From Desulfamplus magnetovallimortis (GTDB lineage Bacteria; Desulfobacterota; Desulfobacteria; Desulfobacterales; Desulfobacteraceae): a stretch of DNA of 64,000 bases. The notes beneath the pieces were generated by a model, which made no database searches, was not told the origin of the DNA, and saw nothing but the letters and a program-made list of their open reading frames with translations. Of this stretch, positions 1 to 64,000 are shown piece by piece. Each line of letters opens with the position of its first letter. The stretch's first letter is position 1. The translations under genes were made by a program, and so were the position numbers. Where the stretch lies: the NCBI RefSeq assembly GCF_900170035.1, contig NZ_LT828542.1, positions 246,610-310,609 of the forward strand, in the 5' to 3' direction.

Positions 1-327
1 TATACCATGCTCAAAAATAACTGACCTTGCAACAATGTTATCCACTCTATCCGCTGGAGTACTATCTCCCCAAAGGCCATCTGGTCCAGGGTCAGAGCAA
101 ATCTCATAGCCACCGGCATCAAAAAAAATCTTCCATGTTTTATTCTCTTTTACTGCACTTAATTTTGCAAACTGCATATTGCTGTAAAGCTCTCTCACCG
201 CAACTTTTAAGCGGTGATCTGGTAACCAATCAATAATATTGGGGACTGCCATGGCAGTTACAATACTTATTATTGCCACTACAACCATTACTTCAATGAG
301 TGTAAAAGCACTGTTTTGATCTTTCAT
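1..327 (-). CDS. type IV prepilin / pseudopilin (FimT/GspH-like), 3' end outside window
   Basis: Read on the minus strand from the ATG at 325-327, the frame stays open for 109 codons to the window edge, so the C-terminus is missing. The start is a class III prepilin signal: short leader MKDQNSA, then FTLIEVMVVVAIISI, with Glu at position +5 of the mature protein and a hydrophobic helix. The -1 residue is Ala rather than the usual Gly, which prepilin peptidases sometimes accept. The part after the helix (residues 35-109) fits minor pilins of the FimT/GspH type, including a YSNMQFAKLSAVKE stretch. It lies on the same strand as the pil cluster, 1.5 kb downstream of the large Ig-like protein, so it may begin a minor pilin operon. 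Function as a minor pilin is inferred from the N-terminus and context. Confidence 0.85.
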   Translation of the reverse strand, partial: MKDQNSAFTLIEVMVVVAIISIVTAMAVPNIIDWLPDHRLKVAVRELYSNMQFAKLSAVKENKTWKIFFDAGGYEICSDPGPDGLWGDSTPADRVDNIVARSVIFEHGI

Positions 328-627
328 AAATTTTATTCCTTTTAGAACTAAAATAAGCAACTTTCATGCCCCATTTTGGAAGCATCAATAGTTCAATTCT
401 CAGAGCTTTTTACTTGAATCAATTATTATATTTCCATATCCACAACAGCAACTTCAAGTTTTATAGGCTTCATTGTCTGGCATCCCTCATCATTAAAACT
501 GTATATGAGAGTCAATTATTTGCAAATAAAAACCTTGATCTGAACAAACAATAGATACAAAATGAATGTTTAAAAATCACTGTATTTTAGCTACCAATAA
601 TCATTTTGGTTATTTATCAACAGCACT

Positions 628-689
628 AAACGGCCATGCCTGAGATGTAGCCCTCAAAGATGAGAATTGTTATCCATTTCCATGGTAAA
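628..689 (+). repeat. F1 dispersed hairpin element, diverged copy
   Basis: Starts AAACGG and ends CATGGTAAA like the other F1 copies, but the first stem (GCCTGAGATGTAGCCCTC) is eroded. It abuts a better copy head to tail. Confidence 0.7.
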
Positions 690-751
690 TGGACATGGCT
701 GTGATTCAGCCACCCCCGAATATGAAAATTTGTATCCATTTTCACGGTAAA
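687..751 (+). repeat. F1 dispersed hairpin element
   Basis: Typical F1 copy of about 65 bp. Stem 1 is GGCTG/CAGCC around TGATT, followed by the spacer ACCCCCGAATAT, stem 2 GAAAAT/ATTTTC around TTGTATCC, and the end CACGGTAAA. Confidence 0.85.
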
Positions 752-1863
752 GAAATTATGTTGTTCTTCAGCGACTACTTTGATTATAAATTGGATGTTG
801 ATATGAATCAAAACTAACGAACGATAAATAGCTTTATTGAAATGCTTTTTGTTACTGAATTTCGAATCAATATACTGCTCAATATCAGTTAAAGACCCTT
901 GTTTGAGTATATACTACTTTAAATCAAGCAAAATAGGATCAAAGTGGTGGCGGGAGTGCACCGAGGAGCAGCTAACCGTGACAAAACAGTTGTGGAAAAA
1001 ATCCGTTACCAAATTATTTCTGTTGAAAAAGAGGAATAAAAATTTACAGATGAAAAAAAAATCGATTCGGCTGGACAACAATTATAACAAATCGTGACCT
1101 GGAGAAGCTTTCTTTTCATGATGCTATTTTGTCATATCGAAATGAAACCGGGTAGAACGTATTTTCAGCAGGCTAAAAGGCCGGCTCAACATAGCTCCAT
1201 TGTTTGTCAAAAAGGATGACCAGATTTAAGAAATGACATACCTACTTACCCTATGTGTCAGGGTTATAGCTCTTATAGAATTTGTTGTTAAGCGCTCATT
1301 AAAAGAAAAAATGCGGAACTTTCTGATATGCATCCTGAAACCCCTAGAAAACCACAACAAAGCCTTCTGCAGAGAGAATCAATACTGAACGCATTTTCTA
1401 AAATTAATCTTACTCTTACAAATAATACAGCAGACAATATTGCAATTAGTTCATTCAAACTGTTGTCGTGCTGCCAAAGAAAATTCTTCATAAAGTAAAA
1501 GTAAGATACTTTTATTTTTAATCGACTAAAAAATTATAAACACTTTATTATAAAGACTTTCATGCATCTTTGTGATGCCCTTACAAAGATGAAGTTTTTT
1601 GTGAAATGATCGAATGGAGATTAACAACTTGTGAAATCCGGCTTTTTAATAGAGCATCAAAATTCACAATAACATTTTTGGGCATTTATAATCATTTCGA
1701 CCATATTTTGGGTAGGGGCGGATATGGAATCCGCCCTTATAGTTTGGATCAACCGATGATCAATGCCATTTTTTTGACGGCTAAAGAAAATGCAGATAGC
1801 CATCCATAATCTGACCTTTCTTATATACACACATAAAAAACAAATACATACTAAATGGAATAT

Positions 1864-4800
1864 CTATTGAATAATAATTTTCAATGGAAATGTTGTGTTG
1901 CCTAATGCATCTGAAACACTCACATAATCATAGTATATAGTTCCAGAAACAGAACCGACATCATTAAACTGATAGTTGTATGCCCTATAATCAGGATCTC
2001 CATCTCCATCAGTATCAGGACCCTCCGATCCAGGAACCACAGAGACAATGCCAACTATTGGGATAAAAGTATCGTCAGATGCAGCACTGCCAAACGAAGG
2101 CAATCTAAAAGATACATTTCCCCCTGAAGGACAGTGCAACACATACGGGTAAGCCGAATCAGGCAGATAGCCCGCCTCTGCCTCTGCCTTTTCAGCAGGC
2201 AATGTAAAGCGCATAATCGATTTTGTTTCAGTTCCAAAGACCATGGTTGTTGCAATAATCCTTACATAAATCCACATTGCGCTCGATTTGAGATAGACAA
2301 GATCAAATTCCGCCAATCCGCCAGAATCAGTTGTTAATATAGTAGGAATATTTCCTGCAGCAGAATTGGGAGGTGTCAATATGGAATCACTATTAGTATC
2401 TTCCCCAGGGTCAAGAAAAGTGTTTTCATTTTCATCCTCATTATAAAATGTCCCTGTAAAATAAGGTACATAATGATCACTAACTCTGTCATTATAATCG
2501 TACCAGACTCCTGTATTGTAAAATTCAGGCCATAGATTAAGAGAAACCTTTGCTCCTGGAACAGGATTTCCGTTCAAATCAGAAACAAGCACTGACATAT
2601 ATAATGAGTATGTAGTGGGATTTAATATCTGAATTGAATCACCTGCCCCACGTCCTATGACTACCGAACCTGAAGTGCCACCTATTACAATAGTAGTTGA
2701 GTGAAGAAGTGCGGTTATGACCACATCAGCACCAGCTCCTTCTGCAAAAACATCATTATCCGAATCCAATGTAAGAGTATTTGCAGTAACATTTTCTACA
2801 AAAAAATAACCATCATTGTAAATAGAGCCTTGAACCTTAATCTGTTGATTATTTTGAAATCCGTCTGCAAGGAAAGATCCACTTGATCTTTGAATAATAT
2901 TAGGCTCGACAAAAGAAATATTTGTCATGTTGCCAGTAGTTCCCGAATCAGCCACCCTTGCATTAATTGTAACACCTTCTGCATCAGATCCAAGAGACCC
3001 TGCCGTAAAAGTGGTTTTTGCCTCTCCTGCTTCATTGGTATATACAATGACAGGAGAAACCCTTTCTCCGCTTCCGGTAGAATCCGTAATTGAAAAGACA
3101 ACAGGAACACCTGCAACTGCCTGATTTCCTGTGTCTCCACTGGTTTTTACATAAGCAGTGAGTTCAGCCACAGATTCATTATCCCCAACAGTTGGTGCTA
3201 TAACAGAAGTATTGGACTGTAACAGTATTGTGGCTGCATCGTAATCAGGCCTTGTAAATACTATTAATACACGATCAACAGTGTCAGGATTATCATTATC
3301 AGAGACCTCAACAGTAGCAAGACCAGCAAGATCTGAAGTAAGCTGAACAGAAACATAGCCTTCAACAACATTTTTTACTAACACCTGCAAATCACCACCA
3401 TCCAGTCCACCTATGGATGTAGCAAATTTTACCTGAGATTGATTGGGTGCCCGAACCAAAACAGTAACACTTTCGTCTGTTGACCAGCTTGTCAAATCTT
3501 CTGATGGCGTTACTATTCCAAAGGAATCTGCAAGGACAGCAATAGAATAGGTTTTGGTAGCAATTACCCCAACCCCCTCAACTATAATTTGAGCGGAACC
3601 TGCCCTTTCACCTTGTACAGTTAATTTTAACTGACCATTTATATCCGTTGTATATGGCCCCAAAGGAGTCCATGTAACTGAACCAGTCTGGCTTGGAGGA
3701 AGTGTTATGGAAAGAGATGCATCATAAATAGGATTTCCTCCAGCATCTTTTACAGTAATCGTTAACTCTGAACTATTTGATTCATCAGCATCCGTAGTTT
3801 CATCGTCCAATATCAAATCTGTACCATTATCAGCAAGAGATATTGTGGAGCCAACGACCTGAACAGGAATCGTTCTGGGATCAAGCTGGGAAACATCCGC
3901 TGTAACAGTAACTATTCGGTTTGATTTATCAAACGTTCCGGAGGAAAATGTGACTGCGGCCTCACCATTCTCATCGGTTTCAACAAGGGAAGAACTCAAC
4001 TGCCCCCCATCTGCAGTAAAAGAGACAGGAATTCCCTCCATTACAGCATAGTCGGCATCAAGAACAGTTGCAGTAATCGTGGTACTGTCTGAATTATCCG
4101 TTTTGACAGAAATTTGAGATAGAGCAAGGGTTAGATATGCCGGGGTCTGATTGTCGGAAGAGCCACCGGTGAAAACAACCGTAGTCGCCTGGGTAATGCC
4201 GTTAGAGGTACAGACAACCCTTGCAGTGCCGGCTTCCGTACCTGATATCAAGGCCACGGAGACAACACCGGTATCATCTACAGTAGCAACATTAGTAGAT
4301 GAAAGAGAACCAAGGGTCGTCGTCAACGTCATAGAAGTTCCCTGTAACACCGGTTGACCTGTACTGTCTGTCAAGGTAACCGTGATTGTCGAGGAACTTT
4401 GGCCATCAGCAGGAATAGATGTAGGGGATGCTGAAAGGCTTATTGACGTCGTGGAGCCAATGCCGGTATCTGAACCTGTAAAAAATACTGTGGTCAATTG
4501 ACTTACATTGTTGGACGTACATGAAATATCAGCACTTCCAGATGCAGTAGAGGAAATCAGCGAAACATACAGTACTCCCGAATCATCTAAAGTTGAAAGG
4601 GTATATGATGTGGATCCGTTTAAAAATATACCACTACTTGTTCTAAAGGTTGCCTCGGTTCCATTTGGCATCACCTTTCCTGTACTGTCATAAAGTGTTG
4701 CCTTAATTATCAGTGAACTCTTTCCATCAGCAGGAATCTGTTCGGGAGATGCGGAAAGCTCTATATAAGCTGTCTCACTCTCCTGATAGTCTCCTTCAAA

Positions 4801-7554
4801 AATAATTAGAATTGTCTGGGTTGCACCACTTGAATTGGCAACGATTCTTGCATAACCTGCCGATGTTGCAGATATCAAGGGTACTGTAATTCTACCAGCC
4901 TCTCCTGATGTTGTGAGGGTAATGGTTTTGGTTCCATTGGAAAATTTACCGGCACTTGTTGTAAAGGTTATGGAAGTACCTGAAGGTACCGGATTTCCGG
5001 CAGTATCTTTAATCTCTGCTGTTATGGATGTAGAGCTTGAACCATCAGCCGGAATTGACTCCGGATCAGCGGAAAGAGTTACAGTTCCTATTATTGTGTC
5101 CACATCAGTGCTTTCAAAGGCAACATTAGTTAATTGAAATATGCCATCTGAATAACACCAGACTTCAACTGTGCCTGCTGTTGTTGAAGAGATAAGAGCT
5201 GCATAGACCTTTCCTGAATCATCTGTTGTTGCTGCTGCAAATTCAAGAAGGCCATTTGAGAACTTTCCGCTTGATGCATAAAAAATAACTTCTGTTCCCT
5301 GAGGTACAGGTGTATTTGCACTGGTAAGAAGCTCTGCCGAAACCATCAATGAACTTTTGCCATCTGCCGGAATTGATGCAGGCGCAGCAGACAAGTTTAT
5401 GAAGGCAGTATTATCTTCAACTGCAGTACCGTCAGCATTTACTTCTGTAAATACAATCTGAAGAGACTGAACAAGCCCACCTGATGAACAGGTAATAGTT
5501 GTCCTGCCGGTCTTTCCAATCTCTGAAACAAGAGCAAGTTTTACAGTACCACCTGCTGGCATGCTTCCGTTGAATTTCCTTGTTGCATTTGGGAAAAAGC
5601 CCCTAACAATACCCTGATCATCCGGCAGAATCTCAAATTTGACAGGGGTTCCGGCAGCTACAAATTTTCCGGCACTGTCTGTAAGGGTTGCAGTCAATAT
5701 TATGGAACTTGTGCCATTAGCAGGAATGGTATTGCTCTCTGATTCAAAAAGTATTGAAGCTGTTGTGCTTCCTGTTCCATCTCCATAGAACTCAACAGGG
5801 GTTTCAAGTTCAACAGTTCCATAGCTTGCTGTTACCATGCATCTTCCTGGTTCAAAAGGTGCAACCAAATCTACTTTAGCCACTCCTTTAATAGAAGCAG
5901 GCTTCTCTTCAGTTTCTTCAGCAGTTTCCTCAGCAGTATTCACAATATTAGTTTGAAGAAAACCACAGGTTGTCTGGAATTCTATAGGTTCTCCACCAAT
6001 TGCCATTCCATCACTGTCGCTTAAACGAACACTTATGGTAGAAACGGTTTTACCATCTGCCAAAACATATGCAGGTTGAGCCATAATATTGCTTAGAGTA
6101 ATATTATTGAATTTCAGGGTCAATGTATCATTGACATCACTATCGCCTGAAACACTTGCCGTAAGTGTATATTCAACATCCCTTGAAGCTGAAACAGTAA
6201 ATTTGGCCGTACCATTTTTTGTTTCAGCAGTAAAATCATTTAGCTTTAAAGTAGTATTGGTGACACTATCCTTGCTTGATACCAAATTTATTACAGTACC
6301 GTCCTCAACGGAATTATTATTCTTATCTGTTACCATGACATTAATTTGATATTCCCTATTTATATATAGAAGATCATTTTCAGGGTCTTCTACCAATTCA
6401 CGAATATCAATTTTTGCAGGTGCGCCAGCAGTTTGTTCAATTAGAAAAGTATCATAATCATTTCCAAAAGATGCTATAATTGTGAATTCACCTTTTTTTT
6501 CACTGCTTTTATACGAAAGTTGTGCTTTACCATCCTCATCAGTAGTAATGGTTTTTAAAACTTTAGGCGTATTGGTAGTATCCGAAGTTGTTGTATCTGA
6601 GGTTGTATCAGAGCCTTTGTCTTGTATAGTTATTGTCCAGGATGCTTGATCTCCACCATTAATTTCTAAAAAATAATCCGATGAAACATCAAAAGTTTCG
6701 ATACTTTTTTCACCTTCAACAGGATCATATGTCCAATAAATAAGATCTTTATCTTGCGTCTCCATATTAACAAGATAGACATCAAGATAAAGTTCTCCCT
6801 TATAAGTATAAACAAATTCTTTGATACCACTTGTAATTTCAAAAACCTGGGTTGTATCCTGTCCATTACCTGTAAAGGTTTTACTATAACTTGTAGTAAT
6901 ATCAGAACCAGTATCTGAATCTGTCGCAGTCAAATCTCCTTCAATAACACTAAATATAACTGGAGCACCATAAACAGGGTCTCCATCCTCATCAAGAACA
7001 AGTGCAGTTATGGTTGCAGTAGATTCCTCATCTGCTGCAATCTTTACAGAATCTTCCTCATTAAGGATTTTAACACCTGCATTTTCTCCACCACCCTGGG
7101 ACATCGTAATGTAGTACCTGTCTCGTCTAAAATTATCCGTATTTGGACAATGCACTACAATATAATAGGTACCGGAACCTGGAATATTTATATCTCTTAT
7201 ATAAGGTGGAGTTTGATCTTCAAAATCAACATAAAAGTCAGAAATTACTGTATTTGCCCCATTTCTTAATTCAATGTATAAAGCCTGATTTTTTACTACC
7301 GAGCCATCAGGAAATTCATAATAGGCTGTCAAACTGACAAGACCTGAACCAGGTATTTTTACTGAATACCAGTCATAATCAAGAGCATGCCACATGCTGC
7401 CCACAATCTTGTCTCCAAAAGTAACCGATGTGGCAGTCTCTTTGGTTTCATTTGGTTCGCTCTCATATTTTGATGCACTGTACACATTTGCCCCTGACAG
7501 TGCGACAGCAAATAATATCAGGCAATAAAAGAATACCCTTAACGGTTGTTTCAT
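1864..7554 (-). CDS. giant secreted protein with PPC domain and tandem Ig-like (Big_1/invasin-type) repeats
   Basis: A 1,896-residue protein with a Sec signal peptide (residues 1-26, ending GANVYS). Residues about 33-165 resemble a bacterial pre-peptidase C-terminal (PPC) domain (SEPNETKETATSV, DYDWYSVKIPGSG, GTYYIVVHC). The middle is a chain of roughly 100-residue Ig-like units of the Big_1/invasin type, each marked by an IPADGxSS motif followed by an (S/T)xxGxF strand. At least five units between about 650 and 1200 carry the motif clearly; others are looser. The C-terminal 150 residues contain an Asp-rich DTDGDGDPD stretch that may bind calcium. No membrane anchor, LPXTG or autotransporter barrel is visible. 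The start has a strong RBS (AGGGGG). It follows pilQ and a related lipoprotein on the same strand, so a surface adhesin or pilus-associated role is likely but inferred. Confidence 0.85.
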   Translation of the reverse strand: MKQPLRVFFYCLILFAVALSGANVYSASKYESEPNETKETATSVTFGDKIVGSMWHALDYDWYSVKIPGSGLVSLTAYYEFPDGSVVKNQALYIELRNGANTVISDFYVDFEDQTPPYIRDINIPGSGTYYIVVHCPNTDNFRRDRYYITMSQGGGENAGVKILNEEDSVKIAADEESTATITALVLDEDGDPVYGAPVIFSVIEGDLTATDSDTGSDITTSYSKTFTGNGQDTTQVFEITSGIKEFVYTYKGELYLDVYLVNMETQDKDLIYWTYDPVEGEKSIETFDVSSDYFLEINGGDQASWTITIQDKGSDTTSDTTTSDTTNTPKVLKTITTDEDGKAQLSYKSSEKKGEFTIIASFGNDYDTFLIEQTAGAPAKIDIRELVEDPENDLLYINREYQINVMVTDKNNNSVEDGTVINLVSSKDSVTNTTLKLNDFTAETKNGTAKFTVSASRDVEYTLTASVSGDSDVNDTLTLKFNNITLSNIMAQPAYVLADGKTVSTISVRLSDSDGMAIGGEPIEFQTTCGFLQTNIVNTAEETAEETEEKPASIKGVAKVDLVAPFEPGRCMVTASYGTVELETPVEFYGDGTGSTTASILFESESNTIPANGTSSIILTATLTDSAGKFVAAGTPVKFEILPDDQGIVRGFFPNATRKFNGSMPAGGTVKLALVSEIGKTGRTTITCSSGGLVQSLQIVFTEVNADGTAVEDNTAFINLSAAPASIPADGKSSLMVSAELLTSANTPVPQGTEVIFYASSGKFSNGLLEFAAATTDDSGKVYAALISSTTAGTVEVWCYSDGIFQLTNVAFESTDVDTIIGTVTLSADPESIPADGSSSTSITAEIKDTAGNPVPSGTSITFTTSAGKFSNGTKTITLTTSGEAGRITVPLISATSAGYARIVANSSGATQTILIIFEGDYQESETAYIELSASPEQIPADGKSSLIIKATLYDSTGKVMPNGTEATFRTSSGIFLNGSTSYTLSTLDDSGVLYVSLISSTASGSADISCTSNNVSQLTTVFFTGSDTGIGSTTSISLSASPTSIPADGQSSSTITVTLTDSTGQPVLQGTSMTLTTTLGSLSSTNVATVDDTGVVSVALISGTEAGTARVVCTSNGITQATTVVFTGGSSDNQTPAYLTLALSQISVKTDNSDSTTITATVLDADYAVMEGIPVSFTADGGQLSSSLVETDENGEAAVTFSSGTFDKSNRIVTVTADVSQLDPRTIPVQVVGSTISLADNGTDLILDDETTDADESNSSELTITVKDAGGNPIYDASLSITLPPSQTGSVTWTPLGPYTTDINGQLKLTVQGERAGSAQIIVEGVGVIATKTYSIAVLADSFGIVTPSEDLTSWSTDESVTVLVRAPNQSQVKFATSIGGLDGGDLQVLVKNVVEGYVSVQLTSDLAGLATVEVSDNDNPDTVDRVLIVFTRPDYDAATILLQSNTSVIAPTVGDNESVAELTAYVKTSGDTGNQAVAGVPVVFSITDSTGSGERVSPVIVYTNEAGEAKTTFTAGSLGSDAEGVTINARVADSGTTGNMTNISFVEPNIIQRSSGSFLADGFQNNQQIKVQGSIYNDGYFFVENVTANTLTLDSDNDVFAEGAGADVVITALLHSTTIVIGGTSGSVVIGRGAGDSIQILNPTTYSLYMSVLVSDLNGNPVPGAKVSLNLWPEFYNTGVWYDYNDRVSDHYVPYFTGTFYNEDENENTFLDPGEDTNSDSILTPPNSAAGNIPTILTTDSGGLAEFDLVYLKSSAMWIYVRIIATTMVFGTETKSIMRFTLPAEKAEAEAGYLPDSAYPYVLHCPSGGNVSFRLPSFGSAASDDTFIPIVGIVSVVPGSEGPDTDGDGDPDYRAYNYQFNDVGSVSGTIYYDYVSVSDALGNTTFPLKIIIQ

Positions 7555-7878
7555 AATTTCCCCCTAATGCAACACAGTAGTTTTCGAATCAACACAAATA
7601 TAAATTATGTAAAAATAAAAATTTAATTTTTATAACTCAAAATCGACACATATAAGCTCCTGAGCCTTGTCAATCATGTCTGATTCAGGAACTGCAAAAA
7701 ACATACCCTTAAATTGAGGTGTTTTTTTGCAATATGCATAAGAACATTAGCAAACTGGGCTTTAATCCCTCTTTTTCAGTAAAATAGAAGAAAGACCAAG
7801 CCCAGTTCAGCACTACATTAAATATTCACAATGTTGATGGTTTGAGAATCTCAACAGAGACAAAGAAGATAACTTAAT
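7555..7878. other. 324-bp gap with F4 fragment and an inverted repeat
   Basis: Contains the left half of an F4 element (7636-7693, beginning CTCAAAATCGACA) and an inverted repeat with 10-bp perfect arms, AACTGGGCTT at 7753-7762 and AAGCCCAGTT at 7798-7807. No gene is seen. The hairpin sits between two co-directional genes and might act on mRNA stability or attenuation. Confidence 0.55.
7636..7693 (+). repeat. F4 element, left-half fragment
   Basis: Begins with the F4 terminal repeat CTCAAAATCGACA, continues through GAGCCTTGTCAA and ends near GTCTGATTCAGGA. The right half is absent. Confidence 0.7.
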
Positions 7879-10800
7879 TTAGAAATTAATTGTCTCAGTA
7901 ACCTCAACTCCACCTCCTGAACAACCAGCCTCTCTATCTTCTCCTTCACCATCATTGCACTGCAGCATATATGTAATTGTAATGGTATCACCTGACCCTA
8001 CAAGAAGCCTGTAATTATAGGGATTATTGGTATAACCATTTCCGGGATCCCTGAATGTGCCTGTGTAGGTATATGTGTCTGGGTATTCAATATCTATCCA
8101 TGTGTAGTCCTCACTTGCCGCTTCACTGTGATACTCAACCTTGAAAGTTGAGCCGGCAATTGGTGGATTTCCATTGATATCGTGAAGGTATATACTTAGG
8201 AAAACAAGCTCCTCATACTGGATATATTTGTACTCTATAAATGTCAGACCTGAAAAAAGTACCGGTATTCTTGCCATGATAAGGTTTGACAATCCATCAC
8301 TGCTATCTTCCCATAAAGGTTGACCATTTGTAAGGCCTGTCACTGCCCTGTTTAACGCAATGCCGTCTCCACCAACATAGAGCTCGGACGTAAGATCTGT
8401 GTTATCAATGGCAATTGCATAAAGGGCATCGCCGGAAAGTCCTTCATTGGCCTCAGACCATGAGGTTGAGGGAACCATTGTGAAATCAGAGCTAACTGGA
8501 TAAGAAAAAACCTTGCCCGTATTGCCACTGCCTGAAGAGTACCAAGCCACAGAATAAAGGGTATGATTATATCTGTCCAGCAGGATATCCTTTATATTGG
8601 TACCTTTTTCCATGCCGTCGGCATACTGTTTCCAGGTCACGCCGCTGTCTTCACTTACCCAGACAGCACCATTTTGGGTGCCTGCATAGATTATATCAGA
8701 ACCTGTAGATGGATGATAAAGTTCAAGGCAGGTGATATAATCGCCTGTAAACCTGCCGGTTGAGTTCCATGTTTTGCCGCCATTAAGGCTTTTGTAAAGA
8801 CCTGTAGCTGTTGCAGCATAAAGATGAGCAATGCTTCCATTTGTCCCGGGAACCTTGACAATATCCCAAACTGTCCATCCATGACCTACCTTGTTTGCAT
8901 CAACAGTGATTTTTATTACATCTCCATCCTGAAATGAAGAACCCCTCTCATCAATGGTAAAGACAATCTCATCATTATCAGATCTAAAGACCTGGCCTGT
9001 CTGGGCAATGCCGGACTGCATTCCTGATACGCTTCCTGAAACTGTCCAGTATGCCGGACGTGCTTCATAGGTCTGGAAAGTAAAGATGTCCCCATGACTA
9101 AATGGTATCTCGCCTTCTGAAATCCTGAAACCAATTTCCCCATTATCGGAAGTATAGCCAACACCTGTATCAGCGACGTTAGCCTGTTGACCAGAAATGG
9201 TTCCTTTTACCTGCCAATAGGAGTTCTGGACAGTATCAAATTCAATTACATCACCAACAAGAAAAGGAATCTGTCCCGCAATAATTTCAAAACTAATTCT
9301 TTCGGAGCTATAGGGAGTATTGAGTTCAGCATCTTTCTGGCGGCCAACAACTGAGCTTTCCACAGTAAAAATTGCCGCAGACTCACCTAAAAGAGGAACA
9401 GCTTCTGTATCCACATAGATACAGGTTAAAGTCCAGTGTTCCAATGTGGCACTTTCAAAGGCTTCAATATCAACAACGGTACCTTTACCCTCTTCTGATT
9501 CAATATTTAGAGATTCTATGCCCTGAAGGATATATTTTACAGTCCAGGTTTCAGTTTTAGTTGTAGATGAAGTTCTAAAACCTCCGATTCGTCCATCTGT
9601 ATCAGGATTTGATGAAATCAGCTCTGGTGCAGGAGCATAGGGGTTATCATCAATGGTTACAGGATCAAGATCAGTAAAAATTGATTGGGCATTAACAGTG
9701 GCAGTTGGTACAAAGCATGTGAGTGTCCATATTTCCGATTTTGCGCTGTAACCTACAATTATACCATCTTCATCAATATTGCCCCTGCCTGAAGGAGTTG
9801 AAACATCTGCAGTTCCGCCGGAGGGCTGAAAATTCTCTCCATCAGTCGAATATAAAATCCCCTGCCCTTCTGTTCCCATCCAGACATAATCGCTTCTATT
9901 ATCATCACAAAGCACTGTAAGAACAGCAGTATTTGTACTGTAAAGGCCGTTCCACTCTTCAACATCATTACTGTTCCAGTTCATGCCGCCGTCAAGGGAA
10001 CGAAAAAGATTACCCTGACCAAGATATCCTGTGCCAACATAAACAGTGTTATGATCATCAGGATCAATGGCAATGGCGCTATTACCTTTTATATAAGGGT
10101 CAATCCAGTTCTGTCCGGATCTAGGATTCAGGGTTGAACGGCTGACATTTTCCCAGTGGCGCCCGCTATCAGTTGATTTATAGACACCGCCTCCATTTGT
10201 TCCTGCATACATTATGTGTGTATCATATAGAGGAGTCACTGCAATTGAAGTAACATGTGTGGTTGCCCCGCCATCTGTTTCCGCTGTTACGGAAACCATT
10301 CCCTGGGCTGGGGTGGGATTTGGAGATGTATAGAGAGTACTTGAAGCTGTCCCAGGACCATACATGGTGGTGTCATCAATCATACCTGCTGTCACTGCAA
10401 CATCGGGATCAAAAAAGCCTCCGGTATTGTAGGTTTTAAACGCTACAGGAATTCCATCTTCAACAGCATTTCCGTACTCATCACCAAGATGGGCATTGAC
10501 AGTATCCTGAAGTCCTGCAAGCCAAAGGCCTGAGATATTATGATACTGTACAGAGAGGCCAAACTCTTCTCCAACCGGAAGACCTGTATTGTCATGGTGC
10601 AGAAAATCAATTCTGATTGATTGTGTAACACCACTGGATGAGCATGTAATTTCTGCAATACCAGGAGAAGTTGAAGCAATCAAAGAGACAGTAACGCTTC
10701 CTGACTCATCAAGTGTAGATACCTGATATGTCTGGGAACCATTTTTAAATCGTCCATTGGTGGTCTTAAAAAGAACATCAGTATATGACCTCACCGGAGT

Positions 10801-10995
10801 ACCAGAGACATCGGTTACAGATGCCGTAATGGAAACGGAACTTGCACCATCAGCACTTATGGCAACAGAGTCAGAAGAAAGATTTATGGATGCCGTATCA
10901 TCAAGGCCTCCGGAAGATCCACAACCTGCGATCAAAAAAAATGTTCCACAAAATAATGTTACCAAAGCCACAAATACCGTATGCTTCAATTTCAT
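7879..10995 (-). CDS. surface lipoprotein with Ig-like domain and BNR/sortilin-type repeats
   Basis: A 1,038-residue lipoprotein: the signal peptide ends in a lipobox IAGC at residues 22-25, followed by GSSGG. Residues about 32-130 form one Ig-like unit very similar to those of the downstream giant protein (VAISADGASSVSIT, FKNGSQTYQVST). From about residue 255 come Asp-box (BNR) motifs of the S-x-D-x-G-x-x-W type: STDSGRHWEN, SLDGGMNWNS, SLNGGKTWNS and SEDSGVTWKQ, which mark beta-propeller folds as in sialidases and sortilin. Between the propeller motifs, residues about 430-690 look like an inserted block with internal duplication (FRISEGEIPFSHGD and similar). A good RBS (GGAGG) precedes the ATG at 10995. 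It lies 39 bp after pilQ and is probably co-transcribed. A role in adhesion or pilus biogenesis (a PilY1-like partner) is only inferred. Confidence 0.85.
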   Translation of the reverse strand: MKLKHTVFVALVTLFCGTFFLIAGCGSSGGLDDTASINLSSDSVAISADGASSVSITASVTDVSGTPVRSYTDVLFKTTNGRFKNGSQTYQVSTLDESGSVTVSLIASTSPGIAEITCSSSGVTQSIRIDFLHHDNTGLPVGEEFGLSVQYHNISGLWLAGLQDTVNAHLGDEYGNAVEDGIPVAFKTYNTGGFFDPDVAVTAGMIDDTTMYGPGTASSTLYTSPNPTPAQGMVSVTAETDGGATTHVTSIAVTPLYDTHIMYAGTNGGGVYKSTDSGRHWENVSRSTLNPRSGQNWIDPYIKGNSAIAIDPDDHNTVYVGTGYLGQGNLFRSLDGGMNWNSNDVEEWNGLYSTNTAVLTVLCDDNRSDYVWMGTEGQGILYSTDGENFQPSGGTADVSTPSGRGNIDEDGIIVGYSAKSEIWTLTCFVPTATVNAQSIFTDLDPVTIDDNPYAPAPELISSNPDTDGRIGGFRTSSTTKTETWTVKYILQGIESLNIESEEGKGTVVDIEAFESATLEHWTLTCIYVDTEAVPLLGESAAIFTVESSVVGRQKDAELNTPYSSERISFEIIAGQIPFLVGDVIEFDTVQNSYWQVKGTISGQQANVADTGVGYTSDNGEIGFRISEGEIPFSHGDIFTFQTYEARPAYWTVSGSVSGMQSGIAQTGQVFRSDNDEIVFTIDERGSSFQDGDVIKITVDANKVGHGWTVWDIVKVPGTNGSIAHLYAATATGLYKSLNGGKTWNSTGRFTGDYITCLELYHPSTGSDIIYAGTQNGAVWVSEDSGVTWKQYADGMEKGTNIKDILLDRYNHTLYSVAWYSSGSGNTGKVFSYPVSSDFTMVPSTSWSEANEGLSGDALYAIAIDNTDLTSELYVGGDGIALNRAVTGLTNGQPLWEDSSDGLSNLIMARIPVLFSGLTFIEYKYIQYEELVFLSIYLHDINGNPPIAGSTFKVEYHSEAASEDYTWIDIEYPDTYTYTGTFRDPGNGYTNNPYNYRLLVGSGDTITITYMLQCNDGEGEDREAGCSGGGVEVTETINF

Positions 10996-11034
10996 TCAAA
11001 ACCTCCGGAAATATAAAATTTTCTTCAGTGAAAA

Positions 11035-13701
11035 CTAAAAGAGATTATCCTTTTGAGCAAGCTCAATGATCGTAGGAGTAATAAAAATAAGCAACTCATT
11101 CCTTACGCTGCTCTCTGAATCAGTTCTGAAAAGATGACCAAGATAGGGGATATCTGACAAAAACGGAAAAGCAGTTCTGCCTTCCAGTATGGAATTTTTA
11201 ACAACACCACCTATTACTATTGTTTCTCCATTATTAACCAGAAGTTCTGTCTCTGCTTCATTGGTTGATATGGTGGGAACTCCATCTGCTGCCATACCAA
11301 CAAGGTCATTTTTAGTAATTTTGATCTTCATGTTTATCCGCTTATCTGGTGTTACACTTGGTTCAACCTCAAGCATCAAGTCTATCTTTTTAAACGATGT
11401 CGTGACTGTTGAATTTCCTCCCGAACCGGATACAGTATCATAAGGAACCTCAATACCCTGATTTATTTTTGCCTGTTTATTATCAAGGGTCATTATTTTG
11501 GGAGAAGAGATAATCTTGGAACTTCCTTTAGTTTCAGAGGCCGTAAGCCTTGCATCCAGAAGGAATGGGGTTCCGGCAAGGCGGCTGAAGGTGTAACCTA
11601 TGCTTGAACTTGATGCAGCAGGGTAGTTGAATGCAGCATCAAACCCATATAAGCCTCCAAGATCATCACGATAAACATTTTGGCTCTCTCCACCCCATGC
11701 CACGCCAATCTCCTTTGCAAAGTCACGACTTGCCTCAACAACCTTTGCAGAAATCAGAACCTGGGGAGTAACCTTGTCAAGTTTAAAAATCAAATCCTTT
11801 GCCATATCGAGACTATTCTGTACATCAGTCATGATAATCAGCCGACTTCTCTTATCTACACTTATCTTGCCTCTTTCTGTCTTTATCTCCTCAAGGTGAG
11901 GTTTTATGTCTGTGTCGGGATCAGCATAGTTAACACGCAGGTATGCTGTTACCAGGGGTTCCAGTTCTTTCTGTTGCTCCAGCTCCTTTTTACGAGCTTC
12001 AAGCCTCGCCTGCTTCTGGGCTGCCTCTTTTTGCAATGTCTCCTGGGTGGCAATCCTGATAATTGATCCCTCTTTTACTTTACCAAGGCCATTCATTTTT
12101 AGCACAAGATCAAGAATCTGATCCCACGGTACAGGCTTGTCAAGTGTCAGGGTGACATTCCCTGTGACATCCTTGTCTATGGCAAAATTATCGCCACTTA
12201 CTGTTCGAAGTATTCTGAAAACATTTTTTATATCGGTCTCATAAAAATCAAGGCTTATCTTTTCTCCAGTATAGACAGGAGTTTCATCGTAAAGAGTATC
12301 TGCTGTGACAGGAACTGCCTCAATGGGCATATTTTCATTTTCATAATTGTACTCAATCTCATTTTCTGGAAATTCAACACTGCCCGCAGATGCTGCAAAG
12401 TTAACCTCATCAGAAGATGCATTTGGCTGTGAAGCAACAGAAGGCATAGAAGAAGAAAAAGATAAATTATCTGAATCATATTTTAAAGGGGCAGAAGATG
12501 AGGCTTTTTGAGGATTAACAGGCTGTTGATATGGAATTGAAATCGATGAAGGCTGGCCGTTTGCAACACTACCATGGTTCAGCGGTGGCTCAAGAAAAAG
12601 CTTAATCATGCTTCCTTGCTGCTCGACATGATATGGAACTCTTTCTCTTAACTGAAAAACAATTCGTGATGGTTCTGAAGCATCAAGTCTGTTAACAGGA
12701 AGCATTTCATTAACAGCAGAATCAAAATGTGTTGTTACAAGACGCATCTGGCTCTCTTCTGGAATATCAGTATTAAAAAGATTAAGCTGAAGCTCCATTT
12801 GATTCAATCTGCTGTTTTTAATTTTGTACCTTACCGGAGATGATGTCTGAACAACAATGGAAGTTTTGCCATCAGCACTGCTTTGAAAGTCAATTTTTTT
12901 CAGCTTTGCCGTTGCCTGAAAGTCAGTAGCTTCAAAAATTTCCTCTTGTGATAAAGGCTCAGTATTTTTTTCAATTGAAGCAGCAGATGAGAGATTTTTT
13001 GCCCCGTTAGAAGAGGTCTCTGCATTAACAGCAATTTGATGCTCATCTTCAGCAACATCTGAAGAAAAAATATCATTACTTAAAGCTCTATCTTCCTGAG
13101 AAGAAGATGCGTCACCCGCAAAAAGAGTATCAGAGCCAATGTCAGCCTTATCAGATCCAGATTGTTGCAATAAGGGATTTTCATCTATGTTATTTAAAGT
13201 AGTACTTTGAGAATCTATATCCTGAGAAGAGACAGTGGATTGTCCTGATTTTTTATAAAAAACAAGTCTTAGGAGATCACCTTCTTCCTCAACACGATAA
13301 TCAAGATCACTCTTTAAGAGGATATTGACGCCTGCTGTCTGTTTTTCATCATCAACATAGGATGGTAAAATTGAAGCAATTGCAGCCTCTGGGGGAATCA
13401 CAGGTGGAGTTAAATTTTCAGAAAGGGAAGTTGAATGGAGATAAACCATTACCCCAAGAGGAAAATCCTGCTTGACAGAAGAGTATTTCATCTCAGCATT
13501 TCCCTTAAGCAGAACATCCACTGAATCAGGGTGGCTTTCAAAGGAGAGGCTTTCAAGCACTCTTTGCCCGGAACTGTTCCCTGAATGCAGGGAATTCCCT
13601 TGCCAGGCAGGAGAGAGACATCCTGAGAAACACAAAACAAATAACAAACCACTCATCCATCGACAGGCCGCTTTAAATTCAATAAAAAATAAATGAGACA
13701 T
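11035..13701 (-). CDS. pilQ: type IV pilus secretin PilQ
   Basis: Outer-membrane secretin that forms the pore for the type IV pilus. The 888 residues begin with a lipoprotein-like signal (LLFVLCFSGC), which differs from the plain Sec signal of many PilQ proteins. Two AMIN-type beta regions (about 40-140 and 260-375) are joined by a Ser/Asp/Glu-rich linker. Then follow the STN domain (about 475-545, ISLDFYETDIKNVFRIL), a secretin N domain (about 590-660) and the C-terminal secretin barrel (about 690-885) with the typical VPTISTNEAET and NELLIFITPTII segments. The gene is the last of pilM-N-O-P-Q, 3 bp after pilP. The protein is longer than many PilQ proteins because of the low-complexity linkers. 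Confidence 0.95.
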   Translation of the reverse strand: MSHLFFIEFKAACRWMSGLLFVLCFSGCLSPAWQGNSLHSGNSSGQRVLESLSFESHPDSVDVLLKGNAEMKYSSVKQDFPLGVMVYLHSTSLSENLTPPVIPPEAAIASILPSYVDDEKQTAGVNILLKSDLDYRVEEEGDLLRLVFYKKSGQSTVSSQDIDSQSTTLNNIDENPLLQQSGSDKADIGSDTLFAGDASSSQEDRALSNDIFSSDVAEDEHQIAVNAETSSNGAKNLSSAASIEKNTEPLSQEEIFEATDFQATAKLKKIDFQSSADGKTSIVVQTSSPVRYKIKNSRLNQMELQLNLFNTDIPEESQMRLVTTHFDSAVNEMLPVNRLDASEPSRIVFQLRERVPYHVEQQGSMIKLFLEPPLNHGSVANGQPSSISIPYQQPVNPQKASSSAPLKYDSDNLSFSSSMPSVASQPNASSDEVNFAASAGSVEFPENEIEYNYENENMPIEAVPVTADTLYDETPVYTGEKISLDFYETDIKNVFRILRTVSGDNFAIDKDVTGNVTLTLDKPVPWDQILDLVLKMNGLGKVKEGSIIRIATQETLQKEAAQKQARLEARKKELEQQKELEPLVTAYLRVNYADPDTDIKPHLEEIKTERGKISVDKRSRLIIMTDVQNSLDMAKDLIFKLDKVTPQVLISAKVVEASRDFAKEIGVAWGGESQNVYRDDLGGLYGFDAAFNYPAASSSSIGYTFSRLAGTPFLLDARLTASETKGSSKIISSPKIMTLDNKQAKINQGIEVPYDTVSGSGGNSTVTTSFKKIDLMLEVEPSVTPDKRINMKIKITKNDLVGMAADGVPTISTNEAETELLVNNGETIVIGGVVKNSILEGRTAFPFLSDIPYLGHLFRTDSESSVRNELLIFITPTIIELAQKDNLF

Positions 13702-13704
13702 ATA

Positions 13705-14568
13705 TCAACCCTTATCATCCAGCTTGTTGAGTTTCATTTCCTGGAAACGATCAATAACGTTTCCTTTATAATCCTTTACCTGCTCCTGTATGACTACTTT
13801 ATCCCTTTCAATTCTCACAACCTGACCGGAGTTTCGACCAATGTAGGTTCCTATATTTACAAGGTATCCCTTGCCACTGCTCTCCTCAACCATTGCAACG
13901 TCACCTGAAGCCTTGCTGATAACAGCCACAAGCTTTATCTGACTGAAATCAAGCTTTTCAAGGGGAGTTAAAATCCTTCTGGGTACCTCTTCCTCAATAT
14001 CAACCTTCTCTTCGGCAACAGCCGGAGTATCTTTAAGAAGTGGTTCAAAAGGATCTATCTTTCCTTCACCTGAATAATATTTGCCATCCTCACCGATTTC
14101 TATAAGACTCTGGTATGTAATATCTCCCAAACCAGAATCTGATGGTGAGTCTAAATAATTTCCTTCAAGGTCAACATCTATAGTATCTGTCAGCGGATTT
14201 TTCAACGGAATGTCGGTCAAAGCAAGATCATTTTTCTGATCATCTACAGATGCGACCTTAACCGCACTTTCATCTTCTATGCCTCCATCAACTGCTGTGC
14301 CGCCAGATGCCAATAGGTCTGAATCGCTAATTTCCTTTTTAACATTTCCAGATACCTGATGCACATCCGTGGATTCTGCCGGGGTAGATTCAGAGTCGGT
14401 CTCCTCTGATTCGATATTTTTAAGATCGCCAGCAGGAGGAATCTTAATTGATACAACCTCCTGTACCACCTGTTCTGGGATTTCTTTTCTCTGTTCACAG
14501 GCAGTTAGATATATTGCTAAAAAAGTTGAGACAATAGATAACAACACTTTATTTCTGAAATTTATCAT
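13705..14568 (-). CDS. pilP: type IV pilus assembly lipoprotein PilP
   Basis: Inner-membrane lipoprotein that links the PilN/PilO pair to the PilQ secretin. Lipobox LTAC at residues 21-24. The C-terminal third (about 190-285) has the PilP/HasB-like fold signature, with IDPFEPLL upstream, then LTPLEKLDFSQIKLVAVI and the GYLVNIGTYIGRNSG motif. Residues about 35-175 form an acidic, Ser/Asp-rich spacer longer than in classical PilP (about 170 residues in Pseudomonas). The ATG overlaps the pilO stop by 4 bp, indicating translational coupling. Confidence 0.93.
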   Translation of the reverse strand: MINFRNKVLLSIVSTFLAIYLTACEQRKEIPEQVVQEVVSIKIPPAGDLKNIESEETDSESTPAESTDVHQVSGNVKKEISDSDLLASGGTAVDGGIEDESAVKVASVDDQKNDLALTDIPLKNPLTDTIDVDLEGNYLDSPSDSGLGDITYQSLIEIGEDGKYYSGEGKIDPFEPLLKDTPAVAEEKVDIEEEVPRRILTPLEKLDFSQIKLVAVISKASGDVAMVEESSGKGYLVNIGTYIGRNSGQVVRIERDKVVIQEQVKDYKGNVIDRFQEMKLNKLDDKG

Positions 14569-15239
14569 TTACCCCGCCTTCTTTTGTCTTTTGTAGGCTT
14601 TGGCTGCTCTGCTTCCGCATCCTTTTGTTCTATAAATGTATATGTTACAGCCGTACATGATACTTCAAGAGCTTCATCTCCCGCCTTAGCATAGCTCATA
14701 ACAATATCTCTTATATTTACAAGCCGCGACAATTGCGAAACCCTGTCAAAAAACTCTGCAAGCTGATGGTACCCTCCTTCTACTTTAATTGAGACAGGGA
14801 CTTCTGCGTAAAAATCTTTTTTCACTACAGCTTCGGGCTTAAATAAAACAAATTCAAGCCCAGCATCATTACCTGACTTTGAAACTGCTGTCAAAAGAGA
14901 ATTTATCTCTTTTTTATCAGGAAGAGCAAGAAGGGCAGTATGAAAGTCATCCTCTTTTTCTTTAAGCTCTGTCTCAACCTTTTCAAGTTTAGCTGCTTTA
15001 ATTTTGTACGTTGATAGCTGAGAGTTCAATGAAGCATACTCATTTTCAAGGCTGACAATTTTTTCAAGACGGGGGGCAAGGAAAAAATAGTAAAAGCCAC
15101 CTCCCATGACAGCCAGGGTTGCAACACATATAAGCAGTCGCTGTTTCCTGGACAACTTTCCCACTTTTTCAAAAAAAGGGGCTGTCTTTTCCTTGAATTG
15201 ACTGACGATTGACTTAACTTGCTTTTTTTCTTTGCTCAT
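14565..15239 (-). CDS. pilO: type IV pilus inner-membrane platform protein PilO
   Basis: 224 residues. One transmembrane helix near residues 34-54 (LLICVATLAVMGGGFYYFF) follows a basic cytoplasmic tail, then a coiled coil (about 60-105, with many Glu/Lys) and a ferredoxin-like PilO domain (VEGGYHQLAEFFDRVSQLSRLVNI, a hallmark stretch). PilO pairs with PilN to align the pilus motor under the secretin. The Lys/Arg-rich C-terminus ends at the 4-bp overlap with pilP. A 366-bp repeat-bearing gap separates it from pilN, which is unusual because these genes normally abut. Confidence 0.95.
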   Translation of the reverse strand: MSKEKKQVKSIVSQFKEKTAPFFEKVGKLSRKQRLLICVATLAVMGGGFYYFFLAPRLEKIVSLENEYASLNSQLSTYKIKAAKLEKVETELKEKEDDFHTALLALPDKKEINSLLTAVSKSGNDAGLEFVLFKPEAVVKKDFYAEVPVSIKVEGGYHQLAEFFDRVSQLSRLVNIRDIVMSYAKAGDEALEVSCTAVTYTFIEQKDAEAEQPKPTKDKRRRGK

Positions 15240-15605
15240 TTTATATCATCCGGCTGTTGCATTGTCAGTAACAAATCACATACAAACTCTCTTAAAACAA
15301 TCTATAATTTTAAGTAGTTAGACTAATATTTCTTCCGGTTAAACCTTAGTGGATAATGGAAAAAATTTAAGTCCACCGACTTATAAGCTCTTAAAAAGAG
15401 TCAGAAGCCTGATTGTAAGCATCTACAACGCTCTAAATTTTTTTTGGGCACCATTGAAAATTTTCAAATCAATCTCTCAAGCAAATGCAAACTTTTTGAT
15501 ATAACGTACATGGCGGATTACCGCCACAATCGAAGGGATGAAAGTCGTTTTTAAAACAGGCTGTTACGGAGACTTTCATATAAAACTACAAATCAAAAAA
15601 GTTCA
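15240..15605. other. repeat-bearing gap inside the pil operon
   Basis: Lies between pilN and pilO. It contains a complete F2 element (15499-15584) and AT-rich spacer DNA; no gene is visible. Confidence 0.6.
15499..15584 (+). repeat. F2 dispersed hairpin element
   Basis: About 86 bp. Head ATATAACGTACATGG, stem A TGGCGG/CCGCCA with a 4-nt loop, then CAATCGAAGG and stem B ATGAAAGTC/GACTTTCAT (9 bp perfect) enclosing an inner AACAG/CTGTT pair. It splits pilN from pilO. Confidence 0.88.
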
Positions 15606-16169
15606 TCACTTTTTAGGTGCAACATTTGACTTTGCGCAAACAAGCTCAAATTCCCTGACCTTGGCATCTTTAATGCTTTTTAACTGAATTGTTTTCAAAT
15701 CAACTCCTTCAGAATTAAACAACTCAGAACTTTTCACATTTGTCATAAAATCAGCCACGGTCTGCTGATCAAAAGCAACTCCTTTTAATGTTACTGAGTT
15801 GCCTGCTGACTTAAGGTAGGTTATCCACATCCTCTCTGGAATAACAAGCTGTGTAAGGTTATCCATAAGCACCACAGGTTCTTTTCGAATGTTATTGAGA
15901 GAATCGATGGCATCAAGTTTCTGCTGAAGGAGAGCAAGCTCTTTCTCAATTTTAGTAACCCTGTCTGCTTTTGCCTTATATATTGATATCTCCTGCTTTA
16001 CACTTGCAATCTTACTTTCATGCTCTTTGATCTTATCATCATAATGGAGAATCACATACCAAAAAACAAATAACAATAAAAGAGCCATCAAAGAAAAAAT
16101 TGAGACCTGCCTTCGAATATTTTCTTTTGCTCGGGCTGCCCTGAAGGGGAGTAAATTGATTCTTATCAT
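15606..16169 (-). CDS. pilN: type IV pilus inner-membrane platform protein PilN
   Basis: 187 residues starting MIRINLLPFRAARAKE. This is the classical PilN N-terminus (INLLPxR), the short cytoplasmic peptide that binds the groove of PilM. A transmembrane helix (about 27-45) is followed by a coiled coil (about 48-90, KIKEHESKIASVKQEI) and a PilN/PilO ferredoxin-like domain (ERMWITYLKSAGNSVTLKGVAFDQQTVADFM, in parts). The ATG overlaps the pilM stop by 4 bp. Confidence 0.95.
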   Translation of the reverse strand: MIRINLLPFRAARAKENIRRQVSIFSLMALLLLFVFWYVILHYDDKIKEHESKIASVKQEISIYKAKADRVTKIEKELALLQQKLDAIDSLNNIRKEPVVLMDNLTQLVIPERMWITYLKSAGNSVTLKGVAFDQQTVADFMTNVKSSELFNSEGVDLKTIQLKSIKDAKVREFELVCAKSNVAPKK

Positions 16170-17224
16170 TTGTCGTCAACCCTCCTTAATGCCAGTCCAA
16201 GAGCAATTGATGCAAATGGCACTGCCCGCTGAATAAAAGCGTCAGAAAAATCCTTAGGATTAACCTTTATCACATCAAATGGATTCAATATTGAAACAGG
16301 AATTCCAAGATCAGTGGAGAGTTTTTCAGTAAAACCATCCATCAGTGAACCGCCACCACCAAGGTAAATGTTCTGAACATTACCATGTACTGATTTGGCC
16401 TGAAATGTTTTAACAACATTCTGGATTTCCACACTCCATCTCTGGGAAAAACCTTCGGAGATCTCTTTTAAATCAGCAGCACTCATTGATGCAGTATCAA
16501 TTTTTGACATAATTCTTTCTGCTTCCTCAAGGGTACACTCCTGTTCGGAAGAGATCATCTCCCTTACCTGACCGATTCCTGAAGAAGAGTCTCTCATCAT
16601 CAGAGAGTTAAATCCTTTGACTATATTCATGGTTGTCTTGGTGACTCCCACATCAATGATCATGTCAAGGGTGTCAGTTTTTTTCCTGCAGAAAACCTCA
16701 TAAATATTCTGAAATGCAAAGCTGTCAACATCAATAATGCTTGGATTCAGGCCGGCAAGATCAATCAGATCAATGTATTCTGCCACAAGGTCTTTTTTGG
16801 CAGCAACAAGAAGGACATTCATTTGATCTGCAGCAACATCACTATCATCCATGATCTGAAAATCAATATTCATATCATCAATATCATATGGAATGTACTG
16901 TTCAGCCTCAAAGCGTATTGAATCCACAAGAGCACTTTCAGAAACAGCGGGAACGGTAATAGTTTTAACAACAACCGACGAGCCACCTGTGGCTATAGCA
17001 ACATTCTTTGTCTTTATTTTATGGGTTTTAAAAAGGTTTTTTATGATCCCGGCCAGTTGTTCAATCTCAATAATCTCGCCATCTTCAATCAGGCCAGGCG
17101 GTATGGGAGTCATTCCGAACTTAACCAGAGAAATATCCTTGCCGCTTGTTTTGAGTTCTGCCACCTTAATCACAGATGAACCGATGTCCAGTCCCACAAG
17201 GTGACCTTTTTTGCTGAGTAACAT
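16166..17224 (-). CDS. pilM: type IV pilus assembly ATPase-like protein PilM
   Basis: 352 residues, actin-like fold. The first phosphate loop, HLVGLDIGSSVIKVAEL (8-24), and the second, IIDVGVTKTTMNIVKG (about 190-205), match PilM/FtsA. The adenosine motif is IYLGGGGSLMDGF (about 285-297). PilM sits in the cytoplasm and recruits PilN, connecting the motor ATPases to the PilN-PilO-PilP frame. This is the first gene of the cluster; the SD region (GGAAGG) is distant, about 14 nt before the ATG. The 700 bp upstream consist of repeats, so the promoter is not obvious. Confidence 0.95.
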   Translation of the reverse strand: MLLSKKGHLVGLDIGSSVIKVAELKTSGKDISLVKFGMTPIPPGLIEDGEIIEIEQLAGIIKNLFKTHKIKTKNVAIATGGSSVVVKTITVPAVSESALVDSIRFEAEQYIPYDIDDMNIDFQIMDDSDVAADQMNVLLVAAKKDLVAEYIDLIDLAGLNPSIIDVDSFAFQNIYEVFCRKKTDTLDMIIDVGVTKTTMNIVKGFNSLMMRDSSSGIGQVREMISSEQECTLEEAERIMSKIDTASMSAADLKEISEGFSQRWSVEIQNVVKTFQAKSVHGNVQNIYLGGGGSLMDGFTEKLSTDLGIPVSILNPFDVIKVNPKDFSDAFIQRAVPFASIALGLALRRVDDK

Positions 17225-17418
17225 AGCTATTTACGATACCTTCCTTTTAACAGAGATTTTAAGGAGTCGCCAGTAATAAGCCCTCTAAAAATGGCACCAC
17301 ATATTGATGAATCTTCAAATTCAATTTTTTCAAAGCATAAAAGCTCGAATTATTAACACAAAACCTACAGATATGGGGCTATTTACCATACCATCAAGTA
17401 TTATGTACAATCAAAAGA

Positions 17419-17538
17419 TAGACGGAGATAGCTGCGATGCAGTCACACCCAAAGATGAAAATCTGTATCCTTTTCCAAATAAACGGTCATGGTCGACATT
17501 CAGCCACCCACGGATATGGAAATTTGTATCTATTTTCG
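17419..17538 (+). repeat. two tandem F1 elements (diverged)
   Basis: The first copy (about 17419-17482) has loop-proximal changes (GCTGCGATGCAGT); the second (about 17479-17538) reads AAACGGTCATGG then CAGCCACCC and ends TATTTTCGGC, running directly into an F3 element. Confidence 0.7.
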
Positions 17539-17644
17539 GCATGCTTCATTTTCCAGTTTACACTTTCCTGAGAGAAAGCTCTGAGTGGTGGGGATCTCTC
17601 ACAAAAAAGTGTAAAGTACTGTTGGGTTCATATGAAGGATGCCC
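17539..17644 (+). repeat. F3 long inverted-repeat element
   Basis: Outer arms GCATGCTTCAT and ATGAAGGATGC, inner arms AGTTTACACTTT and AAAGTGTAAAGT, with a further GAGAGA/TCTCTC pair in the centre. The whole folds back as one long interrupted hairpin. Confidence 0.85.
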
Positions 17645-17655
17645 TATTTTCACGG

Positions 17656-17721
17656 TAAACGGTCATGACTGCCATCCAGCCACCCCCGAATATGGAAATT
17701 TGTATCCATTTCCACGGTAAA
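17656..17721 (+). repeat. F1 dispersed hairpin element
   Basis: TAAACGG start, then CATCCAGCCACCCCCGAATA, stem 2 GGAAAT/ATTTCC around TTGTATCC and the end CACGGTAAA. Stem 2 differs from other copies (GAAAAT/ATTTTC) on both sides, so pairing is kept. Confidence 0.85.
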
Positions 17722-17936
17722 AAAACATTCTGCATTTTCATTGCCATGCAAACCCGTTATAACTATACTGACAGCATGCTTATATAAGTACTGTTATCGT
17801 CATCAAGTCAAGTATTTTAATACAATTAAGCAAAAAAAATTCACTTTGACAGACTGTTTAATACAACCCCATTGCAAATACCTCTTTCACAATGGCCGTT
17901 ATATAAAAAAATTAATATATTACAACAAAAACACAA

Positions 17937-19388
17937 ATGGAATACAAAAGTATGACAAATCAATCAATTGGGGAAAAAAAACCCTTTAGATTTGTAAAAT
18001 TTTTTACATTTTCAAGTTTAATAGTAATGTTTGCAGCAACCATTGTAATGTCTGCAATGAATGCTCACTGGGTCAAAAGCATTTTACAGCAAAAAAGTGA
18101 AGAGTATGCACATCTGTTAGTTGAAAATCTCAATCATCAGGTATTTTTGCAGTTTATAATACCAACAGTCCTGAAATACGGTAAAATCAAATTAAGGGAA
18201 CAGCAGCAATATGAAAGAATGGAGCGTGTTGTAAGAACCACCCTTCACAGCTTTAATGTTGAGATGGTAAATATTTACGACATGAAAAACACAATTTCAT
18301 ACAGCTTTGATAAAGATAAAATCGGAAGCAAAGACGAAAACAGCAAGGGATATGCCCAGGCGATTCAAAACGTGTCAACAAGCAGGCTGATTCAAAAAGG
18401 AAACCCTTTTGAGATCCTTATGGGTTTTCCACACACAACAAAAATCGCTACGTTCGCTCCACTCAGAGCAGAAAAGCCACTTTCTTCTATCTCCGGACCT
18501 GTTCTTGGTGTAGTGGAGATAGTTCAAGACATTTCTGAAGATTACCTTAAAATATTCCAACTGCAACTTCTGACCATCATTACATGTTTTCTTGTTATGG
18601 GAATTCTGTTCGCTATTCTTATTTTTGTGGTACGACAGGGTGAACGCATTATTGAAGCAAGGGCAGAGGAGAGACTCAAACTTGAAGAGAAACTCCAGCA
18701 GGCAGAACATCTTTCTGCAATTGGAGAGATGACAGCCGGCGTTTCACATGAAATACGCAACCCCCTTGGGATTATCAAAAGCTCTGCAGAACTTCTCAAA
18801 AAGAAAATGGGGCGTCTGAATCAACCCACAAACATTGTTGACATAATAGTAGAAGAGTCTGTCCGTTTAAATAACATCATCACCGATTTCCTTGACTTTG
18901 CAAAACCAATGAATCTTGTGCTAAAACCCTGTAGTATTGAAGCTATAATTGACAAAAACACCCACTATATATCCCAACAGCTTAATGACAACAATATCAT
19001 CATAAAAAAGATAATAACAGATGAAATTCCAGAAATTATGTTGGACCCTGAAAAAATATATCAGGCATTCCTGAATATTATGCTAAATTCATGCCAGGCA
19101 ATGCAAAACGGCGGAACAATAACTGTATCTGTTTATTTAAAAAAAACTGACCAACACACGTTTGTAACAATTATTTTTGAAGACAATGGTTCAGGTATTC
19201 CCGAAGAAACCATAAAAAAAATATGGAATCCATTTTTTACAACCAAGGAAAAAGGTACAGGTCTTGGACTTGGTATTGTCAAAAACATCATTGAGTCGCA
19301 CCATGGAGAGATTCAAATTTCCAGCAGTAAGAATGCCGGTGCAAAAGTAGAAATCACGCTACCATCCAGGGAGATGCAACAGACATGA
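17937..19388 (+). CDS. membrane sensor histidine kinase (NtrB/PilS-type)
   Basis: About 483 residues. Two transmembrane helices (about 22-44 and 207-232) flank an extracytoplasmic sensor region of about 160 residues with no recognised fold. Then come a HAMP-like linker, HisKA with the phospho-acceptor in AGVSHEIRNPLGIIKS, and a HATPase_c domain with N-box IMLNSCQAMQNG, G1 EDNGSGIP and G2 GTGLGLGI. The protein should phosphorylate the sigma-54 regulator encoded next, whose ATG overlaps its stop (ATGA). Neither the ATG at 17937 nor one five codons later (17952) has a clear SD; the second has GGAA at about 9 nt and may be the true start. The adjacent divergent pil genes make PilS/PilR-like pilin control possible, but that is inferred. 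Confidence 0.9.
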   Translation: MEYKSMTNQSIGEKKPFRFVKFFTFSSLIVMFAATIVMSAMNAHWVKSILQQKSEEYAHLLVENLNHQVFLQFIIPTVLKYGKIKLREQQQYERMERVVRTTLHSFNVEMVNIYDMKNTISYSFDKDKIGSKDENSKGYAQAIQNVSTSRLIQKGNPFEILMGFPHTTKIATFAPLRAEKPLSSISGPVLGVVEIVQDISEDYLKIFQLQLLTIITCFLVMGILFAILIFVVRQGERIIEARAEERLKLEEKLQQAEHLSAIGEMTAGVSHEIRNPLGIIKSSAELLKKKMGRLNQPTNIVDIIVEESVRLNNIITDFLDFAKPMNLVLKPCSIEAIIDKNTHYISQQLNDNNIIIKKIITDEIPEIMLDPEKIYQAFLNIMLNSCQAMQNGGTITVSVYLKKTDQHTFVTIIFEDNGSGIPEETIKKIWNPFFTTKEKGTGLGLGIVKNIIESHHGEIQISSSKNAGAKVEITLPSREMQQT

Positions 19389-20749
19389 AAACCATCCTCA
19401 TTGTTGATGATGAAAAAAACTACCCAAGAATCCTGGCAGAGGTGATCAAAGAAGAAGGTTTCCTAGCCATAACTGCCTCAAGCGCCCTTGAGGCAATAGA
19501 AACATTCAGGTCAGAAAGCGTGGATCTTATCCTTACAGATGTAATGATGCCGGGTATGAACGGCATTGAACTTATGGAGGAGATCAAAAAAGAGAGCCCT
19601 GACCTTCCGGTGCTTGTAATGACAGCCCACGGCAGCGTTGAAAAAGCAGTAGAGGCAATGCAGAAAGGTGCATACACCTATATACTGAAACCATTTGACA
19701 ACGACACCCTTATAGCACATATCGGCAAAGCCATCTCCATACATGACATTGTAAAAGAGAACTGCATTCTTCGGGAAGCCATTACATCTCAATATAATTT
19801 TTGCAATATTATCGGAAAAAGCCAGCCAATGCAAGAGCTATACAGCATAATAAGAAAAGCTGCTCCAACCAATGCAACCATTCTTATTGAAGGAGAAAGC
19901 GGAACAGGAAAAGAGCTTGTTGCAAAATCCATCCACTACAACAGCCTTAGGAAAAATGAGCCTTTAATATCCGTCAATTGCACAGCACTTTCAGAAAGCC
20001 TTCTTGAAAGCGAGCTTTTTGGACACGAAAAGGGGGCATTTACAGGAGCTGTTTCTTTGAAAAAAGGAAGATTTGAAATTGCCCATAACGGAAGCCTTTT
20101 CCTTGATGAAGTAGGAGAACTTCCCATGAGCATGCAGGTAAAACTATTGAGAGTTCTCCAGGAGAAGACCATTGAGAGAGTCGGAGGTACAACACCTGTC
20201 AAGGTTGATTTCCGTTTAATTGCGGCCACCAATCGTAACCTTGAAGATGAGGTAAAGAGGGGTAATTTCCGAGAAGATCTTTATTACAGGTTAAATGTGG
20301 TAAGAACAGTTATGCCGCCTTTAAGGGAAAGGCAGGAGGATATTCCCCTTCTCATCAACCACTTTATAGAAAAATATGCTGGGGAAATAGACGGAAAAAG
20401 CAACCATAAAGAGATAAGTCCGGATGCAGCACGCCTTCTATTTGATTATCCGTGGCCTGGAAATGTCAGGGAGCTTGAAAATGTAATTGAAAGAAGTGTC
20501 ATTCTATCCACAGGGAGCCAAATTATGCCCTCTGACCTTCCCCTTAAAATGAGAAAACATAACGTAAACCAGCTTCAGTTAGATGGGATTCCCGATAACG
20601 CAGGGCTTTATGAAACACTTGCAGCGGTTGAAAAACGCATGATTCAGAGGGCAATGTCCATGTCGGATAATGTGCAGACAAAAGCTGCTGAAATACTCGG
20701 AATAGGCAAAAGCGGATTAAACCAGAAATTGAAAAAATATGGACTTTAG
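19385..20749 (+). CDS. sigma-54-dependent response regulator (NtrC family)
   Basis: 454 residues in the canonical order: REC domain (3-118; acidic pocket VDDE, phospho-Asp in LILTDVMMP, Lys in YILKPF), an AAA+ sigma-54 interaction domain (about 142-375; Walker A GESGTGKELVAKS, the sigma-54-contacting GAFTGA loop, Walker B GSLFLDEVGELP, WPGNVREL) and a C-terminal Fis-type helix-turn-helix (about 410-454; KAAEILGIGKSGLNQKLKK). It activates RNA polymerase carrying sigma-54 when phosphorylated. Its start overlaps the kinase stop by 4 bp, so the two form a coupled pair. The genes it controls cannot be told from the sequence. Confidence 0.95.
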   Translation: MKTILIVDDEKNYPRILAEVIKEEGFLAITASSALEAIETFRSESVDLILTDVMMPGMNGIELMEEIKKESPDLPVLVMTAHGSVEKAVEAMQKGAYTYILKPFDNDTLIAHIGKAISIHDIVKENCILREAITSQYNFCNIIGKSQPMQELYSIIRKAAPTNATILIEGESGTGKELVAKSIHYNSLRKNEPLISVNCTALSESLLESELFGHEKGAFTGAVSLKKGRFEIAHNGSLFLDEVGELPMSMQVKLLRVLQEKTIERVGGTTPVKVDFRLIAATNRNLEDEVKRGNFREDLYYRLNVVRTVMPPLRERQEDIPLLINHFIEKYAGEIDGKSNHKEISPDAARLLFDYPWPGNVRELENVIERSVILSTGSQIMPSDLPLKMRKHNVNQLQLDGIPDNAGLYETLAAVEKRMIQRAMSMSDNVQTKAAEILGIGKSGLNQKLKKYGL

Positions 20750-20858
20750 ACGTCCTTCATATCTACCTATAGATTTCCAGATAAATAACTTTCTTGTAAG
20801 GTCAAGGAGCGCCGTACTCCTAACATTCATACCGGGAAATATATTAATCTGGAATGCT

Positions 20859-20940
20859 ATATAACGGCCATGGCAGACACACCTGCCACAAAGAAGCATG
20901 AAAGTCCTTAGAACCTTAAAAGACGGGGACTTTCTTATAA
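20859..20940 (+). repeat. F2 dispersed hairpin element (GGCAG/CTGCC variant)
   Basis: Head ATATAACGGCCATGG, stem A TGGCAG/CTGCCA, stem B GAAAGTCC/GGGACTTTC and end TTATAA. Compared with the 15.5-kb copy (TGGCGG/CCGCCA) both sides of stem A changed together. Confidence 0.88.
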
Positions 20941-20943
20941 ATT

Positions 20944-21118
20944 TTCAAAGTCGATACCTATGATATTGCAACCCTTGTCAACACTGTCTGAATCAGGATT
21001 CCCAAGATTAACAAAGATAAGGCAGGATTATCTATCCTGAACATCCTATCCATCCTGGTTATCCTGGTTCAGACAACTGCAATAACTTCTGAAAAAGCAA
21101 TAAAATGTCGATTTTGAG
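20944..21118 (+). repeat. F4 MITE-like element, full length
   Basis: About 175 bp with ends TTCAAAGTCGATA and TGTCGATTTTGAG (imperfect terminal inverted repeats). Inside, GTCTGAATCAGGATT and ATCCTGGTTCAGAC form a second inverted pair around GATAAGGCAGGATTATC. Confidence 0.85.
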
Positions 21119-21122
21119 TATA

Positions 21123-21195
21123 GTAGTATTTTACACTTCCCTAATTGAGATTTCCAAACAAGCAAGATGGTGTTTCGGAAAATGTAAACGTAAAA
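21123..21195 (+). repeat. degenerate F3 inverted repeat
   Basis: Retains TTTTACACTTCC and GGAAAATGTAAA arms but has lost the outer arms seen in intact F3 copies. Confidence 0.5.
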
Positions 21196-21215
21196 ATGGA
21201 GGATGCAGTAAAAGC

Positions 21216-21908
21216 CTATATATCCGCAGAGTCTGTGGATGCCACAATGGTCTCTGCCATCTCCTTATACATGGATTGCTCTTCCCCTGCAATTTTTTTC
21301 ATGAACTCAACACCCTTTGATTGTTCCCCACTATTTATGGCAATCATGCCAAGATGAAAAAGAGCATCTTCTTTCATTAATGATGATTCCTGTTCTGCAA
21401 GAGCAGCAAAATATTTTTCTGCATCAGCGCTTTTTTTCTGAGCCTGGCAAGTATGTCCAAGACCCAGCAAAATAACATCATGAACAGTACCTTTACTGAA
21501 ATCCTCAAGGGCAGTTTTATAAAGATCAAATGCCTTGTCATACAGCCCTGCATTATAGCAGATATCTGCAAAAATAACCCTTCCAATCCTGCCGGAAGAT
21601 GTATTGGGATACTCATCAAGAAGCATCATGAAATTTTCACTTACAGCATCATACCCTTCTGAAGGTTCAACTGCTTCATAACTCTCAATGGAACTTGCCA
21701 GAAGTTCAGATGCCTTTATATCTGAAGAGTGTATTGAGTAGAGAGTTACAGATGCAACACATATGATTGATGCCACAATAGCAGAGGCTATTAGCAGTTG
21801 CTTTTTATAGTTTTTCATAACATCCATCCCCCTATATAATGACTCAAGGAAGGGGTCAGGCTGTTCAAGTTCTTTTCTACGATCTTTTGATATTTGTACT
21901 TTATTCAT
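21216..21908 (-). CDS. membrane-anchored TPR-like protein (YfgM-like)
   Basis: 230 residues. A basic cytoplasmic N-terminus (to about 36) is followed by one transmembrane helix (about 37-60, LLIASAIVASIICVASVTLYS) and an extracytoplasmic domain of TPR-type helical repeats (about 65-225; GRIGRVIFADICYNAGLYDKAFDLY and similar pairs). The layout matches YfgM/BamD-like scaffold proteins acting at the inner membrane. RBS AAGGA lies 8 nt before the ATG. It follows the SH3 gene by 28 bp on the same strand, so the two are probably one transcript. The precise partner is unknown. Confidence 0.8.
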   Translation of the reverse strand: MNKVQISKDRRKELEQPDPFLESLYRGMDVMKNYKKQLLIASAIVASIICVASVTLYSIHSSDIKASELLASSIESYEAVEPSEGYDAVSENFMMLLDEYPNTSSGRIGRVIFADICYNAGLYDKAFDLYKTALEDFSKGTVHDVILLGLGHTCQAQKKSADAEKYFAALAEQESSLMKEDALFHLGMIAINSGEQSKGVEFMKKIAGEEQSMYKEMAETIVASTDSADI

Positions 21909-21936
21909 TTAACTGTTCCTTAAAACTATCCATCGT

Positions 21937-22446
21937 TCACCAGACAAGGGAGTCATAAATCCAGCCGACATCCCCGTCTCCATGCTCAATATTAAGCCAT
22001 CTGCCTTTTTTTTCAAGAACTTTGAAAGGTACTCCCCTCTCCACAGTAAAGGCAACATCATAATCAGTACCAGGTCCTTTTCGGACATTACAGTTATCCT
22101 TAATACTTATTACAGAATTGGTCTTGTCCGCCAGAGATGAGTGTATCCATGCAACATCATTTTCAAAATCCTTAAATTTAATCCATCCAGACTTTTTTTC
22201 CAGCACCAAAATGGGATGGTACTTTTCGACCTGCCAAAGGACATCATTGTCAAGTGCCGGCCCTGATCTCACATTGGCAAGCTTTGATGTTACAGAGAGG
22301 CGTTCTTCACAAAATGCTGGGGTCTGAAAAAAAATAAATGCAAGCAAAAGCAACCCAAGGATTTTTAAAAAGTGCACCCTGAAGAATATGCCTGACAGTT
22401 CACATTTACCTTCACATCCTGATCTGTTTAAATTCACAAAGCACAT
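21937..22446 (-). CDS. secreted bacterial SH3-domain protein
   Basis: 169 residues from the ATG at 22446. A hydrophobic signal segment (about 26-43, ending TPAFC) precedes two bacterial SH3 (SH3b) domains: residues about 45-100 (TSKLANVRSGPALDNDVLWQ) and 105-168 (IKDNCNVRKGPGTDYDVAFT, then GWIYDSLVW). Such domains usually bind peptidoglycan or wall peptides, so the protein acts in the periplasm. The longer frame starting at 22551 is rejected because its first codons come from an F2 repeat; the chosen ATG has AAGGAGG upstream, although at 12 nt. Co-directional with the TPR gene. Confidence 0.82.
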   Translation of the reverse strand: MCFVNLNRSGCEGKCELSGIFFRVHFLKILGLLLLAFIFFQTPAFCEERLSVTSKLANVRSGPALDNDVLWQVEKYHPILVLEKKSGWIKFKDFENDVAWIHSSLADKTNSVISIKDNCNVRKGPGTDYDVAFTVERGVPFKVLEKKGRWLNIEHGDGDVGWIYDSLVW

Positions 22447-22509
22447 TCTTCCTATATTCCTCCTTGTTAAAACATTTGTTAATGGTTTATGCGAAAGCCC
22501 CTGTGTTTT

Positions 22510-22655
22510 AGGGTTCTTTAGGACTTTCATCTCTTCAATTGTGGCGGTCATTAACCATGCACACTACATAAAAAAAGTATCTATAAGCTCTTGTTTTTAT
22601 GAAGACTTTCATACCCTCAATGATGAGGGGCATCCGCCATGTACGTTATTGAGAC
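22510..22655 (-). repeat. two diverged F2 copies in reverse orientation
   Basis: First copy: GGACTTTCATCTCTTCAATT then GTGGCGGTCAT. Second: AGACTTTCATACCCTC ... CCGCCATGTACGTTAT, matching the F2 head read backwards. Confidence 0.65.
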
Positions 22656-22848
22656 ATCAAGGATTTGAGATATCACGGCTAATGTTGAAATATCACTATT
22701 TCCACCCCATCAAGTCAATTTTATGATAACCTATTACAGACAGAAAACAATGTCAATAAAAGCAATATAGCCAAAGCATATGAAAGCTCTGTGGCAATCC
22801 CCAAAATATACATTTTCATTTTACCAGGAATCTGATAAAAATCCTGAA

Positions 22849-22905
22849 ATCTTTGGCATCTTTCATATCAAACTAAAAGTAGTTTACACTTTTTTGAAAA
22901 TTTTG
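22849..22905 (+). repeat. F3 half element
   Basis: Left outer and inner arms only (GGCATCTTTCATATC, AGTTTACACTTTTTTG); the right half is missing. Confidence 0.6.
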
Positions 22906-22937
22906 AACCATGTTAAGGAATTTAAGGATTAACATGA

Positions 22938-23003
22938 TAAACGGACATGGCTGCGACTCAGCCACCCCCGAATATGAAAATTTGTATCCATTTTCACGGT
23001 AAA
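22938..23003 (+). repeat. F1 dispersed hairpin element
   Basis: Well-preserved copy: stem 1 GGCTG/CAGCC around CGACT, stem 2 GAAAAT/ATTTTC, ends TAAACGG and CACGGTAAA. Confidence 0.9.
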
Positions 23004-23006
23004 AAA

Positions 23007-23352
23007 CTCAAAGTTGACTACTATGATCTTGTAAGCCTTGTTGACTACTATGATCTTGTAAAAGCCTTGTTGACTACTATGATCTTGTAAAAGCCTTGTT
23101 GACTACTATGATCTTGTAAAAGCCTTGTTGACTACTATGATCTTGTAAAAGCCTTGTTGACTACTATGATCTTGTAAAAGCCTTGTTGACTACTATGATC
23201 TTTTAAGCATTGTCAACACTGTCTGAATCAGGATTCCCAAGATTAACAAGATAAGGCAGGATTATCTATCCTGAGCATCCTATACATCCTGGTTATCCTG
23301 GTTCAGACAACTGCAATAACTTCTGAAAAAGCAATAAGATATCGTTTTTGAG
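23007..23352 (+). repeat. F4 element enlarged by an internal tandem array
   Basis: Left end CTCAAAGTTGAC, right end ATCGTTTTTGAG, with the usual GTCTGAATCAGGATT/ATCCTGGTTCAGAC core. The left part is multiplied seven-fold (see the 29-bp array). It is bounded on both sides by F1 copies in the same orientation. Confidence 0.8.
23014..23212 (+). repeat. tandem array, seven units of about 29 bp
   Basis: Unit starts TTGACTACTATGATCTTGTA and continues AAAGCCTTG. Units 2-6 are identical; the first lacks two A's and the last is altered (TTTTAAGCATTG). There are no spacers, so it is a simple tandem repeat. The unit equals the left end of F4. Confidence 0.95.
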
Positions 23353-23417
23353 TAAACGGGCATGATTGCGTATCAATCACCCCCAAATATAAAAATGATA
23401 GTCATTTCCACGGTAAA
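23353..23417 (+). repeat. F1 element, GATTG/CAATC variant
   Basis: Stem 1 is GATTG/CAATC around CGTAT, instead of GGCTG/CAGCC. Both strands of the stem changed, which supports a selected hairpin. Confidence 0.9.
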
Positions 23418-23520
23418 AAATCAGGCAAATCCCTTAATCTATAAAATCATGGTTAAAAAAAGCATAACCCTACAAATGAAACATGCCAAAAAAAGTAAAC
23501 TTTTTTAAGAGGCAGAAATA

Positions 23521-24789
23521 ATGGATTCAAGAGCAATACAAGACACCCACCCAAAAAGATTTTCATATATTGAAAAACAGAACTCATATATTGAAAAAAA
23601 GAATACAGATCCAAAAAACTTTCCAGATACTAAAAAAAATATTGATTATTCAAACCAAGCCTGTGATGCCAATACAAAACTACATAATAGCATCATCATA
23701 GGCGGTAAACACGTTAACAACAGAATGTTTCTTGCCCCCATGGCAGGACTTGGCCATGTGGCATTCAGGGAGCTTTTGGCAGAATTCGGAGGTTTCGGGC
23801 TCCTTTTTACCGGTATGTGCAGTGCAAAGGCAGTTCCAACCGAAAATCCTGACCACTCCACTGTTTTTAAATGGAGAGAAGAGGAGCTTCCATGGCTTGT
23901 CTGTCAATTATTTGGTTCAGAACCCAAAAGCATGGTCAATGCTGCAAAAAGAATCCAGAGGGAAGGTTTTTTTGGAGTTGATCTCAATTTTGGATGCTGT
24001 GCAGCAGCAATATGCAAAAAAGGCAGCGGAGCAGCCCTGCTCAGAAACCAGACACTATCAATGGAAATAGTATCCAGAGTCAGGGATGCAGTTTCAATTC
24101 CGCTTTTTGTAAAATTCAGGACAGGTTGGGAAAACAACCCTGACCAGTCAGCCCAAATGGCTGCAATGTTCCAGAAAAGTGGAGCAGATGCACTTGTGTT
24201 TCACCCTCGTGTTGCCCCTGACAGAAGAGCACGCCCCCCGAAATGGGAGCACATAAAATATATCAAGAATGCTGTTTCCATACCTGTATTTGGGAACGGA
24301 AATATTTTTGATGAAAATGATTGTAAAAAAATGCTGCACATAAGCGGATGCGATGGCGTATCAATTGGCAGAATGGCTGTTGCAAAACCATGGATATTTG
24401 CACATCTAAACCTTCATAGCCGGACTCCGGCTCTCTCTGACCATGAAAATGATATGACTGTTTTCAAGACAAACAATAATATAGCAATTTCTCACCAACC
24501 TGAAAATTTCACAGCTTTTCAAGCCCCCAACATAGACAGCCCCAATATTTACCACTACACGCTATCAAGATTTATTACACTGCTTCTGAAACATCATGAT
24601 GAAAAAACATCTATCAAATTTTTTAAAAAGTTTGTACCTTATTTTGCAGCAGGATTTAAATTTGGCCACAAACTCTCTCAAAAATTGCTTAAATGTGAGA
24701 ATACTGACGAGATTCGTCAAAATATTGACTCTCTTTTTATTCCCCTTCCAGAAACAATTTCAAGACCCAACCTTAACCTTTTTTCGTGA
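23521..24789 (+). CDS. tRNA-dihydrouridine synthase family protein (Dus)
   Basis: 422 residues. Residues about 65-300 form the FMN-binding TIM barrel of Dus enzymes: MFLAPMAGLGHVAFRELL, the catalytic-Cys segment LNFGCCAAAICKKGSGAALL (canonical NxGCPxxxxxxxGxGA, here with Cys-Ala in place of Pro-Val), VKFRTGW, and the FMN phosphate site VFGNGNIF ... DGVSIGRMAVAKPWIF. The reaction is NADPH-dependent reduction of uridine in tRNA D-loops. Unusual are a hydrophilic N-terminal tail of about 55 residues with a repeated SYIEK, and an Asn/His-rich insertion at about 305-345 before the helical tail. The SD (AGAGG) is weak, so the start is not certain. It stands alone between repeats. Confidence 0.88.
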   Translation: MDSRAIQDTHPKRFSYIEKQNSYIEKKNTDPKNFPDTKKNIDYSNQACDANTKLHNSIIIGGKHVNNRMFLAPMAGLGHVAFRELLAEFGGFGLLFTGMCSAKAVPTENPDHSTVFKWREEELPWLVCQLFGSEPKSMVNAAKRIQREGFFGVDLNFGCCAAAICKKGSGAALLRNQTLSMEIVSRVRDAVSIPLFVKFRTGWENNPDQSAQMAAMFQKSGADALVFHPRVAPDRRARPPKWEHIKYIKNAVSIPVFGNGNIFDENDCKKMLHISGCDGVSIGRMAVAKPWIFAHLNLHSRTPALSDHENDMTVFKTNNNIAISHQPENFTAFQAPNIDSPNIYHYTLSRFITLLLKHHDEKTSIKFFKKFVPYFAAGFKFGHKLSQKLLKCENTDEIRQNIDSLFIPLPETISRPNLNLFS

Positions 24790-24905
24790 TACTGGATTGA
24801 TAGTCTTGCAAAATGTCGAAAAGGGCAAAAACAATATAAATAATTTCAGCTATCCACAACTGAAACAATCCTGCAATCGGACTTTTTTTACAGTTTCATC
24901 ATGAA

Positions 24906-25748
24906 TCACAAATCCATAAGCAAACATGCATTTTCCCCAAGAATTTTCCGCTTGTTCTCCTTTGACACATTAGACTCATTCAAATCTTTATAGTATCTTG
25001 AGGGTTTAAGAAGAGGATAGTCACTTCCGAACAGCACCTTGTCAATCACACCTGCCTCATATGCCACCCTGTAGATTGAAGATCTGTAAAGAAAAGGTGA
25101 TGCTGCTGTATCGTACCATACATTTTTAAGCACATCGCCTGCCTCTTTTTTAAGAAGATTATAAAACAGAATCCCCCCTCCCCAATGCGCAAGAACTATT
25201 CTGTTGTCAGGAAAAGTTGCTGCAAGTTTATAAATCTGCTCCAAAGTATTAGGTGTCTTACCAGGATATATGTGACCAACAGGCTCATTGGTATGTATCA
25301 TAACCGGAAGGTTTCCTGCCCCAAAACATACCTCCATCACAGGTGCAAGCTTTAAGAGAGCCTCATCGTCAATACCTGAAAGATAAAAGGCAAGCTCTCC
25401 AACACCGCACAGCCCGCCTGCAATGCAGCGCTCCACCTCATATGGTGCTCCAGACCACTCCATGTCAAAACAGGCAAAACCCTTAAGGCGGCCTGGAAAT
25501 TTTGCAACTGACGCCATTATATAATCATTGTTTCTCTTAGCAGTCTCTCCGTTTTTCCATGGAAATCCAAATACCATGGAAAACGCAACTTCATTTTCAT
25601 CCATTGTGCTGATAAGCTCATCAACCCCCGATATTCTGGCATTGGGTGAACTGTAAAGCATTTTAAAAGCTGGTTCATTGTCAAAAAAATTTTCCCGATC
25701 CTTTTTTATCTTGTCAGGAAAAATGTGTGTGTGAAAATCTACAATCAT
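24906..25748 (-). CDS. amidohydrolase family protein (TIM-barrel metal hydrolase)
   Basis: 280 residues from the ATG at 25748, which has GGAG 8 nt upstream; the longer frame from 25865 lacks support. The N-terminus MIVDFHTHIFPDKI carries the HxH metal motif. Further ligands fit MIHTNEP, IVLAHWGG and FGSDYP (a His, a His and an Asp). This pattern is the amidohydrolase_2 group, which includes decarboxylases and lactonases. The substrate cannot be predicted. The gene is divergent from sirC with about 140 bp between starts. Confidence 0.88.
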   Translation of the reverse strand: MIVDFHTHIFPDKIKKDRENFFDNEPAFKMLYSSPNARISGVDELISTMDENEVAFSMVFGFPWKNGETAKRNNDYIMASVAKFPGRLKGFACFDMEWSGAPYEVERCIAGGLCGVGELAFYLSGIDDEALLKLAPVMEVCFGAGNLPVMIHTNEPVGHIYPGKTPNTLEQIYKLAATFPDNRIVLAHWGGGILFYNLLKKEAGDVLKNVWYDTAASPFLYRSSIYRVAYEAGVIDKVLFGSDYPLLKPSRYYKDLNESNVSKENKRKILGENACLLMDL

Positions 25749-25889
25749 AATTGAATCTCCGGAAAACAAATAAAACATTGAAAAAATCCAATTTTTTATT
25801 TTATAATATATGATTTTGTTAAACAAGAAGATTGTCATATATTTTTTGGAACACTTCATTCTCAAGTTTTAAATTTATCCAGGCCAAAT

Positions 25890-26618
25890 ATGAAATATTA
25901 TCCTGTTCTGCTTGACATCAACATGAAAAACTGCCTTGTAGTGGGTGGGGGAAAAGTAGGGGCAAGAAAAGCTGCCACACTTGCAGAAGCAGGTGGAGTT
26001 GTGACAGTTGTAAGTCCTGACTTCTCAAACTCATTTTACAGACATCCGCTTAACAGCTATGGCAACATAAAAAAAATTGAAAGAAGCTATCAAACCTCGG
26101 ATTTAGATACAATGTTCCTTGTGATTTGTGCCACAAATCATGAAAGCACCAACATCAAAGTTACTGCTGATGCAAATACAAAAGGTATCCTTTGCAATAT
26201 TGCTGACAATCCTGAATCAAGTCACTTTATCCTCCCTGCCATAATAAACAGAGGAGATCTTATGATAACAGTATCAACATCCGGCAGCAGTCCAGCTTTT
26301 GCCAAAAAGATCAAAAATGAACTGGAACAAAAATTTGGAAAAGAGTACGAATTTTTTCTGGATTTGATGGGATTAATAAGAAAAAGGCTTTTGAATTTTT
26401 CAAAAACAAAAGAGGGCATGCAATCTGAGCTTACCCAGAAACAGCATGCAGCAATTTTCAGAAAGCTTGTAAATTCCGATATTCTGAACAGAATTGCTGA
26501 GAATGATGAATCTGCTGTTTACACTATTCTTAAAGAGATATTAAATGGGTTTCCAGAGGAAATATACCTTAATCCTGACTCTGGAAACATATTTTCATTT
26601 TCGGAGGATTGCTCATGA
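25890..26618 (+). CDS. sirC: precorrin-2 dehydrogenase / sirohydrochlorin ferrochelatase domain protein (SirC/CysG N-terminal type)
   Basis: 242 residues. The Rossmann motif VVGGGKVGARKAATLAEAGG (residues about 16-35) binds NAD and oxidises precorrin-2 to sirohydrochlorin. The dimerisation region follows with CNIADNPESSHFILPAIINRGDLMITVSTSGSSPAFAKKI in successive parts, the standard SirC/CysG-N signature. There is no methyltransferase domain, so it is a stand-alone SirC. In sulfate reducers this step feeds siroheme, cobalamin and the siroheme-dependent heme route. Its TGA overlaps the ccsA ATG (ATGA), so translation is coupled. A small chelatase (CbiX) is encoded at 62.6 kb. Confidence 0.93.
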   Translation: MKYYPVLLDINMKNCLVVGGGKVGARKAATLAEAGGVVTVVSPDFSNSFYRHPLNSYGNIKKIERSYQTSDLDTMFLVICATNHESTNIKVTADANTKGILCNIADNPESSHFILPAIINRGDLMITVSTSGSSPAFAKKIKNELEQKFGKEYEFFLDLMGLIRKRLLNFSKTKEGMQSELTQKQHAAIFRKLVNSDILNRIAENDESAVYTILKEILNGFPEEIYLNPDSGNIFSFSEDCS

Positions 26619-27450
26619 CACTGGAACAAAGCACCACACTGCTCTTTTCCGGAGCAACTTTACTGTATGCTGCTTCAATGACAGCATATCTGTTATTTTT
26701 TTTAAAACAACAGAACAAACTGGAGAGCCATGCGTATATTATGCTATGCATTGGTTCACTGCTTCACTTTATGGCAATTGCCTCCACTGCTTTCAGCATG
26801 GGAACCCTGCCTTCCCACAATCTTCAACAGACCCTTTACACAGCATCCCTTGCTCTGTCATGGGTTTTTATTCTTCTTAAACAAAAATTTAACCTGAAAA
26901 TATTAGGGCTTTTTGCTTCTCCTTTGATACTTTTAATGATGATATGGGCTATGCTTCTGCCTGACACACCACCTGCCCAGGAATCATTTTTAAAGGGATT
27001 CTGGCTTGTTGCTCACATAGTATTGATTTTTGCAGGAGAGGCAGCCCTTGCCCTTGCATGTGGTGCAGGGATTCTATACCTTGTACAGGAAAAAGCCATA
27101 AAAGAAAAAAGAGGGGCTTTTTTTACAAGAGGCTTCCTTCCCTTGATCTTCTTGACAACACAAGCTACACAAGCGTTATTACAGGATTTACAATGCTTAC
27201 AATGGGTCTTATCACAGGACTTATCTATGCAAAAACAGTATGGGGAACATTCTGGCGCTGGGATCCCAAGGAGATATGGTCAGCGGTCACATGGCTTGTC
27301 TATGCAGCACTGCTCCACGGACGCCTTACATCCGGATGGAGAGGGAAAAAATCTGCAATGATGACAATTATTGGCTTTGCTGTTATGCTTTTCACTTTTT
27401 TTGGTGTCAACATGCTCATTGGCGGCCATCATCAGAATTTTACAAGGTAA
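26615..27450 (+). CDS. ccsA: cytochrome c assembly protein CcsA/HemX-type, split by a frameshift at a T7 run
   Basis: Integral membrane protein with about eight helices. The start ATG at 26615 has GGAGG 7 nt upstream and overlaps the sirC stop. The reading frame is normal up to about residue 170 (EKRGAFF), then the homology continues in the -1 frame: YKRLPSLDLLDNTSYTSVIT, then WGTFWRWDPKEIWS, the WWD heme-handling signature, and a final helix to the stop at 27450. The shift falls in a run of seven T at 27118-27124. One extra T, or a -1 slip, restores a protein of about 278 residues, the family's normal size. Without it the protein ends at 27361 in unrelated residues and lacks the WWD motif. 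The cause could be a sequencing error, a real mutation or programmed slippage. Position between sirC and hemA fits the known hemA-hemX neighbourhood. Confidence 0.85.
27118..27124 (+). other. T7 homopolymer at the ccsA frameshift
   Basis: Sequence GGGGC, seven T, then ACAAG. Reading GCT TTT TTT then slipping back one base gives TAC AAG AGG, which continues the protein family sequence. Confidence 0.85.
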
Positions 27451-27452
27451 TT

Positions 27453-27583
27453 TTTACCGTGGAAATAGATACATTGTTTCCATAGTCGGGGGTGGCCGGA
27501 CTCCGGTCATGACGGTTTACCGTGAAAACGGATACAAATTTTCATATTCGGGGGTGGCTGAGTCACAGCCATGTCCGATTACA
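27453..27583 (-). repeat. two tandem F1 elements in reverse orientation
   Basis: Copies 27453-27519 and 27516-27583 share the TTTACCG junction. The first has stem 1 GGCCGG/CCGGTC, the second GGCTG/CAGCC, another paired change. Confidence 0.88.
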
Positions 27584-27685
27584 TGCTTAATTTACCAGTT
27601 TACACTTTTCTGAGAGAAAGATGTTAGTGGTGGGAATCTCTCACAACAAAGTGTAAAGTACTTTTGGGTTCATATGAAGGATGCC
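27582..27685 (+). repeat. F3 long inverted-repeat element
   Basis: CAGTTTACACTTTTCTGAGA on the left and AAAGTGTAAAGTACTTTTGG on the right, with outer arms CATGCTTAAT and ATGAAGGATGCC. Nearly identical to the copy at 17.6 kb. Confidence 0.85.
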
Positions 27686-27762
27686 GTAATTTTTTATTGA
27701 ATCGACACCTGTAACCTCTTGAGCATACAAAAAAAATCAATATTCAGCATTAATGGCTAACA

Positions 27763-29115
27763 ATGTCTAACATAATACTTATTGGAATTAACCACAACAC
27801 AGCGTCAGTAGAGCTTCGGGAAGCCCTTGCATTTACAAGGGAAGAGATCATTGCAACCTTGCAAACACTCAAACAGAACAACAGAGTAAAAGAGGCACTG
27901 ATTTTTTCCACATGCAACCGCATGGAAATACTGTTTATTCCGGAACAATCCTGCAATCCAGAATGCTCATGCAATATGGATAGTGACAGAGATGCCAGAA
28001 GCATAACTGATACAGACTCAATGATAAGTTTTCTTGGTGAGACCAAAAAGATATCACCAGAAAAATTCAGGAGTTCACTTTATATTTACAGCAACAGTGA
28101 GGCTGTAAAACACATTTTCAGGGTCGCATCAAGTCTGGACTCCATGATTGTCGGTGAACCTCAGATACTTGGACAGGTCAAATCCGCATATCGAGACACT
28201 GTTGAAGCCAATGCATCAGGTGTTATCATAAACCGCCTTATGCACAAGGCATTCAGCATTGCAAAAAAAATAAGACGGGAGACAGGTATTGGTGATAACG
28301 CTGTTTCCATAAGTTATGCAGCAGTTGAACTTGCCAGCAAAATTTTCAGTGATCTCAGTCAGCGCTCTGTCATGCTACTTGGTGCAGGTGAGATGGCCGA
28401 AATTGCAATTGAACATCTGATTTCCCACGGAGTCGAAAGCATAATTGTAGCAAACAGGACTTTTAAAAATGGAGTTGCTGTTGCAGAAAAGTTCAATGGA
28501 AAGGCAATAACCTTTGACGAGCGTCTTGATGCACTAAAGGATGTTGACATAATAGTAAGCTCAACCGGCGCAACTGACTATGTTCTCACAAAAGCACATC
28601 TTAAAAAAGCCATGCAGCTTAGAAAACATCGTCCTCTTTTTTTGATTGACATTGCAGTACCAAGGGACATTGATCCCGGAATCAATAAAATAGACAATGT
28701 CTATCTTTATGATATTGATGATCTTCAAAATATTGTTGACGACAATATGGATGAAAGAAAAAAGGAGGCTGTCAAAGGTGAAAGACTGGTTGAAGAGGCT
28801 GTTATAAAATTTCAGAAATGGATTGACAGCCTTGATGTGGTTCCCACCATTGTTGACATAAAAAACAAAATTGATACGATTGCTAAATCAGAAGCAGAAA
28901 AAACCCTTGCTTCCCTTGACCTTAATGATTGGCAAAAGGAGGCCATTGAGCGGATGCTCCAGGCTGTAAGCAGCAAAATAATGCATGACCCCATACGTTT
29001 TCTGAAAAACACCGGCTGCCATCGGGATGACTCATTTTACATTAATGCAGCAAGGCAGTTATTCAACTTAGACAATGGCCTTGCCCTTCCGGATACAACC
29101 AAAACTGAAATATAA
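27763..29115 (+). CDS. hemA: glutamyl-tRNA reductase HemA
   Basis: 450 residues. It reduces glutamyl-tRNA(Glu) with NADPH to glutamate-1-semialdehyde, the first step of C5 tetrapyrrole synthesis. Key marks are GINHNTASVELRE at the N-terminus, the catalytic Cys in FSTCNRMEI (about residue 50), the EPQILGQVK motif, the NADPH site VMLLGAGEMAEIA (about 203-215) and a C-terminal dimerisation helix. An unusual hydrophilic insert with three cysteines follows FIPEQ (about residues 66-88, CNPECSCN). No SD is visible before the ATG. The stop codon TAA (29113-29115) lies in a degenerate F2 head. It continues the sirC-ccsA set but is separated from it by repeats. Confidence 0.95.
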   Translation: MSNIILIGINHNTASVELREALAFTREEIIATLQTLKQNNRVKEALIFSTCNRMEILFIPEQSCNPECSCNMDSDRDARSITDTDSMISFLGETKKISPEKFRSSLYIYSNSEAVKHIFRVASSLDSMIVGEPQILGQVKSAYRDTVEANASGVIINRLMHKAFSIAKKIRRETGIGDNAVSISYAAVELASKIFSDLSQRSVMLLGAGEMAEIAIEHLISHGVESIIVANRTFKNGVAVAEKFNGKAITFDERLDALKDVDIIVSSTGATDYVLTKAHLKKAMQLRKHRPLFLIDIAVPRDIDPGINKIDNVYLYDIDDLQNIVDDNMDERKKEAVKGERLVEEAVIKFQKWIDSLDVVPTIVDIKNKIDTIAKSEAEKTLASLDLNDWQKEAIERMLQAVSSKIMHDPIRFLKNTGCHRDDSFYINAARQLFNLDNGLALPDTTKTEI

Positions 29116-29429
29116 CATATATGATAGATACCCTATCTTTACCGTGAAAATGACTATCATTTTTATATTTGGGGGTGCTTGATACGTAATCAATCATGCC
29201 CGTTTAAACATTTCATCAATTGGTTTACTCTAAAATTGGTGTACTCTAAAACACAACATACATGACGGATACCTGCTGCATTCAAATGGATCAACCATGA
29301 GGGTTTAGACTTTTGGCATACAATCGAATTTAATCTTTACATTTACACTTTCGACGTGTAAAATCAGAAAATTTTTTTCCAAACAGGCTCAACACCAATG
29401 GGCTGTCAATTAAAGTGAAGGACAAAAAA
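29116..29429. other. 314-bp gap with F2 head remnants, F1 and a small hairpin
   Basis: Begins with a degenerate F2 head, contains a reversed F1 (29138-29206) and an F3-like minimal hairpin near 29341-29363 (TTTACAC/GTGTAAA). The rest upstream of the DksA-like gene should hold its promoter, which I cannot place. Confidence 0.5.
29138..29206 (-). repeat. F1 element, TTGAT/ATCAA variant
   Basis: TTTACCG start, AAAATGA/TCATTTT stem around CTA, then GGGGGTG and the stem TTGAT/ATCAA around ACGTA, end CGTTTA. Confidence 0.9.
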
Positions 29430-29792
29430 ATGGAACAAAAAGATCTGGATTTTTTTAAAGCACTCTTAACTGAAAGACTCAGCGATCTCCTTTCTCATGC
29501 GGATTCCACTGTGACCGGCATGACCGCTCCCAAAGATAATTTTGCAGATCCAACGGACAGAGCTTCCCACGAAGCGGAAAGAAATTTTGAACTGCGGATC
29601 AGGGACAGGGAGCATAAGTTGATCAAAAAAGTAAAACAGGCTTTGATGCGTATTGAAAACAACACCTTTGGAATATGCGAGACCTGTGGTGAGGATATTT
29701 CCACGCCAAGGCTGAAAGCAAGACCTGTCACTACCCAATGCATTGAATGCAAAACACGGGAAGAGATGATGGAAAAAGCTCTTGGCATATAA
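29430..29792 (+). CDS. DksA/TraR-type zinc-finger protein
   Basis: 120 residues from the ATG at 29430 (GAAGGA 7 nt upstream; a GTG five codons earlier is less likely). A helical coiled-coil hairpin (about 5-75, DRASHEAERNFELRIRDRE) is followed by the four-Cys zinc finger ICETCGEDI ... TTQCIECK at about 84-110. DksA-family proteins enter the RNA polymerase secondary channel and tune transcription with ppGpp. The coiled-coil tip has DNFADPTD, close to the DxxDxA tip of DksA, so a DksA-like function is plausible. The stop TAA (29790-29792) is part of an F2 head. Confidence 0.9.
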   Translation: MEQKDLDFFKALLTERLSDLLSHADSTVTGMTAPKDNFADPTDRASHEAERNFELRIRDREHKLIKKVKQALMRIENNTFGICETCGEDISTPRLKARPVTTQCIECKTREEMMEKALGI

Positions 29793-29967
29793 CAGCCATG
29801 GCGGATACTCACTGCAATGGTAATAATGGATACCCACTGCAATGGCAACAATGGATACCCCTGCAATGGCAACAATGGATATCCACTGCAATGGCAACAA
29901 TGGATACCCACTGCAATGGCAATATAGGAAGTCGTTTTAAAAACAGGCCGTTACGGAAACTTAGAAT
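29788..29967 (+). repeat. F2 element interrupted by a 25-bp tandem array
   Basis: Head CATATAACAGCCATGGCGG at the left, F2 tail GAAGTCGTTTTAAAAACAGG ... GTTACGGA at the right. Between them lies a tandem array replacing the stem A loop region. Confidence 0.8.
29813..29925 (+). repeat. tandem array, about 4.5 units of 25 bp
   Basis: Unit GGATACCCACTGCAATGGCA plus ACAAT. The third unit is 2 bp shorter. No spacers. Confidence 0.93.
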
Positions 29968-30211
29968 TTTTTTATTAACGTGGCCCTTTTTAATCCTGGA
30001 ATGCGGGCGTCCAGCCCGCTTCGTTTAAATCAAAATATAAATAGCGTTCTTTCAAGGTTTGATTGTCGGGTATAAAATGCCTTGAACCTTTGAAAAGCCT
30101 TAAAAGTCACCCGACAGTTTAAACTTGAAGAAGCAATAGTTATTTCGTGCTCACCCCTTAACTGCGTAACTTTGCGGTTCCATATTATTTTTTTAAGGAA
30201 ACTCTTTCAGC
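29968..30211. other. gap with two hairpins upstream of the PHP-RNase III gene
   Basis: Contains GCGGGC/GCCCGC around GTCCA (30003-30019, F6, see 42.8 kb) and a second inverted repeat GTCGGGT ... ACCCGAC (about 30065-30116). Either could shape the mRNA leader of the ribonuclease gene, which matters because RNase III often cuts its own leader, but this is inference. Confidence 0.5.
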
Positions 30212-31936
30212 GTGATTGATCTGCACATTCATTCAACTGCTTCAGATGGCTCATATTCACCACCGGAAATTCTACAGATGGCTGTAAAATCTGGCCTGAC
30301 AGCCATTTCAATTACAGACCATGATACCACAGATGGTGTCAGAGAAGCCATTGAGTATGGAATTCCTCACCAGCTTGAATTTATTACAGGTGTGGAGATA
30401 AGTGCTCATCCTCCGGCAGAATATTCTGATATGGGAACCCTTCACATTCTTGGCTACGGGTTTAGCATTTATGACCGCAATATGATAAAAACCCTACGGA
30501 AACTGAAGAGTGCACGTCTCCATCGAAATCCCCGGATAATTGAAAAGCTGAACGATCTTGGCTTTTCCCTTTCAATTCAAGAGGTGGAAAATATCTGTGG
30601 GCCGGGCCAGATAGGACGTCCACACATTGCAAGGGCAATGCTGAAAAAAGGTTACGTATCCACTTTTGACGAAGCATTTGATCTCTACCTTGGCAAGGAT
30701 AAAGCAGCTTATGTTGACAAATTCAGACTGTCGGCAAAAGAGGCCATTGATTTGATCCTTGGCGCTGGTGGACTTCCTGTACTTGCCCACCCCGGTATTA
30801 TTGAACATTATTACCAGGAACATAATGACAAAACTTTATCCCTGAATAATACCTTTGAAAAAAGAGACAAACCCGTTTCCCAAGATAATAAACCTGGAAA
30901 AAGAGACAGCTCATTACCCCCGAACAATAGTGATCTCTGCCGTCAAAATTGCCTACCACGCATAGAAAACCTTATATCGCGCCTCTCAGCCCTGGGATTG
31001 GCAGGCATTGAAGTACATCATACAGACCACACTGCCGCACAGACACAGATGTTTGAAAAAATAGCAACAAAAAAAGCACTTGTCATGAGTGGTGGTTCTG
31101 ATTTTCATGGTGATATAAAACCGGAAATATCCATGGGCAAAGGAAACGGTTCACTTAACATTGATCATGAGCTTTACAGAAACCTCTATATCTCGGTTGA
31201 TCGCCAAAAACAGGAAAACCCAGCAACTGAAAAACTTGAAATCAATCTTAATCACACTTTCAAGTCAAAATCCCTGTTTCACAATGCCCTCTACCACAGC
31301 TCCTATGTAAATGAGATGCAAAATCCTGATATTATTGATAACCAGCGCCTTGAATTTCTTGGAGATGCAGTTCTGGGACTGGCTGTCGGTCATATTCTAA
31401 TGGAGAAATTTCCAGATATGAAAGAGGGAGATCTATCAAAACTTCGAGCTTCCCTTGTAAGCGAACCTGCCTTGGCATCCATGGCAAGAAAGATGGATCT
31501 GGGGCGATTTATATACCTTGGCAAAGGTGAGCGTCTCTCAAGGGGTGGTGAAAAAAACTCAATTCTTGCTGATACATTTGAGGCAATAATTGCTGCCATC
31601 TATCTTGAAACCGGATTCAAGAACACATATCAGCTTGTTGAAAACTACTTTGAACCCCAAATTGTCCAGCTCTCACTTAACAACGAAACTGAGGATTACA
31701 AAAGCATGCTTCAGGAAATTGTTCAGGAGATGGGTGATTTCACACCATTTTATTCTGTTTCTGGAGAAAGTGGTCCTGATCATGATAAGACCTTTGAGGT
31801 AACCCTCAAAGTATGTGGCATTGAGACACGGGGACAAGGCAAAAATAAAAAAACTGCAGAACAGAGCGCGGCTGCAATGGCCATAGATCTCCTCAGACAT
31901 GACAGCAACACCAATGAAACTGCCATTGACAAATGA
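30212..31936 (+). CDS. fusion of PHP-domain phosphoesterase (RNase AM/YciV-like) with ribonuclease III
   Basis: 574 residues. Residues 1-310 are a PHP domain of the YciV/RNase AM type, with metal motifs DLHIHSTASDGS (3-14), ITDHDTTDG (about 35), GVEISA (about 60), LAHPG (about 190) and GGSDFHGD (about 293). It carries a Lys/Asn/Asp-rich insert of about 50 residues after LAHPG. Residues about 340-490 are an RNase III catalytic domain, with signature RLEFLGDAVLG (about 378-388) and second acidic motif DTFEAIIAAIYLETG (about 454-468). A double-stranded RNA-binding domain follows (about 493-565, ending KKTAEQSAAAMAID). Both halves keep their key residues. RNase III releases rRNA precursors; RNase AM trims 5' ends in E. 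coli, so the fusion may couple two processing steps. GTG start with AAGGA 11 nt upstream. The next gene overlaps by 4 bp. Confidence 0.92.
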   Translation: MIDLHIHSTASDGSYSPPEILQMAVKSGLTAISITDHDTTDGVREAIEYGIPHQLEFITGVEISAHPPAEYSDMGTLHILGYGFSIYDRNMIKTLRKLKSARLHRNPRIIEKLNDLGFSLSIQEVENICGPGQIGRPHIARAMLKKGYVSTFDEAFDLYLGKDKAAYVDKFRLSAKEAIDLILGAGGLPVLAHPGIIEHYYQEHNDKTLSLNNTFEKRDKPVSQDNKPGKRDSSLPPNNSDLCRQNCLPRIENLISRLSALGLAGIEVHHTDHTAAQTQMFEKIATKKALVMSGGSDFHGDIKPEISMGKGNGSLNIDHELYRNLYISVDRQKQENPATEKLEINLNHTFKSKSLFHNALYHSSYVNEMQNPDIIDNQRLEFLGDAVLGLAVGHILMEKFPDMKEGDLSKLRASLVSEPALASMARKMDLGRFIYLGKGERLSRGGEKNSILADTFEAIIAAIYLETGFKNTYQLVENYFEPQIVQLSLNNETEDYKSMLQEIVQEMGDFTPFYSVSGESGPDHDKTFEVTLKVCGIETRGQGKNKKTAEQSAAAMAIDLLRHDSNTNETAIDK

Positions 31937-33024
31937 CCTCTACTCCTGATTCATCTGGGTCCAAATCCTCACCCCCGCTTATTATTCCTTTTTTTATTCC
32001 CCATGCAGGATGCCCCCACCAATGTGCTTTTTGCAACCAGTCTATAATTACAAACAAATCACAAAACTCCGGAATAACTGCAACATGCAGTTCAGAAGAT
32101 ATTAACAGAACTGTTAAAGAATTTCTTGCATATAGAGGGTCAAGGCAAAAAGTTGAACTTGCTTTTTTCGGGGGGAACTTTCTTGGCCTTAATGAACCTG
32201 AAATTAAATCCATTCTGCAGACAGGGCAAAAACTTTTCAATGAAGGCAAAATAGATGGGATACGCTTCTCCACAAGGCCTGACACAATCACAAAAAGAAC
32301 CCTTGATTTAATAACAGGGTACCCTGTCTCCACAATTGAGATAGGGGTTCAATCAATGGATAACCATGTTCTCAGAAAATCCCAACGTGGCCACTCTTCT
32401 GAAAATACAGTCAGGGCAGCAGAGCTTTTAAAAGACTATACCCCTAATATCTCAATGGGAATGCAGATGATGGTAGGGCTTCCCGGGGACAATGATGCAA
32501 CAGCCATTAATACAGCAGAAAGAATTGCTGGTCTTGAGCCGGATTTCATAAGGATCTATCCATTAGTAGTACTTGAGGGCAGCATGATTGCCAGATGGTT
32601 TCGTCAGGGTAAGTATTATCCCATGTCACTAAAAGAGAGTGTGAACCTTGTTAAAAAAATATTTCTCATATTTGAGCAAAATGACATAGATGTCATACGA
32701 ATGGGCCTTCAGTCTTCAGATATCATGCAGGATGAAAGTATGATGATTGCAGGGCCTTGGCATCCTGCATTCGGGCATCTTGTCCACTCTGAACTATTTT
32801 TTGATCATGTCGTTGAAATAATCCAGAAAAAATTGAGTACCAGCTTTTCTGATGCAACCCACCTTAAATTAGCTGTTCACCCATCTTCAATTTCACGTCT
32901 TCAGGGAAACAGAAAAGAGAATATAAAAAGATTAGAGACAATGTTTCCTTCAACAACCTTTCAGATAATAACTGATAAAGCCCTTGATAGAAGCAGGCAC
33001 GGAATAAATGTTAATTTTTTTTGA
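31933..33024 (+). CDS. radical SAM protein (Elp3/HemN-like group)
   Basis: 363 residues. The cluster motif CPHQCAFCNQ (CxxxCxxC, residues about 27-36) binds the [4Fe-4S] that cleaves SAM. FFGGNFLGL is the GGE-like motif, STRPDTI and EIGVQSMDNHVL are typical of the Elp3-like radical SAM subgroup, and GLPGDN follows. The acetyltransferase domain of true Elp3 is absent. ATG overlaps the PHP-RNase III stop (ATGA), indicating coupled expression. Radical SAM genes of this kind are often found next to rnc; the substrate is not known, and a tRNA modification role would be a guess. Confidence 0.9.
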   Translation: MTSTPDSSGSKSSPPLIIPFFIPHAGCPHQCAFCNQSIITNKSQNSGITATCSSEDINRTVKEFLAYRGSRQKVELAFFGGNFLGLNEPEIKSILQTGQKLFNEGKIDGIRFSTRPDTITKRTLDLITGYPVSTIEIGVQSMDNHVLRKSQRGHSSENTVRAAELLKDYTPNISMGMQMMVGLPGDNDATAINTAERIAGLEPDFIRIYPLVVLEGSMIARWFRQGKYYPMSLKESVNLVKKIFLIFEQNDIDVIRMGLQSSDIMQDESMMIAGPWHPAFGHLVHSELFFDHVVEIIQKKLSTSFSDATHLKLAVHPSSISRLQGNRKENIKRLETMFPSTTFQIITDKALDRSRHGINVNFF

Positions 33025-33325
33025 CCATTAAAGGCATGTTTCATCTACGGCTTTACAATTTTTTAGTTGAACAGATTAAAAATATTCCAGGCAACATCTT
33101 AACATCTTCCAATCCCAAACATCTTACCTTGCATATTCCAAAGGCATTTCCAAATCTTCTGTTTGACCACCATAAATAATAGTGCTAAAAAAGAGTGGTA
33201 TTACACTACATAATGACCATAAACTCATAGACACAAACACGTCCTGGATGATATAAAAATTCCACATGATCTCTTCATATCCTCTGTGGAATTGCCCATC
33301 AGGCAAAGATAAGGCAAATTATCGA
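33025..33325. other. 301-bp gap with one hairpin
   Basis: AT-rich. A hairpin AATTCCAC (33258-33265) / GTGGAATT (33286-33293) lies just before the ThiS-like gene. A reverse frame at 33124-33306 is not convincing. Confidence 0.45.
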
Positions 33326-33619
33326 ATGATAACAATAACATTCAACGCATTTTCCTTTTTGCAGAAAAAACTATCCAGACACAATATACCATTTTCTAAT
33401 GTCACCCTGGAAATTCCTCAAAATACAACAGTTACACAGCTTATTTCAAGGTTAAAACTTCTCAGGGAAGATGTTGAAGGTGTTTTTGTAAATGGTTCTG
33501 TTGTTCCCTTTGACACTGTAATTCAGGATGGAGACAGGGTAGGTTTTGTACCACCCGGAACCCCAGGTCCTTACAGAGTTTTGCTGGGAATTGTAAAAAA
33601 AAAGAATGAATATTCATAG
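33326..33619 (+). CDS. ThiS/MoaD-like ubiquitin-fold protein
   Basis: 97 residues from the ATG at 33326 (AAGG upstream). Beta-grasp pattern: MITITFNAF, a helix TVTQLISRLKLL, then EGVFVNGSVVPFDTVIQDGDRVGFVPPGTPGPYRVLLG in parts. This VNG...DGDRV signature is typical of ThiS/MoaD relatives. It does not end in the Gly-Gly needed for adenylation and sulfur carriage; the tail is IVKKKNEYS, so it may be a non-carrier family member. Only 8 bp before the Spo0M-like gene. Confidence 0.8.
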   Translation: MITITFNAFSFLQKKLSRHNIPFSNVTLEIPQNTTVTQLISRLKLLREDVEGVFVNGSVVPFDTVIQDGDRVGFVPPGTPGPYRVLLGIVKKKNEYS

Positions 33620-33627
33620 GAGCACAA

Positions 33628-34422
33628 ATGTCTTTGTTCAAAAAAATGCTCTCCAGCGTAGGAATTGGAGCAGCAACGGTTAATACAGAATTATTCAATG
33701 AATCCTATACCCCCGGAGAGTCGCTTACGGGCATAATAAACATTAAGGGAGGAAGTGTTGAACAGCAGATTGATGCAATCTATCTAAAAATCAAAAGCAC
33801 ATTTGAAGATGAGATTGAGGTGGAGAACGAGGATGGAGAAGAGAACGAGATCAATATAACAAGAAATGCCCTTGTTGCTGAATATAAGATATCTGAGCCA
33901 TTTACTATTGGTAAAAATGAGTCTATTTCATTTGATCTTGATTTTATCCTTCCTGAAGATACTCCGGTCACAGTGGGTAAAACCCGTACCTGGGTTGAAA
34001 CTGGACTTGATATCAAAATGGCTCTTGATCCTTCAGACAAGGATTATATACACGTACTTCCCCACCCTATGGTGGACGCTGTCCTCACAAGTACCATGGA
34101 TATGGGTTTTGAAATATCAGAGGTTGTTTGTGAGCCTGCCCCTCCATTCATGCAGATGAGGCTCCCATTTATACAGGAATTTGAATTAAAGCCTGTTGAG
34201 GGTCATTTTAAAACAAGACTTGACGAAATTGAACTTGTTTTCAGACCAGAGAAAGATAGAGTCGAAATATTCATGGAAGTGGACAGAAAAGCCAGAGGTC
34301 TCTTAGGAAGCCTTTCCGAAATGATGGGCACAGATGAAAGTATGCTCCGCTTTACTCTCCACCAAAGTGATCTTGACACTATAATCCTGAAATTAAATGA
34401 TCTGATAGAAGAACATTGCTAA
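33628..34422 (+). CDS. Spo0M-family (arrestin-fold) protein
   Basis: 264 residues. MSLFKKMLSSVGIGAATVNT and the GESLTGIINIKGG strand are typical of the SpoOM/Spo0M family, which has an arrestin-like beta sandwich. The middle acidic stretch (EDEIEVENEDGEENE) and the VTVGKTRTWVETGLDIK strand also fit. The C-terminal part (about 185-262) ends in a helical region. Family members regulate sporulation in Bacillus, but are widespread in non-sporulating bacteria with unknown function. Probably cotranscribed with the preceding small gene. Confidence 0.85.
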   Translation: MSLFKKMLSSVGIGAATVNTELFNESYTPGESLTGIINIKGGSVEQQIDAIYLKIKSTFEDEIEVENEDGEENEINITRNALVAEYKISEPFTIGKNESISFDLDFILPEDTPVTVGKTRTWVETGLDIKMALDPSDKDYIHVLPHPMVDAVLTSTMDMGFEISEVVCEPAPPFMQMRLPFIQEFELKPVEGHFKTRLDEIELVFRPEKDRVEIFMEVDRKARGLLGSLSEMMGTDESMLRFTLHQSDLDTIILKLNDLIEEHC

Positions 34423-34501
34423 AGCAAACAATGTAATCATAGTTATAAACGGGTGAGTTACTAAATATAAATTCCTTAACACTATTGGAGAATTAAATTT
34501 T

Positions 34502-36052
34502 ATGAAAAATGTATTTATTGTGGCAGGGCTTGCAATATTTCTGTCCATGGGAATCATTCACCATATCCCGTGTGCCGAGGCAAAAGAGAAAGTTCTAAGA
34601 ATCGGCATGGCAAAGGAGCCTGCAAAACTCAATCCGGTTTTTATCCCGGGGATTTACGGAGAAGCTGTGGCTGGCAATATTTTTGACACATTGGTATCCT
34701 ACAAAGAAAATGCTTCAATGCCAACTCCACTGCTTGCTTCAAAATGGGAAATATCCGAAGATGGAAAAGAGTACACTTTCCATTTAAGGGAAGATGTAAA
34801 ATTCCACAACAACGAAAAATTAACAGCAAAAGATGTAAAGTTCACCCTTGAAGCCATCATGGATACTGCCAATGCATCCCCAAGCAAAGAGTTTTTTGAA
34901 CCTGTGGAACGCATTGAAACAGATGGTGATTTCATCATAAAGCTCCATCTTAAAAATCCATATGCCCCATTGATGCTGGCTCTGGGAAGCCACACAGCAG
35001 GCATTATGCCGGCAGATCATGTAAAACAAGTCGGCATGGATGCTTTTGACAGCCACCCTGTTGGAACAGGCCCTTTTATCTTTGTTGAGTGGCTTCCTGA
35101 TGAACGAATTGTTCTTAAAAAAAACCCAGGCTATTTTCTTGCAGAACCGGCCATTGACAAGGTCATTTTTCGGCCAATTCCAAAACCTGAAGTCATGGCA
35201 GCAGAAATTGAATCAGGCGGGATCGACATTGCCCAGAATCTTTTGCCACAGGATATCAGCCGCCTTGAAAAAGAGGGGAACCTCAATGTCATGACCATTG
35301 CGGGCCTTGGCAACTCATACCTTGGCTTTTCCTATAAAAAGGCACCCTTTTCAGATCCCCGTTTCCGAAAGGCTGTATATCATGCAGTTCCTTTTGATGC
35401 TGCCATAAAAGGCATATGGAAGGGGGTAGGAGAACGAAGCTACTCATGGATTCCAGATGGCGTCTTCCCATTTGATACTGAATACATGAAATCAAGGGCA
35501 CTGCCCCATGACAAGGAAAAGGCTGAAGAGTATTTCAATGAGCTTAAAAAAGAGGGAATTTTACAAGATGGATTTGAATTTTCTATCTATACATCCCAGA
35601 ATCCCCATCGTGTAAAAATAGCAACAGTCGTTGCAACTGAACTTAGAAAATATGGCCTTAAAGCAAAGGTGGAATCCCTGGAATGGGGAACTCTGTTTCC
35701 TATCCTCAAAAATGACTCGGGCTGCTATATTATGGGCTGGGGATCTGTACCTGATCCTGATCGCTGGACATACAAAATTTTTCACAGCGGCTCCACAATG
35801 AATTTTTCAAAATATGAGCTGCCTGAAATAGATGAGGCACTTGACCTTGGACGAAGCCTTGTCAGCAGCAAACAGAGGGGTGAACAGTACATAAAGGTTA
35901 TGAGAAAGGCACTTGGAGAAGATTACATCCATATTCCCCTGGTATTTAAAAGCGTTACTGTGGTAACTGGCAAAAATATTGAAGGATTCACACCGTCTCC
36001 ACAGGATTATTTTCACCTTGTAACCGAAAAACGCAATGTAACTGTAAATTAA
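34502..36052 (+). CDS. periplasmic substrate-binding protein of a peptide/nickel-type ABC transporter
   Basis: 516 residues with a signal peptide (about 1-26, ending PCAEA). Family 5 solute-binding protein: LRIGMAKEPAKLNPVF, then KWEISEDGKEYTFHLREDVKFHN, the family signature, and GTGPFIFVEWLPDERIVL. It captures the substrate in the periplasm for the permeases encoded downstream. SD GGAG 11 nt before the ATG. Gene order binding protein, two permeases, two ATPases is that of dpp/opp systems; peptides are likely but nickel or other substrates cannot be excluded. Confidence 0.93.
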   Translation: MKNVFIVAGLAIFLSMGIIHHIPCAEAKEKVLRIGMAKEPAKLNPVFIPGIYGEAVAGNIFDTLVSYKENASMPTPLLASKWEISEDGKEYTFHLREDVKFHNNEKLTAKDVKFTLEAIMDTANASPSKEFFEPVERIETDGDFIIKLHLKNPYAPLMLALGSHTAGIMPADHVKQVGMDAFDSHPVGTGPFIFVEWLPDERIVLKKNPGYFLAEPAIDKVIFRPIPKPEVMAAEIESGGIDIAQNLLPQDISRLEKEGNLNVMTIAGLGNSYLGFSYKKAPFSDPRFRKAVYHAVPFDAAIKGIWKGVGERSYSWIPDGVFPFDTEYMKSRALPHDKEKAEEYFNELKKEGILQDGFEFSIYTSQNPHRVKIATVVATELRKYGLKAKVESLEWGTLFPILKNDSGCYIMGWGSVPDPDRWTYKIFHSGSTMNFSKYELPEIDEALDLGRSLVSSKQRGEQYIKVMRKALGEDYIHIPLVFKSVTVVTGKNIEGFTPSPQDYFHLVTEKRNVTVN

Positions 36053-36093
36053 AATAATGCACTGTCAAGACTTAATTTAGGATTATCTGCAAC

Positions 36094-36121
36094 GTAGAGA
36101 CAAGGCATGCCTTGTCTCTAC
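36094..36121. repeat. F5 perfect palindrome, 28 bp
   Basis: GTAGAGACAAGGCA followed by its exact reverse complement. Lies between the binding protein and the first permease gene; no T-run follows. Near copies at 41611 and 43748. Confidence 0.9.
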
Positions 36122-36276
36122 AATTAAACGAACCCTAATTGGTAGTGTCATAAAAGTGTTGATATCTTTTTGTGAAAGCCCTACTGAATCAAGGTTTGTG
36201 AAGAGTTCATCAACATATTTGGGACACCACCCCCTAATTTTTAGCTTTGACAATGCACTAAGCTCATGGAGAGACA

Positions 36277-37215
36277 ATGCTGAACTACACAATCAGGAGG
36301 CTTCTGCTGCTGATACCGCTCCTGTTTTTTATTTCAGTCATGATTTTCGGTATTTTAAAACTGACGCCCGGAGATCCGGCTGTTGTGCTTCTTGGAGAGA
36401 GAGCAACTGAAGAGGCACTGGAGCTTACGAGGGAAAAATATGCATTAAACAGCCCCTTTTACGTTCAGTATGTCAAAATGATGGGCAACTTTTTCACAGG
36501 TGAGCTTAAATCCATCTATTACAAAGAAAATGTCATAATGGTGGTGCTTAAAAAAATGATCCCGACACTGGAACTTGGATTAACAGCATTGATGCTTGCA
36601 ATCGCCGTTTCCATTCCAGCAGGGATCATTTCATCTGTGAAGAGAAATTCCATTTTTGATTATACATCCATGACAACTGCACTTTTTGGAATATCAATCC
36701 CTGTATTTTTTACAGGGATTTTGCTCATTTATCTCTTTGCAGTAAAACTTAAGGTGCTGCCTGCATCCGGATATGGTGGAAGTATGTTTACAATTGAAGG
36801 ATTGCGACATCTTGTCATGCCTGCTTTTGTACTCTCTTTTACAATGATGGCATCCACAACCCGCATTACCCGTTCATCCATGCTTGATCTTCTTCAGGAA
36901 GACTATATAAGAACAGCAAGAGCTAAAGGTGTCAAAGAGAACCAAGTTATTTTAAAACACGCCTTTAAAAATGCTCTTATGCCAATTGCAACCAATGTGG
37001 GCAACCAGATTGCAAGATTGTTTGCAGGTGCAGTTTTAACGGAAACTGTATTTGCCTGGCCAGGTGTCGGACGACTTGCTGTCAATGCAATCTTCAGGAG
37101 GGATGAGCCACTTGTTTTCGGATGTGTTCTGATTCTCTCGGTAATATATGTGGTTGTAAATCTTATGGTTGATCTCTTTTATGGAATCATAAACCCCCGG
37201 ATACGATATGAATAA
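36277..37215 (+). CDS. ABC transporter permease, DppB/OppB type
   Basis: 312 residues, six predicted helices. N-terminus MLNYTIRRLLLLIPLLFFIS and LTPGDPAVVLLGERAT are typical of DppB. The EAA loop that contacts the ATPases is DYIRTARAKGVKENQVILKHAFKNAL in parts (about 210-235). SD GGAG lies 5 nt before the ATG. The 8-bp overlap with the next permease suggests coupled translation. Confidence 0.95.
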   Translation: MLNYTIRRLLLLIPLLFFISVMIFGILKLTPGDPAVVLLGERATEEALELTREKYALNSPFYVQYVKMMGNFFTGELKSIYYKENVIMVVLKKMIPTLELGLTALMLAIAVSIPAGIISSVKRNSIFDYTSMTTALFGISIPVFFTGILLIYLFAVKLKVLPASGYGGSMFTIEGLRHLVMPAFVLSFTMMASTTRITRSSMLDLLQEDYIRTARAKGVKENQVILKHAFKNALMPIATNVGNQIARLFAGAVLTETVFAWPGVGRLAVNAIFRRDEPLVFGCVLILSVIYVVVNLMVDLFYGIINPRIRYE

Positions 37216-38236
37216 TATCTTGAAAATAAAAACATTTTACCTTTTCATAATATCCGCACTTTTGCTTGCAGTAATTTCCCCAAAAGCAGAGATCGACTAT
37301 ATATCCTATGGAATCTTTGCACTTCTTACGCTTATTATCCTCCTGATATCCCTTGCCATTTACCGACACAAAAAGATCAATGCCACCACAATAATAAAAG
37401 GGACAGGGGAACTTGTATGGCGTCGCCTGGCAAAGAACCGCACAGCAACAGCATCCATGATTATTCTCATTCTGCTTTCATTCCTTGCAATACTTGCTCC
37501 ATTCATAACACCCCATGATCCACTTGAAACTGACTGGGGAGCACTCTCACAGGGCATATCATCAAGCCACTGGCTTGGGACAGATGATATGGGACGCGAT
37601 ATCTTTGCAAGAAATCTCTTTGGAATCAGGGTTGCAATGGGGATAGGTGTAACTGCCGTAGTTCTGAACACACTCATCGGCACATTGCTCGGGCTTCTGG
37701 CAGGCTATTATGGCGGTAAAACCGATAATGTGATCATGCGGCTGCTTGAGATATGGAATGCCATACCATTTATCCTCCTTGCCATTGCAGTCATGGCTGC
37801 CCTTGGAACAGGAATCGGCAAACTTATACTGATTGTAAGCCTCTCCAACCTCATGGCATTTGCAAGAATCATAAGAGGATCGGTGATGACTGTTCGGGAA
37901 TTTGACTATGTTGCTGCCGCAAAAGTAATCGGCATAAAGGATTTTCATATCATTATCCGCCATATAATTCCCAACTGCATATCCCCCATACTTGTGCTTG
38001 CAAGTCTCAGCATAGGAGAAACCATTCTTGTAATTGCAGGACTTTCCTTTCTCGGGCTTGGGATTCAGCCACCAATGCCAAGCCTTGGAGGAATGCTATC
38101 CAACGGCCAGCAGTTTCTCCATGAAAATCTTCTTATGTCCATTGTTCCAGGAGTGACCATTCTTCTTATCGTGCTATCATTCAACCTTTTTGGAGATGGA
38201 GTAAGGGATGCCCTTGACAGTCGGCTTGAATCATAA
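37208..38236 (+). CDS. ABC transporter permease, DppC/OppC type
   Basis: 342 residues. Two N-terminal helices (about 10-58) precede the usual DppC body, so the protein is longer than the common 280-300 residues. LAPFITPHDP, HWLGTDDMGRDIFARNLFG and the EAA loop DYVAAAKVIGIKDFHIIIRH are family signatures. SFLGLGIQPPMPSLGGML is the conserved C-terminal segment. It overlaps both neighbours. Confidence 0.95.
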   Translation: MNNILKIKTFYLFIISALLLAVISPKAEIDYISYGIFALLTLIILLISLAIYRHKKINATTIIKGTGELVWRRLAKNRTATASMIILILLSFLAILAPFITPHDPLETDWGALSQGISSSHWLGTDDMGRDIFARNLFGIRVAMGIGVTAVVLNTLIGTLLGLLAGYYGGKTDNVIMRLLEIWNAIPFILLAIAVMAALGTGIGKLILIVSLSNLMAFARIIRGSVMTVREFDYVAAAKVIGIKDFHIIIRHIIPNCISPILVLASLSIGETILVIAGLSFLGLGIQPPMPSLGGMLSNGQQFLHENLLMSIVPGVTILLIVLSFNLFGDGVRDALDSRLES

Positions 38237-39326
38237 AAAAATAACAAATGAGAGTGGTGCTCCGAATAACGGCCATGTCAGACCAGCTGACACAACAAAT
38301 CTTAAAAATCCTTTAAAAACAAAGATTTACAAAGATTTTCCAACAAAATGTACAGATAATGATGATCTACTGCTTCAGATAGAGAATCTTAAAACCTTTT
38401 TCCACACAGAAGACGGATTAATCCGCGGTTGTGATGGTGTAAGCTACAGCGTCAAAAAAGGTCAGACCCTTGCTGTGGTGGGAGAATCAGGTTCCGGCAA
38501 ATCAGTTACTGCCATGTCAATACTGAAACTCATACCCGATCCGCCAGGTAAAATTGCAGGTGGCAGAATACTTTTCAAGGGAAATGATCTTCTCTCCTTT
38601 ACTCCTGATGAGATGCGCAAAATCAGAGGCAATGAAATTGCCATGATATTTCAGGAGCCAATGACATCCCTTAACCCTGTCATGACTGCCGGAGAACAGA
38701 TAAGTGAAAGCCTCATTCTTCATCGGGGCTTTAACAAAAAAGAGGCTATGTCAAATGCTGTTGAGCTTCTATCACTTGTTGGCATTCCGGCTCCGGAAAC
38801 CCGTGCCGGGGAGTATCCACACCAGTTGAGCGGTGGAATGCGCCAGAGGGTGATGATAGCAATTGCCCTTGCCTGCCGTCCGGATCTACTTATTGCTGAT
38901 GAACCAACAAGCGCACTTGATGTAACAATACAGGCACAGATCCTGCGTCTTATAAAAAAACTGCAAAAACAGTTCGGTATGGCAGTCATCCTTATTACCC
39001 ATGACATGGGTGTGGTTGCTGAAACAGCAGATATGGTTGCAGTCATGTACTGCGGCAGGATTGTGGAGTATGGAACCAGCCACGATATTTTTTTCAGCCC
39101 AAGACATCCATATCTTAAGGGACTTCTTCGCTCTGTTCTTAATATTGATAATGAGGAAGATGATCTCTACATAATTGAAGGCAACATTCCAGATCCACTT
39201 AACCTTCCTGAAGGTTGCCCCTTTGAACCAAGATGCCCTGAAAAAATGGATATATGCACAAAACAGCGCCCTGAACCCTTTTTCTTTGGCAATGTACATT
39301 ATGCCTGCTGCTGGCTCCATGCATAA
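38208..39326 (+). CDS. ABC transporter ATP-binding protein, DppD/OppD type, with repeat-derived N-terminus
   Basis: 372 residues from the ATG at 38208 (GGAG 6 nt upstream), overlapping the permease by 29 bp. The real ATPase starts near residue 50 ([17 protein letters not shown]). Walker [10 protein letters not shown], signature LSGGMRQRV, Walker [13 protein letters not shown] and the C-terminal oligopeptide domain with Cys residues [14 protein letters not shown] follow. The first about 48 residues are not part of the family; they are partly translated from an F2-like repeat (about 38266-38340). No other ATG/GTG start fits between the repeat and the domain. Confidence 0.92.
38266..38340 (+). 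repeat. F2-like element inside a coding sequence
   Basis: Head ATAACGGCCATG as in the 20.86-kb copy, stem A TGTCAG/CTGACA around ACCAG (a third paired variant), then a degenerate second half. It encodes residues about 20-45 of the ATPase. Confidence 0.65.
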
Positions 39327-39374
39327 AAAAGGCTGTAATTGGCAATGTCAGAGACCATCAATAAATGAAAAGTA

Positions 39375-40562
39375 ATGACAAAAAACATGAACTCCCAAAA
39401 TAACACTGAAAAAGTACTTTCTGTAAGGGGTCTTAAAGTCTATTTTCCCGTAAAAAAAGGAATCTTCAAAAAAACAGTCGGCCATGTCAAAGCTGTTGAT
39501 GGTGTCTCTTTTGATATCTACAGAGGAAAAACTCTGGGGCTTGTGGGCGAATCCGGCTGCGGCAAAACAACTGTTGCCAAGGCAATTGTAAAACTTGTCC
39601 ATGCCCATGAAGGTGAAGTGATATGCAAGGGGACAGACCTATTAACAGCTAAACCGTCAAAGCTCAGGGAGCTTAGAAAGCATATCCAGATGATATTTCA
39701 GGATCCGTTCTCATCCCTTGATCCTAAAATGACTGTGGGCAATATTATAGGAGAAGCTGTAAAATTTCACAGACCAGATGAAGATACGGAAAAACTGGTA
39801 CTGAATTATATGGAGATCACAGGACTTAGGGGAGAGTATTATAAGCGTTATCCCCATGAATTCTCCGGCGGGCAGCGCCAAAGAATTGGTATTGCAAGGG
39901 CACTTGCAACAGAGCCTTCTATTGTGGTTGCAGATGAACCGGTCTATGCCCTTGATGTCTCTGTTCAGGCAAAGGCGTTGAATCTTATGAAGAACCTTCA
40001 GCAACGCCTTGATCTTTCATATCTTTTTATCACCCACGATCTTTCAGTTGTAAAGCACATTTCCCATCAAATTGCTGTTATGTATCTTGGGAGTATTGTG
40101 GAAATTTTCAATTCAAAAGATCTTAAAAATAAAACAGTTCACCCTTACACCAGGGCACTGATTTCAAGCATACCATCTTCGACTCCTGGACAAAAACGCG
40201 AAGAGATTATTCTTCAAGGAGAAATTCCCTCTCCCATGAATGCTCCGCCGGGCTGTAAATTCCAGACAAGATGTCAATATAAAACTTCCATATGCGAAAA
40301 GGTGAAACCGGAACTTGAACCGATCAACTCATCTTCAATCTCCAGCGCGCAAAAATCACCACTGGGAGCATCAAACCTACCACCGGTGCAATCACACAAT
40401 TCAGTTTCAACCATGCCAAACAGAAATAAACATTTACAGGGAAATATACCAGCCTCTGAATTAACCCATCTTGTTGCATGCCACAACTGGCGATCTCTGC
40501 CCTTCAATATAGACAATCTGCACTTCAATATAGACAAAAAAGCTGGAAACATTGCTCCATGA
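39375..40562 (+). CDS. ABC transporter ATP-binding protein, DppF/OppF type
   Basis: 395 residues, about 70 longer than usual. VRGLKVYFPVKKGIFKKTVG and then Walker A GESGCGKTTVAK, Q-loop MIFQDPFSSLDPKMTV, signature FSGGQRQRIGIARAL, Walker B VVADEPVYALDVS and the CxxxxRC oligopeptide tail (GCKFQTRCQYKTSIC). A Ser/Asn/Pro-rich insert (about 325-365) separates this tail from the normally adjoining HLVACH, and an FNID repeat ends the protein. The conserved ATP loop reads VYALD where most relatives have VSALD. The stop overlaps the next ATG (ATGA). Confidence 0.93.
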   Translation: MTKNMNSQNNTEKVLSVRGLKVYFPVKKGIFKKTVGHVKAVDGVSFDIYRGKTLGLVGESGCGKTTVAKAIVKLVHAHEGEVICKGTDLLTAKPSKLRELRKHIQMIFQDPFSSLDPKMTVGNIIGEAVKFHRPDEDTEKLVLNYMEITGLRGEYYKRYPHEFSGGQRQRIGIARALATEPSIVVADEPVYALDVSVQAKALNLMKNLQQRLDLSYLFITHDLSVVKHISHQIAVMYLGSIVEIFNSKDLKNKTVHPYTRALISSIPSSTPGQKREEIILQGEIPSPMNAPPGCKFQTRCQYKTSICEKVKPELEPINSSSISSAQKSPLGASNLPPVQSHNSVSTMPNRNKHLQGNIPASELTHLVACHNWRSLPFNIDNLHFNIDKKAGNIAP

Positions 40563-41278
40563 AACCTGTAATCGGTATTACAACCCATCTTGATAACAGC
40601 CGCCCCCAAAAGATATATGCTGCTGTCAGCAACAGTTATGTTCAATCAATTTTAATGGCAGGTGGGATTCCTGTAATGCTCCCTGTGGTTGAAGATCAGG
40701 ATATGGCAGCAGAATACCTTTCTGTTATTGACGGACTGCTTCTGTCAGGTGGAGAAGATGTATGCACAATGGTCTATGGAGAGAACCCCATAAAAGAGGT
40801 TGAGATGTTCTGCCCCCAGCGGGACAGCTTTGAAATAAATCTTTTTGCTGCGGCAATTGAACAGAACATGCCGGTACTTGGAATATGTAGGGGACTTCAG
40901 GTTATGAATACAGCACTTGGCGGGACTTTATATCAGGATATCTTCACCCAGTGCAAAAATATCCTTGGGCACCTGCCAAGACGACTTCCTGTTGATACTC
41001 TCTACCACACAATAAGCATCAAAGAGGATTCCATACTCTTTGATATTTTCGGCAAAAATGAGCTTCGGGTAAACTCATACCACCATCAGGCAGCAAAAGA
41101 TGTGGCTGATGCCTTCAGACCAACTGCTTTTTCAACGGATAATATCATTGAAGGAATTGAACATTTAAGCAGAACATTTGTAATAGGAGTGCAGTGGCAT
41201 CCGGAGGATCTGACTGTCAAGCACCCCCATTTTATAAAACTTTTTAAAGCTCTTGTTGATGCTGCATCCCGGGACTGA
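40559..41278 (+). CDS. class I glutamine amidotransferase-like hydrolase (gamma-glutamyl-GABA hydrolase/PuuD type)
   Basis: 239 residues from the ATG at 40559 that overlaps the transporter stop. KPVIGITTHLD at the start, DGLLLSGGEDV, the nucleophile in LGICRGLQVMN (Cys about residue 105) and the His/Glu pair in VQWHPEDL complete the catalytic triad of this peptidase C26 group. Members cleave gamma-glutamyl bonds. Coupling to the peptide transporter suggests it breaks down an imported gamma-glutamyl compound, an inference. Confidence 0.92.
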   Translation: MKPVIGITTHLDNSRPQKIYAAVSNSYVQSILMAGGIPVMLPVVEDQDMAAEYLSVIDGLLLSGGEDVCTMVYGENPIKEVEMFCPQRDSFEINLFAAAIEQNMPVLGICRGLQVMNTALGGTLYQDIFTQCKNILGHLPRRLPVDTLYHTISIKEDSILFDIFGKNELRVNSYHHQAAKDVADAFRPTAFSTDNIIEGIEHLSRTFVIGVQWHPEDLTVKHPHFIKLFKALVDAASRD

Positions 41279-41419
41279 TAGAAAAGACAAAAGACTTCAA
41301 CATCAACAGTGCCTTCGGTTCAAAATTTCTTGAACCTACTTGATTATGTTTTCTGGTTTAATTCCAGTGGAATCAGATTTTTCTACCTGTTTTCCCGTCA
41401 CCTGACAGGAATTTCTCAT

Positions 41420-41509
41420 TCATGTTGAAATTCCCATTTTGGGAAGAATATAGAGCTGCATCAACAGATACACTCCAATAATAACAATAAAAAGGACTAT
41501 TTCCTGCAT
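41420..41509 (-). CDS. 29-residue single-helix membrane protein
   Basis: Short gene on the minus strand: M-QEIVLFIVIIGVYLLMQLY then ILPKMGIST. The ATG at 41507-41509 is preceded by a near-perfect SD AAGGAGG at 9 nt. Residues 4-21 are a strong transmembrane helix, followed by a short polar tail with PKMG. It is too short for most gene finders. It is isolated on its strand, facing the amidotransferase gene. Function unknown; tiny membrane proteins often regulate larger membrane complexes. The SD and clean helix make it likely to be real. Confidence 0.65.
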   Translation of the reverse strand: MQEIVLFIVIIGVYLLMQLYILPKMGIST

Positions 41510-41560
41510 TATGGGTGACCTCCTTCTATTATGAAATAAATTATTTTTATTTATCCTGAC

Positions 41561-41651
41561 TTTACCGTGAAAATACCCCTCATCATTTTCATAATCGGGG
41601 GTGGCACTGCAAAGACAAGGCATTCCTTGTCTCTACTGCCATGATGGTTTA
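41561..41651 (-). repeat. F1 element carrying an F5 palindrome in its hairpin loop
   Basis: TTTACCGTGAAAAT, GGGGGTGGCA on one side and TGCCATGATGGTTTA on the other. The loop of stem 1 holds AAAGACAAGG-CATT-CCTTGTCTCT (41611-41634), the F5 palindrome. Confidence 0.8.
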
Positions 41652-41802
41652 ATCCATTCAACCAGATGCTGTTAAATTCAATAACCATCTTATGATCACT
41701 CAAGTTCATGAAAGTCAGAATATGTTTTAACGCTAAATGTATGCACTACAAATAAGGATACAAGGGCACAAATCATATTTTTCAACAATTTAAAGGATTA
41801 AA

Positions 41803-42009
41803 ATGCAAATGGGTAAATGCCGAAACCACCCGGACAGGGAGACACCATACCAGTGCATGAAACACAACTATTTTCTATGTAACGAATGCCTTCAATGCAG
41901 TGACCCCGATATTTACTGCAAATTCAGATCATCATGCCCTATTCACTTCTCTTCCAAAAAAGGCTTTGACAAGGAAGAAGAGAAAGAAAAGACAGAGATC
42001 AACGGATAG
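41803..42009 (+). CDS. small Cys/His-rich, probably zinc-binding protein
   Basis: 68 residues, ATG with AAAGGA upstream. Ligand pattern CRNHPDRETPYQCMKHNYFL, then CNECLQCSDPDIYCKFRSSC and PIH: nine Cys and His-rich pairs that could bind two zinc ions in B-box-like fashion. The tail is highly charged (KEEEKEKTE). I do not recognise the family name. It is 39 bp before the Nudix gene, which also has a zinc ribbon, and likely shares its transcript. Confidence 0.75.
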   Translation: MQMGKCRNHPDRETPYQCMKHNYFLCNECLQCSDPDIYCKFRSSCPIHFSSKKGFDKEEEKEKTEING

Positions 42010-42048
42010 ATCATTGATGAAAACAATGACAGATTGACGAGGAAAAAG

Positions 42049-42591
42049 ATGACTATTAATTTCTGTTCCAACTGTGGCGGTCCAATGGAACAACGTATTC
42101 CCGAAGCAGATGACCACATAAGATCTGTTTGCAAACACTGCGGATTTATACACTATCTAAACCCCAAAACAGTGGTTGGGACAATTCCTGAATATAAGGA
42201 TAAAATCCTTTTATGCCGCAGAAATATTGAACCACAAAAAGGTAAATGGACTTTACCGGCAGGTTATCTTGAAAACGGCGAAAGCGTTCAGGACGGTGCG
42301 GCAAGAGAAACCCTTGAGGAGACCCTTGCAAACGTTAAAATAATTGAGCCATACCGAATGTTCAACATTGTACATGTTAACCAGATCTATGTTATGTTCA
42401 GAGCCACTCTTCCCTCACCGGAATTTGGCCCCACAAAGGAGAGCATGGATGTTCGTCTCTTCCATGAAAAAGATATTCCATGGGAAAACATAGCATTCAA
42501 GGTCATAAAAGAGACCCTTAGAAATTATTACTGTGACAAAAAGAAAGGTATATACCCATTCAAGGTTGGGGATATTCATCGACACAGTTGA
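42049..42591 (+). CDS. Nudix hydrolase with N-terminal zinc ribbon (NUDX23-like)
   Basis: 180 residues from the ATG at 42049 (GAGG upstream). The zinc ribbon FCSNCGGPM ... CKHCGFIHYLNPK (about 5-43) is followed by the Nudix fold. The box GYLENGESVQDGAARETLEE matches Gx5Ex7REUxEE; the usual following Gly is Leu-Ala here. The whole resembles plant NUDX23 and bacterial relatives that hydrolyse FAD or ADP-ribose. It is cytosolic. Substrate assignment is by similarity only. Confidence 0.9.
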   Translation: MTINFCSNCGGPMEQRIPEADDHIRSVCKHCGFIHYLNPKTVVGTIPEYKDKILLCRRNIEPQKGKWTLPAGYLENGESVQDGAARETLEETLANVKIIEPYRMFNIVHVNQIYVMFRATLPSPEFGPTKESMDVRLFHEKDIPWENIAFKVIKETLRNYYCDKKKGIYPFKVGDIHRHS

Positions 42592-43100
42592 AATTTTCTG
42601 CTTCATTTTTTAGCATCCTTCATATGACCTCAAAAGTACTTTACACTTTGAAAATGATACTCCCTTAAAAATGGGTCTATCTTTCTGAAAAGTGTAAAGA
42701 GGTGAATGAAGCATGCCCATTTTTTTAAGGAGCATTTCCTGTTCAATTTTCTGCCTGCACATCTGGCAACATCTTTTATAAGAAAGTCCATGTCTTTTAA
42801 GGCTCTAAATAACTTGCCCATTTAAACCAGAGAACCCGGGCATCCCGCCCGCTTCATTAATCAAAATGGGAATGTTATTTCGTGCTCATTCCTTATTGCA
42901 AACATTATGACAGAGTTTATCACTTTAGCCACCTTTGTGAATAAAAAATTGATAAATCATTAACAGTCAAAAGTGTTTGGAATTTGTTTGAAATCATATT
43001 TGCTTTATGGTTAAATACCAGCAATCTTTTAACAAAGAGGTACCCATTAATAACCTTTCTATTCAACTTTTTAATCCAAATACAAAACAAGGAGAATTTA
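42592..43100. other. 509-bp gap with F3, F6 and rubrerythrin leader
   Basis: F3 at 42612-42719 and F6 near 42838-42853 (CGGGC/GCCCG). The last 200 bp are very AT-rich and should carry the rubrerythrin promoter. An imperfect dyad TTGATAAATCATTAA near 42946 is only faintly like a PerR box. Confidence 0.5.
42612..42719 (+). repeat. F3 long inverted-repeat element
   Basis: Outer arms GCATCCTTCAT / ATGAAGCATGCC, inner arms CTTTACACTTT / AAAGTGTAAAG. Confidence 0.85.
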
Positions 43101-43622
43101 ATGAGCAAGACAACCGAAAATCTCAAAGCAGCATTTGCAGGTGAATCCCAGGCACGGAATAAATATACCTATTTTGCAGAAGTTGCAAAAAAAGAGGGCT
43201 ACCATTACATTGCAAAGGTCTTTGAAGAGAGTGCAGATAATGAGAAACGACATGCAAAGGATCATTTCAAGCTGCTTGGAGGGATAGGTGATACAGTTGC
43301 AAACCTTAAGGAGGCAATTGCAGGTGAGGATTATGAAACTGTTACCATGTACCCTGATTTTGCAAAAGATGCAGAAGAAGAGGGAAACAAGGAGGCTGCC
43401 AACCTTTTCAAACAGATAGGCAAAATTGAAGCACTTCACAGAGACCGCTATAAAAGATGCCTTGAAATGGTAGAAAAAGGGACAGTCTTTAAGAGGGAAA
43501 AACCCATAAAATGGAAATGCAGCCTTTGCGGATATACCCATGAAGGAACAGAGCCACCTCCGCAATGCCCAAGCTGCAAACATCCTAAAGAGTATTATGA
43601 ACCTGCAAGTATGGATATTTAA
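43101..43622 (+). CDS. rbr: rubrerythrin
   Basis: 173 residues; ATG at 43101 with SD AAGGAG 7 nt upstream (the longer frame from 42984 is not used). The N-terminal four-helix bundle carries the di-iron ligands in AFAGESQARNKYTYFAE, ADNEKRHAKDHF, and GNKEAANLFKQIGKIEALH. The C-terminal rubredoxin-like centre has WKCSLCGYTHEG and PQCPSCKHPKEYY (two CxxC). Rubrerythrin reduces peroxide in the cytosol of anaerobes. The complete set of ligands suggests it is active. Confidence 0.96.
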   Translation: MSKTTENLKAAFAGESQARNKYTYFAEVAKKEGYHYIAKVFEESADNEKRHAKDHFKLLGGIGDTVANLKEAIAGEDYETVTMYPDFAKDAEEEGNKEAANLFKQIGKIEALHRDRYKRCLEMVEKGTVFKREKPIKWKCSLCGYTHEGTEPPPQCPSCKHPKEYYEPASMDI

Positions 43623-43678
43623 AAACACTTTTGGCACCTTCATTTCTTGCTTGACGCTTTCATAAACTATTGCATTGT

Positions 43679-43713
43679 CAGCACTTGATTTTAGGGTAGC
43701 ACTTGATTTTAGG
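43679..43713 (+). repeat. short direct repeat
   Basis: AGCACTTGATTTTAGGG occurs twice in a row, 18 bp apart, downstream of the rubrerythrin gene. Confidence 0.8.
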
Positions 43714-43747
43714 GTTCTCAGATAAAATCATCAGATGAAAACCCGGT

Positions 43748-43771
43748 AGAGACAAGGCATGCCTTGTCTCT
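43748..43771. repeat. F5 palindrome, 24 bp
   Basis: AGAGACAAGGCA followed by its reverse complement, the same core as at 36.1 kb. Confidence 0.9.
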
Positions 43772-43799
43772 CAAAAAAACGCAACACATGAAATGAAGG

Positions 43800-45629
43800 A
43801 TGCCGGAACTATTCATTGAAATGGACAACGATATGATAATCAACGGATTAAATGACTCTTTGATCAAGCGCCACTCCACCGCATCATCTTATAAAAAAGG
43901 TGAGAAGTATTTCAAAAAAGAACAAATTCTTTCCATGGAACGTCACGGAAACCGTCTCATTTCAATAATACAGGGAGAAGATCCAACGCCCAGAAAAACA
44001 GACATCAGCTTTGATGAAGGCGGACTTCTGAAACTCTCCTGCAACTGCAATGCAGAAAAAGGCTACTGGTGTGATCATATTGTGGCAACCCTGCTGGGAG
44101 CGTTTCATGACCCTGACAAAATAGTTCATCGCCCTGCCCTAAAAGAACTTCTTCAAAAAAAAGATGGCAATACACTTAAAAAAATAATCCATAAAATCGC
44201 AGAAAACAACAGCGATATGGAACACCTTTTCATACGTTATTTAATAGAATCAGACGATAACGATCTCTTGTCTGATACCAACACCATGAACGATCCTGGT
44301 TCTGGCTTATCCCTTCCTGCCAATCCTTTGGTTGATCCCGCTCCATTTGCAAGTAAGGTAACCTATATTATAAAAAAATATGAGGGGCAACACAGGGATT
44401 ATGAAGGCCTTGAACAGATTTCAGAAGTAATGAATGAAGCTCTAGATTTCATAAAACAGGGAGATGGCAGAAGTGCAATTTCAGTTATGGAAGGAATTAT
44501 AGAAGGTTATGTTAAACAGTGGTTTAACCTTGACGGATCTTACGGAGATACAGGGCTTTTTTTTGAAGACCTTGATATGGGTATGGCCAAAGCAATTCTT
44601 TGCACTGCCATTACAAAAGACGACAGGAAAAAATTGAACAAAAAAATAGCTGTCTGGGAAGACAATGTTACGGGATATGGCATTGAACACCCCTTTGTGT
44701 TGAGCAAAAGTGCCCTTCAACAGGGATGGGATGATCCAATATTACAAAAAATTCTTGATGGCGAAACCGTAACAGAATCCCTGTGGCCGGTCAAGATACC
44801 TGAACATGCTCCTATTTTTACACTTATACGCCTTGAAATTCTTGAAATCCGTAAACAATATTCAGAATATCTTAATCTTGCCCTTCACGAGAAATGTTAT
44901 TTTGAATACCTTATGATGCTCACCAAAACAGGCCAATGCAAAGAAGCTATAAAAAATGCAGACAAAATGCTGCGTAGCGGCCGCGAAGCATTGACTCTTG
45001 CAGAAGCTCTCAGGGAACAAGGCCTTCTTGAGTATGCAATGGAGATAGCACGCATTGGAATATCACTTGATAAACCTCCAAGTGCACAACTTGCACTCTG
45101 GTTAAGCGAAAGGTGTGATGCTGTGGGAGATAGGGAAGAGGCTGTCAACTATATGATTGTGGCGTTTAAAAGTGCTCCATCCTTTAATGATTTCCTTAGA
45201 ATCCGAGAAATGTGTGAAAATGAAAAGTGGCCTGCAATAAGAAATCAACTGCTTAAAAATCTGGGTAAAGGAAATTCATTCTTCTCTCTGTCTGATATTA
45301 TTGACATTTTCATTCACGAAAACATGATCAACAGGGCAATATCCCTTGTGGACAAAGAGACATACTGTTACAGAGAGGTAATCCGCGTTCTGGAAGCTGC
45401 AATAAAGGAAAAACCCGAATGGGTAATAGAAAATGCATCAAAAAGAGCTGAGGAGATTTTGGACTCTGCCAATGCAAAACATTATAACAAGGCTGTTAAT
45501 TTTCTCAAAAAAGCCCGAAAAGCTTATAAAGAGACAAAAGCTGTGGATATATGGAATGACTACAAAGACAACCTCTTAAAGAAACACTCCAGAAAATCAA
45601 AATTCAAGGGTTTGATGGAAAAATTATAA
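43800..45629 (+). CDS. SWIM zinc-finger protein
   Basis: 609 residues. The SWIM motif CxCx(n)CxH appears as LSCNCNAEKGYWCDHIVATLLGAF in two parts (about residues 80-103). The rest is helical: residues about 180-600 look like a long TPR/alpha-solenoid (EALREQGLLEYAMEIARIG, ISLVDKETYCYREVIRVLEA). SWIM proteins bind DNA or protein partners and often sit with SNF2 helicases, but none is nearby. The first codons (ATGCCGGAACT) resemble the right end of an F3 element, so the true start could be the ATG at 43821 or 43836. The stop precedes an F2 element by a few bases. Confidence 0.82.
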   Translation: MPELFIEMDNDMIINGLNDSLIKRHSTASSYKKGEKYFKKEQILSMERHGNRLISIIQGEDPTPRKTDISFDEGGLLKLSCNCNAEKGYWCDHIVATLLGAFHDPDKIVHRPALKELLQKKDGNTLKKIIHKIAENNSDMEHLFIRYLIESDDNDLLSDTNTMNDPGSGLSLPANPLVDPAPFASKVTYIIKKYEGQHRDYEGLEQISEVMNEALDFIKQGDGRSAISVMEGIIEGYVKQWFNLDGSYGDTGLFFEDLDMGMAKAILCTAITKDDRKKLNKKIAVWEDNVTGYGIEHPFVLSKSALQQGWDDPILQKILDGETVTESLWPVKIPEHAPIFTLIRLEILEIRKQYSEYLNLALHEKCYFEYLMMLTKTGQCKEAIKNADKMLRSGREALTLAEALREQGLLEYAMEIARIGISLDKPPSAQLALWLSERCDAVGDREEAVNYMIVAFKSAPSFNDFLRIREMCENEKWPAIRNQLLKNLGKGNSFFSLSDIIDIFIHENMINRAISLVDKETYCYREVIRVLEAAIKEKPEWVIENASKRAEEILDSANAKHYNKAVNFLKKARKAYKETKAVDIWNDYKDNLLKKHSRKSKFKGLMEKL

Positions 45630-45631
45630 TC

Positions 45632-45798
45632 ATATAACGTACATGGCTGATTACCGCCACAATCGAAGGGATGAAAGTCTTTTTTAAAACAGGCTGTTAC
45701 CGAGACTTTCATATAACGTACATGGCTGATGATAGCCACAATCGAAAAGATGAAAGTCGTTTTAAAAACAGGCTGTTACCGAGACTTTCATATAAAAC
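45632..45798 (+). repeat. two tandem F2 elements
   Basis: Copies 45632-45716 and 45713-45798 share the ATATAACG junction. Stem A is TGGCTG/CCGCCA (one mismatch) in the first, TGGCT/AGCCA in the second. Stem B ATGAAAGTC/GACTTTCAT in both (first copy AAGTCTTT). Confidence 0.9.
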
Positions 45799-45816
45799 CT
45801 TTCAATAGCATATATT

Positions 45817-45925
45817 GGCATCCTTCATATCATACAAAAAAAGACTTTACACTTTCCGTAACAAGATCCCCGAAAAACGGAGATTATGTTCGGGAAAGTG
45901 TAAATTGGCAAATGAAAGATGCCCA
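45817..45925 (+). repeat. F3 long inverted-repeat element
   Basis: GGCATCCTTCATAT / ATGAAAGATGCC outer arms and CTTTACACTTTCC / GGAAAGTGTAAA inner arms, with CCCCGAAAAACGG in the centre. Confidence 0.85.
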
Positions 45926-46055
45926 TATTTTTTTGATAATCATAAAAATGCCTCACACACAAGGATTAACTATGATTGCAATGGCAGGGATATAGTAGTG
46001 GTAAGGATACTTTTAAAGATGCCCCCAACCGTAAAGTTGAGGGTATCTTTAGATA

Positions 46056-46460
46056 TTATCCATTACTTACCGTGATTTTTCTGGGTACAGCTTTGGCTAC
46101 CTTGGGCAGAATAACCTTGAGCACACCATCGTTAAAATTTGCCTCTATGCTATCCTGCTGAATGGCTTCTGAAAGGGTAAACTGCCTGTAATATTTGCCT
46201 ATCCCAAATTCGATAAGCACATTAGATTCTTTGCCGTCCTCCCAAGGTTTGATATCTCCGGTAAGTGTTAAAATTCCCTCTTTTAAGTCAATTCCAATTC
46301 CGTCTGTTGAAACTCCCGGCATATCGGCCAGCATAATGATTTCCCTGTCATTTTCATATATATCAACGGATGGAGTAAAAACAGGTCCTGGTCTTGTATG
46401 TTCTGTGGAAGAAGAGACCTCCTGCTTTTCCTTTACCTGTAACTCTTTTGTCTCGACCAT
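46056..46460 (-). CDS. small heat-shock protein (Hsp20 family)
   Basis: 134 residues from the ATG at 46460, which has GGAGG 8 nt upstream; the ATG five codons earlier overlaps this SD. The alpha-crystallin domain spans about 35-130: PSVDIYENDREIIMLADMPG, then KEGILTLTG and NDGVLKVILPKV. It binds unfolding proteins in the cytosol without ATP. The N-terminal arm is short and Glu/Lys-rich (about 30 residues). Forms a pair with the second Hsp20 gene upstream. Confidence 0.94.
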   Translation of the reverse strand: MVETKELQVKEKQEVSSSTEHTRPGPVFTPSVDIYENDREIIMLADMPGVSTDGIGIDLKEGILTLTGDIKPWEDGKESNVLIEFGIGKYYRQFTLSEAIQQDSIEANFNDGVLKVILPKVAKAVPRKITVSNG

Positions 46461-46567
46461 TTTATTTTCCTCCATTATATTTTAGTATCTTCATATTGAT
46501 TCTTGCTCAAAAAAAGAATTTGATGAGAGGTTCATGGGTTGCGCTATAGAGTTGCGGTTTTCCCACG

Positions 46568-47041
46568 TTAATTTACATTAATCTTTCTGGGTTTTGCAGC
46601 TTCACTTTTGCCCGCTGTTACAGTAAGAAGTCCGTTTACCATTGAAGCTGTAACCTTTTCCGGGTCAACATCCCCTGGAAGAACAATTCCCCGTGAAAAT
46701 TTGCCGCCCTCCCTCTCTCTTCTGTGATATTTTATATTTTCCTCACAGCAGGCAGTATTTCTCTCTCCGGATATTGTAAGATTTCTTCCGTTAACCTGTA
46801 TGTCAAGCTCTTCTGCCTTTATACCCGGCAACTCGGCACGTACAAAATATTTCTCTTCATTCTCTGTAATATTCAATGCCGGAAAAACTCCTGCCTTAAA
46901 AAAATGAGGCAAATATGAAGAACCGGAACTATCAAACAACCGATTCAAACGATCCATATCTTTCCTTAACTCATCCATCCCGAAAAAAGGATGACTCCAA
47001 CCTGTTGCTGCCGGAAAATTCAACATTCTTCTTGTTATCAT
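46568..47041 (-). CDS. small heat-shock protein (Hsp20 family)
   Basis: 157 residues; SD AAGGAGG 7 nt before ATG. The alpha-crystallin domain (about 52-150) has PALNITENEEKYFVRAELPG, DIQVNGRNLTISGER, GKFSRGIVLPGDVDPEKVTA and VNGLLTVTAGK. The N-terminal part contains MDELRKDMDRLNRLFD, the usual class A arm. Probably one operon with the smaller Hsp20 gene 107 bp downstream. The upstream 275 bp hold no CIRCE element that I can see. Confidence 0.95.
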   Translation of the reverse strand: MITRRMLNFPAATGWSHPFFGMDELRKDMDRLNRLFDSSGSSYLPHFFKAGVFPALNITENEEKYFVRAELPGIKAEELDIQVNGRNLTISGERNTACCEENIKYHRREREGGKFSRGIVLPGDVDPEKVTASMVNGLLTVTAGKSEAAKPRKINVN

Positions 47042-47316
47042 GGCATATCCTCCTTCTTTTACGTTCAGGGGCGTATTAAAAGCACAGTTAATCTCTTTTG
47101 ACTATCTTATAAGCCCCTTTATATTATTAATTAAACTGACTCAACAACGTATTACAATTTGTTTTATTACTTAATCTCAACTTGTGCAAAAAGTAATGAG
47201 TCTTTTTTAATAGTCAAGGGTAATTGAATAATTTTTTGTTAAAAAAGGATGGGAAAAGAGTCTCGAATGAAATTTTGAGTTGCTTGTTTTGGGGAGAATA
47301 TAGCGAGAGGAAAATG

Positions 47317-47994
47317 CTATCCAGATTCAGCGACATCAGCAAGGGCATCAGGATCCACAATAGTTATGACATTTCGATCAATATTGATAACTCCATCTGT
47401 TGAAAGTCTGTTAAAAATCCTTGAAACACTTTCAGGTGTTGTACCAAGAAGTCCGGCAAGCTGATTTTTGGAAACCGGTAACTTCAAAGATGCAGGATAT
47501 TTCTGCTCACGTTCAAGAACCATAAGATACGAGGCAAGCCTTGCAGGCACATCTTTCAGTGATAAATTTTCCACCATAACTGTAAACTGACGAAGACGCA
47601 TTGATAGTACAGCAAGCATGTTCAAAGATAGAGAGGAATTTGTTGCAATGACTTCAATGAACTCCTTTCTGGGCAAAAAGATAACAGTAGCATTAGTGAC
47701 AGCAATGGCAGACGCAGGAAAATTTTTACCTGCAAAAACAGGAACTTCACCAAAAGGTTTTCCAGGCCCGTAAATGTGGAGAATCTGCTCCTTGCCGCCA
47801 AATGATAGCTTGAAGATTTTAACCTTACCGCTTCGGACTATGTAGAAACCTCTACCCGGATCTCCCTCTGCAAATATCATCTCTGCTTTTGCAAAATTCT
47901 GCAACCTGGCGATCCCTGCCAAAACAGCAATGTGCTCTTTCTCCAGGCCATCAAAGAGCGGTGTTGAAGCAATTGTTTCCAATATACTATCCAT
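47317..47994 (-). CDS. Crp/Fnr-family transcription regulator
   Basis: 225 residues from the ATG at 47994, which overlaps the kinase stop by one base (TGATG) and has AAGGA upstream; a GTG one codon before is an alternative. The cyclic nucleotide-type beta barrel (about 10-125; FAEGDPGRGFYIVRSGKVKI) is followed by the dimer helix and a winged helix (about 165-215; SKNQLAGLLGTTPESVSRIF). It has no FNR-type cysteines, so it is not an iron-sulfur oxygen sensor; the ligand is open. Coupled to the hybrid kinase, so part of the same signalling unit. Confidence 0.92.
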   Translation of the reverse strand: MDSILETIASTPLFDGLEKEHIAVLAGIARLQNFAKAEMIFAEGDPGRGFYIVRSGKVKIFKLSFGGKEQILHIYGPGKPFGEVPVFAGKNFPASAIAVTNATVIFLPRKEFIEVIATNSSLSLNMLAVLSMRLRQFTVMVENLSLKDVPARLASYLMVLEREQKYPASLKLPVSKNQLAGLLGTTPESVSRIFNRLSTDGVINIDRNVITIVDPDALADVAESG

Positions 47995-50900
47995 CACATC
48001 GTCCTTGTCAGTTTCTGCAACAATTCTGATGCTTTTTTTGCACCTTCAAAATCAAACTGTTCAATTTTATCTTTTACCGGCTTAAGAGTATCGGCGGGCA
48101 AATATTGTCCAAGCTCTTCAAGAAAAGGTTCACAGGCATCAGGGCTGTATTCATCAAATGAATCAGTCAATTTTGATATCAGCATAATAACAGAATCAAA
48201 ATCAAATGGTTTCAATTCAGATAAATTTGGTGAGGATTTGTCACCAACAAAAGGGATGGTATCGTTATAACTATCTTGCAGCTCATTCTGAATCATATCT
48301 TTACTTCTATTTTTATTTCTGTTTTTTGTTAAATCATACTCTTTCCAGAATGGATTCTCAGAAAACGCCTCCATCTGCCTTATCATCCAGGGAAGCTTAC
48401 CGATTTCAGCTTTAAGAGAGGTCAGAAACACTGCAATATCATCTATTTTACCTTCTCTTGCAAGAGAATCCATTCCAACAAAAATGTCATAGCAATCAGA
48501 AAGAGAGAGATTTCCGGAAAGCCCCTTCATTGAATGGGTGACAATACGCAGTTCACTTATATTCTGGCTTTCAATTAATGTTTCAATTTTGCCAGGCAAG
48601 TCTCTGTTATTCTGATAAAATATTTCAATCCGCTTTTTAAAGGTCAAAGGGTCGCCCCAGTTATCCATTGCCCTTTTCATGTCTATTCCACTGAAACCAT
48701 CATAAATATCATTCAGGGATGAGTAGTCAGTACCATTAAAATGAAAAGCATTTTTTACAATATCAGCATTTCCGGATTTTATGGGCAACTTATTTGGCTG
48801 GTCATCTCCGATTGATAAAGATGATGATTCGTATGAAGAGTCCATCGGGGAAGATCCTGGAACAGAAGAAATGGTCGCAATCCCCTCTTTTTTCATCTGA
48901 ATCAATCTAGGAATCAGCATAAGCAGCTCCTTGAAATTGATAGGTTTTGATATTACAGCATCCATACCTGTCTTTAAATATAACTTTTTATCCTCTTCCA
49001 TGTTACTTGCGGTAAAGGCTATAATGGGAATGGAACTCTCTGTACCCTTTTCAAGTTCCCTTATCTTTCTGGTTGCTTCAATACCATCCATCTCCGGCAT
49101 GTGAACATCCATTAAAATAATATCAAACCCACCCTTTTTAAAAAGTTTAACTGCCTCAATACCGTCATTTGCACCAACTACCTTATATGAGAACCGCTGC
49201 AAAAAAAGTTTTACCAAAAGGATATTCTCATCAAGATCATCAGCCATTAAGATATTCAAGTCATCTTCAGATGTTTTACGGCACACTTTACCGCGAAAAG
49301 CCTCATCATCATTTTCATGGTCTGGGGATGCCGTTGAAGTCGGCCATAAAGGTGTAGTGTTATCATATTCAGGACTTTGCATATCCATGGTTATTTTTTC
49401 CTTGAGCTTTGATCCATCCAGAGCATCAAACTGCTCCGAATCACTATAGACAGACATTTTTACTGTAAAATAGACAACTGTTCCCTTTCCAGGTTCACTT
49501 TCAAACCATATATTGCCACCCATCATCTCCACAAGGTGTTTAGCAATTGTGGTTCCAAGCCCTGTACCACCAAATCGTCGTGTCATTGATGTATCTACTT
49601 GAACAAAAGGATTAAAAATTATACCATGATGCTTTTCAGGAATTCCTATACCTGTATCAGATATCGAGAACAAAAGCATTTCGTTTCCATGGTAAGTGGA
49701 GACTGTGATATTAACAGAGCCATGATCTGTAAATTTTACAGCATTACCAGCAATATTCATGAGAATCTGCCCAAGAGACAATGGAGCTCCCTCATAATTT
49801 TCAGCAACATCGTGGTGACACTCCCATGAAAACAACAACCCCTTTTGCCTGGCTTTTTTTGATATATCCTCCAGTGTATTTTCAAGAAAAGTTCGAATAT
49901 CAAAACTTTTGGTCTCCATCACAAATTTACCATTCTCAATTTTACTCAGCTCCAGGATGTCGTTGAGAAGTACCATAAGTGCTGAGGCTGATTTATGGGC
50001 AATTGCAAGGCGTTTTCTGTGCTCTTCAGGGAGTGTAAGGTCTTCCATACCAAGATCCAAAAAACCAAGGATTGAATTCATTGGAGTACGGATCTCATGG
50101 CTCATATTGGCAAGAAATTCACTTTTAACCATTGCAGATTTCTCTGCCCTTTCTCTGGCTTCAATTATGCGCTGCTCCATGAGTTTCTGCTGTGTGAAAT
50201 CCGTGATAACAGCAAATGCACCGATCCGTTTTTCCTGTTGATCAAATATAGGTGCAGGACTAACAAGAGATGGGATTTTTTTTCCATCAGGCCTGAGAAT
50301 ATCCATTTCAAAACTGCTTCTGGAGTCCGGAGTCCAGTTACTTATGTATTCTCTAACTCTTTTGCGGTTTTTTTCATCAAGGAAATCATAAACACTTCTT
50401 CCTTTAATGGAAGCATCATCCATCCCCATGATACGAAGAAGGGCAGCATTGACCTCCATTGTGTTCAAATGATTATCAAAAAGCCAGAATCCCTGCTCCA
50501 TGGATGCAATGATATTTTTAAGCCTATATTCGCTGCTGCGGACTGCCTCCTTAACAATATGCTGTTCAGTAATATCTTCCTTAACTGCAACATAGTAATC
50601 AATGTTATTGCTACTATCAAAAATCGGTGTGATGATAGCTTTTTCCCAGAACTCTTCCCCATTTTTATTAATATTGCAGAATTCACCCGACCATATATTC
50701 CCTCCTGATATGGTATGCCACAAATCTTCGTAAAATTCAGGAGACTGGCGCTTTGCTTTCAGAATACGAGGGTTTTGCCCCACCGCTTCTTCAAAGGAGT
50801 AACCTGTCAACTCAGTAAAATATGGATTCACATAGGTTATCTTGCCATCTTTATCAGTTACAACAATAGAAACAGGACTTGTTGCCACAGCCTGGCTCAG

Positions 50901-51152
50901 TATCCTCATACGGTCATCGGAACTCATATTGACAGTGGAGAATGGGTCAAATATATCAATTTGTTTACCACCCCCCTTTGATATACAGGAATCAATCGGG
51001 TCACCATCCTCTATACTATTATCAATCATACTCTTATCAACCCGGGAACTTTGAGAGATATTCTCTTCTTCGTCTCTGTTAGAAGCAAAAGATGTCGATT
51101 TTGCCTGTGACCACATTTTTTTCAAATAGTGGACAAATCTATTTTTTGCCAT
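47994..51152 (-). CDS. soluble hybrid sensor kinase: PAS-PAS-HisKA-HATPase-REC-Hpt
   Basis: 1,052 residues without membrane helices. PAS 1 (about 80-195; ITYVNPYFTELTGYS, EFWEKAIITPIFD) and PAS 2 (about 205-325). HisKA with His in LANMSHEIRTPMNS (about 350), HATPase with NAVKFTDHG, SDTGIGIPEK and FGGTGLGTTIAKHL (one G2 Gly-Leu replaced by Thr), REC (about 640-760; DIILMDVHMPEMDG, ISKPI) and Hpt (about 830-925; VTHSMKGLSGNLS). The C-terminal 100 residues form a helical segment common at the ends of such kinases. Its ATG follows the HD-GYP regulator stop directly, so all three genes are coupled. Confidence 0.93.
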   Translation of the reverse strand: MAKNRFVHYLKKMWSQAKSTSFASNRDEEENISQSSRVDKSMIDNSIEDGDPIDSCISKGGGKQIDIFDPFSTVNMSSDDRMRILSQAVATSPVSIVVTDKDGKITYVNPYFTELTGYSFEEAVGQNPRILKAKRQSPEFYEDLWHTISGGNIWSGEFCNINKNGEEFWEKAIITPIFDSSNNIDYYVAVKEDITEQHIVKEAVRSSEYRLKNIIASMEQGFWLFDNHLNTMEVNAALLRIMGMDDASIKGRSVYDFLDEKNRKRVREYISNWTPDSRSSFEMDILRPDGKKIPSLVSPAPIFDQQEKRIGAFAVITDFTQQKLMEQRIIEARERAEKSAMVKSEFLANMSHEIRTPMNSILGFLDLGMEDLTLPEEHRKRLAIAHKSASALMVLLNDILELSKIENGKFVMETKSFDIRTFLENTLEDISKKARQKGLLFSWECHHDVAENYEGAPLSLGQILMNIAGNAVKFTDHGSVNITVSTYHGNEMLLFSISDTGIGIPEKHHGIIFNPFVQVDTSMTRRFGGTGLGTTIAKHLVEMMGGNIWFESEPGKGTVVYFTVKMSVYSDSEQFDALDGSKLKEKITMDMQSPEYDNTTPLWPTSTASPDHENDDEAFRGKVCRKTSEDDLNILMADDLDENILLVKLFLQRFSYKVVGANDGIEAVKLFKKGGFDIILMDVHMPEMDGIEATRKIRELEKGTESSIPIIAFTASNMEEDKKLYLKTGMDAVISKPINFKELLMLIPRLIQMKKEGIATISSVPGSSPMDSSYESSSLSIGDDQPNKLPIKSGNADIVKNAFHFNGTDYSSLNDIYDGFSGIDMKRAMDNWGDPLTFKKRIEIFYQNNRDLPGKIETLIESQNISELRIVTHSMKGLSGNLSLSDCYDIFVGMDSLAREGKIDDIAVFLTSLKAEIGKLPWMIRQMEAFSENPFWKEYDLTKNRNKNRSKDMIQNELQDSYNDTIPFVGDKSSPNLSELKPFDFDSVIMLISKLTDSFDEYSPDACEPFLEELGQYLPADTLKPVKDKIEQFDFEGAKKASELLQKLTRTM

Positions 51153-52208
51153 TTATGAATCTCCGTACAGCCTGCCTTTTCTCTGTTCTGTGGTGTCCCA
51201 AACATTTTTCAGGCTTCTGACTTCCTTCTCAATATGCAGAAAGCACTCAACAATAGCCGGGTCAAAATGGGTGCCAGAACTTCGCCTGATCTCCTCAACC
51301 GCCTCTTCAACCGGCCAGGCATCCTTGTAAGGTCGTATCATTGTCAATGCATCAAAAACATCTGCAACTGCAACAATCCGTGCAGCCTCAGGGATATCCT
51401 CCTTTTTAAGACGCCTTGGATAACCAGAACCATCCCATTTTTCATGATGAAACATTGCAACATCCGCAGCCATTGTAAAAAGTGGAGTGTTGCATTTGGA
51501 TAAAATACTGTGGCCTATTTTAGGGTGAGTCCTCATTATTCTCCACTCATCATCACTTAAAGGGCCTTTTTTCTTAAGAATTTCATCTGGAATGCCAACC
51601 TTTCCTATATCATGCATGGGAGATGCGAGCTCAAGCATTGCTGTCTGCTGAACACTCCAGCCAAAACATCGGGCTATTGCCCCTGAATAGGCAGCCATAC
51701 GCCATATATGCACGCCGGTATCAGTATCATTATAATCACCTGCCTCTCCAAGCATGAACACAGCGGAACGCTGGCTCTCTTCAAGCTCTGCTGTACGTTC
51801 CAAAACACGTTTTTCGCATGCAACCTGCTGATCATGGAGAGCAAGGTGACTTGCCACCCTTGCACGGACAATGGATTTTGACACAGGCTTTGTAATATAA
51901 TCAACACCACCTGCTTCAAATCCTCGGCTTTCATCATCTGTATCGCACATGGCAGTGATAAAAATAACAGGAATAGACGCTGTCTCAGGATGGGATTTCA
52001 ATCTCCTGCATGCCTCATAGCCATCCATCTTTGGCATCATTACATCCATAAGGATAATGTCAGGCATAACCTTAAGTGCAACTTCAATGGCATTCAATCC
52101 ATTTATTGCAAAGGAGAGCTGATAATCTCCTCCAAGAATATGTCGCATAAGTTGCAGATTATTTGGTTCATCATCAACAATTAATATGCGCCATTTATGA
52201 TTATTCAT
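51153..52208 (-). CDS. response regulator with HD-GYP domain (c-di-GMP phosphodiesterase)
   Basis: 351 residues; SD GAGG 7 nt before the ATG. REC at 6-122 (LIVDDEPNN, phospho-Asp in IILMDVMMPKMDG, ITKPV). HD-GYP at about 150-340 with the metal/active motifs HDIGKVGIPDEIL and HHEKWDGSGYPRRL (HHExxDGxGYP complete). The domain opens c-di-GMP to pGpG or GMP. The partner kinase is encoded directly downstream. A diguanylate cyclase at 61.3 kb could supply the opposing activity. Confidence 0.95.
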   Translation of the reverse strand: MNNHKWRILIVDDEPNNLQLMRHILGGDYQLSFAINGLNAIEVALKVMPDIILMDVMMPKMDGYEACRRLKSHPETASIPVIFITAMCDTDDESRGFEAGGVDYITKPVSKSIVRARVASHLALHDQQVACEKRVLERTAELEESQRSAVFMLGEAGDYNDTDTGVHIWRMAAYSGAIARCFGWSVQQTAMLELASPMHDIGKVGIPDEILKKKGPLSDDEWRIMRTHPKIGHSILSKCNTPLFTMAADVAMFHHEKWDGSGYPRRLKKEDIPEAARIVAVADVFDALTMIRPYKDAWPVEEAVEEIRRSSGTHFDPAIVECFLHIEKEVRSLKNVWDTTEQRKGRLYGDS

Positions 52209-52240
52209 AGGGGTTCCTCGAATTTAACCATGAAGGTTTG

Positions 52241-52343
52241 GCATGCTTCATAATCACTTTACACTTTCTGAAACAAAACTTCGTTTTCAGGGTGTTTCCC
52301 CCAAAAAAGTGTAAAGTACTTTTGTGGGAATATGAAGTATGCC
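52241..52343 (+). repeat. F3 long inverted-repeat element
   Basis: GGCATGCTTCATA / TATGAAGTATGCC outer arms; CTTTACACTTT / AAAGTGTAAAG inner arms; a third inner pair GAAACAAAACTTCGTTTTC. Confidence 0.85.
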
Positions 52344-52553
52344 GAAGGTTTAATAATTTGGAGTGTTTGATCTGAAATTTAATTATACAATATAAATAGT
52401 TTTTGCAAGCATCAACTTTATCTGATGTTCTCATCAGTCATAAGTTTTCCCAATGAACACTAAATATAGTACTTTCAAGCAATTAAAAAACACAATATAT
52501 GGTGACGGATTTGAGAACTTACGACTCTTGAGGATGTTGAAACACTGTAAAAC

Positions 52554-52622
52554 TTTACCGTGAAAATGACTATCATTTTTATATTTGGGGGTGATTGATA
52601 CGTAATCAATCATACCCGTTTA
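52554..52622 (-). repeat. F1 element, TTGAT/ATCAA variant
   Basis: Almost identical to the copy at 29.14 kb: AAAATGACTATCATTTT hairpin, GGGGGTGA, TTGAT/ATCAA around ACGTA, CCCGTTTA. Confidence 0.9.
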
Positions 52623-52836
52623 ATTCCATGAAGAATGAATTAAATTATCCTTATTTTCAAGGTAATTTCTTGCATATTTCCTTAATATTATCTAAAGATT
52701 CTGAAGACATTAAGTATGGGTGATTTATTTTGCACTCATTACTTTCTCATTCGTAAAAGTAATCATATTCAGTTACTTATAAGGGAATAAGCGATTTCAG
52801 ACTTTACACCTCCTGAACAAAAAGGAAAATACTTTC

Positions 52837-53631
52837 ATGTCTTTTTTTCTGTTGTACATTGCTCTTGGTTCAATTGCAGGAATTCTGGCCGGTCTTCTGG
52901 GAATCGGTGGTGGCCTTGTCATAGTTCCTATGCTTACATTCACATTTACAGCACAAGGGTTCCCCCACGAACATATCCTTCATATGGCACTTGGAACATC
53001 ACTTGCATCTATCCTTTTTACATCATTATCAAGCGTAAGGGCACACAACTCAAGGAAATCAGTTGTATGGCCTGTTGTGTTTAAAATAACGCCTGGCATC
53101 CTGACAGGAACATTTACAGGAGCATGGATTGCATCTATGTTATCAACCAATTTTCTAAAGGGTTTTTTCGGATTCTTTCTGTATTACGTTGCAACCCAGA
53201 TGCTTCTTGGCATTAAACCCAAACCCACAAGAGAAATACCAGGAACAGTGGGAATATTTGGAGTAGGCAGTATTATCGGAGTTTTTTCAAGCCTTGTGGG
53301 CATTGGAGGCGGCACATTATCTGTCCCCTTCCTGGTCTGGTGCAATACAGCCATGAGAAGTGCCATCGGCACATCTTCTGCAATCGGTTTTCCCATTGCA
53401 GTTTCAGGAACGCTTGGCTATATTATAAATGGCCTGAGAGTTGAAGGGCTTCCATCTCTCAGTTTTGGCTTTGTCCATCTTGTTTCCCTTGGTGGCATTG
53501 TCATGGCAAGTGTGCTGACAGCTCCCTATGGAGCAAAACTTGCACACACTCTGCCGGTGGATAAACTAAAAAAGATTTTTGCCGTGCTTCTCTTTCTTGT
53601 TGGAACAAGAATGTTTATTGCTATTTTCTAA
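52837..53631 (+). CDS. TauE/SafE-family permease
   Basis: 264 residues with about eight helices in two homologous halves, each opening with a Gly-rich stretch: LAGLLGIGGGLVIVPML (about 19-35) and FSSLVGIGGGTLSVPFL (about 148-164). The family exports or imports sulfur-containing organic anions such as sulfoacetate or taurine products, or thiosulfate in some members. No neighbour identifies the substrate here. The SD is weak (GGAAA). Confidence 0.93.
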   Translation: MSFFLLYIALGSIAGILAGLLGIGGGLVIVPMLTFTFTAQGFPHEHILHMALGTSLASILFTSLSSVRAHNSRKSVVWPVVFKITPGILTGTFTGAWIASMLSTNFLKGFFGFFLYYVATQMLLGIKPKPTREIPGTVGIFGVGSIIGVFSSLVGIGGGTLSVPFLVWCNTAMRSAIGTSSAIGFPIAVSGTLGYIINGLRVEGLPSLSFGFVHLVSLGGIVMASVLTAPYGAKLAHTLPVDKLKKIFAVLLFLVGTRMFIAIF

Positions 53632-53730
53632 TGCCCCCATGTTTGCTGTTTTTTTCATCACAATGTTCTATAACCTATTGATATATAAAGATTTCAATAC
53701 AACATTGTGATATCCCCTCAATCATGTGTG

Positions 53731-53814
53731 TTTTATAAATGGTCTCTGTAACTGACTGTTTTTAAAATCTATTTCATTCCTTCGATTGTGGCGGACATCC
53801 GCCATGTTGCTTAT
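53731..53814 (-). repeat. F2 element in reverse orientation, upstream of hupS
   Basis: Read backwards: ATAAGCAACATGG, stem A TGGCGGA/TCCGCCA (7 bp), CAATCGAAGGAATGAAA and a degenerate tail. A GTG inside it could extend hupS by 17 codons. Confidence 0.85.
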
Positions 53815-53838
53815 CCGAAAACCATAGACAAAATCGCT

Positions 53839-54798
53839 ATGGCACCAAAAAGGAGAAAAATTTTGACAACTCTTTACTGGGTACAAGGTGGCGGATGTGG
53901 CGGGGATACCTATTCCCTTTTGAGCAGTGATTTCCTGGATGTCAATGCGCTGTTCAACACCCTTGATCTTGAACTGCTTTGGCATCCATCCATATCAAAT
54001 ATATCCCATACAGCTCACCAGAAAATGCTGGAGAGTATAATATCGGAAAAGATCAAACTTGATATACTAATGGTGGAAGGCTCAATAATCTGCGGACCTG
54101 CCGGTACCGGTATGTTTGATACAAAGGATGGAAGAGCAAAAAAAGATCTCATACATATGCTTGCCCACAAAGCAAAATTTGTTATCGCAGTGGGCACATG
54201 CGCATCATTTGGTGGCTTTGGCACAGAACATGCTATTGAAGCAACAGGATTACAATTTTTGAGGCGGGAAAAAGGCGGTTTTCTTGGCAATGACTTCACC
54301 GCAAAATCGGGTATGCCTGTTATCAACCTTGCAGGGTGTCCATGTCATCACGATGTAATTGCAGGTGCACTCATGGCCATTGCAGGTGACACAGACCTCG
54401 AACTGGACAATTTTAATCGTCCCTTAGAGTGGTACAGTACAATGGTTCATCAGGGGTGCACCAGAAACGAATACCATGAATACCGTATTGAAGAGTCTGA
54501 TTTCGGTGAAATGGGATGTCTTTTTTTTCATATGGGCTGTGCAGGCCCCCTTGTGCCCGGTCCCTGCAACAAGCTTCTATGGAACAGACACTCATCAAAA
54601 CCCCGGGCAGGAGTGCCCTGTTTTGGATGCACTGATCCGGATTTTCCAAGGGCAACACCTTTTTTTCATACCCCCAACATTGAAGGAATCCCACTGGAAC
54701 TGCCAAGGGGCGTAAACAGAGCACACTATATGGTTTACAAGGGAATGGCTGCTGAAGCAGCGCCGCTTCGTCTCAAAAAAAGAAGCTCAAAAGTGTGA
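53839..54798 (+). CDS. hupS: NiFe hydrogenase small subunit, group 2 (HupS-like)
   Basis: 319 residues from the ATG at 53839. This start has no clear SD; an upstream GTG (53788) lies inside an F2 repeat. No Tat signal, so the enzyme is cytoplasmic, as in group 2 uptake/sensor hydrogenases. Cluster ligands: YWVQGGGCGGDTYSLL (proximal cluster; the second Cys of CxxC is Asp), VGTCASFGG, NLAGCPCHHDVIAG, QGCTRNEYHEY, GCLFFHMGCAGP and GVPCFGCTDPDFP (medial and distal). It transfers electrons from the NiFe centre through three Fe-S clusters. The stop TGA is part of an F4 element that begins at 54786. Confidence 0.92.
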   Translation: MAPKRRKILTTLYWVQGGGCGGDTYSLLSSDFLDVNALFNTLDLELLWHPSISNISHTAHQKMLESIISEKIKLDILMVEGSIICGPAGTGMFDTKDGRAKKDLIHMLAHKAKFVIAVGTCASFGGFGTEHAIEATGLQFLRREKGGFLGNDFTAKSGMPVINLAGCPCHHDVIAGALMAIAGDTDLELDNFNRPLEWYSTMVHQGCTRNEYHEYRIEESDFGEMGCLFFHMGCAGPLVPGPCNKLLWNRHSSKPRAGVPCFGCTDPDFPRATPFFHTPNIEGIPLELPRGVNRAHYMVYKGMAAEAAPLRLKKRSSKV

Positions 54799-54875
54799 TA
54801 GCATTGTAAGCAACAAATTATCCTGATTCAGACAGTGTTGACAAGGCTCAAAAAACCATAGATGTCGTCTTTGAG
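54786..54875 (-). repeat. F4 element, internally deleted, overlapping the end of hupS
   Basis: About 90 bp with ends CTCAAAAGTGTGA and TGTCGTCTTTGAG; inside, ATCCTGATTCAGACAGTGTT in reverse orientation. The hupS codons for the last residues and TGA are its left end. Confidence 0.8.
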
Positions 54876-54893
54876 TAATAAAATAGCAATTTC

Positions 54894-55000
54894 GGGCATC
54901 TTTCATATCTGCTCCAAAGTAGTTTACACTTTTTTGAACAAAATTCACGAAATATGGGAATCGTGCCCGAAAAGTGTAAAACAGGAAATGAAAAATGCCC
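54894..55000 (+). repeat. F3 long inverted-repeat element upstream of hupL
   Basis: GGGCATCTTTCAT / ATGAAAAATGCCC outer arms, AGTTTACACTTTT / AAAAGTGTAAAAC inner arms. The hupL frame reads open through it, which would add a false N-terminus. Confidence 0.88.
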
Positions 55001-55032
55001 AATTTCGGCAGCAAAATATAGGAAAAAAACAT

Positions 55033-56631
55033 ATGCCAAGAGTCATAAAAGGAATCACAATCCCTGTAAACAGGGCAGAAGGCGATCTTGAAATAAAGAT
55101 TGACATGACTGATGGTGTCATTACCGATGCCTGGAGCTCCGGAACAATGTACAGAGGTTTTGAGACAATGATGACCGGAAGAGGTGCATTGGATGGTCTT
55201 GTAATAACCCCGAGAGTCTGTGGGATATGCAGTCTGACACACCTTTCAGCCGCCGTAAATGCACTTGATATTATCTCTGAAAGCACTCCGCCTGACAATG
55301 CCATTCGCCTCCGCAATCTTTCATTGATGGCAGAAACCATTCAAAGCGACATGCGCCAGTCCATTCTGATGTTTATGGCTGATTTTACCAATTCCCAGGC
55401 ATACCAACACCATTTTCTGTTTGAAGAAGCCACAAAAAAATATCAGCCACTTAAAGGAACATCTGTGATGGATGTAGTAAAAAAGACCAGGCGCCTTATT
55501 GAAATTATTGCCATCATAGGTGGACAGTGGCCACATACATCATTTATGGTGCCAGGGGGTGTCACATCCATTCCAGACACACCAAAACTTATGCAGTGCC
55601 GCCTTATTGTTGAACAGTTCAGGAACTGGTATGAATCCAGGGTATTGGGCTGTTCAATTGAGAGATGGCAGGATATCTCAAATCTTGCTGACCTTTATGA
55701 ATGGCTGGATGAAAAACCTGAACATAGTAAAAGCGACGTGGGATTTTTTCTCCGCTTTGCCTTTAAGGCAGGCCTTGACACCTTTGGAACTGCTACAGAA
55801 AACTATATATCATTTGGCAATCTTCCTTTTCCGGCTGAAACAACTATTTCAGAAATACTCAAAAAGAGCAAAACAGACCTGTACGATAATCACACCCCCC
55901 AGTCCCGGAGCCTGATATCTGCTGGATTTGCAAAAGGCACAACTTTATTTCCACTTGAACCTGAAAAAATCAGAGAAGATATTTCAAGCTCCTGGTTCAA
56001 GCCATCTTCTTCAGCAGCTCATCCTTTTGAAGGAGAGACAATTCCCTATGCCTCCGGAAACAGTAGCCAACGATACTCCTGGGTCAAAGCTCCCCGATAT
56101 GATAATCTGCCGTCAGAGACAGGCCCGCTTGCTGAAATGATCATTGATGGAGAGCCTCTTTTTCACGACATGATAAAGAATAAAGGGGCAACAACACTTA
56201 CAAGACAACTTGCAAGGATGGTACGTCCTGCAAAGCTGCTGCCTGCAATGACCATATGGCTAAATGAGCTTATGCACAGAAGAAATGAGCCTTTTTACAC
56301 ATCTGTAAAAAACATTCCGGATGGTCAGGGAGCAGGGATGCTCCAGGCCGCCCGCGGAGCCCTTGGACACTGGGTTAAAACAGAAAATCAAAAAATAGCA
56401 CAATACCAGATAATAACACCAACCTCCTGGAATGCATCCCCAAGGGATTCAGGCACGGTTCGCGGGCCGTGGGAAACAGCACTTATTGGGACTTCTGTAA
56501 AATCAATTGAAAATCCGGTTGAAGCAGGTCATGTTATTCGCTCCTTTGATCCGTGCATGGTATGTGCGGTACATACACTGAGGAAAAACAGCAATAATTG
56601 TAATCAGCAAAAAAACTCATTTATCATATAA
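55033..56631 (+). CDS. hupL: NiFe hydrogenase large subunit, group 2 (HupL-like)
   Basis: 532 residues from the ATG at 55033, where the family sequence begins (MPRVIKGITIPVNRAEGDLE); the open frame upstream is repeat DNA. The L1 motif RVCGICSLTH (about 61) and the C-terminal DPCMVCAVH (about 506-514) supply the four Cys that hold the NiFe(CN)2CO centre. The residues after His, TLRKNSNNCNQQKNSFII, are the extension removed by the maturation protease. A Ser/Pro-rich stretch (about 330-355) looks like a family-atypical insertion. The stop TAA (56629-56631) lies in the head of an F2 element. It consumes hydrogen together with HupS. Confidence 0.95.
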   Translation: MPRVIKGITIPVNRAEGDLEIKIDMTDGVITDAWSSGTMYRGFETMMTGRGALDGLVITPRVCGICSLTHLSAAVNALDIISESTPPDNAIRLRNLSLMAETIQSDMRQSILMFMADFTNSQAYQHHFLFEEATKKYQPLKGTSVMDVVKKTRRLIEIIAIIGGQWPHTSFMVPGGVTSIPDTPKLMQCRLIVEQFRNWYESRVLGCSIERWQDISNLADLYEWLDEKPEHSKSDVGFFLRFAFKAGLDTFGTATENYISFGNLPFPAETTISEILKKSKTDLYDNHTPQSRSLISAGFAKGTTLFPLEPEKIREDISSSWFKPSSSAAHPFEGETIPYASGNSSQRYSWVKAPRYDNLPSETGPLAEMIIDGEPLFHDMIKNKGATTLTRQLARMVRPAKLLPAMTIWLNELMHRRNEPFYTSVKNIPDGQGAGMLQAARGALGHWVKTENQKIAQYQIITPTSWNASPRDSGTVRGPWETALIGTSVKSIENPVEAGHVIRSFDPCMVCAVHTLRKNSNNCNQQKNSFII

Positions 56632-56940
56632 CGTACATGGCTGATGACATCGTGCCCCCTTCACCTGCCGTTGCTGTGATTTATCATATAACGTACATGG
56701 CTGATGACCGCCACAATCGAAGAGATGAAAGTCATTTTAAAAACAGGATGTTACCGAGACTTTCATATAAACGGCCATGGCAGAACTCTCTGCCACAACG
56801 AAGCATGAAAATCCTGAAAAACCTTGAACCACGGGGACTTTCTTATAAAAACCAACATGGCGATTCACCGCCACAATCGAAGATATGAAAGTCGTTGTAT
56901 ATCAGTATGTTATGCAGACTTTCTAATAAAACTCAAGAGT
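56626..56940 (+). repeat. cluster of four F2 elements
   Basis: Head-to-tail copies: a truncated one at 56626-56690, then about 56690-56772 (GGCTG head), 56768-56850 (stem A TGGCAGA/TCTGCCA, 7 bp) and 56850-56935 (stem A TGGCG/CGCCA). Open frames across this block are repeat-derived. Confidence 0.88.
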
Positions 56941-57033
56941 TGTAAGTTCTCGTTTGACATACCATATATGCGCCGTTTTAGTTTAAGGAAGCACTATATG
57001 TAGTTATAGAATCGAGAACATATGACTCACGAG
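56932..57033. repeat. F7 inverted-repeat element, about 102 bp
   Basis: Left end CTCAAGAGTTGTAAGTTCTC, right end GAGAACATATGACTCACGAG; these are imperfect inverted copies. A half copy lies at 52511-52534. It ends 13 bp before the protease ATG. Confidence 0.65.
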
Positions 57034-57046
57034 ATATAAACAACAT

Positions 57047-57571
57047 ATGAAAAACAAAATAATATGCATAGGCAACCGTTTTGTTGAAAACGATTGTGCA
57101 GGAATCAAGGTCTATGAGTACCTGCTTGAAAAAAGACTTCCTGACAATACTGAGTTGATTGAAGGAGGGATCGCCGGCTTAAACCTGCTTCCTTTTCTTG
57201 AGGATGCATCAACAGTGGTTTTTGTGGACAGCATTTCAGGCTTTTCAGGCAAACCTTCGTCCTTGACACCACATGAGCATCATCATAAAAATGGTGAATG
57301 CATTTGCAAATACAACAAAGATATTGTTGTTCTGAAAGAAGAAGATATTAAACAGGAACTTAATGACCCGCACTATGGCCACCATTCAGGAGTAGCCTAC
57401 CTTTTAACAATATTCTCCAACATATACAGAAAAGAGCATAACTGCAATTTTTTCCTGGTAGGGCTTGAAGGTGAGTGCTGTAAAAAAAAGATCGAAGAAG
57501 CTGCAAAAAAAGCAATTTTGATCATTAATAAACTACATAAAAACTCAAAATCGACACCTATGATCATTTGA
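57047..57571 (+). CDS. hydrogenase maturation protease (HyaD/HupD-like)
   Basis: 174 residues. CIGNRFVENDCAG at the N-terminus is the GNxxxxDDGxG-like motif; the nickel ligands expected in the family fit Glu in LIEGGIAGLNLL (the usual GN...E), Asp in VVFVDSISG and His in YGHHSGVAYLL. The enzyme removes the C-terminal peptide of the large subunit after nickel insertion. The last about nine residues (SKSTPMII) come from the F4 repeat at 57544, whose TGA is used as stop; the natural protein probably ended near LHKN. A His/Glu-rich insert HEHHHKNGECIC lies in the middle. Confidence 0.88.
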   Translation: MKNKIICIGNRFVENDCAGIKVYEYLLEKRLPDNTELIEGGIAGLNLLPFLEDASTVVFVDSISGFSGKPSSLTPHEHHHKNGECICKYNKDIVVLKEEDIKQELNDPHYGHHSGVAYLLTIFSNIYRKEHNCNFFLVGLEGECCKKKIEEAAKKAILIINKLHKNSKSTPMII

Positions 57572-57725
57572 GACTCGCTAATAACGTCTGAATCAGGATG
57601 CCCAGGATTAACAGATTAAAAAGATAAGGCAGGATTATCTATCCTGAACATCCTTTTCATCCTGGTTATCCTGGTTCAGACAACTGCAATAACTTATGCA
57701 AAAGCAATAAGATGTCGATTTTGAG
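57544..57725 (+). repeat. F4 MITE-like element, full length, 182 bp
   Basis: Ends are exact inverted repeats, CTCAAAATCGACA and TGTCGATTTTGAG (13 bp). Core GTCTGAATCAGGAT ... ATCCTGGTTCAGAC. It overlaps the protease stop on the left and borders the Rpn remnant on the right. Confidence 0.92.
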
Positions 57726-57981
57726 GATAAAATCTGGCGTGTTAAATTTAAAGGTGAAGGGCTATACCTCTATCTTTTGCTTGAGTTTCAATCATCAGAT
57801 GACTACTTTATGGCAGTGAGGATAATGACATACATAGGACTTTTATATCAGAATATTATCCGCACCCAAAACCTTAAAAAAGCCCATCTCTTCAAAAGAA
57901 GAACTTATTGCAATGGAAATGAAAAAGCTTAAAATTCTGTGCGAATCTATTGAGCAAGAGTGGAAAACTGCTCAGAATTAG
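57726..57981 (+). pseudogene. remnant of an Rpn/YhgA-type PD-(D/E)XK nuclease (recombination-promoting)
   Basis: From 57726 the frame reads DKIWRVKFKGEGLYLYLLLE, then FQSSDDYFMAVRIMTYIGLL and YQNIIR, which matches the Rpn family core (E-x-Q nuclease motif in LLLEFQS). It loses homology after IIRTQNLKK and ends at 57932. Another frame then gives KEELIAMEMKKLKILCESIE before a stop at 57979-57981, likely the old C-terminus. The start, the first third and the middle are missing, so the gene is dead. It is directly next to the F4 element. Confidence 0.75.
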
Positions 57982-58031
57982 CATGCCAAAACTTAACCAT
58001 TATATTGCCACTAAATTGCATTGACAGAGTT

Positions 58032-60404
58032 ATGGATAAAAATATTGAAGAACTTATGTTAGAGAACCAGATGCTTCGTCAGGAGATCAAAGTCGCCAGG
58101 GAAGCTGCTGATATTACTGCAAGGCTTGTGGTGAAACAGTTTGAAAAAACAGAACAGATGCTCAACCGGTTTCAGGCCGCTAATGCCCAGCGTCAGGCTG
58201 TTCTGGATGCAGCGACCCAGCTTTCAATCATTGCCACAAATCTCGAAGGAACCATAACTTTGTTCAATCGGGGTGCCAGCAACCTCCTTGGATTTTCAGA
58301 GTCTGAGATGGTTGGCAAACGCAATATCTCTTCCATACATCTGCCGGAAGAGCTTTTAAACTATGCAAATCAGCTCACTGGCGTAAAGCCCCTTAAACCA
58401 GATGCTGCCAAAATTTTTGATATACATGTTAAACAGCAGATTTCAAGAACAAGTGAGTGGACATATATATGCAAGGATGAAACCTGTCTTACAGTTAACC
58501 TCTCAATAACGGCTTTCTATAACGCCAAAGGAGTAATGAAAGGCTATCTCTTCACGGCAATGGACATGAGCAGCCACAAGCAGATGGAGTATGAACTTAT
58601 ACAGGCAATGAAAAGTGCCGAGTCTGCCAATGCATCAAAAGGTGACTTTCTGGCCAGAATGAGCCATGAAATCCGTACCCCCATGAACGGAATACTTGGC
58701 ATGACACACCTTTTAAGAAAAACAGAACTTGATGGCAAGCAGGGGAACTATCTTGACAAAATCCTGACATCTGCCAACACACTTCTAAATCTGATAAATG
58801 ATATCCTTGATTTTTCCAAGATTGATGCCGGCAAACTTGAGCTGGAATCCATTGATTTTGACCTTGAGGATGTACTTGCAAATCTTGTAAATGCAATAGG
58901 CTTGCAAGCAGAGGAGAAAGGTCTGGAATTTCTTTTCCAGATTGACAGAAATGTACCATGCAAACTCAAAGGAGATCCTTTAAGACTTGGACAGATATTG
59001 ATGAATCTGGCAAGCAATGCAGTGAAATTTACAGAAAAAGGGGAAATTGTCATCTCAGTTGCCCTTGACGATAGCGACACTGAAAACAAAGTCAGCCCTG
59101 AAAAAGCAGCCGTCAACAAAGAAGCAATTCCATCGCCTGATAATTCTTTTTCAAACTGCAATGGATTAACCTGCAGCGATGTTTTTTTAAGATTTTCAGT
59201 CAAAGACAGCGGAATAGGACTTAATCCTGAACAGATTGAATTTCTTTTTGAAGCGTTCAGCCAGGCTGATGATTCAATCACCCGCAAGTATGGCGGCACA
59301 GGTCTTGGGCTTTCCATATGCAGCCAACTGACTGACATGATGGATGGCAAAATCTGGGCAGAAAGCACACCTGGCAAAGGTACAACCTTTACCTTCACAG
59401 TAAAACTCCAATGTTCCCAAACAGTTAAACACCATTTTCTTCACCATATGCCATGCCAGGATATATTTCGTGGAAGAAAAGCCCTTGTTGTTGACGACAA
59501 CAAGATTGCAAGGGAACTTCTTGTTGACATGCTTACCTCTTTTCAAATGGATGTTGACAGTGCCGTTGATGGTCAAAGTGCACTCAATTGCCTTGAGGAG
59601 GCTGTTGCCAAAGGGAAACCCTACGATGTGGTGCTTCTTGACTGGATAATGCCAGGAATGAATGGCATTGAAACAGCACGATGCATAAAGGCAAATGCCG
59701 CAATGGCAAATACCCCTTCAATGCTTATGGTAACAGCAAATGGACGGGAAGAAGCAAGGACAGAAGCGGAAAAGGCTGGCCTTAATGCATTTTTGTTAAA
59801 ACCTGTATATTCATCTGTCATGTATGAGACACTGCTTCAAACCCTTGGAATGGATTACCTTTACCATGGGCAACGCCACAAAACAGGACAAGATATCACA
59901 AACCTTAGTAACATGAAAAAAATAGAAGGTGCCAGGGTGCTTCTTGTGGAAGATAACCCCATTAACCAGGAAGTTGCACTTGAATTCCTCAAAGACGCGG
60001 GAATAGTCACAAGAGTCGCTAATAATGGAGAAGAATGCCTTAAAATGCTTGATTCAGATACCTTTGATCTTGTGCTTATGGATATTCAGATGCCCATACT
60101 GGATGGCCTTGAAACAACACGCATTATAAGAAACCAAAAAAAGCTCATTAGCCTGCCCATTATAGCAATGACAGCCCATGCAATGGCAGGAGATAGAGAA
60201 AAGAGCATTGATGCAGGCATGAACGGGCACCTTAACAAACCTGTAGATCACTTTGAGCTCTACAAAATTTTGCAACAATTCATATCTGACAAAAAAAAGA
60301 TGAGAGAACTCAAAAAGAGCTGCCACCTGAATCCATCTTTCAACCCCAGGACAAAAATCTTACAATTGCAACCATCTCAGAATCAACACAGTTCCCCACA
60401 ATGA
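58032..60404 (+). CDS. soluble hybrid sensor kinase: PAS-HisKA-HATPase-REC-REC
   Basis: 790 residues from the ATG at 58032; the GTG at 57960 lies within the Rpn remnant and is less likely. A coiled coil (1-65) precedes a PAS domain (about 65-195; LEGTITLFNRGASNLLGFSE, LFTAMDMSSHKQ). HisKA has SHEIRTPMNGILG (His about residue 217), HATPase NAVKFTEKG, DSGIGLNPEQ and GTGLGLSI. Two receiver domains follow: REC1 (about 480-600; DVVLLDWIMPGMNG) and REC2 (about 635-755; DLVLMDIQMPILDG, NKPV). A long hydrophilic insert lies within the HATPase (about 350-375). The stop overlaps the Hpt gene by 4 bp, which provides the missing Hpt. Confidence 0.93.
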   Translation: MDKNIEELMLENQMLRQEIKVAREAADITARLVVKQFEKTEQMLNRFQAANAQRQAVLDAATQLSIIATNLEGTITLFNRGASNLLGFSESEMVGKRNISSIHLPEELLNYANQLTGVKPLKPDAAKIFDIHVKQQISRTSEWTYICKDETCLTVNLSITAFYNAKGVMKGYLFTAMDMSSHKQMEYELIQAMKSAESANASKGDFLARMSHEIRTPMNGILGMTHLLRKTELDGKQGNYLDKILTSANTLLNLINDILDFSKIDAGKLELESIDFDLEDVLANLVNAIGLQAEEKGLEFLFQIDRNVPCKLKGDPLRLGQILMNLASNAVKFTEKGEIVISVALDDSDTENKVSPEKAAVNKEAIPSPDNSFSNCNGLTCSDVFLRFSVKDSGIGLNPEQIEFLFEAFSQADDSITRKYGGTGLGLSICSQLTDMMDGKIWAESTPGKGTTFTFTVKLQCSQTVKHHFLHHMPCQDIFRGRKALVVDDNKIARELLVDMLTSFQMDVDSAVDGQSALNCLEEAVAKGKPYDVVLLDWIMPGMNGIETARCIKANAAMANTPSMLMVTANGREEARTEAEKAGLNAFLLKPVYSSVMYETLLQTLGMDYLYHGQRHKTGQDITNLSNMKKIEGARVLLVEDNPINQEVALEFLKDAGIVTRVANNGEECLKMLDSDTFDLVLMDIQMPILDGLETTRIIRNQKKLISLPIIAMTAHAMAGDREKSIDAGMNGHLNKPVDHFELYKILQQFISDKKKMRELKKSCHLNPSFNPRTKILQLQPSQNQHSSPQ

Positions 60405-61285
60405 AAGGCATCAATCATCATCAGGCGCTTATGCGTCTTAACAATAAACCCGAAATGCTGCGTAAAATTTTCAATGATTTTAAACAAGATTATGCAGATA
60501 AGCCTGCCATGGTAAAAAGGCTGATGAGTCAAGGAGACCTTAAAGAGATCGGAAGAATTGCCCATTCAGTAAAAGGTATCTCCGGTTATATGGGAGCAGA
60601 AAATCTTTTAAAAACCGCTGAGTATCTTGAAAATCATATAAAAAAAGCTAATCCTTCATTGCCGCATTCAAATGCCACCACAGACTATAAAAACAAAAAC
60701 TATTTTAACGCTAAAACATATAGTCATGGAGAGAGTATAAAGGCACCTGTTGAAAAAACAGCAACCTCCGACATAATTGACACAGACCTTGAACAGCCAG
60801 TTAACTCCATTTACAAAGGCCAACAATCCTCCAATGGATGCATAGAGCTTGTAAACAACTTTGTTAAAGAACTTGAAGATATTATTGAAACACTCAAACA
60901 ACTACCATCTTCCACGGAAAAAACAGTTCTTGAAAAAATGCATGAATATGAAGTAAGTTGTAAAATTACGCCTGATGATACCAACCATGAGATGAAAAAA
61001 TTCAATGAAAGGAGACCTTGCAGCAAAAAAGCTGCCTCAAATGGAAAAACAATTACAAACAAAAAAATCATTTTAGCGGACACTGAAAAAAAGAGACTGG
61101 ACAACTTCACAGCATTACTTGAAAAAGGTGAGCTGACCGCAATGGATATGCTTCCGGACGTGGAAAAGATACTTATAAAATATGGGCATAATGAAACATT
61201 ATTAAAAATAACAACATTTATAGATGATATTGAATACCAGGCAGCAGCAGATGCCGTAACCCAATTTATAACCGCCAGTCAGTAA
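60401..61285 (+). CDS. histidine phosphotransfer (Hpt) protein
   Basis: 294 residues. The N-terminal Hpt bundle (about 5-95) has the phospho-His in IAHSVKGISGYMGAE (about residue 53). The following region is hydrophilic (NATTDYKNKNYFNAKTYSHG and similar) and the C-terminus (about 220-293) is helical (LDNFTALLEKGELTAMDMLP), similar to the tail of hybrid kinases. In other bacteria these parts belong to the kinase, so this looks like a kinase whose Hpt part became its own gene. Coupled to the kinase (ATGA), and it should pass phosphate to REC2 or the GGDEF regulator. Confidence 0.88.
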   Translation: MKGINHHQALMRLNNKPEMLRKIFNDFKQDYADKPAMVKRLMSQGDLKEIGRIAHSVKGISGYMGAENLLKTAEYLENHIKKANPSLPHSNATTDYKNKNYFNAKTYSHGESIKAPVEKTATSDIIDTDLEQPVNSIYKGQQSSNGCIELVNNFVKELEDIIETLKQLPSSTEKTVLEKMHEYEVSCKITPDDTNHEMKKFNERRPCSKKAASNGKTITNKKIILADTEKKRLDNFTALLEKGELTAMDMLPDVEKILIKYGHNETLLKITTFIDDIEYQAAADAVTQFITASQ

Positions 61286-61317
61286 AATACAACATCTGCA
61301 ACACTACGGAAAACTCA

Positions 61318-62496
61318 ATGGTTAATAAAAGCAAAGCTCGCATTCTTATTGTTGATGATGAAAAGATTAATCTCAGGATTCTGGTTGACCTTCTCAAGGA
61401 TGACTATGCGCTTGTGCTTGCCAGAAGTGGAGAACAGGCCCTTAGATTCTCCCTACAAAATCCTCCACCTGATCTTATTCTGCTGGATGTTATAATGCCT
61501 GACATGGGTGGCTATGAGGTAATCAAAAAACTAAAAGAGCACGATCTGACCAAAGATATCCCTGTTATTTTTGTTACTGCGCTCGATTCCGTTGAAGATG
61601 AAGAACATGGTCTTAAATTAGGTGCTGTTGACTACATAACAAAACCTTTTTCACCACCAATAGTTAAAATGAGAATCCACAATCATCTAAGATTTGTACA
61701 TCAACATAAACTGCTGGATAAACTTGCATACTTAGATGCACTCACCGAAATTTCCAACCGACGCAGATTTGATCAGGTGCTTAAAAATGAATTTTCGAGA
61801 GCCATGAGAAATAGTACAAATCTATCCCTTGGAATGATTGATGTTGATTTCTTCAAACAGTACAATGATCATTATGGCCATGCAATGGGAGATCAAGCAC
61901 TTCACAGAATTGCTTCCGCCCTTGATGATGCGCTTAAACGTCCGGCTGATCTTGTTGCCAGATATGGTGGTGAAGAGTTTGCAATTATTCTTCCTGAAAC
62001 TGATTCAGATTCAGCAATACAAGTGGCAGAAAGGACAAGAATTGCCGTCATCAGCCAACAAATTCCCCATCTTCACTCAAGTGTATCAGATTATGTCTCA
62101 ATAAGTATTGGAATAGTCACCGTATGTGCTCTACCTGTAAACAACACAGAAAATTCTTATGAAGCAGACAAGACAAATAATTCTTGTAAAATAGACGAGA
62201 TGGACAATTTGTCTGCAATACCAGTGCCATCGCCTGATAAAATACCTAATCCAACTACTGCTGAAAATTGTGCAGGAGAAATCTCAAATCTGCATACCAA
62301 CACAAAACCAGAACGCCCGAATGTCCCGGAAACTATCAAAAATTTTGGTACAAGCACAAAGGAAACTCAAAAAAATAAAATAACCCTTGGCGGATATACC
62401 CATGAACTTCTCCTGGAAGAGGCAGACCGTAACCTTTACATTGCAAAGCAAAAGGGAAGAAATCGTATTTTTGCCACCAGAATTGAAAAACAATAA
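61318..62496 (+). CDS. response regulator with GGDEF domain (diguanylate cyclase, WspR/PleD-like)
   Basis: 392 residues. REC (about 6-122; LIVDDEKIN, phospho-Asp in LILLDVIMPDMGG, ITKPF). GGDEF (about 140-385): LDALTEISNRRRFD, the active motif ARYGGEEFAIILPE (about 214-227) and RPAD five residues before it, matching the inhibitory RxxD site, so product inhibition is expected. Between SISIGIVTV and LLLEEADRNLYIAKQKGRN, normally a short loop, a hydrophilic Asn/Pro/Thr-rich insert of about 85 residues occurs (about 272-358). The enzyme makes c-di-GMP from two GTP. It lies 32 bp after the Hpt gene and is its likely target. Confidence 0.94.
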   Translation: MVNKSKARILIVDDEKINLRILVDLLKDDYALVLARSGEQALRFSLQNPPPDLILLDVIMPDMGGYEVIKKLKEHDLTKDIPVIFVTALDSVEDEEHGLKLGAVDYITKPFSPPIVKMRIHNHLRFVHQHKLLDKLAYLDALTEISNRRRFDQVLKNEFSRAMRNSTNLSLGMIDVDFFKQYNDHYGHAMGDQALHRIASALDDALKRPADLVARYGGEEFAIILPETDSDSAIQVAERTRIAVISQQIPHLHSSVSDYVSISIGIVTVCALPVNNTENSYEADKTNNSCKIDEMDNLSAIPVPSPDKIPNPTTAENCAGEISNLHTNTKPERPNVPETIKNFGTSTKETQKNKITLGGYTHELLLEEADRNLYIAKQKGRNRIFATRIEKQ

Positions 62497-62622
62497 GAGT
62501 GTATGCACTATTTTCTCAACCTCTCAAGTCATGGAGAAGGGACCGGGGATTAAGGTTTCATAGCAACACTTTACGCCGGATATTGAAAAAAGGGTACACT
62601 CAATAATAAGGAGATTTTAAAA

Positions 62623-62988
62623 TTGAAAGCATTGATCCTGCTTGCCCATGGCAGCAGAAGAGAGGCATCTGCAATTGAAATCAAAAAACTTGCTGAAAGC
62701 CTGGAAAAACTTGCAGAGGGCAAATTCGATATAGTGAGAGCGGCATTCATACAGTTTTGCGGCCCTTCATTCAATGAAGTTGTTGAAGAACTCAAAAATC
62801 ATGAAGTCAACAAAATGGTTGTACTGCCCTACTTTATTTCAGCCGGCAATCATGTTGTCAAAGATATTCCGGAGCTGATTGCCGAAGCAAAAATAAAAAA
62901 TCCGGACATAACATTTAAAGTTACAGAGCATTTTGGAAGGTTCTCAGCTTTAAAAGAGTTGATTATAAAAGAGACTGTAAAACTTTGA
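62623..62988 (+). CDS. cbiX: sirohydrochlorin cobaltochelatase, short form (CbiX)
   Basis: 121 residues starting at TTG (SD AAGGAG 9 nt upstream); no ATG is near. LILLAHGSRREASAIEIKKL holds the first active His and VVLPYFISAGNHVVKDIPEL the second His region, as in small single-domain CbiX. It inserts cobalt (or iron in some organisms) into sirohydrochlorin. It links to sirC in the same window, although 36 kb away. Half the size of class II chelatases, so it acts as a homodimer. Confidence 0.92.
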   Translation: MKALILLAHGSRREASAIEIKKLAESLEKLAEGKFDIVRAAFIQFCGPSFNEVVEELKNHEVNKMVVLPYFISAGNHVVKDIPELIAEAKIKNPDITFKVTEHFGRFSALKELIIKETVKL

Positions 62989-63181
62989 AATATTAACGTT
63001 GTCATTTTTTTTATTCCAGGGTTGACTTCATATCCAAATTCATGTAGATAGTGCTCCACATTGGCTCGGAAATCAGGATAGCTCTGGTTTTACAAATAAT
63101 TTCCTTGGTAAAAATTAGGAATTTTCTTGATAAAATTATTTTTATGTTGAAGGCTATTTCTGATATCTGCCATGATTATAT

Positions 63182-63266
63182 GCCGAAGTGGTGGAATTGG
63201 TAGACACGCTAGACTTAGGATCTAGTACCGCGAGGTGTGGAGGTTCAAGTCCTCTCTTCGGTACCA
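63182..63266 (+). tRNA. tRNA-Leu(UAG), CCA encoded
   Basis: Acceptor GCCGAAG pairs with CTTCGGT, followed by ACCA. D-arm TGGTGGAATTGGTAGACAC is typical of tRNA-Leu. Anticodon stem CTAGA/TCTAG with loop CTTAGGA gives anticodon TAG. Variable arm TACCGCGAGGTGT (class II). T-arm GAGGTTCAAGTCCTC. Length 85 nt. Confidence 0.96.
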
Positions 63267-63277
63267 TCAATAACAAC

Positions 63278-63318
63278 AAGGGTTTTGGGATTTTTCATTA
63301 AATCTCAAAACCCTTTTT
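63278..63318 (+). terminator. rho-independent terminator of tRNA-Leu
   Basis: AAGGGTTTTG and CAAAACCCTT form a 10-bp stem with a 20-nt partly paired loop, then TTTTT. It follows the tRNA end by 11 bp. Confidence 0.85.
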
Positions 63319-63365
63319 GGGGTTTATTGGGCAACACTTTTCCGAAAAACGTGAAAGTATTGTCA

Positions 63366-63632
63366 TTAATACACCTCATCATGATGCTTGAACACATGAA
63401 AAGCAACTACACCCTCACTGTCAATAACTTCAAAGATCAAAACAAAGCTACTTATATGAGTTCTCCTGCGATTCTTCAAAACATTCCGCAAAGACTTATA
63501 ATGATATGGATTTTTTAAAATCTCTTGAATCTTGGATTTTAACCGTTCTTGCAGTGAAAAATCAGATTTAATTTTCTTCAAATCCTTCAAAAAATCTTTT
63601 GTATAACGTTCTTTAAAATCATTCACTGCCAT
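63366..63632 (-). CDS. RelE/ParE-type toxin
   Basis: 88 residues from the ATG at 63632, which overlaps the antitoxin gene by 14 bp. ERYTKDFLKDLKKIKSDFSL and SLRNVLKNRRRTHISSFVLI show the RelE fold: an amphipathic N-terminal helix, then basic beta strands (here NRRRTHISSF) and the terminal FHVFKHHDEVY. RelE-type toxins cleave mRNA at the ribosome; ParE types block gyrase. The basic strand and C-terminal His/Tyr favour RelE, but the choice is open. Confidence 0.82.
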   Translation of the reverse strand: MAVNDFKERYTKDFLKDLKKIKSDFSLQERLKSKIQEILKNPYHYKSLRNVLKNRRRTHISSFVLIFEVIDSEGVVAFHVFKHHDEVY

Positions 63633-63921
63633 CACTCCATATGGAATCAAAAAGAGCATCCCTTTCTGCATCTGAAGAGCAATCCACAAAATCACCTTTT
63701 TTCAAACTTTCTTCACTGGCAGCAACTGCTTTGATCAAGTTTTCACTGATTTCATTTTCTGGGGGCATTAAAGAGCCGTCGATATCTATATCGCAATCAT
63801 TGACATTAATTTCTTTGAGAATGACAGTAAAGAATTTTTGGGGTTGGATATTCATCTCTTTCTGCCAGGTAATAGGAAGGTCTTGACCCCTGACATATTT
63901 TTTAATCTTTTCTACTTGCAT
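63619..63921 (-). CDS. cognate antitoxin of the RelE-type toxin
   Basis: 100 residues; ATG at 63921 with AAGGAG 9 nt upstream. No recognised DNA-binding fold can be named, but KKYVRGQDLPITWQKEMNIQ at the start and an acidic C-terminus (ISENLIKAV, DFVDCSSDAERDALFD) are typical for antitoxins that wrap the toxin. Placed first, overlapping the toxin, as in type II systems. Confidence 0.75.
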   Translation of the reverse strand: MQVEKIKKYVRGQDLPITWQKEMNIQPQKFFTVILKEINVNDCDIDIDGSLMPPENEISENLIKAVAASEESLKKGDFVDCSSDAERDALFDSIWSDGSE

Positions 63922-63949
63922 CTTTTCACACTCCTTTGTTTGGTATTGT

Positions 63950-63979
63950 ATTATATTGGCAAAAGACACAATTGTTCAA
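63950..63979 (-). promoter_or_regulatory. sigma-70-type promoter of the toxin-antitoxin pair
   Basis: Minus strand: TTGAAC (63974-63979), 18-bp spacer, TATAAT (63950-63955), about 29 bp before the antitoxin ATG. Confidence 0.65.
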
Positions 63980-64000
63980 GTTCGTCCATGATTTCAATTG

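Follow-up and report, generated by a model that had tools for sequence, protein, structure and literature searches.

A PHP phosphoesterase fused to RNase III in Desulfamplus magnetovallimortis and its family, a possible cut-and-trim ribonuclease

A single gene of Desulfamplus magnetovallimortis was found to encode an intact PHP phosphoesterase and, in the same chain, a complete RNase III with its double-stranded RNA binding domain (dsRBD), and the joined protein may work as a cut-and-trim ribonuclease, a reading to which we give a probability of roughly 0.45. The gene lies in the window, that is, the whole stretch of 64,000 nucleotides analysed here (contig NZ_LT828542.1, positions 246,610 to 310,609). 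The domains themselves are known; what is new is their union in one enzyme, a variant form of bacterial RNase III. The fusion is no oddity of one genome but a fixed trait of its family, and the apparently repeated joining of this gene pair strongly suggests a common RNA substrate for RNase III and the PHP phosphoesterase. The gene pair spans a large group of anaerobes, the family of the window being one of sulfate-reducing bacteria, and, to our knowledge, little is known about the enzyme that finishes rRNA 5′ ends outside model bacteria. The annotation is also corrected, since the present names, mostly ribonuclease III, as for the copy of Desulfobacula toluolica, and in a few cases 3′,5′-nucleoside bisphosphate phosphatase or hypothetical protein, hide one half of the enzyme. 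Among the open-licence papers searched, no description was found of an RNase III joined to a PHP domain, or of RNase III in these organisms, in agreement with the preliminary description, which knew of no described example. The features of the locus, all on the forward strand, are as follows.

27763..29115, + strand: hemA (glutamyl-tRNA reductase), further upstream; also present in many loci long enough to show it
29415..29792, + strand: dksA, the conserved upstream neighbour
30212..31936, + strand: php-rnc fusion gene, 574 aa, GTG start, single intact frame
30212..31201, + strand: PHP phosphoesterase half, residues 1-330 of the fusion
30809..30940, + strand: insert inside the PHP half, spanning about residues 200-243 and modelled with low confidence
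31244..31651, + strand: RNase III nuclease domain, residues 345-480, with catalytic E381, D385, D454 and E457
31697..31894, + strand: double-stranded RNA binding domain (dsrm), residues 496-561, C-terminal
31933..33024, + strand: radical SAM gene (Radical_SAM + Radical_SAM_C), with a 4-nt overlap with the stop of the fusion gene

It had been proposed from the letters of the window that a PHP domain and an RNase III share one chain, that both keep their catalytic motifs and that a dsRBD follows. All of this was borne out: one intact frame runs from the PHP domain through the RNase III nuclease to the dsRBD, and both the RNase III carboxylates and the PHP metal ligands were conserved in the fused loci. 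Most of the 28 relatives in the alignment lacked the insert of the PHP half or had a short version of it. A sequencing or assembly artefact was ruled out by the presence of the same architecture in scores of genomes, and a dead half was unsupported, the catalytic residues being conserved on both sides of the junction.

The RNase III half scored 234.8 bits against TIGR02191, above the curated cut-off of 166.25, and E381, D385, D454 and E457, which we take to be the RNase III catalytic residues, were retained by each of the 42 fused loci in the alignment. With the fusion as the query, a whole-genome search returned the gene itself plus one more place, a second PHP paralogue at a distance of 75 kb; the RNase III half alone reached one place. 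A second intact rnc, whose existence the preliminary description had left to be checked, was thus found with neither query, and the fusion is the single RNase III place detected; this absence is strong, though short of absolute, because the assembly is 97.3% complete and gave no 16S rRNA match. Two positions of this half varied within the order. At that of D454, a metal-binding Asp, 11 of the 69 stand-alone RNase III proteins had Asn and 6 had Gly, with Asp in 42/42 fused ones; at Q378 (31343-31345), which takes the place of the Glu of the NERLEFLGD motif, Gln was present in 15/42 fused and 4/69 stand-alone proteins.

In the PHP half of the window protein, the metal ligands were H5, H7, D12, H37, E62, H78, H193, D297 and H299, and a 5′-phosphate pocket formed by R102, R105 and R136, with F156 as the stacking residue, was predicted. 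According to excerpts of the structural study of RNase AM (PMC9410882), this enzyme has three metal sites, its Arg107, Arg110 and Arg141 surround a buried 5′ phosphate, Phe161 stacks the base and Arg201 is placed at the active-site sulfate; the same excerpts conclude that RNase AM and Cv1693 follow the same mechanism and report that both enzymes surround the bound AMP with common residues. When E. coli RNase AM was aligned with 42 fused and 60 separate PHP proteins, no metal ligand differed in any of the 41 readable fused or the 60 separate ones, and the RNase AM ligands H13, D20, H45, E72, H83, H198, D255 and H257 were all present in the PHP half. RNase AM R107, R110, R141 and F161 corresponded to R102, R105, R136 and F156 of the window protein and were kept in the same 41/41 and 60/60 proteins. 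Because these pocket residues are conserved, the PHP half is predicted to bind a 5′-monophosphate nucleotide end. The pocket was also kept in 18/18 unlinked PHP proteins read from other classes; in the genome of the window, the other PHP protein that was read carries Gly at the position of Arg107 and Val at that of Phe161.

The family scores were less clear-cut. The PHP half reached 151.6 bits against the RNase AM model NF047791, below its curated cut-off of 375 (E. coli RNase AM itself scored 505.9), and 164.5 bits against the 3′,5′-nucleoside bisphosphate phosphatase model NF041577, below the cut-off of 400. The latter model scored slightly higher than the former in 8/8 proteins of this group that were scored, and four separate PHP proteins of the order gave 187.3-202.8 bits with it. 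Arg201 was replaced by I196 in the window protein; the remaining rows had L, I or S at this position, apart from one gap. Thus, of the earlier naming of this half as RNase AM-like, the fold and the 5′-phosphate pocket stood, whereas the score under the NF047791 cut-off and the change of Arg201 to Ile spoke against it.

The distribution of the fusion was followed at the levels of proteins, genomes and loci. PHP, RNase III and dsRBD occurred together in 117 of the best 120 of 1279 protein matches, the first of which was the window's own protein, which marks this as a conserved architecture; the three exceptions started about 25-28 alignment columns late, and fusions extended down to 47% identity among the matches listed (best 120 of 1279). 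When the query was instead an alignment of ten fusions belonging to families other than that of the window, the full set was obtained in 115 of the best 120 of 7040 matches, the two sets of 120 having 6 rows in common. Named carriers included Desulfamplus, Desulfobacula toluolica, Desulfocicer vacuolatum, Desulfatibacillum aliphaticivorans and Candidatus Magnetomorum. Among 241 genomes drawn at a completeness of at least 85%, 50 belonged to the window's own family (f1), in which a long frame (437-591 aa) was found in 47 of the 48 genomes with an rnc match, 2 further genomes having no rnc match; one genome (G085) carried a plain rnc of 233 aa devoid of the PHP half. The full-length query matched somewhere in 86/86 own-family genomes, the match being weak and through a distant PHP in four of them (G066, G072, G077 and G084). 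We infer that f1 is Desulfobacteraceae from the named Desulfamplus locus L032, which gives the match values of L003 (G008, the genus of the window); L003 and L032 are probably one genome.

In total, 111 loci were read, comprising 32 from the own family, 78 from a further 54 families of the order and the named Desulfatibacillum locus L034, identical to G101 in the tree alignment. Fusions made up 31 of the 32 own-family loci, the other one being without PHP. In the 78 loci from other families, the PHP gene was separate and directly upstream of rnc in 60, fused in 10 (families f2, f3, f5, f26, f37, f43 and f56, which gives 8 families in all with the own one) and not adjacent in 8, one of which (G183) sits at a contig edge. 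The gap between the aligned parts was 26-381 nt in the 60 split loci and 19-49 nt between the aligned domains of the own-family fusions. Where rnc had no PHP beside it, a PHP was found elsewhere in the genome in G131, G230, G244, G223 and G183, and distant or no PHP matches were obtained in G085, G251, G117, G159 and G218, the last having no rnc match. Among the 80 loci listed in a scan of named genomes, three matched both halves, L032 and L034 as fusions and L033 as two adjacent genes; PHP stood beside rnc in 0/77 named loci matching in the RNase III half only (among the matches listed, with short flanks in some) and in 0/28 loci from other classes of the phylum (flanks again short in some). 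Outside the order, a PHP relative with 42-53% identity (E < 1e-30) was present in 34/57 genomes. A 670-aa frame in one other-class locus (L220, G294) was rejected as a PHP fusion, because the frame is long by chance in this high-GC DNA and runs across an upstream gene that is read in a different frame; a 648-aa frame of G327 fell outside the loci read. In 6 of 18 other-class loci (L250, L254, L256, L258, L262 and L264), the unlinked PHP adjoined a Lon-protease-like gene, a name read from the sequence.

Since the two genes are split operon neighbours in most other families of the order, the fusion came from two neighbouring genes joined, apparently several times: an older stand-alone PHP was apparently brought beside rnc in the order and then joined to it more than once. 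On a quick tree of 91 loci, which included 12 of the 32 own-family loci and left 45 of 87 inner branches open, the fused state required at least 8 changes (shuffled mean 19.8), 7 when the rows devoid of PHP were left out, and 4 were forced by starred branches. Fused G163 was sister to split G138 (support 97), and fused G190 to split G098 (98). Gain and loss were indistinguishable on this tree, and a single origin was not formally rejected in an AU test of one fused clade (p 0.0525). In the G085 locus (L118, about 2989-3020), the GTG of the plain rnc frame lies 26 nt past the dksA stop and the radical-SAM gene follows; this frame starts Val-Ile like the fusion, which would fit the loss of PHP from a fused ancestor.

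The surroundings of the pair were conserved as well, with dksA upstream in 100 and a radical-SAM gene downstream in 95 of the 102 loci in which PHP is beside or fused to rnc. It had been suggested that the coupled radical SAM gene may act on the same RNA, a proposal left weak by the occurrence of this gene after plain rnc outside the order: radical-SAM matches above 180 bits followed plain rnc in 15/28 other-class loci and 13/77 named loci, several Clostridia among them. A fusion-specific partnership was therefore ruled out, and the radical-SAM gene is an older neighbour of rnc. Its product fell below the cut-offs of all 25 best of the 29 NCBIfam families matched. Two other observations were made upstream of the fusion. 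Between dksA and the fusion gene, positions 29803-29922 hold 4.8 copies of a 25-bp unit, with 92% matches. At 26609-27450, a cytochrome c assembly-like gene is seemingly broken into two overlapping frames, by a frameshift or a sequencing error; 26609-27361 matches only the first part of the domain, below cut-off, and 27058-27450, in another frame, has a tryptophan-rich stretch of the kind typical of the cytochrome c assembly family.

As to function, cutting by one half and trimming by the other is likely the simplest joint job of the two domains. Double-stranded stems in precursor RNA would be cut by the RNase III half, after which the PHP half would remove nucleotides from the new 5′-phosphate ends; it would thus act on RNA, 5′ to 3′ on RNase III products, with precursor rRNA as its main substrate. 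RNase III works as a dimer, so each dimer would carry two PHP domains and the fusion would place a trimming site beside the cut ends. In E. coli, both RNase III and RNase AM act in rRNA maturation (excerpts of PMC9848016 and PMC10250234), and RNase III makes 5′-monophosphate ends on pre-23S and pre-5S (excerpts of the review PMC8708148). A fuller version of this proposal appears doubtful, namely that the protein is a bifunctional endo- and 5′-3′ exonuclease representing a new RNase III class, which cuts pre-rRNA stems and trims their 5′ ends without release, fixed in the family and invented several times.

Several findings weaken the cut-and-trim reading. RNase J was over cut-off in 28/30 genomes, including that of the window, with partial matches in the other 2, and RNase E/G in 30/30; other enzymes can therefore mature rRNA 5′ ends, and the PHP half was ruled out as their necessary maker. 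The same reading is weakened because the PHP half lies under the RNase AM cut-off and scores higher with the bisphosphate phosphatase model, and because Arg201, a sulfate contact at the active site, is replaced. It is further weakened because G085 manages without the PHP half and 8/78 non-family loci have no adjacent PHP, because other classes possess the PHP and place it beside rnc in none of the 28 loci, and because a single origin of the fusion was not formally rejected by the AU test.

Part of this evidence is shared by a rather unlikely alternative, in which the PHP half is a phosphoesterase of small molecules or short oligonucleotides (pAp or 3′,5′-nucleoside bisphosphates, as for Cv1693) that clears end products of RNA decay, its tie to RNase III reflecting RNA turnover with no precursor trimming. 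The higher NF041577 scores and the AMP-surrounding residues common to Cv1693 and RNase AM (excerpts of PMC9410882) agree with it, as do the unlinked PHP proteins with the same pocket found near the lon-like gene, away from rnc, in 6/18 other-class loci. Moreover, CysQ was over cut-off in 0/15 own-family, 0/2 f2 and 8/13 other genomes (another 18 of the 30 had weaker matches below it), which leaves room for another pAp phosphatase. However, the 164.5 bits of the PHP half are far from the cut-off of 400, NrnA- and Orn-type enzymes are possible fillers of the pAp and oligonucleotide role, and RNase III as the fusion partner in several families is left unexplained.

It is improbable that the joining was a bystander event, in which close neighbours occasionally lost a stop codon and the halves work separately with no gain from linkage. 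In its favour, a possible rnc start was found inside the PHP frame, at most 40 nt from its end, in 19/60 split loci, and a possible 4-nt PHP/rnc overlap in 7/60; moreover, G085 has no PHP half, the PHP of G131, G230, G244, G223 and G183 is unlinked, and fused and split sisters (G163/G138 and G190/G098) occur inside one family. Such an accident sits poorly with a long frame that recurs in 47 of the 48 own-family genomes having an rnc match, with fusions that still occur at 47% identity among the matches listed, with the 19-49 nt that are all that separate the aligned domains in own-family fusions, and with the presence of fusions in 8 families. Finally, it is highly implausible that the PHP half is catalytically idle and acts as a scaffold through which RNase III dimerizes or binds ribosomes, with all nine metal ligands and the 5′-phosphate pocket unchanged in 41/41 readable fused and 60/60 separate PHP proteins.

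Among known systems, E. coli RNase AM/Rnm (YciV; NF047791; PDB 7ug9; V. cholerae 9etk) has the fold of the PHP half, its metal ligands, its stacking Phe and its three pocket arginines; the two are identical at 81 of 278 aligned residues, and the PHP half lacks Arg201; in E. coli, rnm adjoins yciO and not rnc, whereas here the PHP half is fused to RNase III. Fold and ligand motifs are also common to Cv1693 (NF041577; PDB 2yb1), although the PHP half is below the cut-off of that family, and the PHP phosphoesterase BAD_1165 (PDB 3e0f, 3o0f) is a stand-alone chain of ~300 residues labelled only as a putative phosphoesterase. RNase J, a 5′-3′ exo/endonuclease, could occupy the same 5′-end trimming niche, but it belongs to another family and is separately encoded in these genomes. 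Excerpts of the review PMC8708148 place all bacterial RNase III in class I, described by one RNase III domain with or without a dsRBD and no second enzyme domain, an architecture that the fusion departs from; they mention an extra N-terminal domain for yeast RNase III enzymes, and the term PHP occurs 0 times in the text of the review. The C-terminal 230 residues of the fusion correspond to a full class I RNase III (TIGR02191) with dsRBD and its carboxylates kept, and the difference is a second intact enzyme domain of ~330 residues at the N-terminus.
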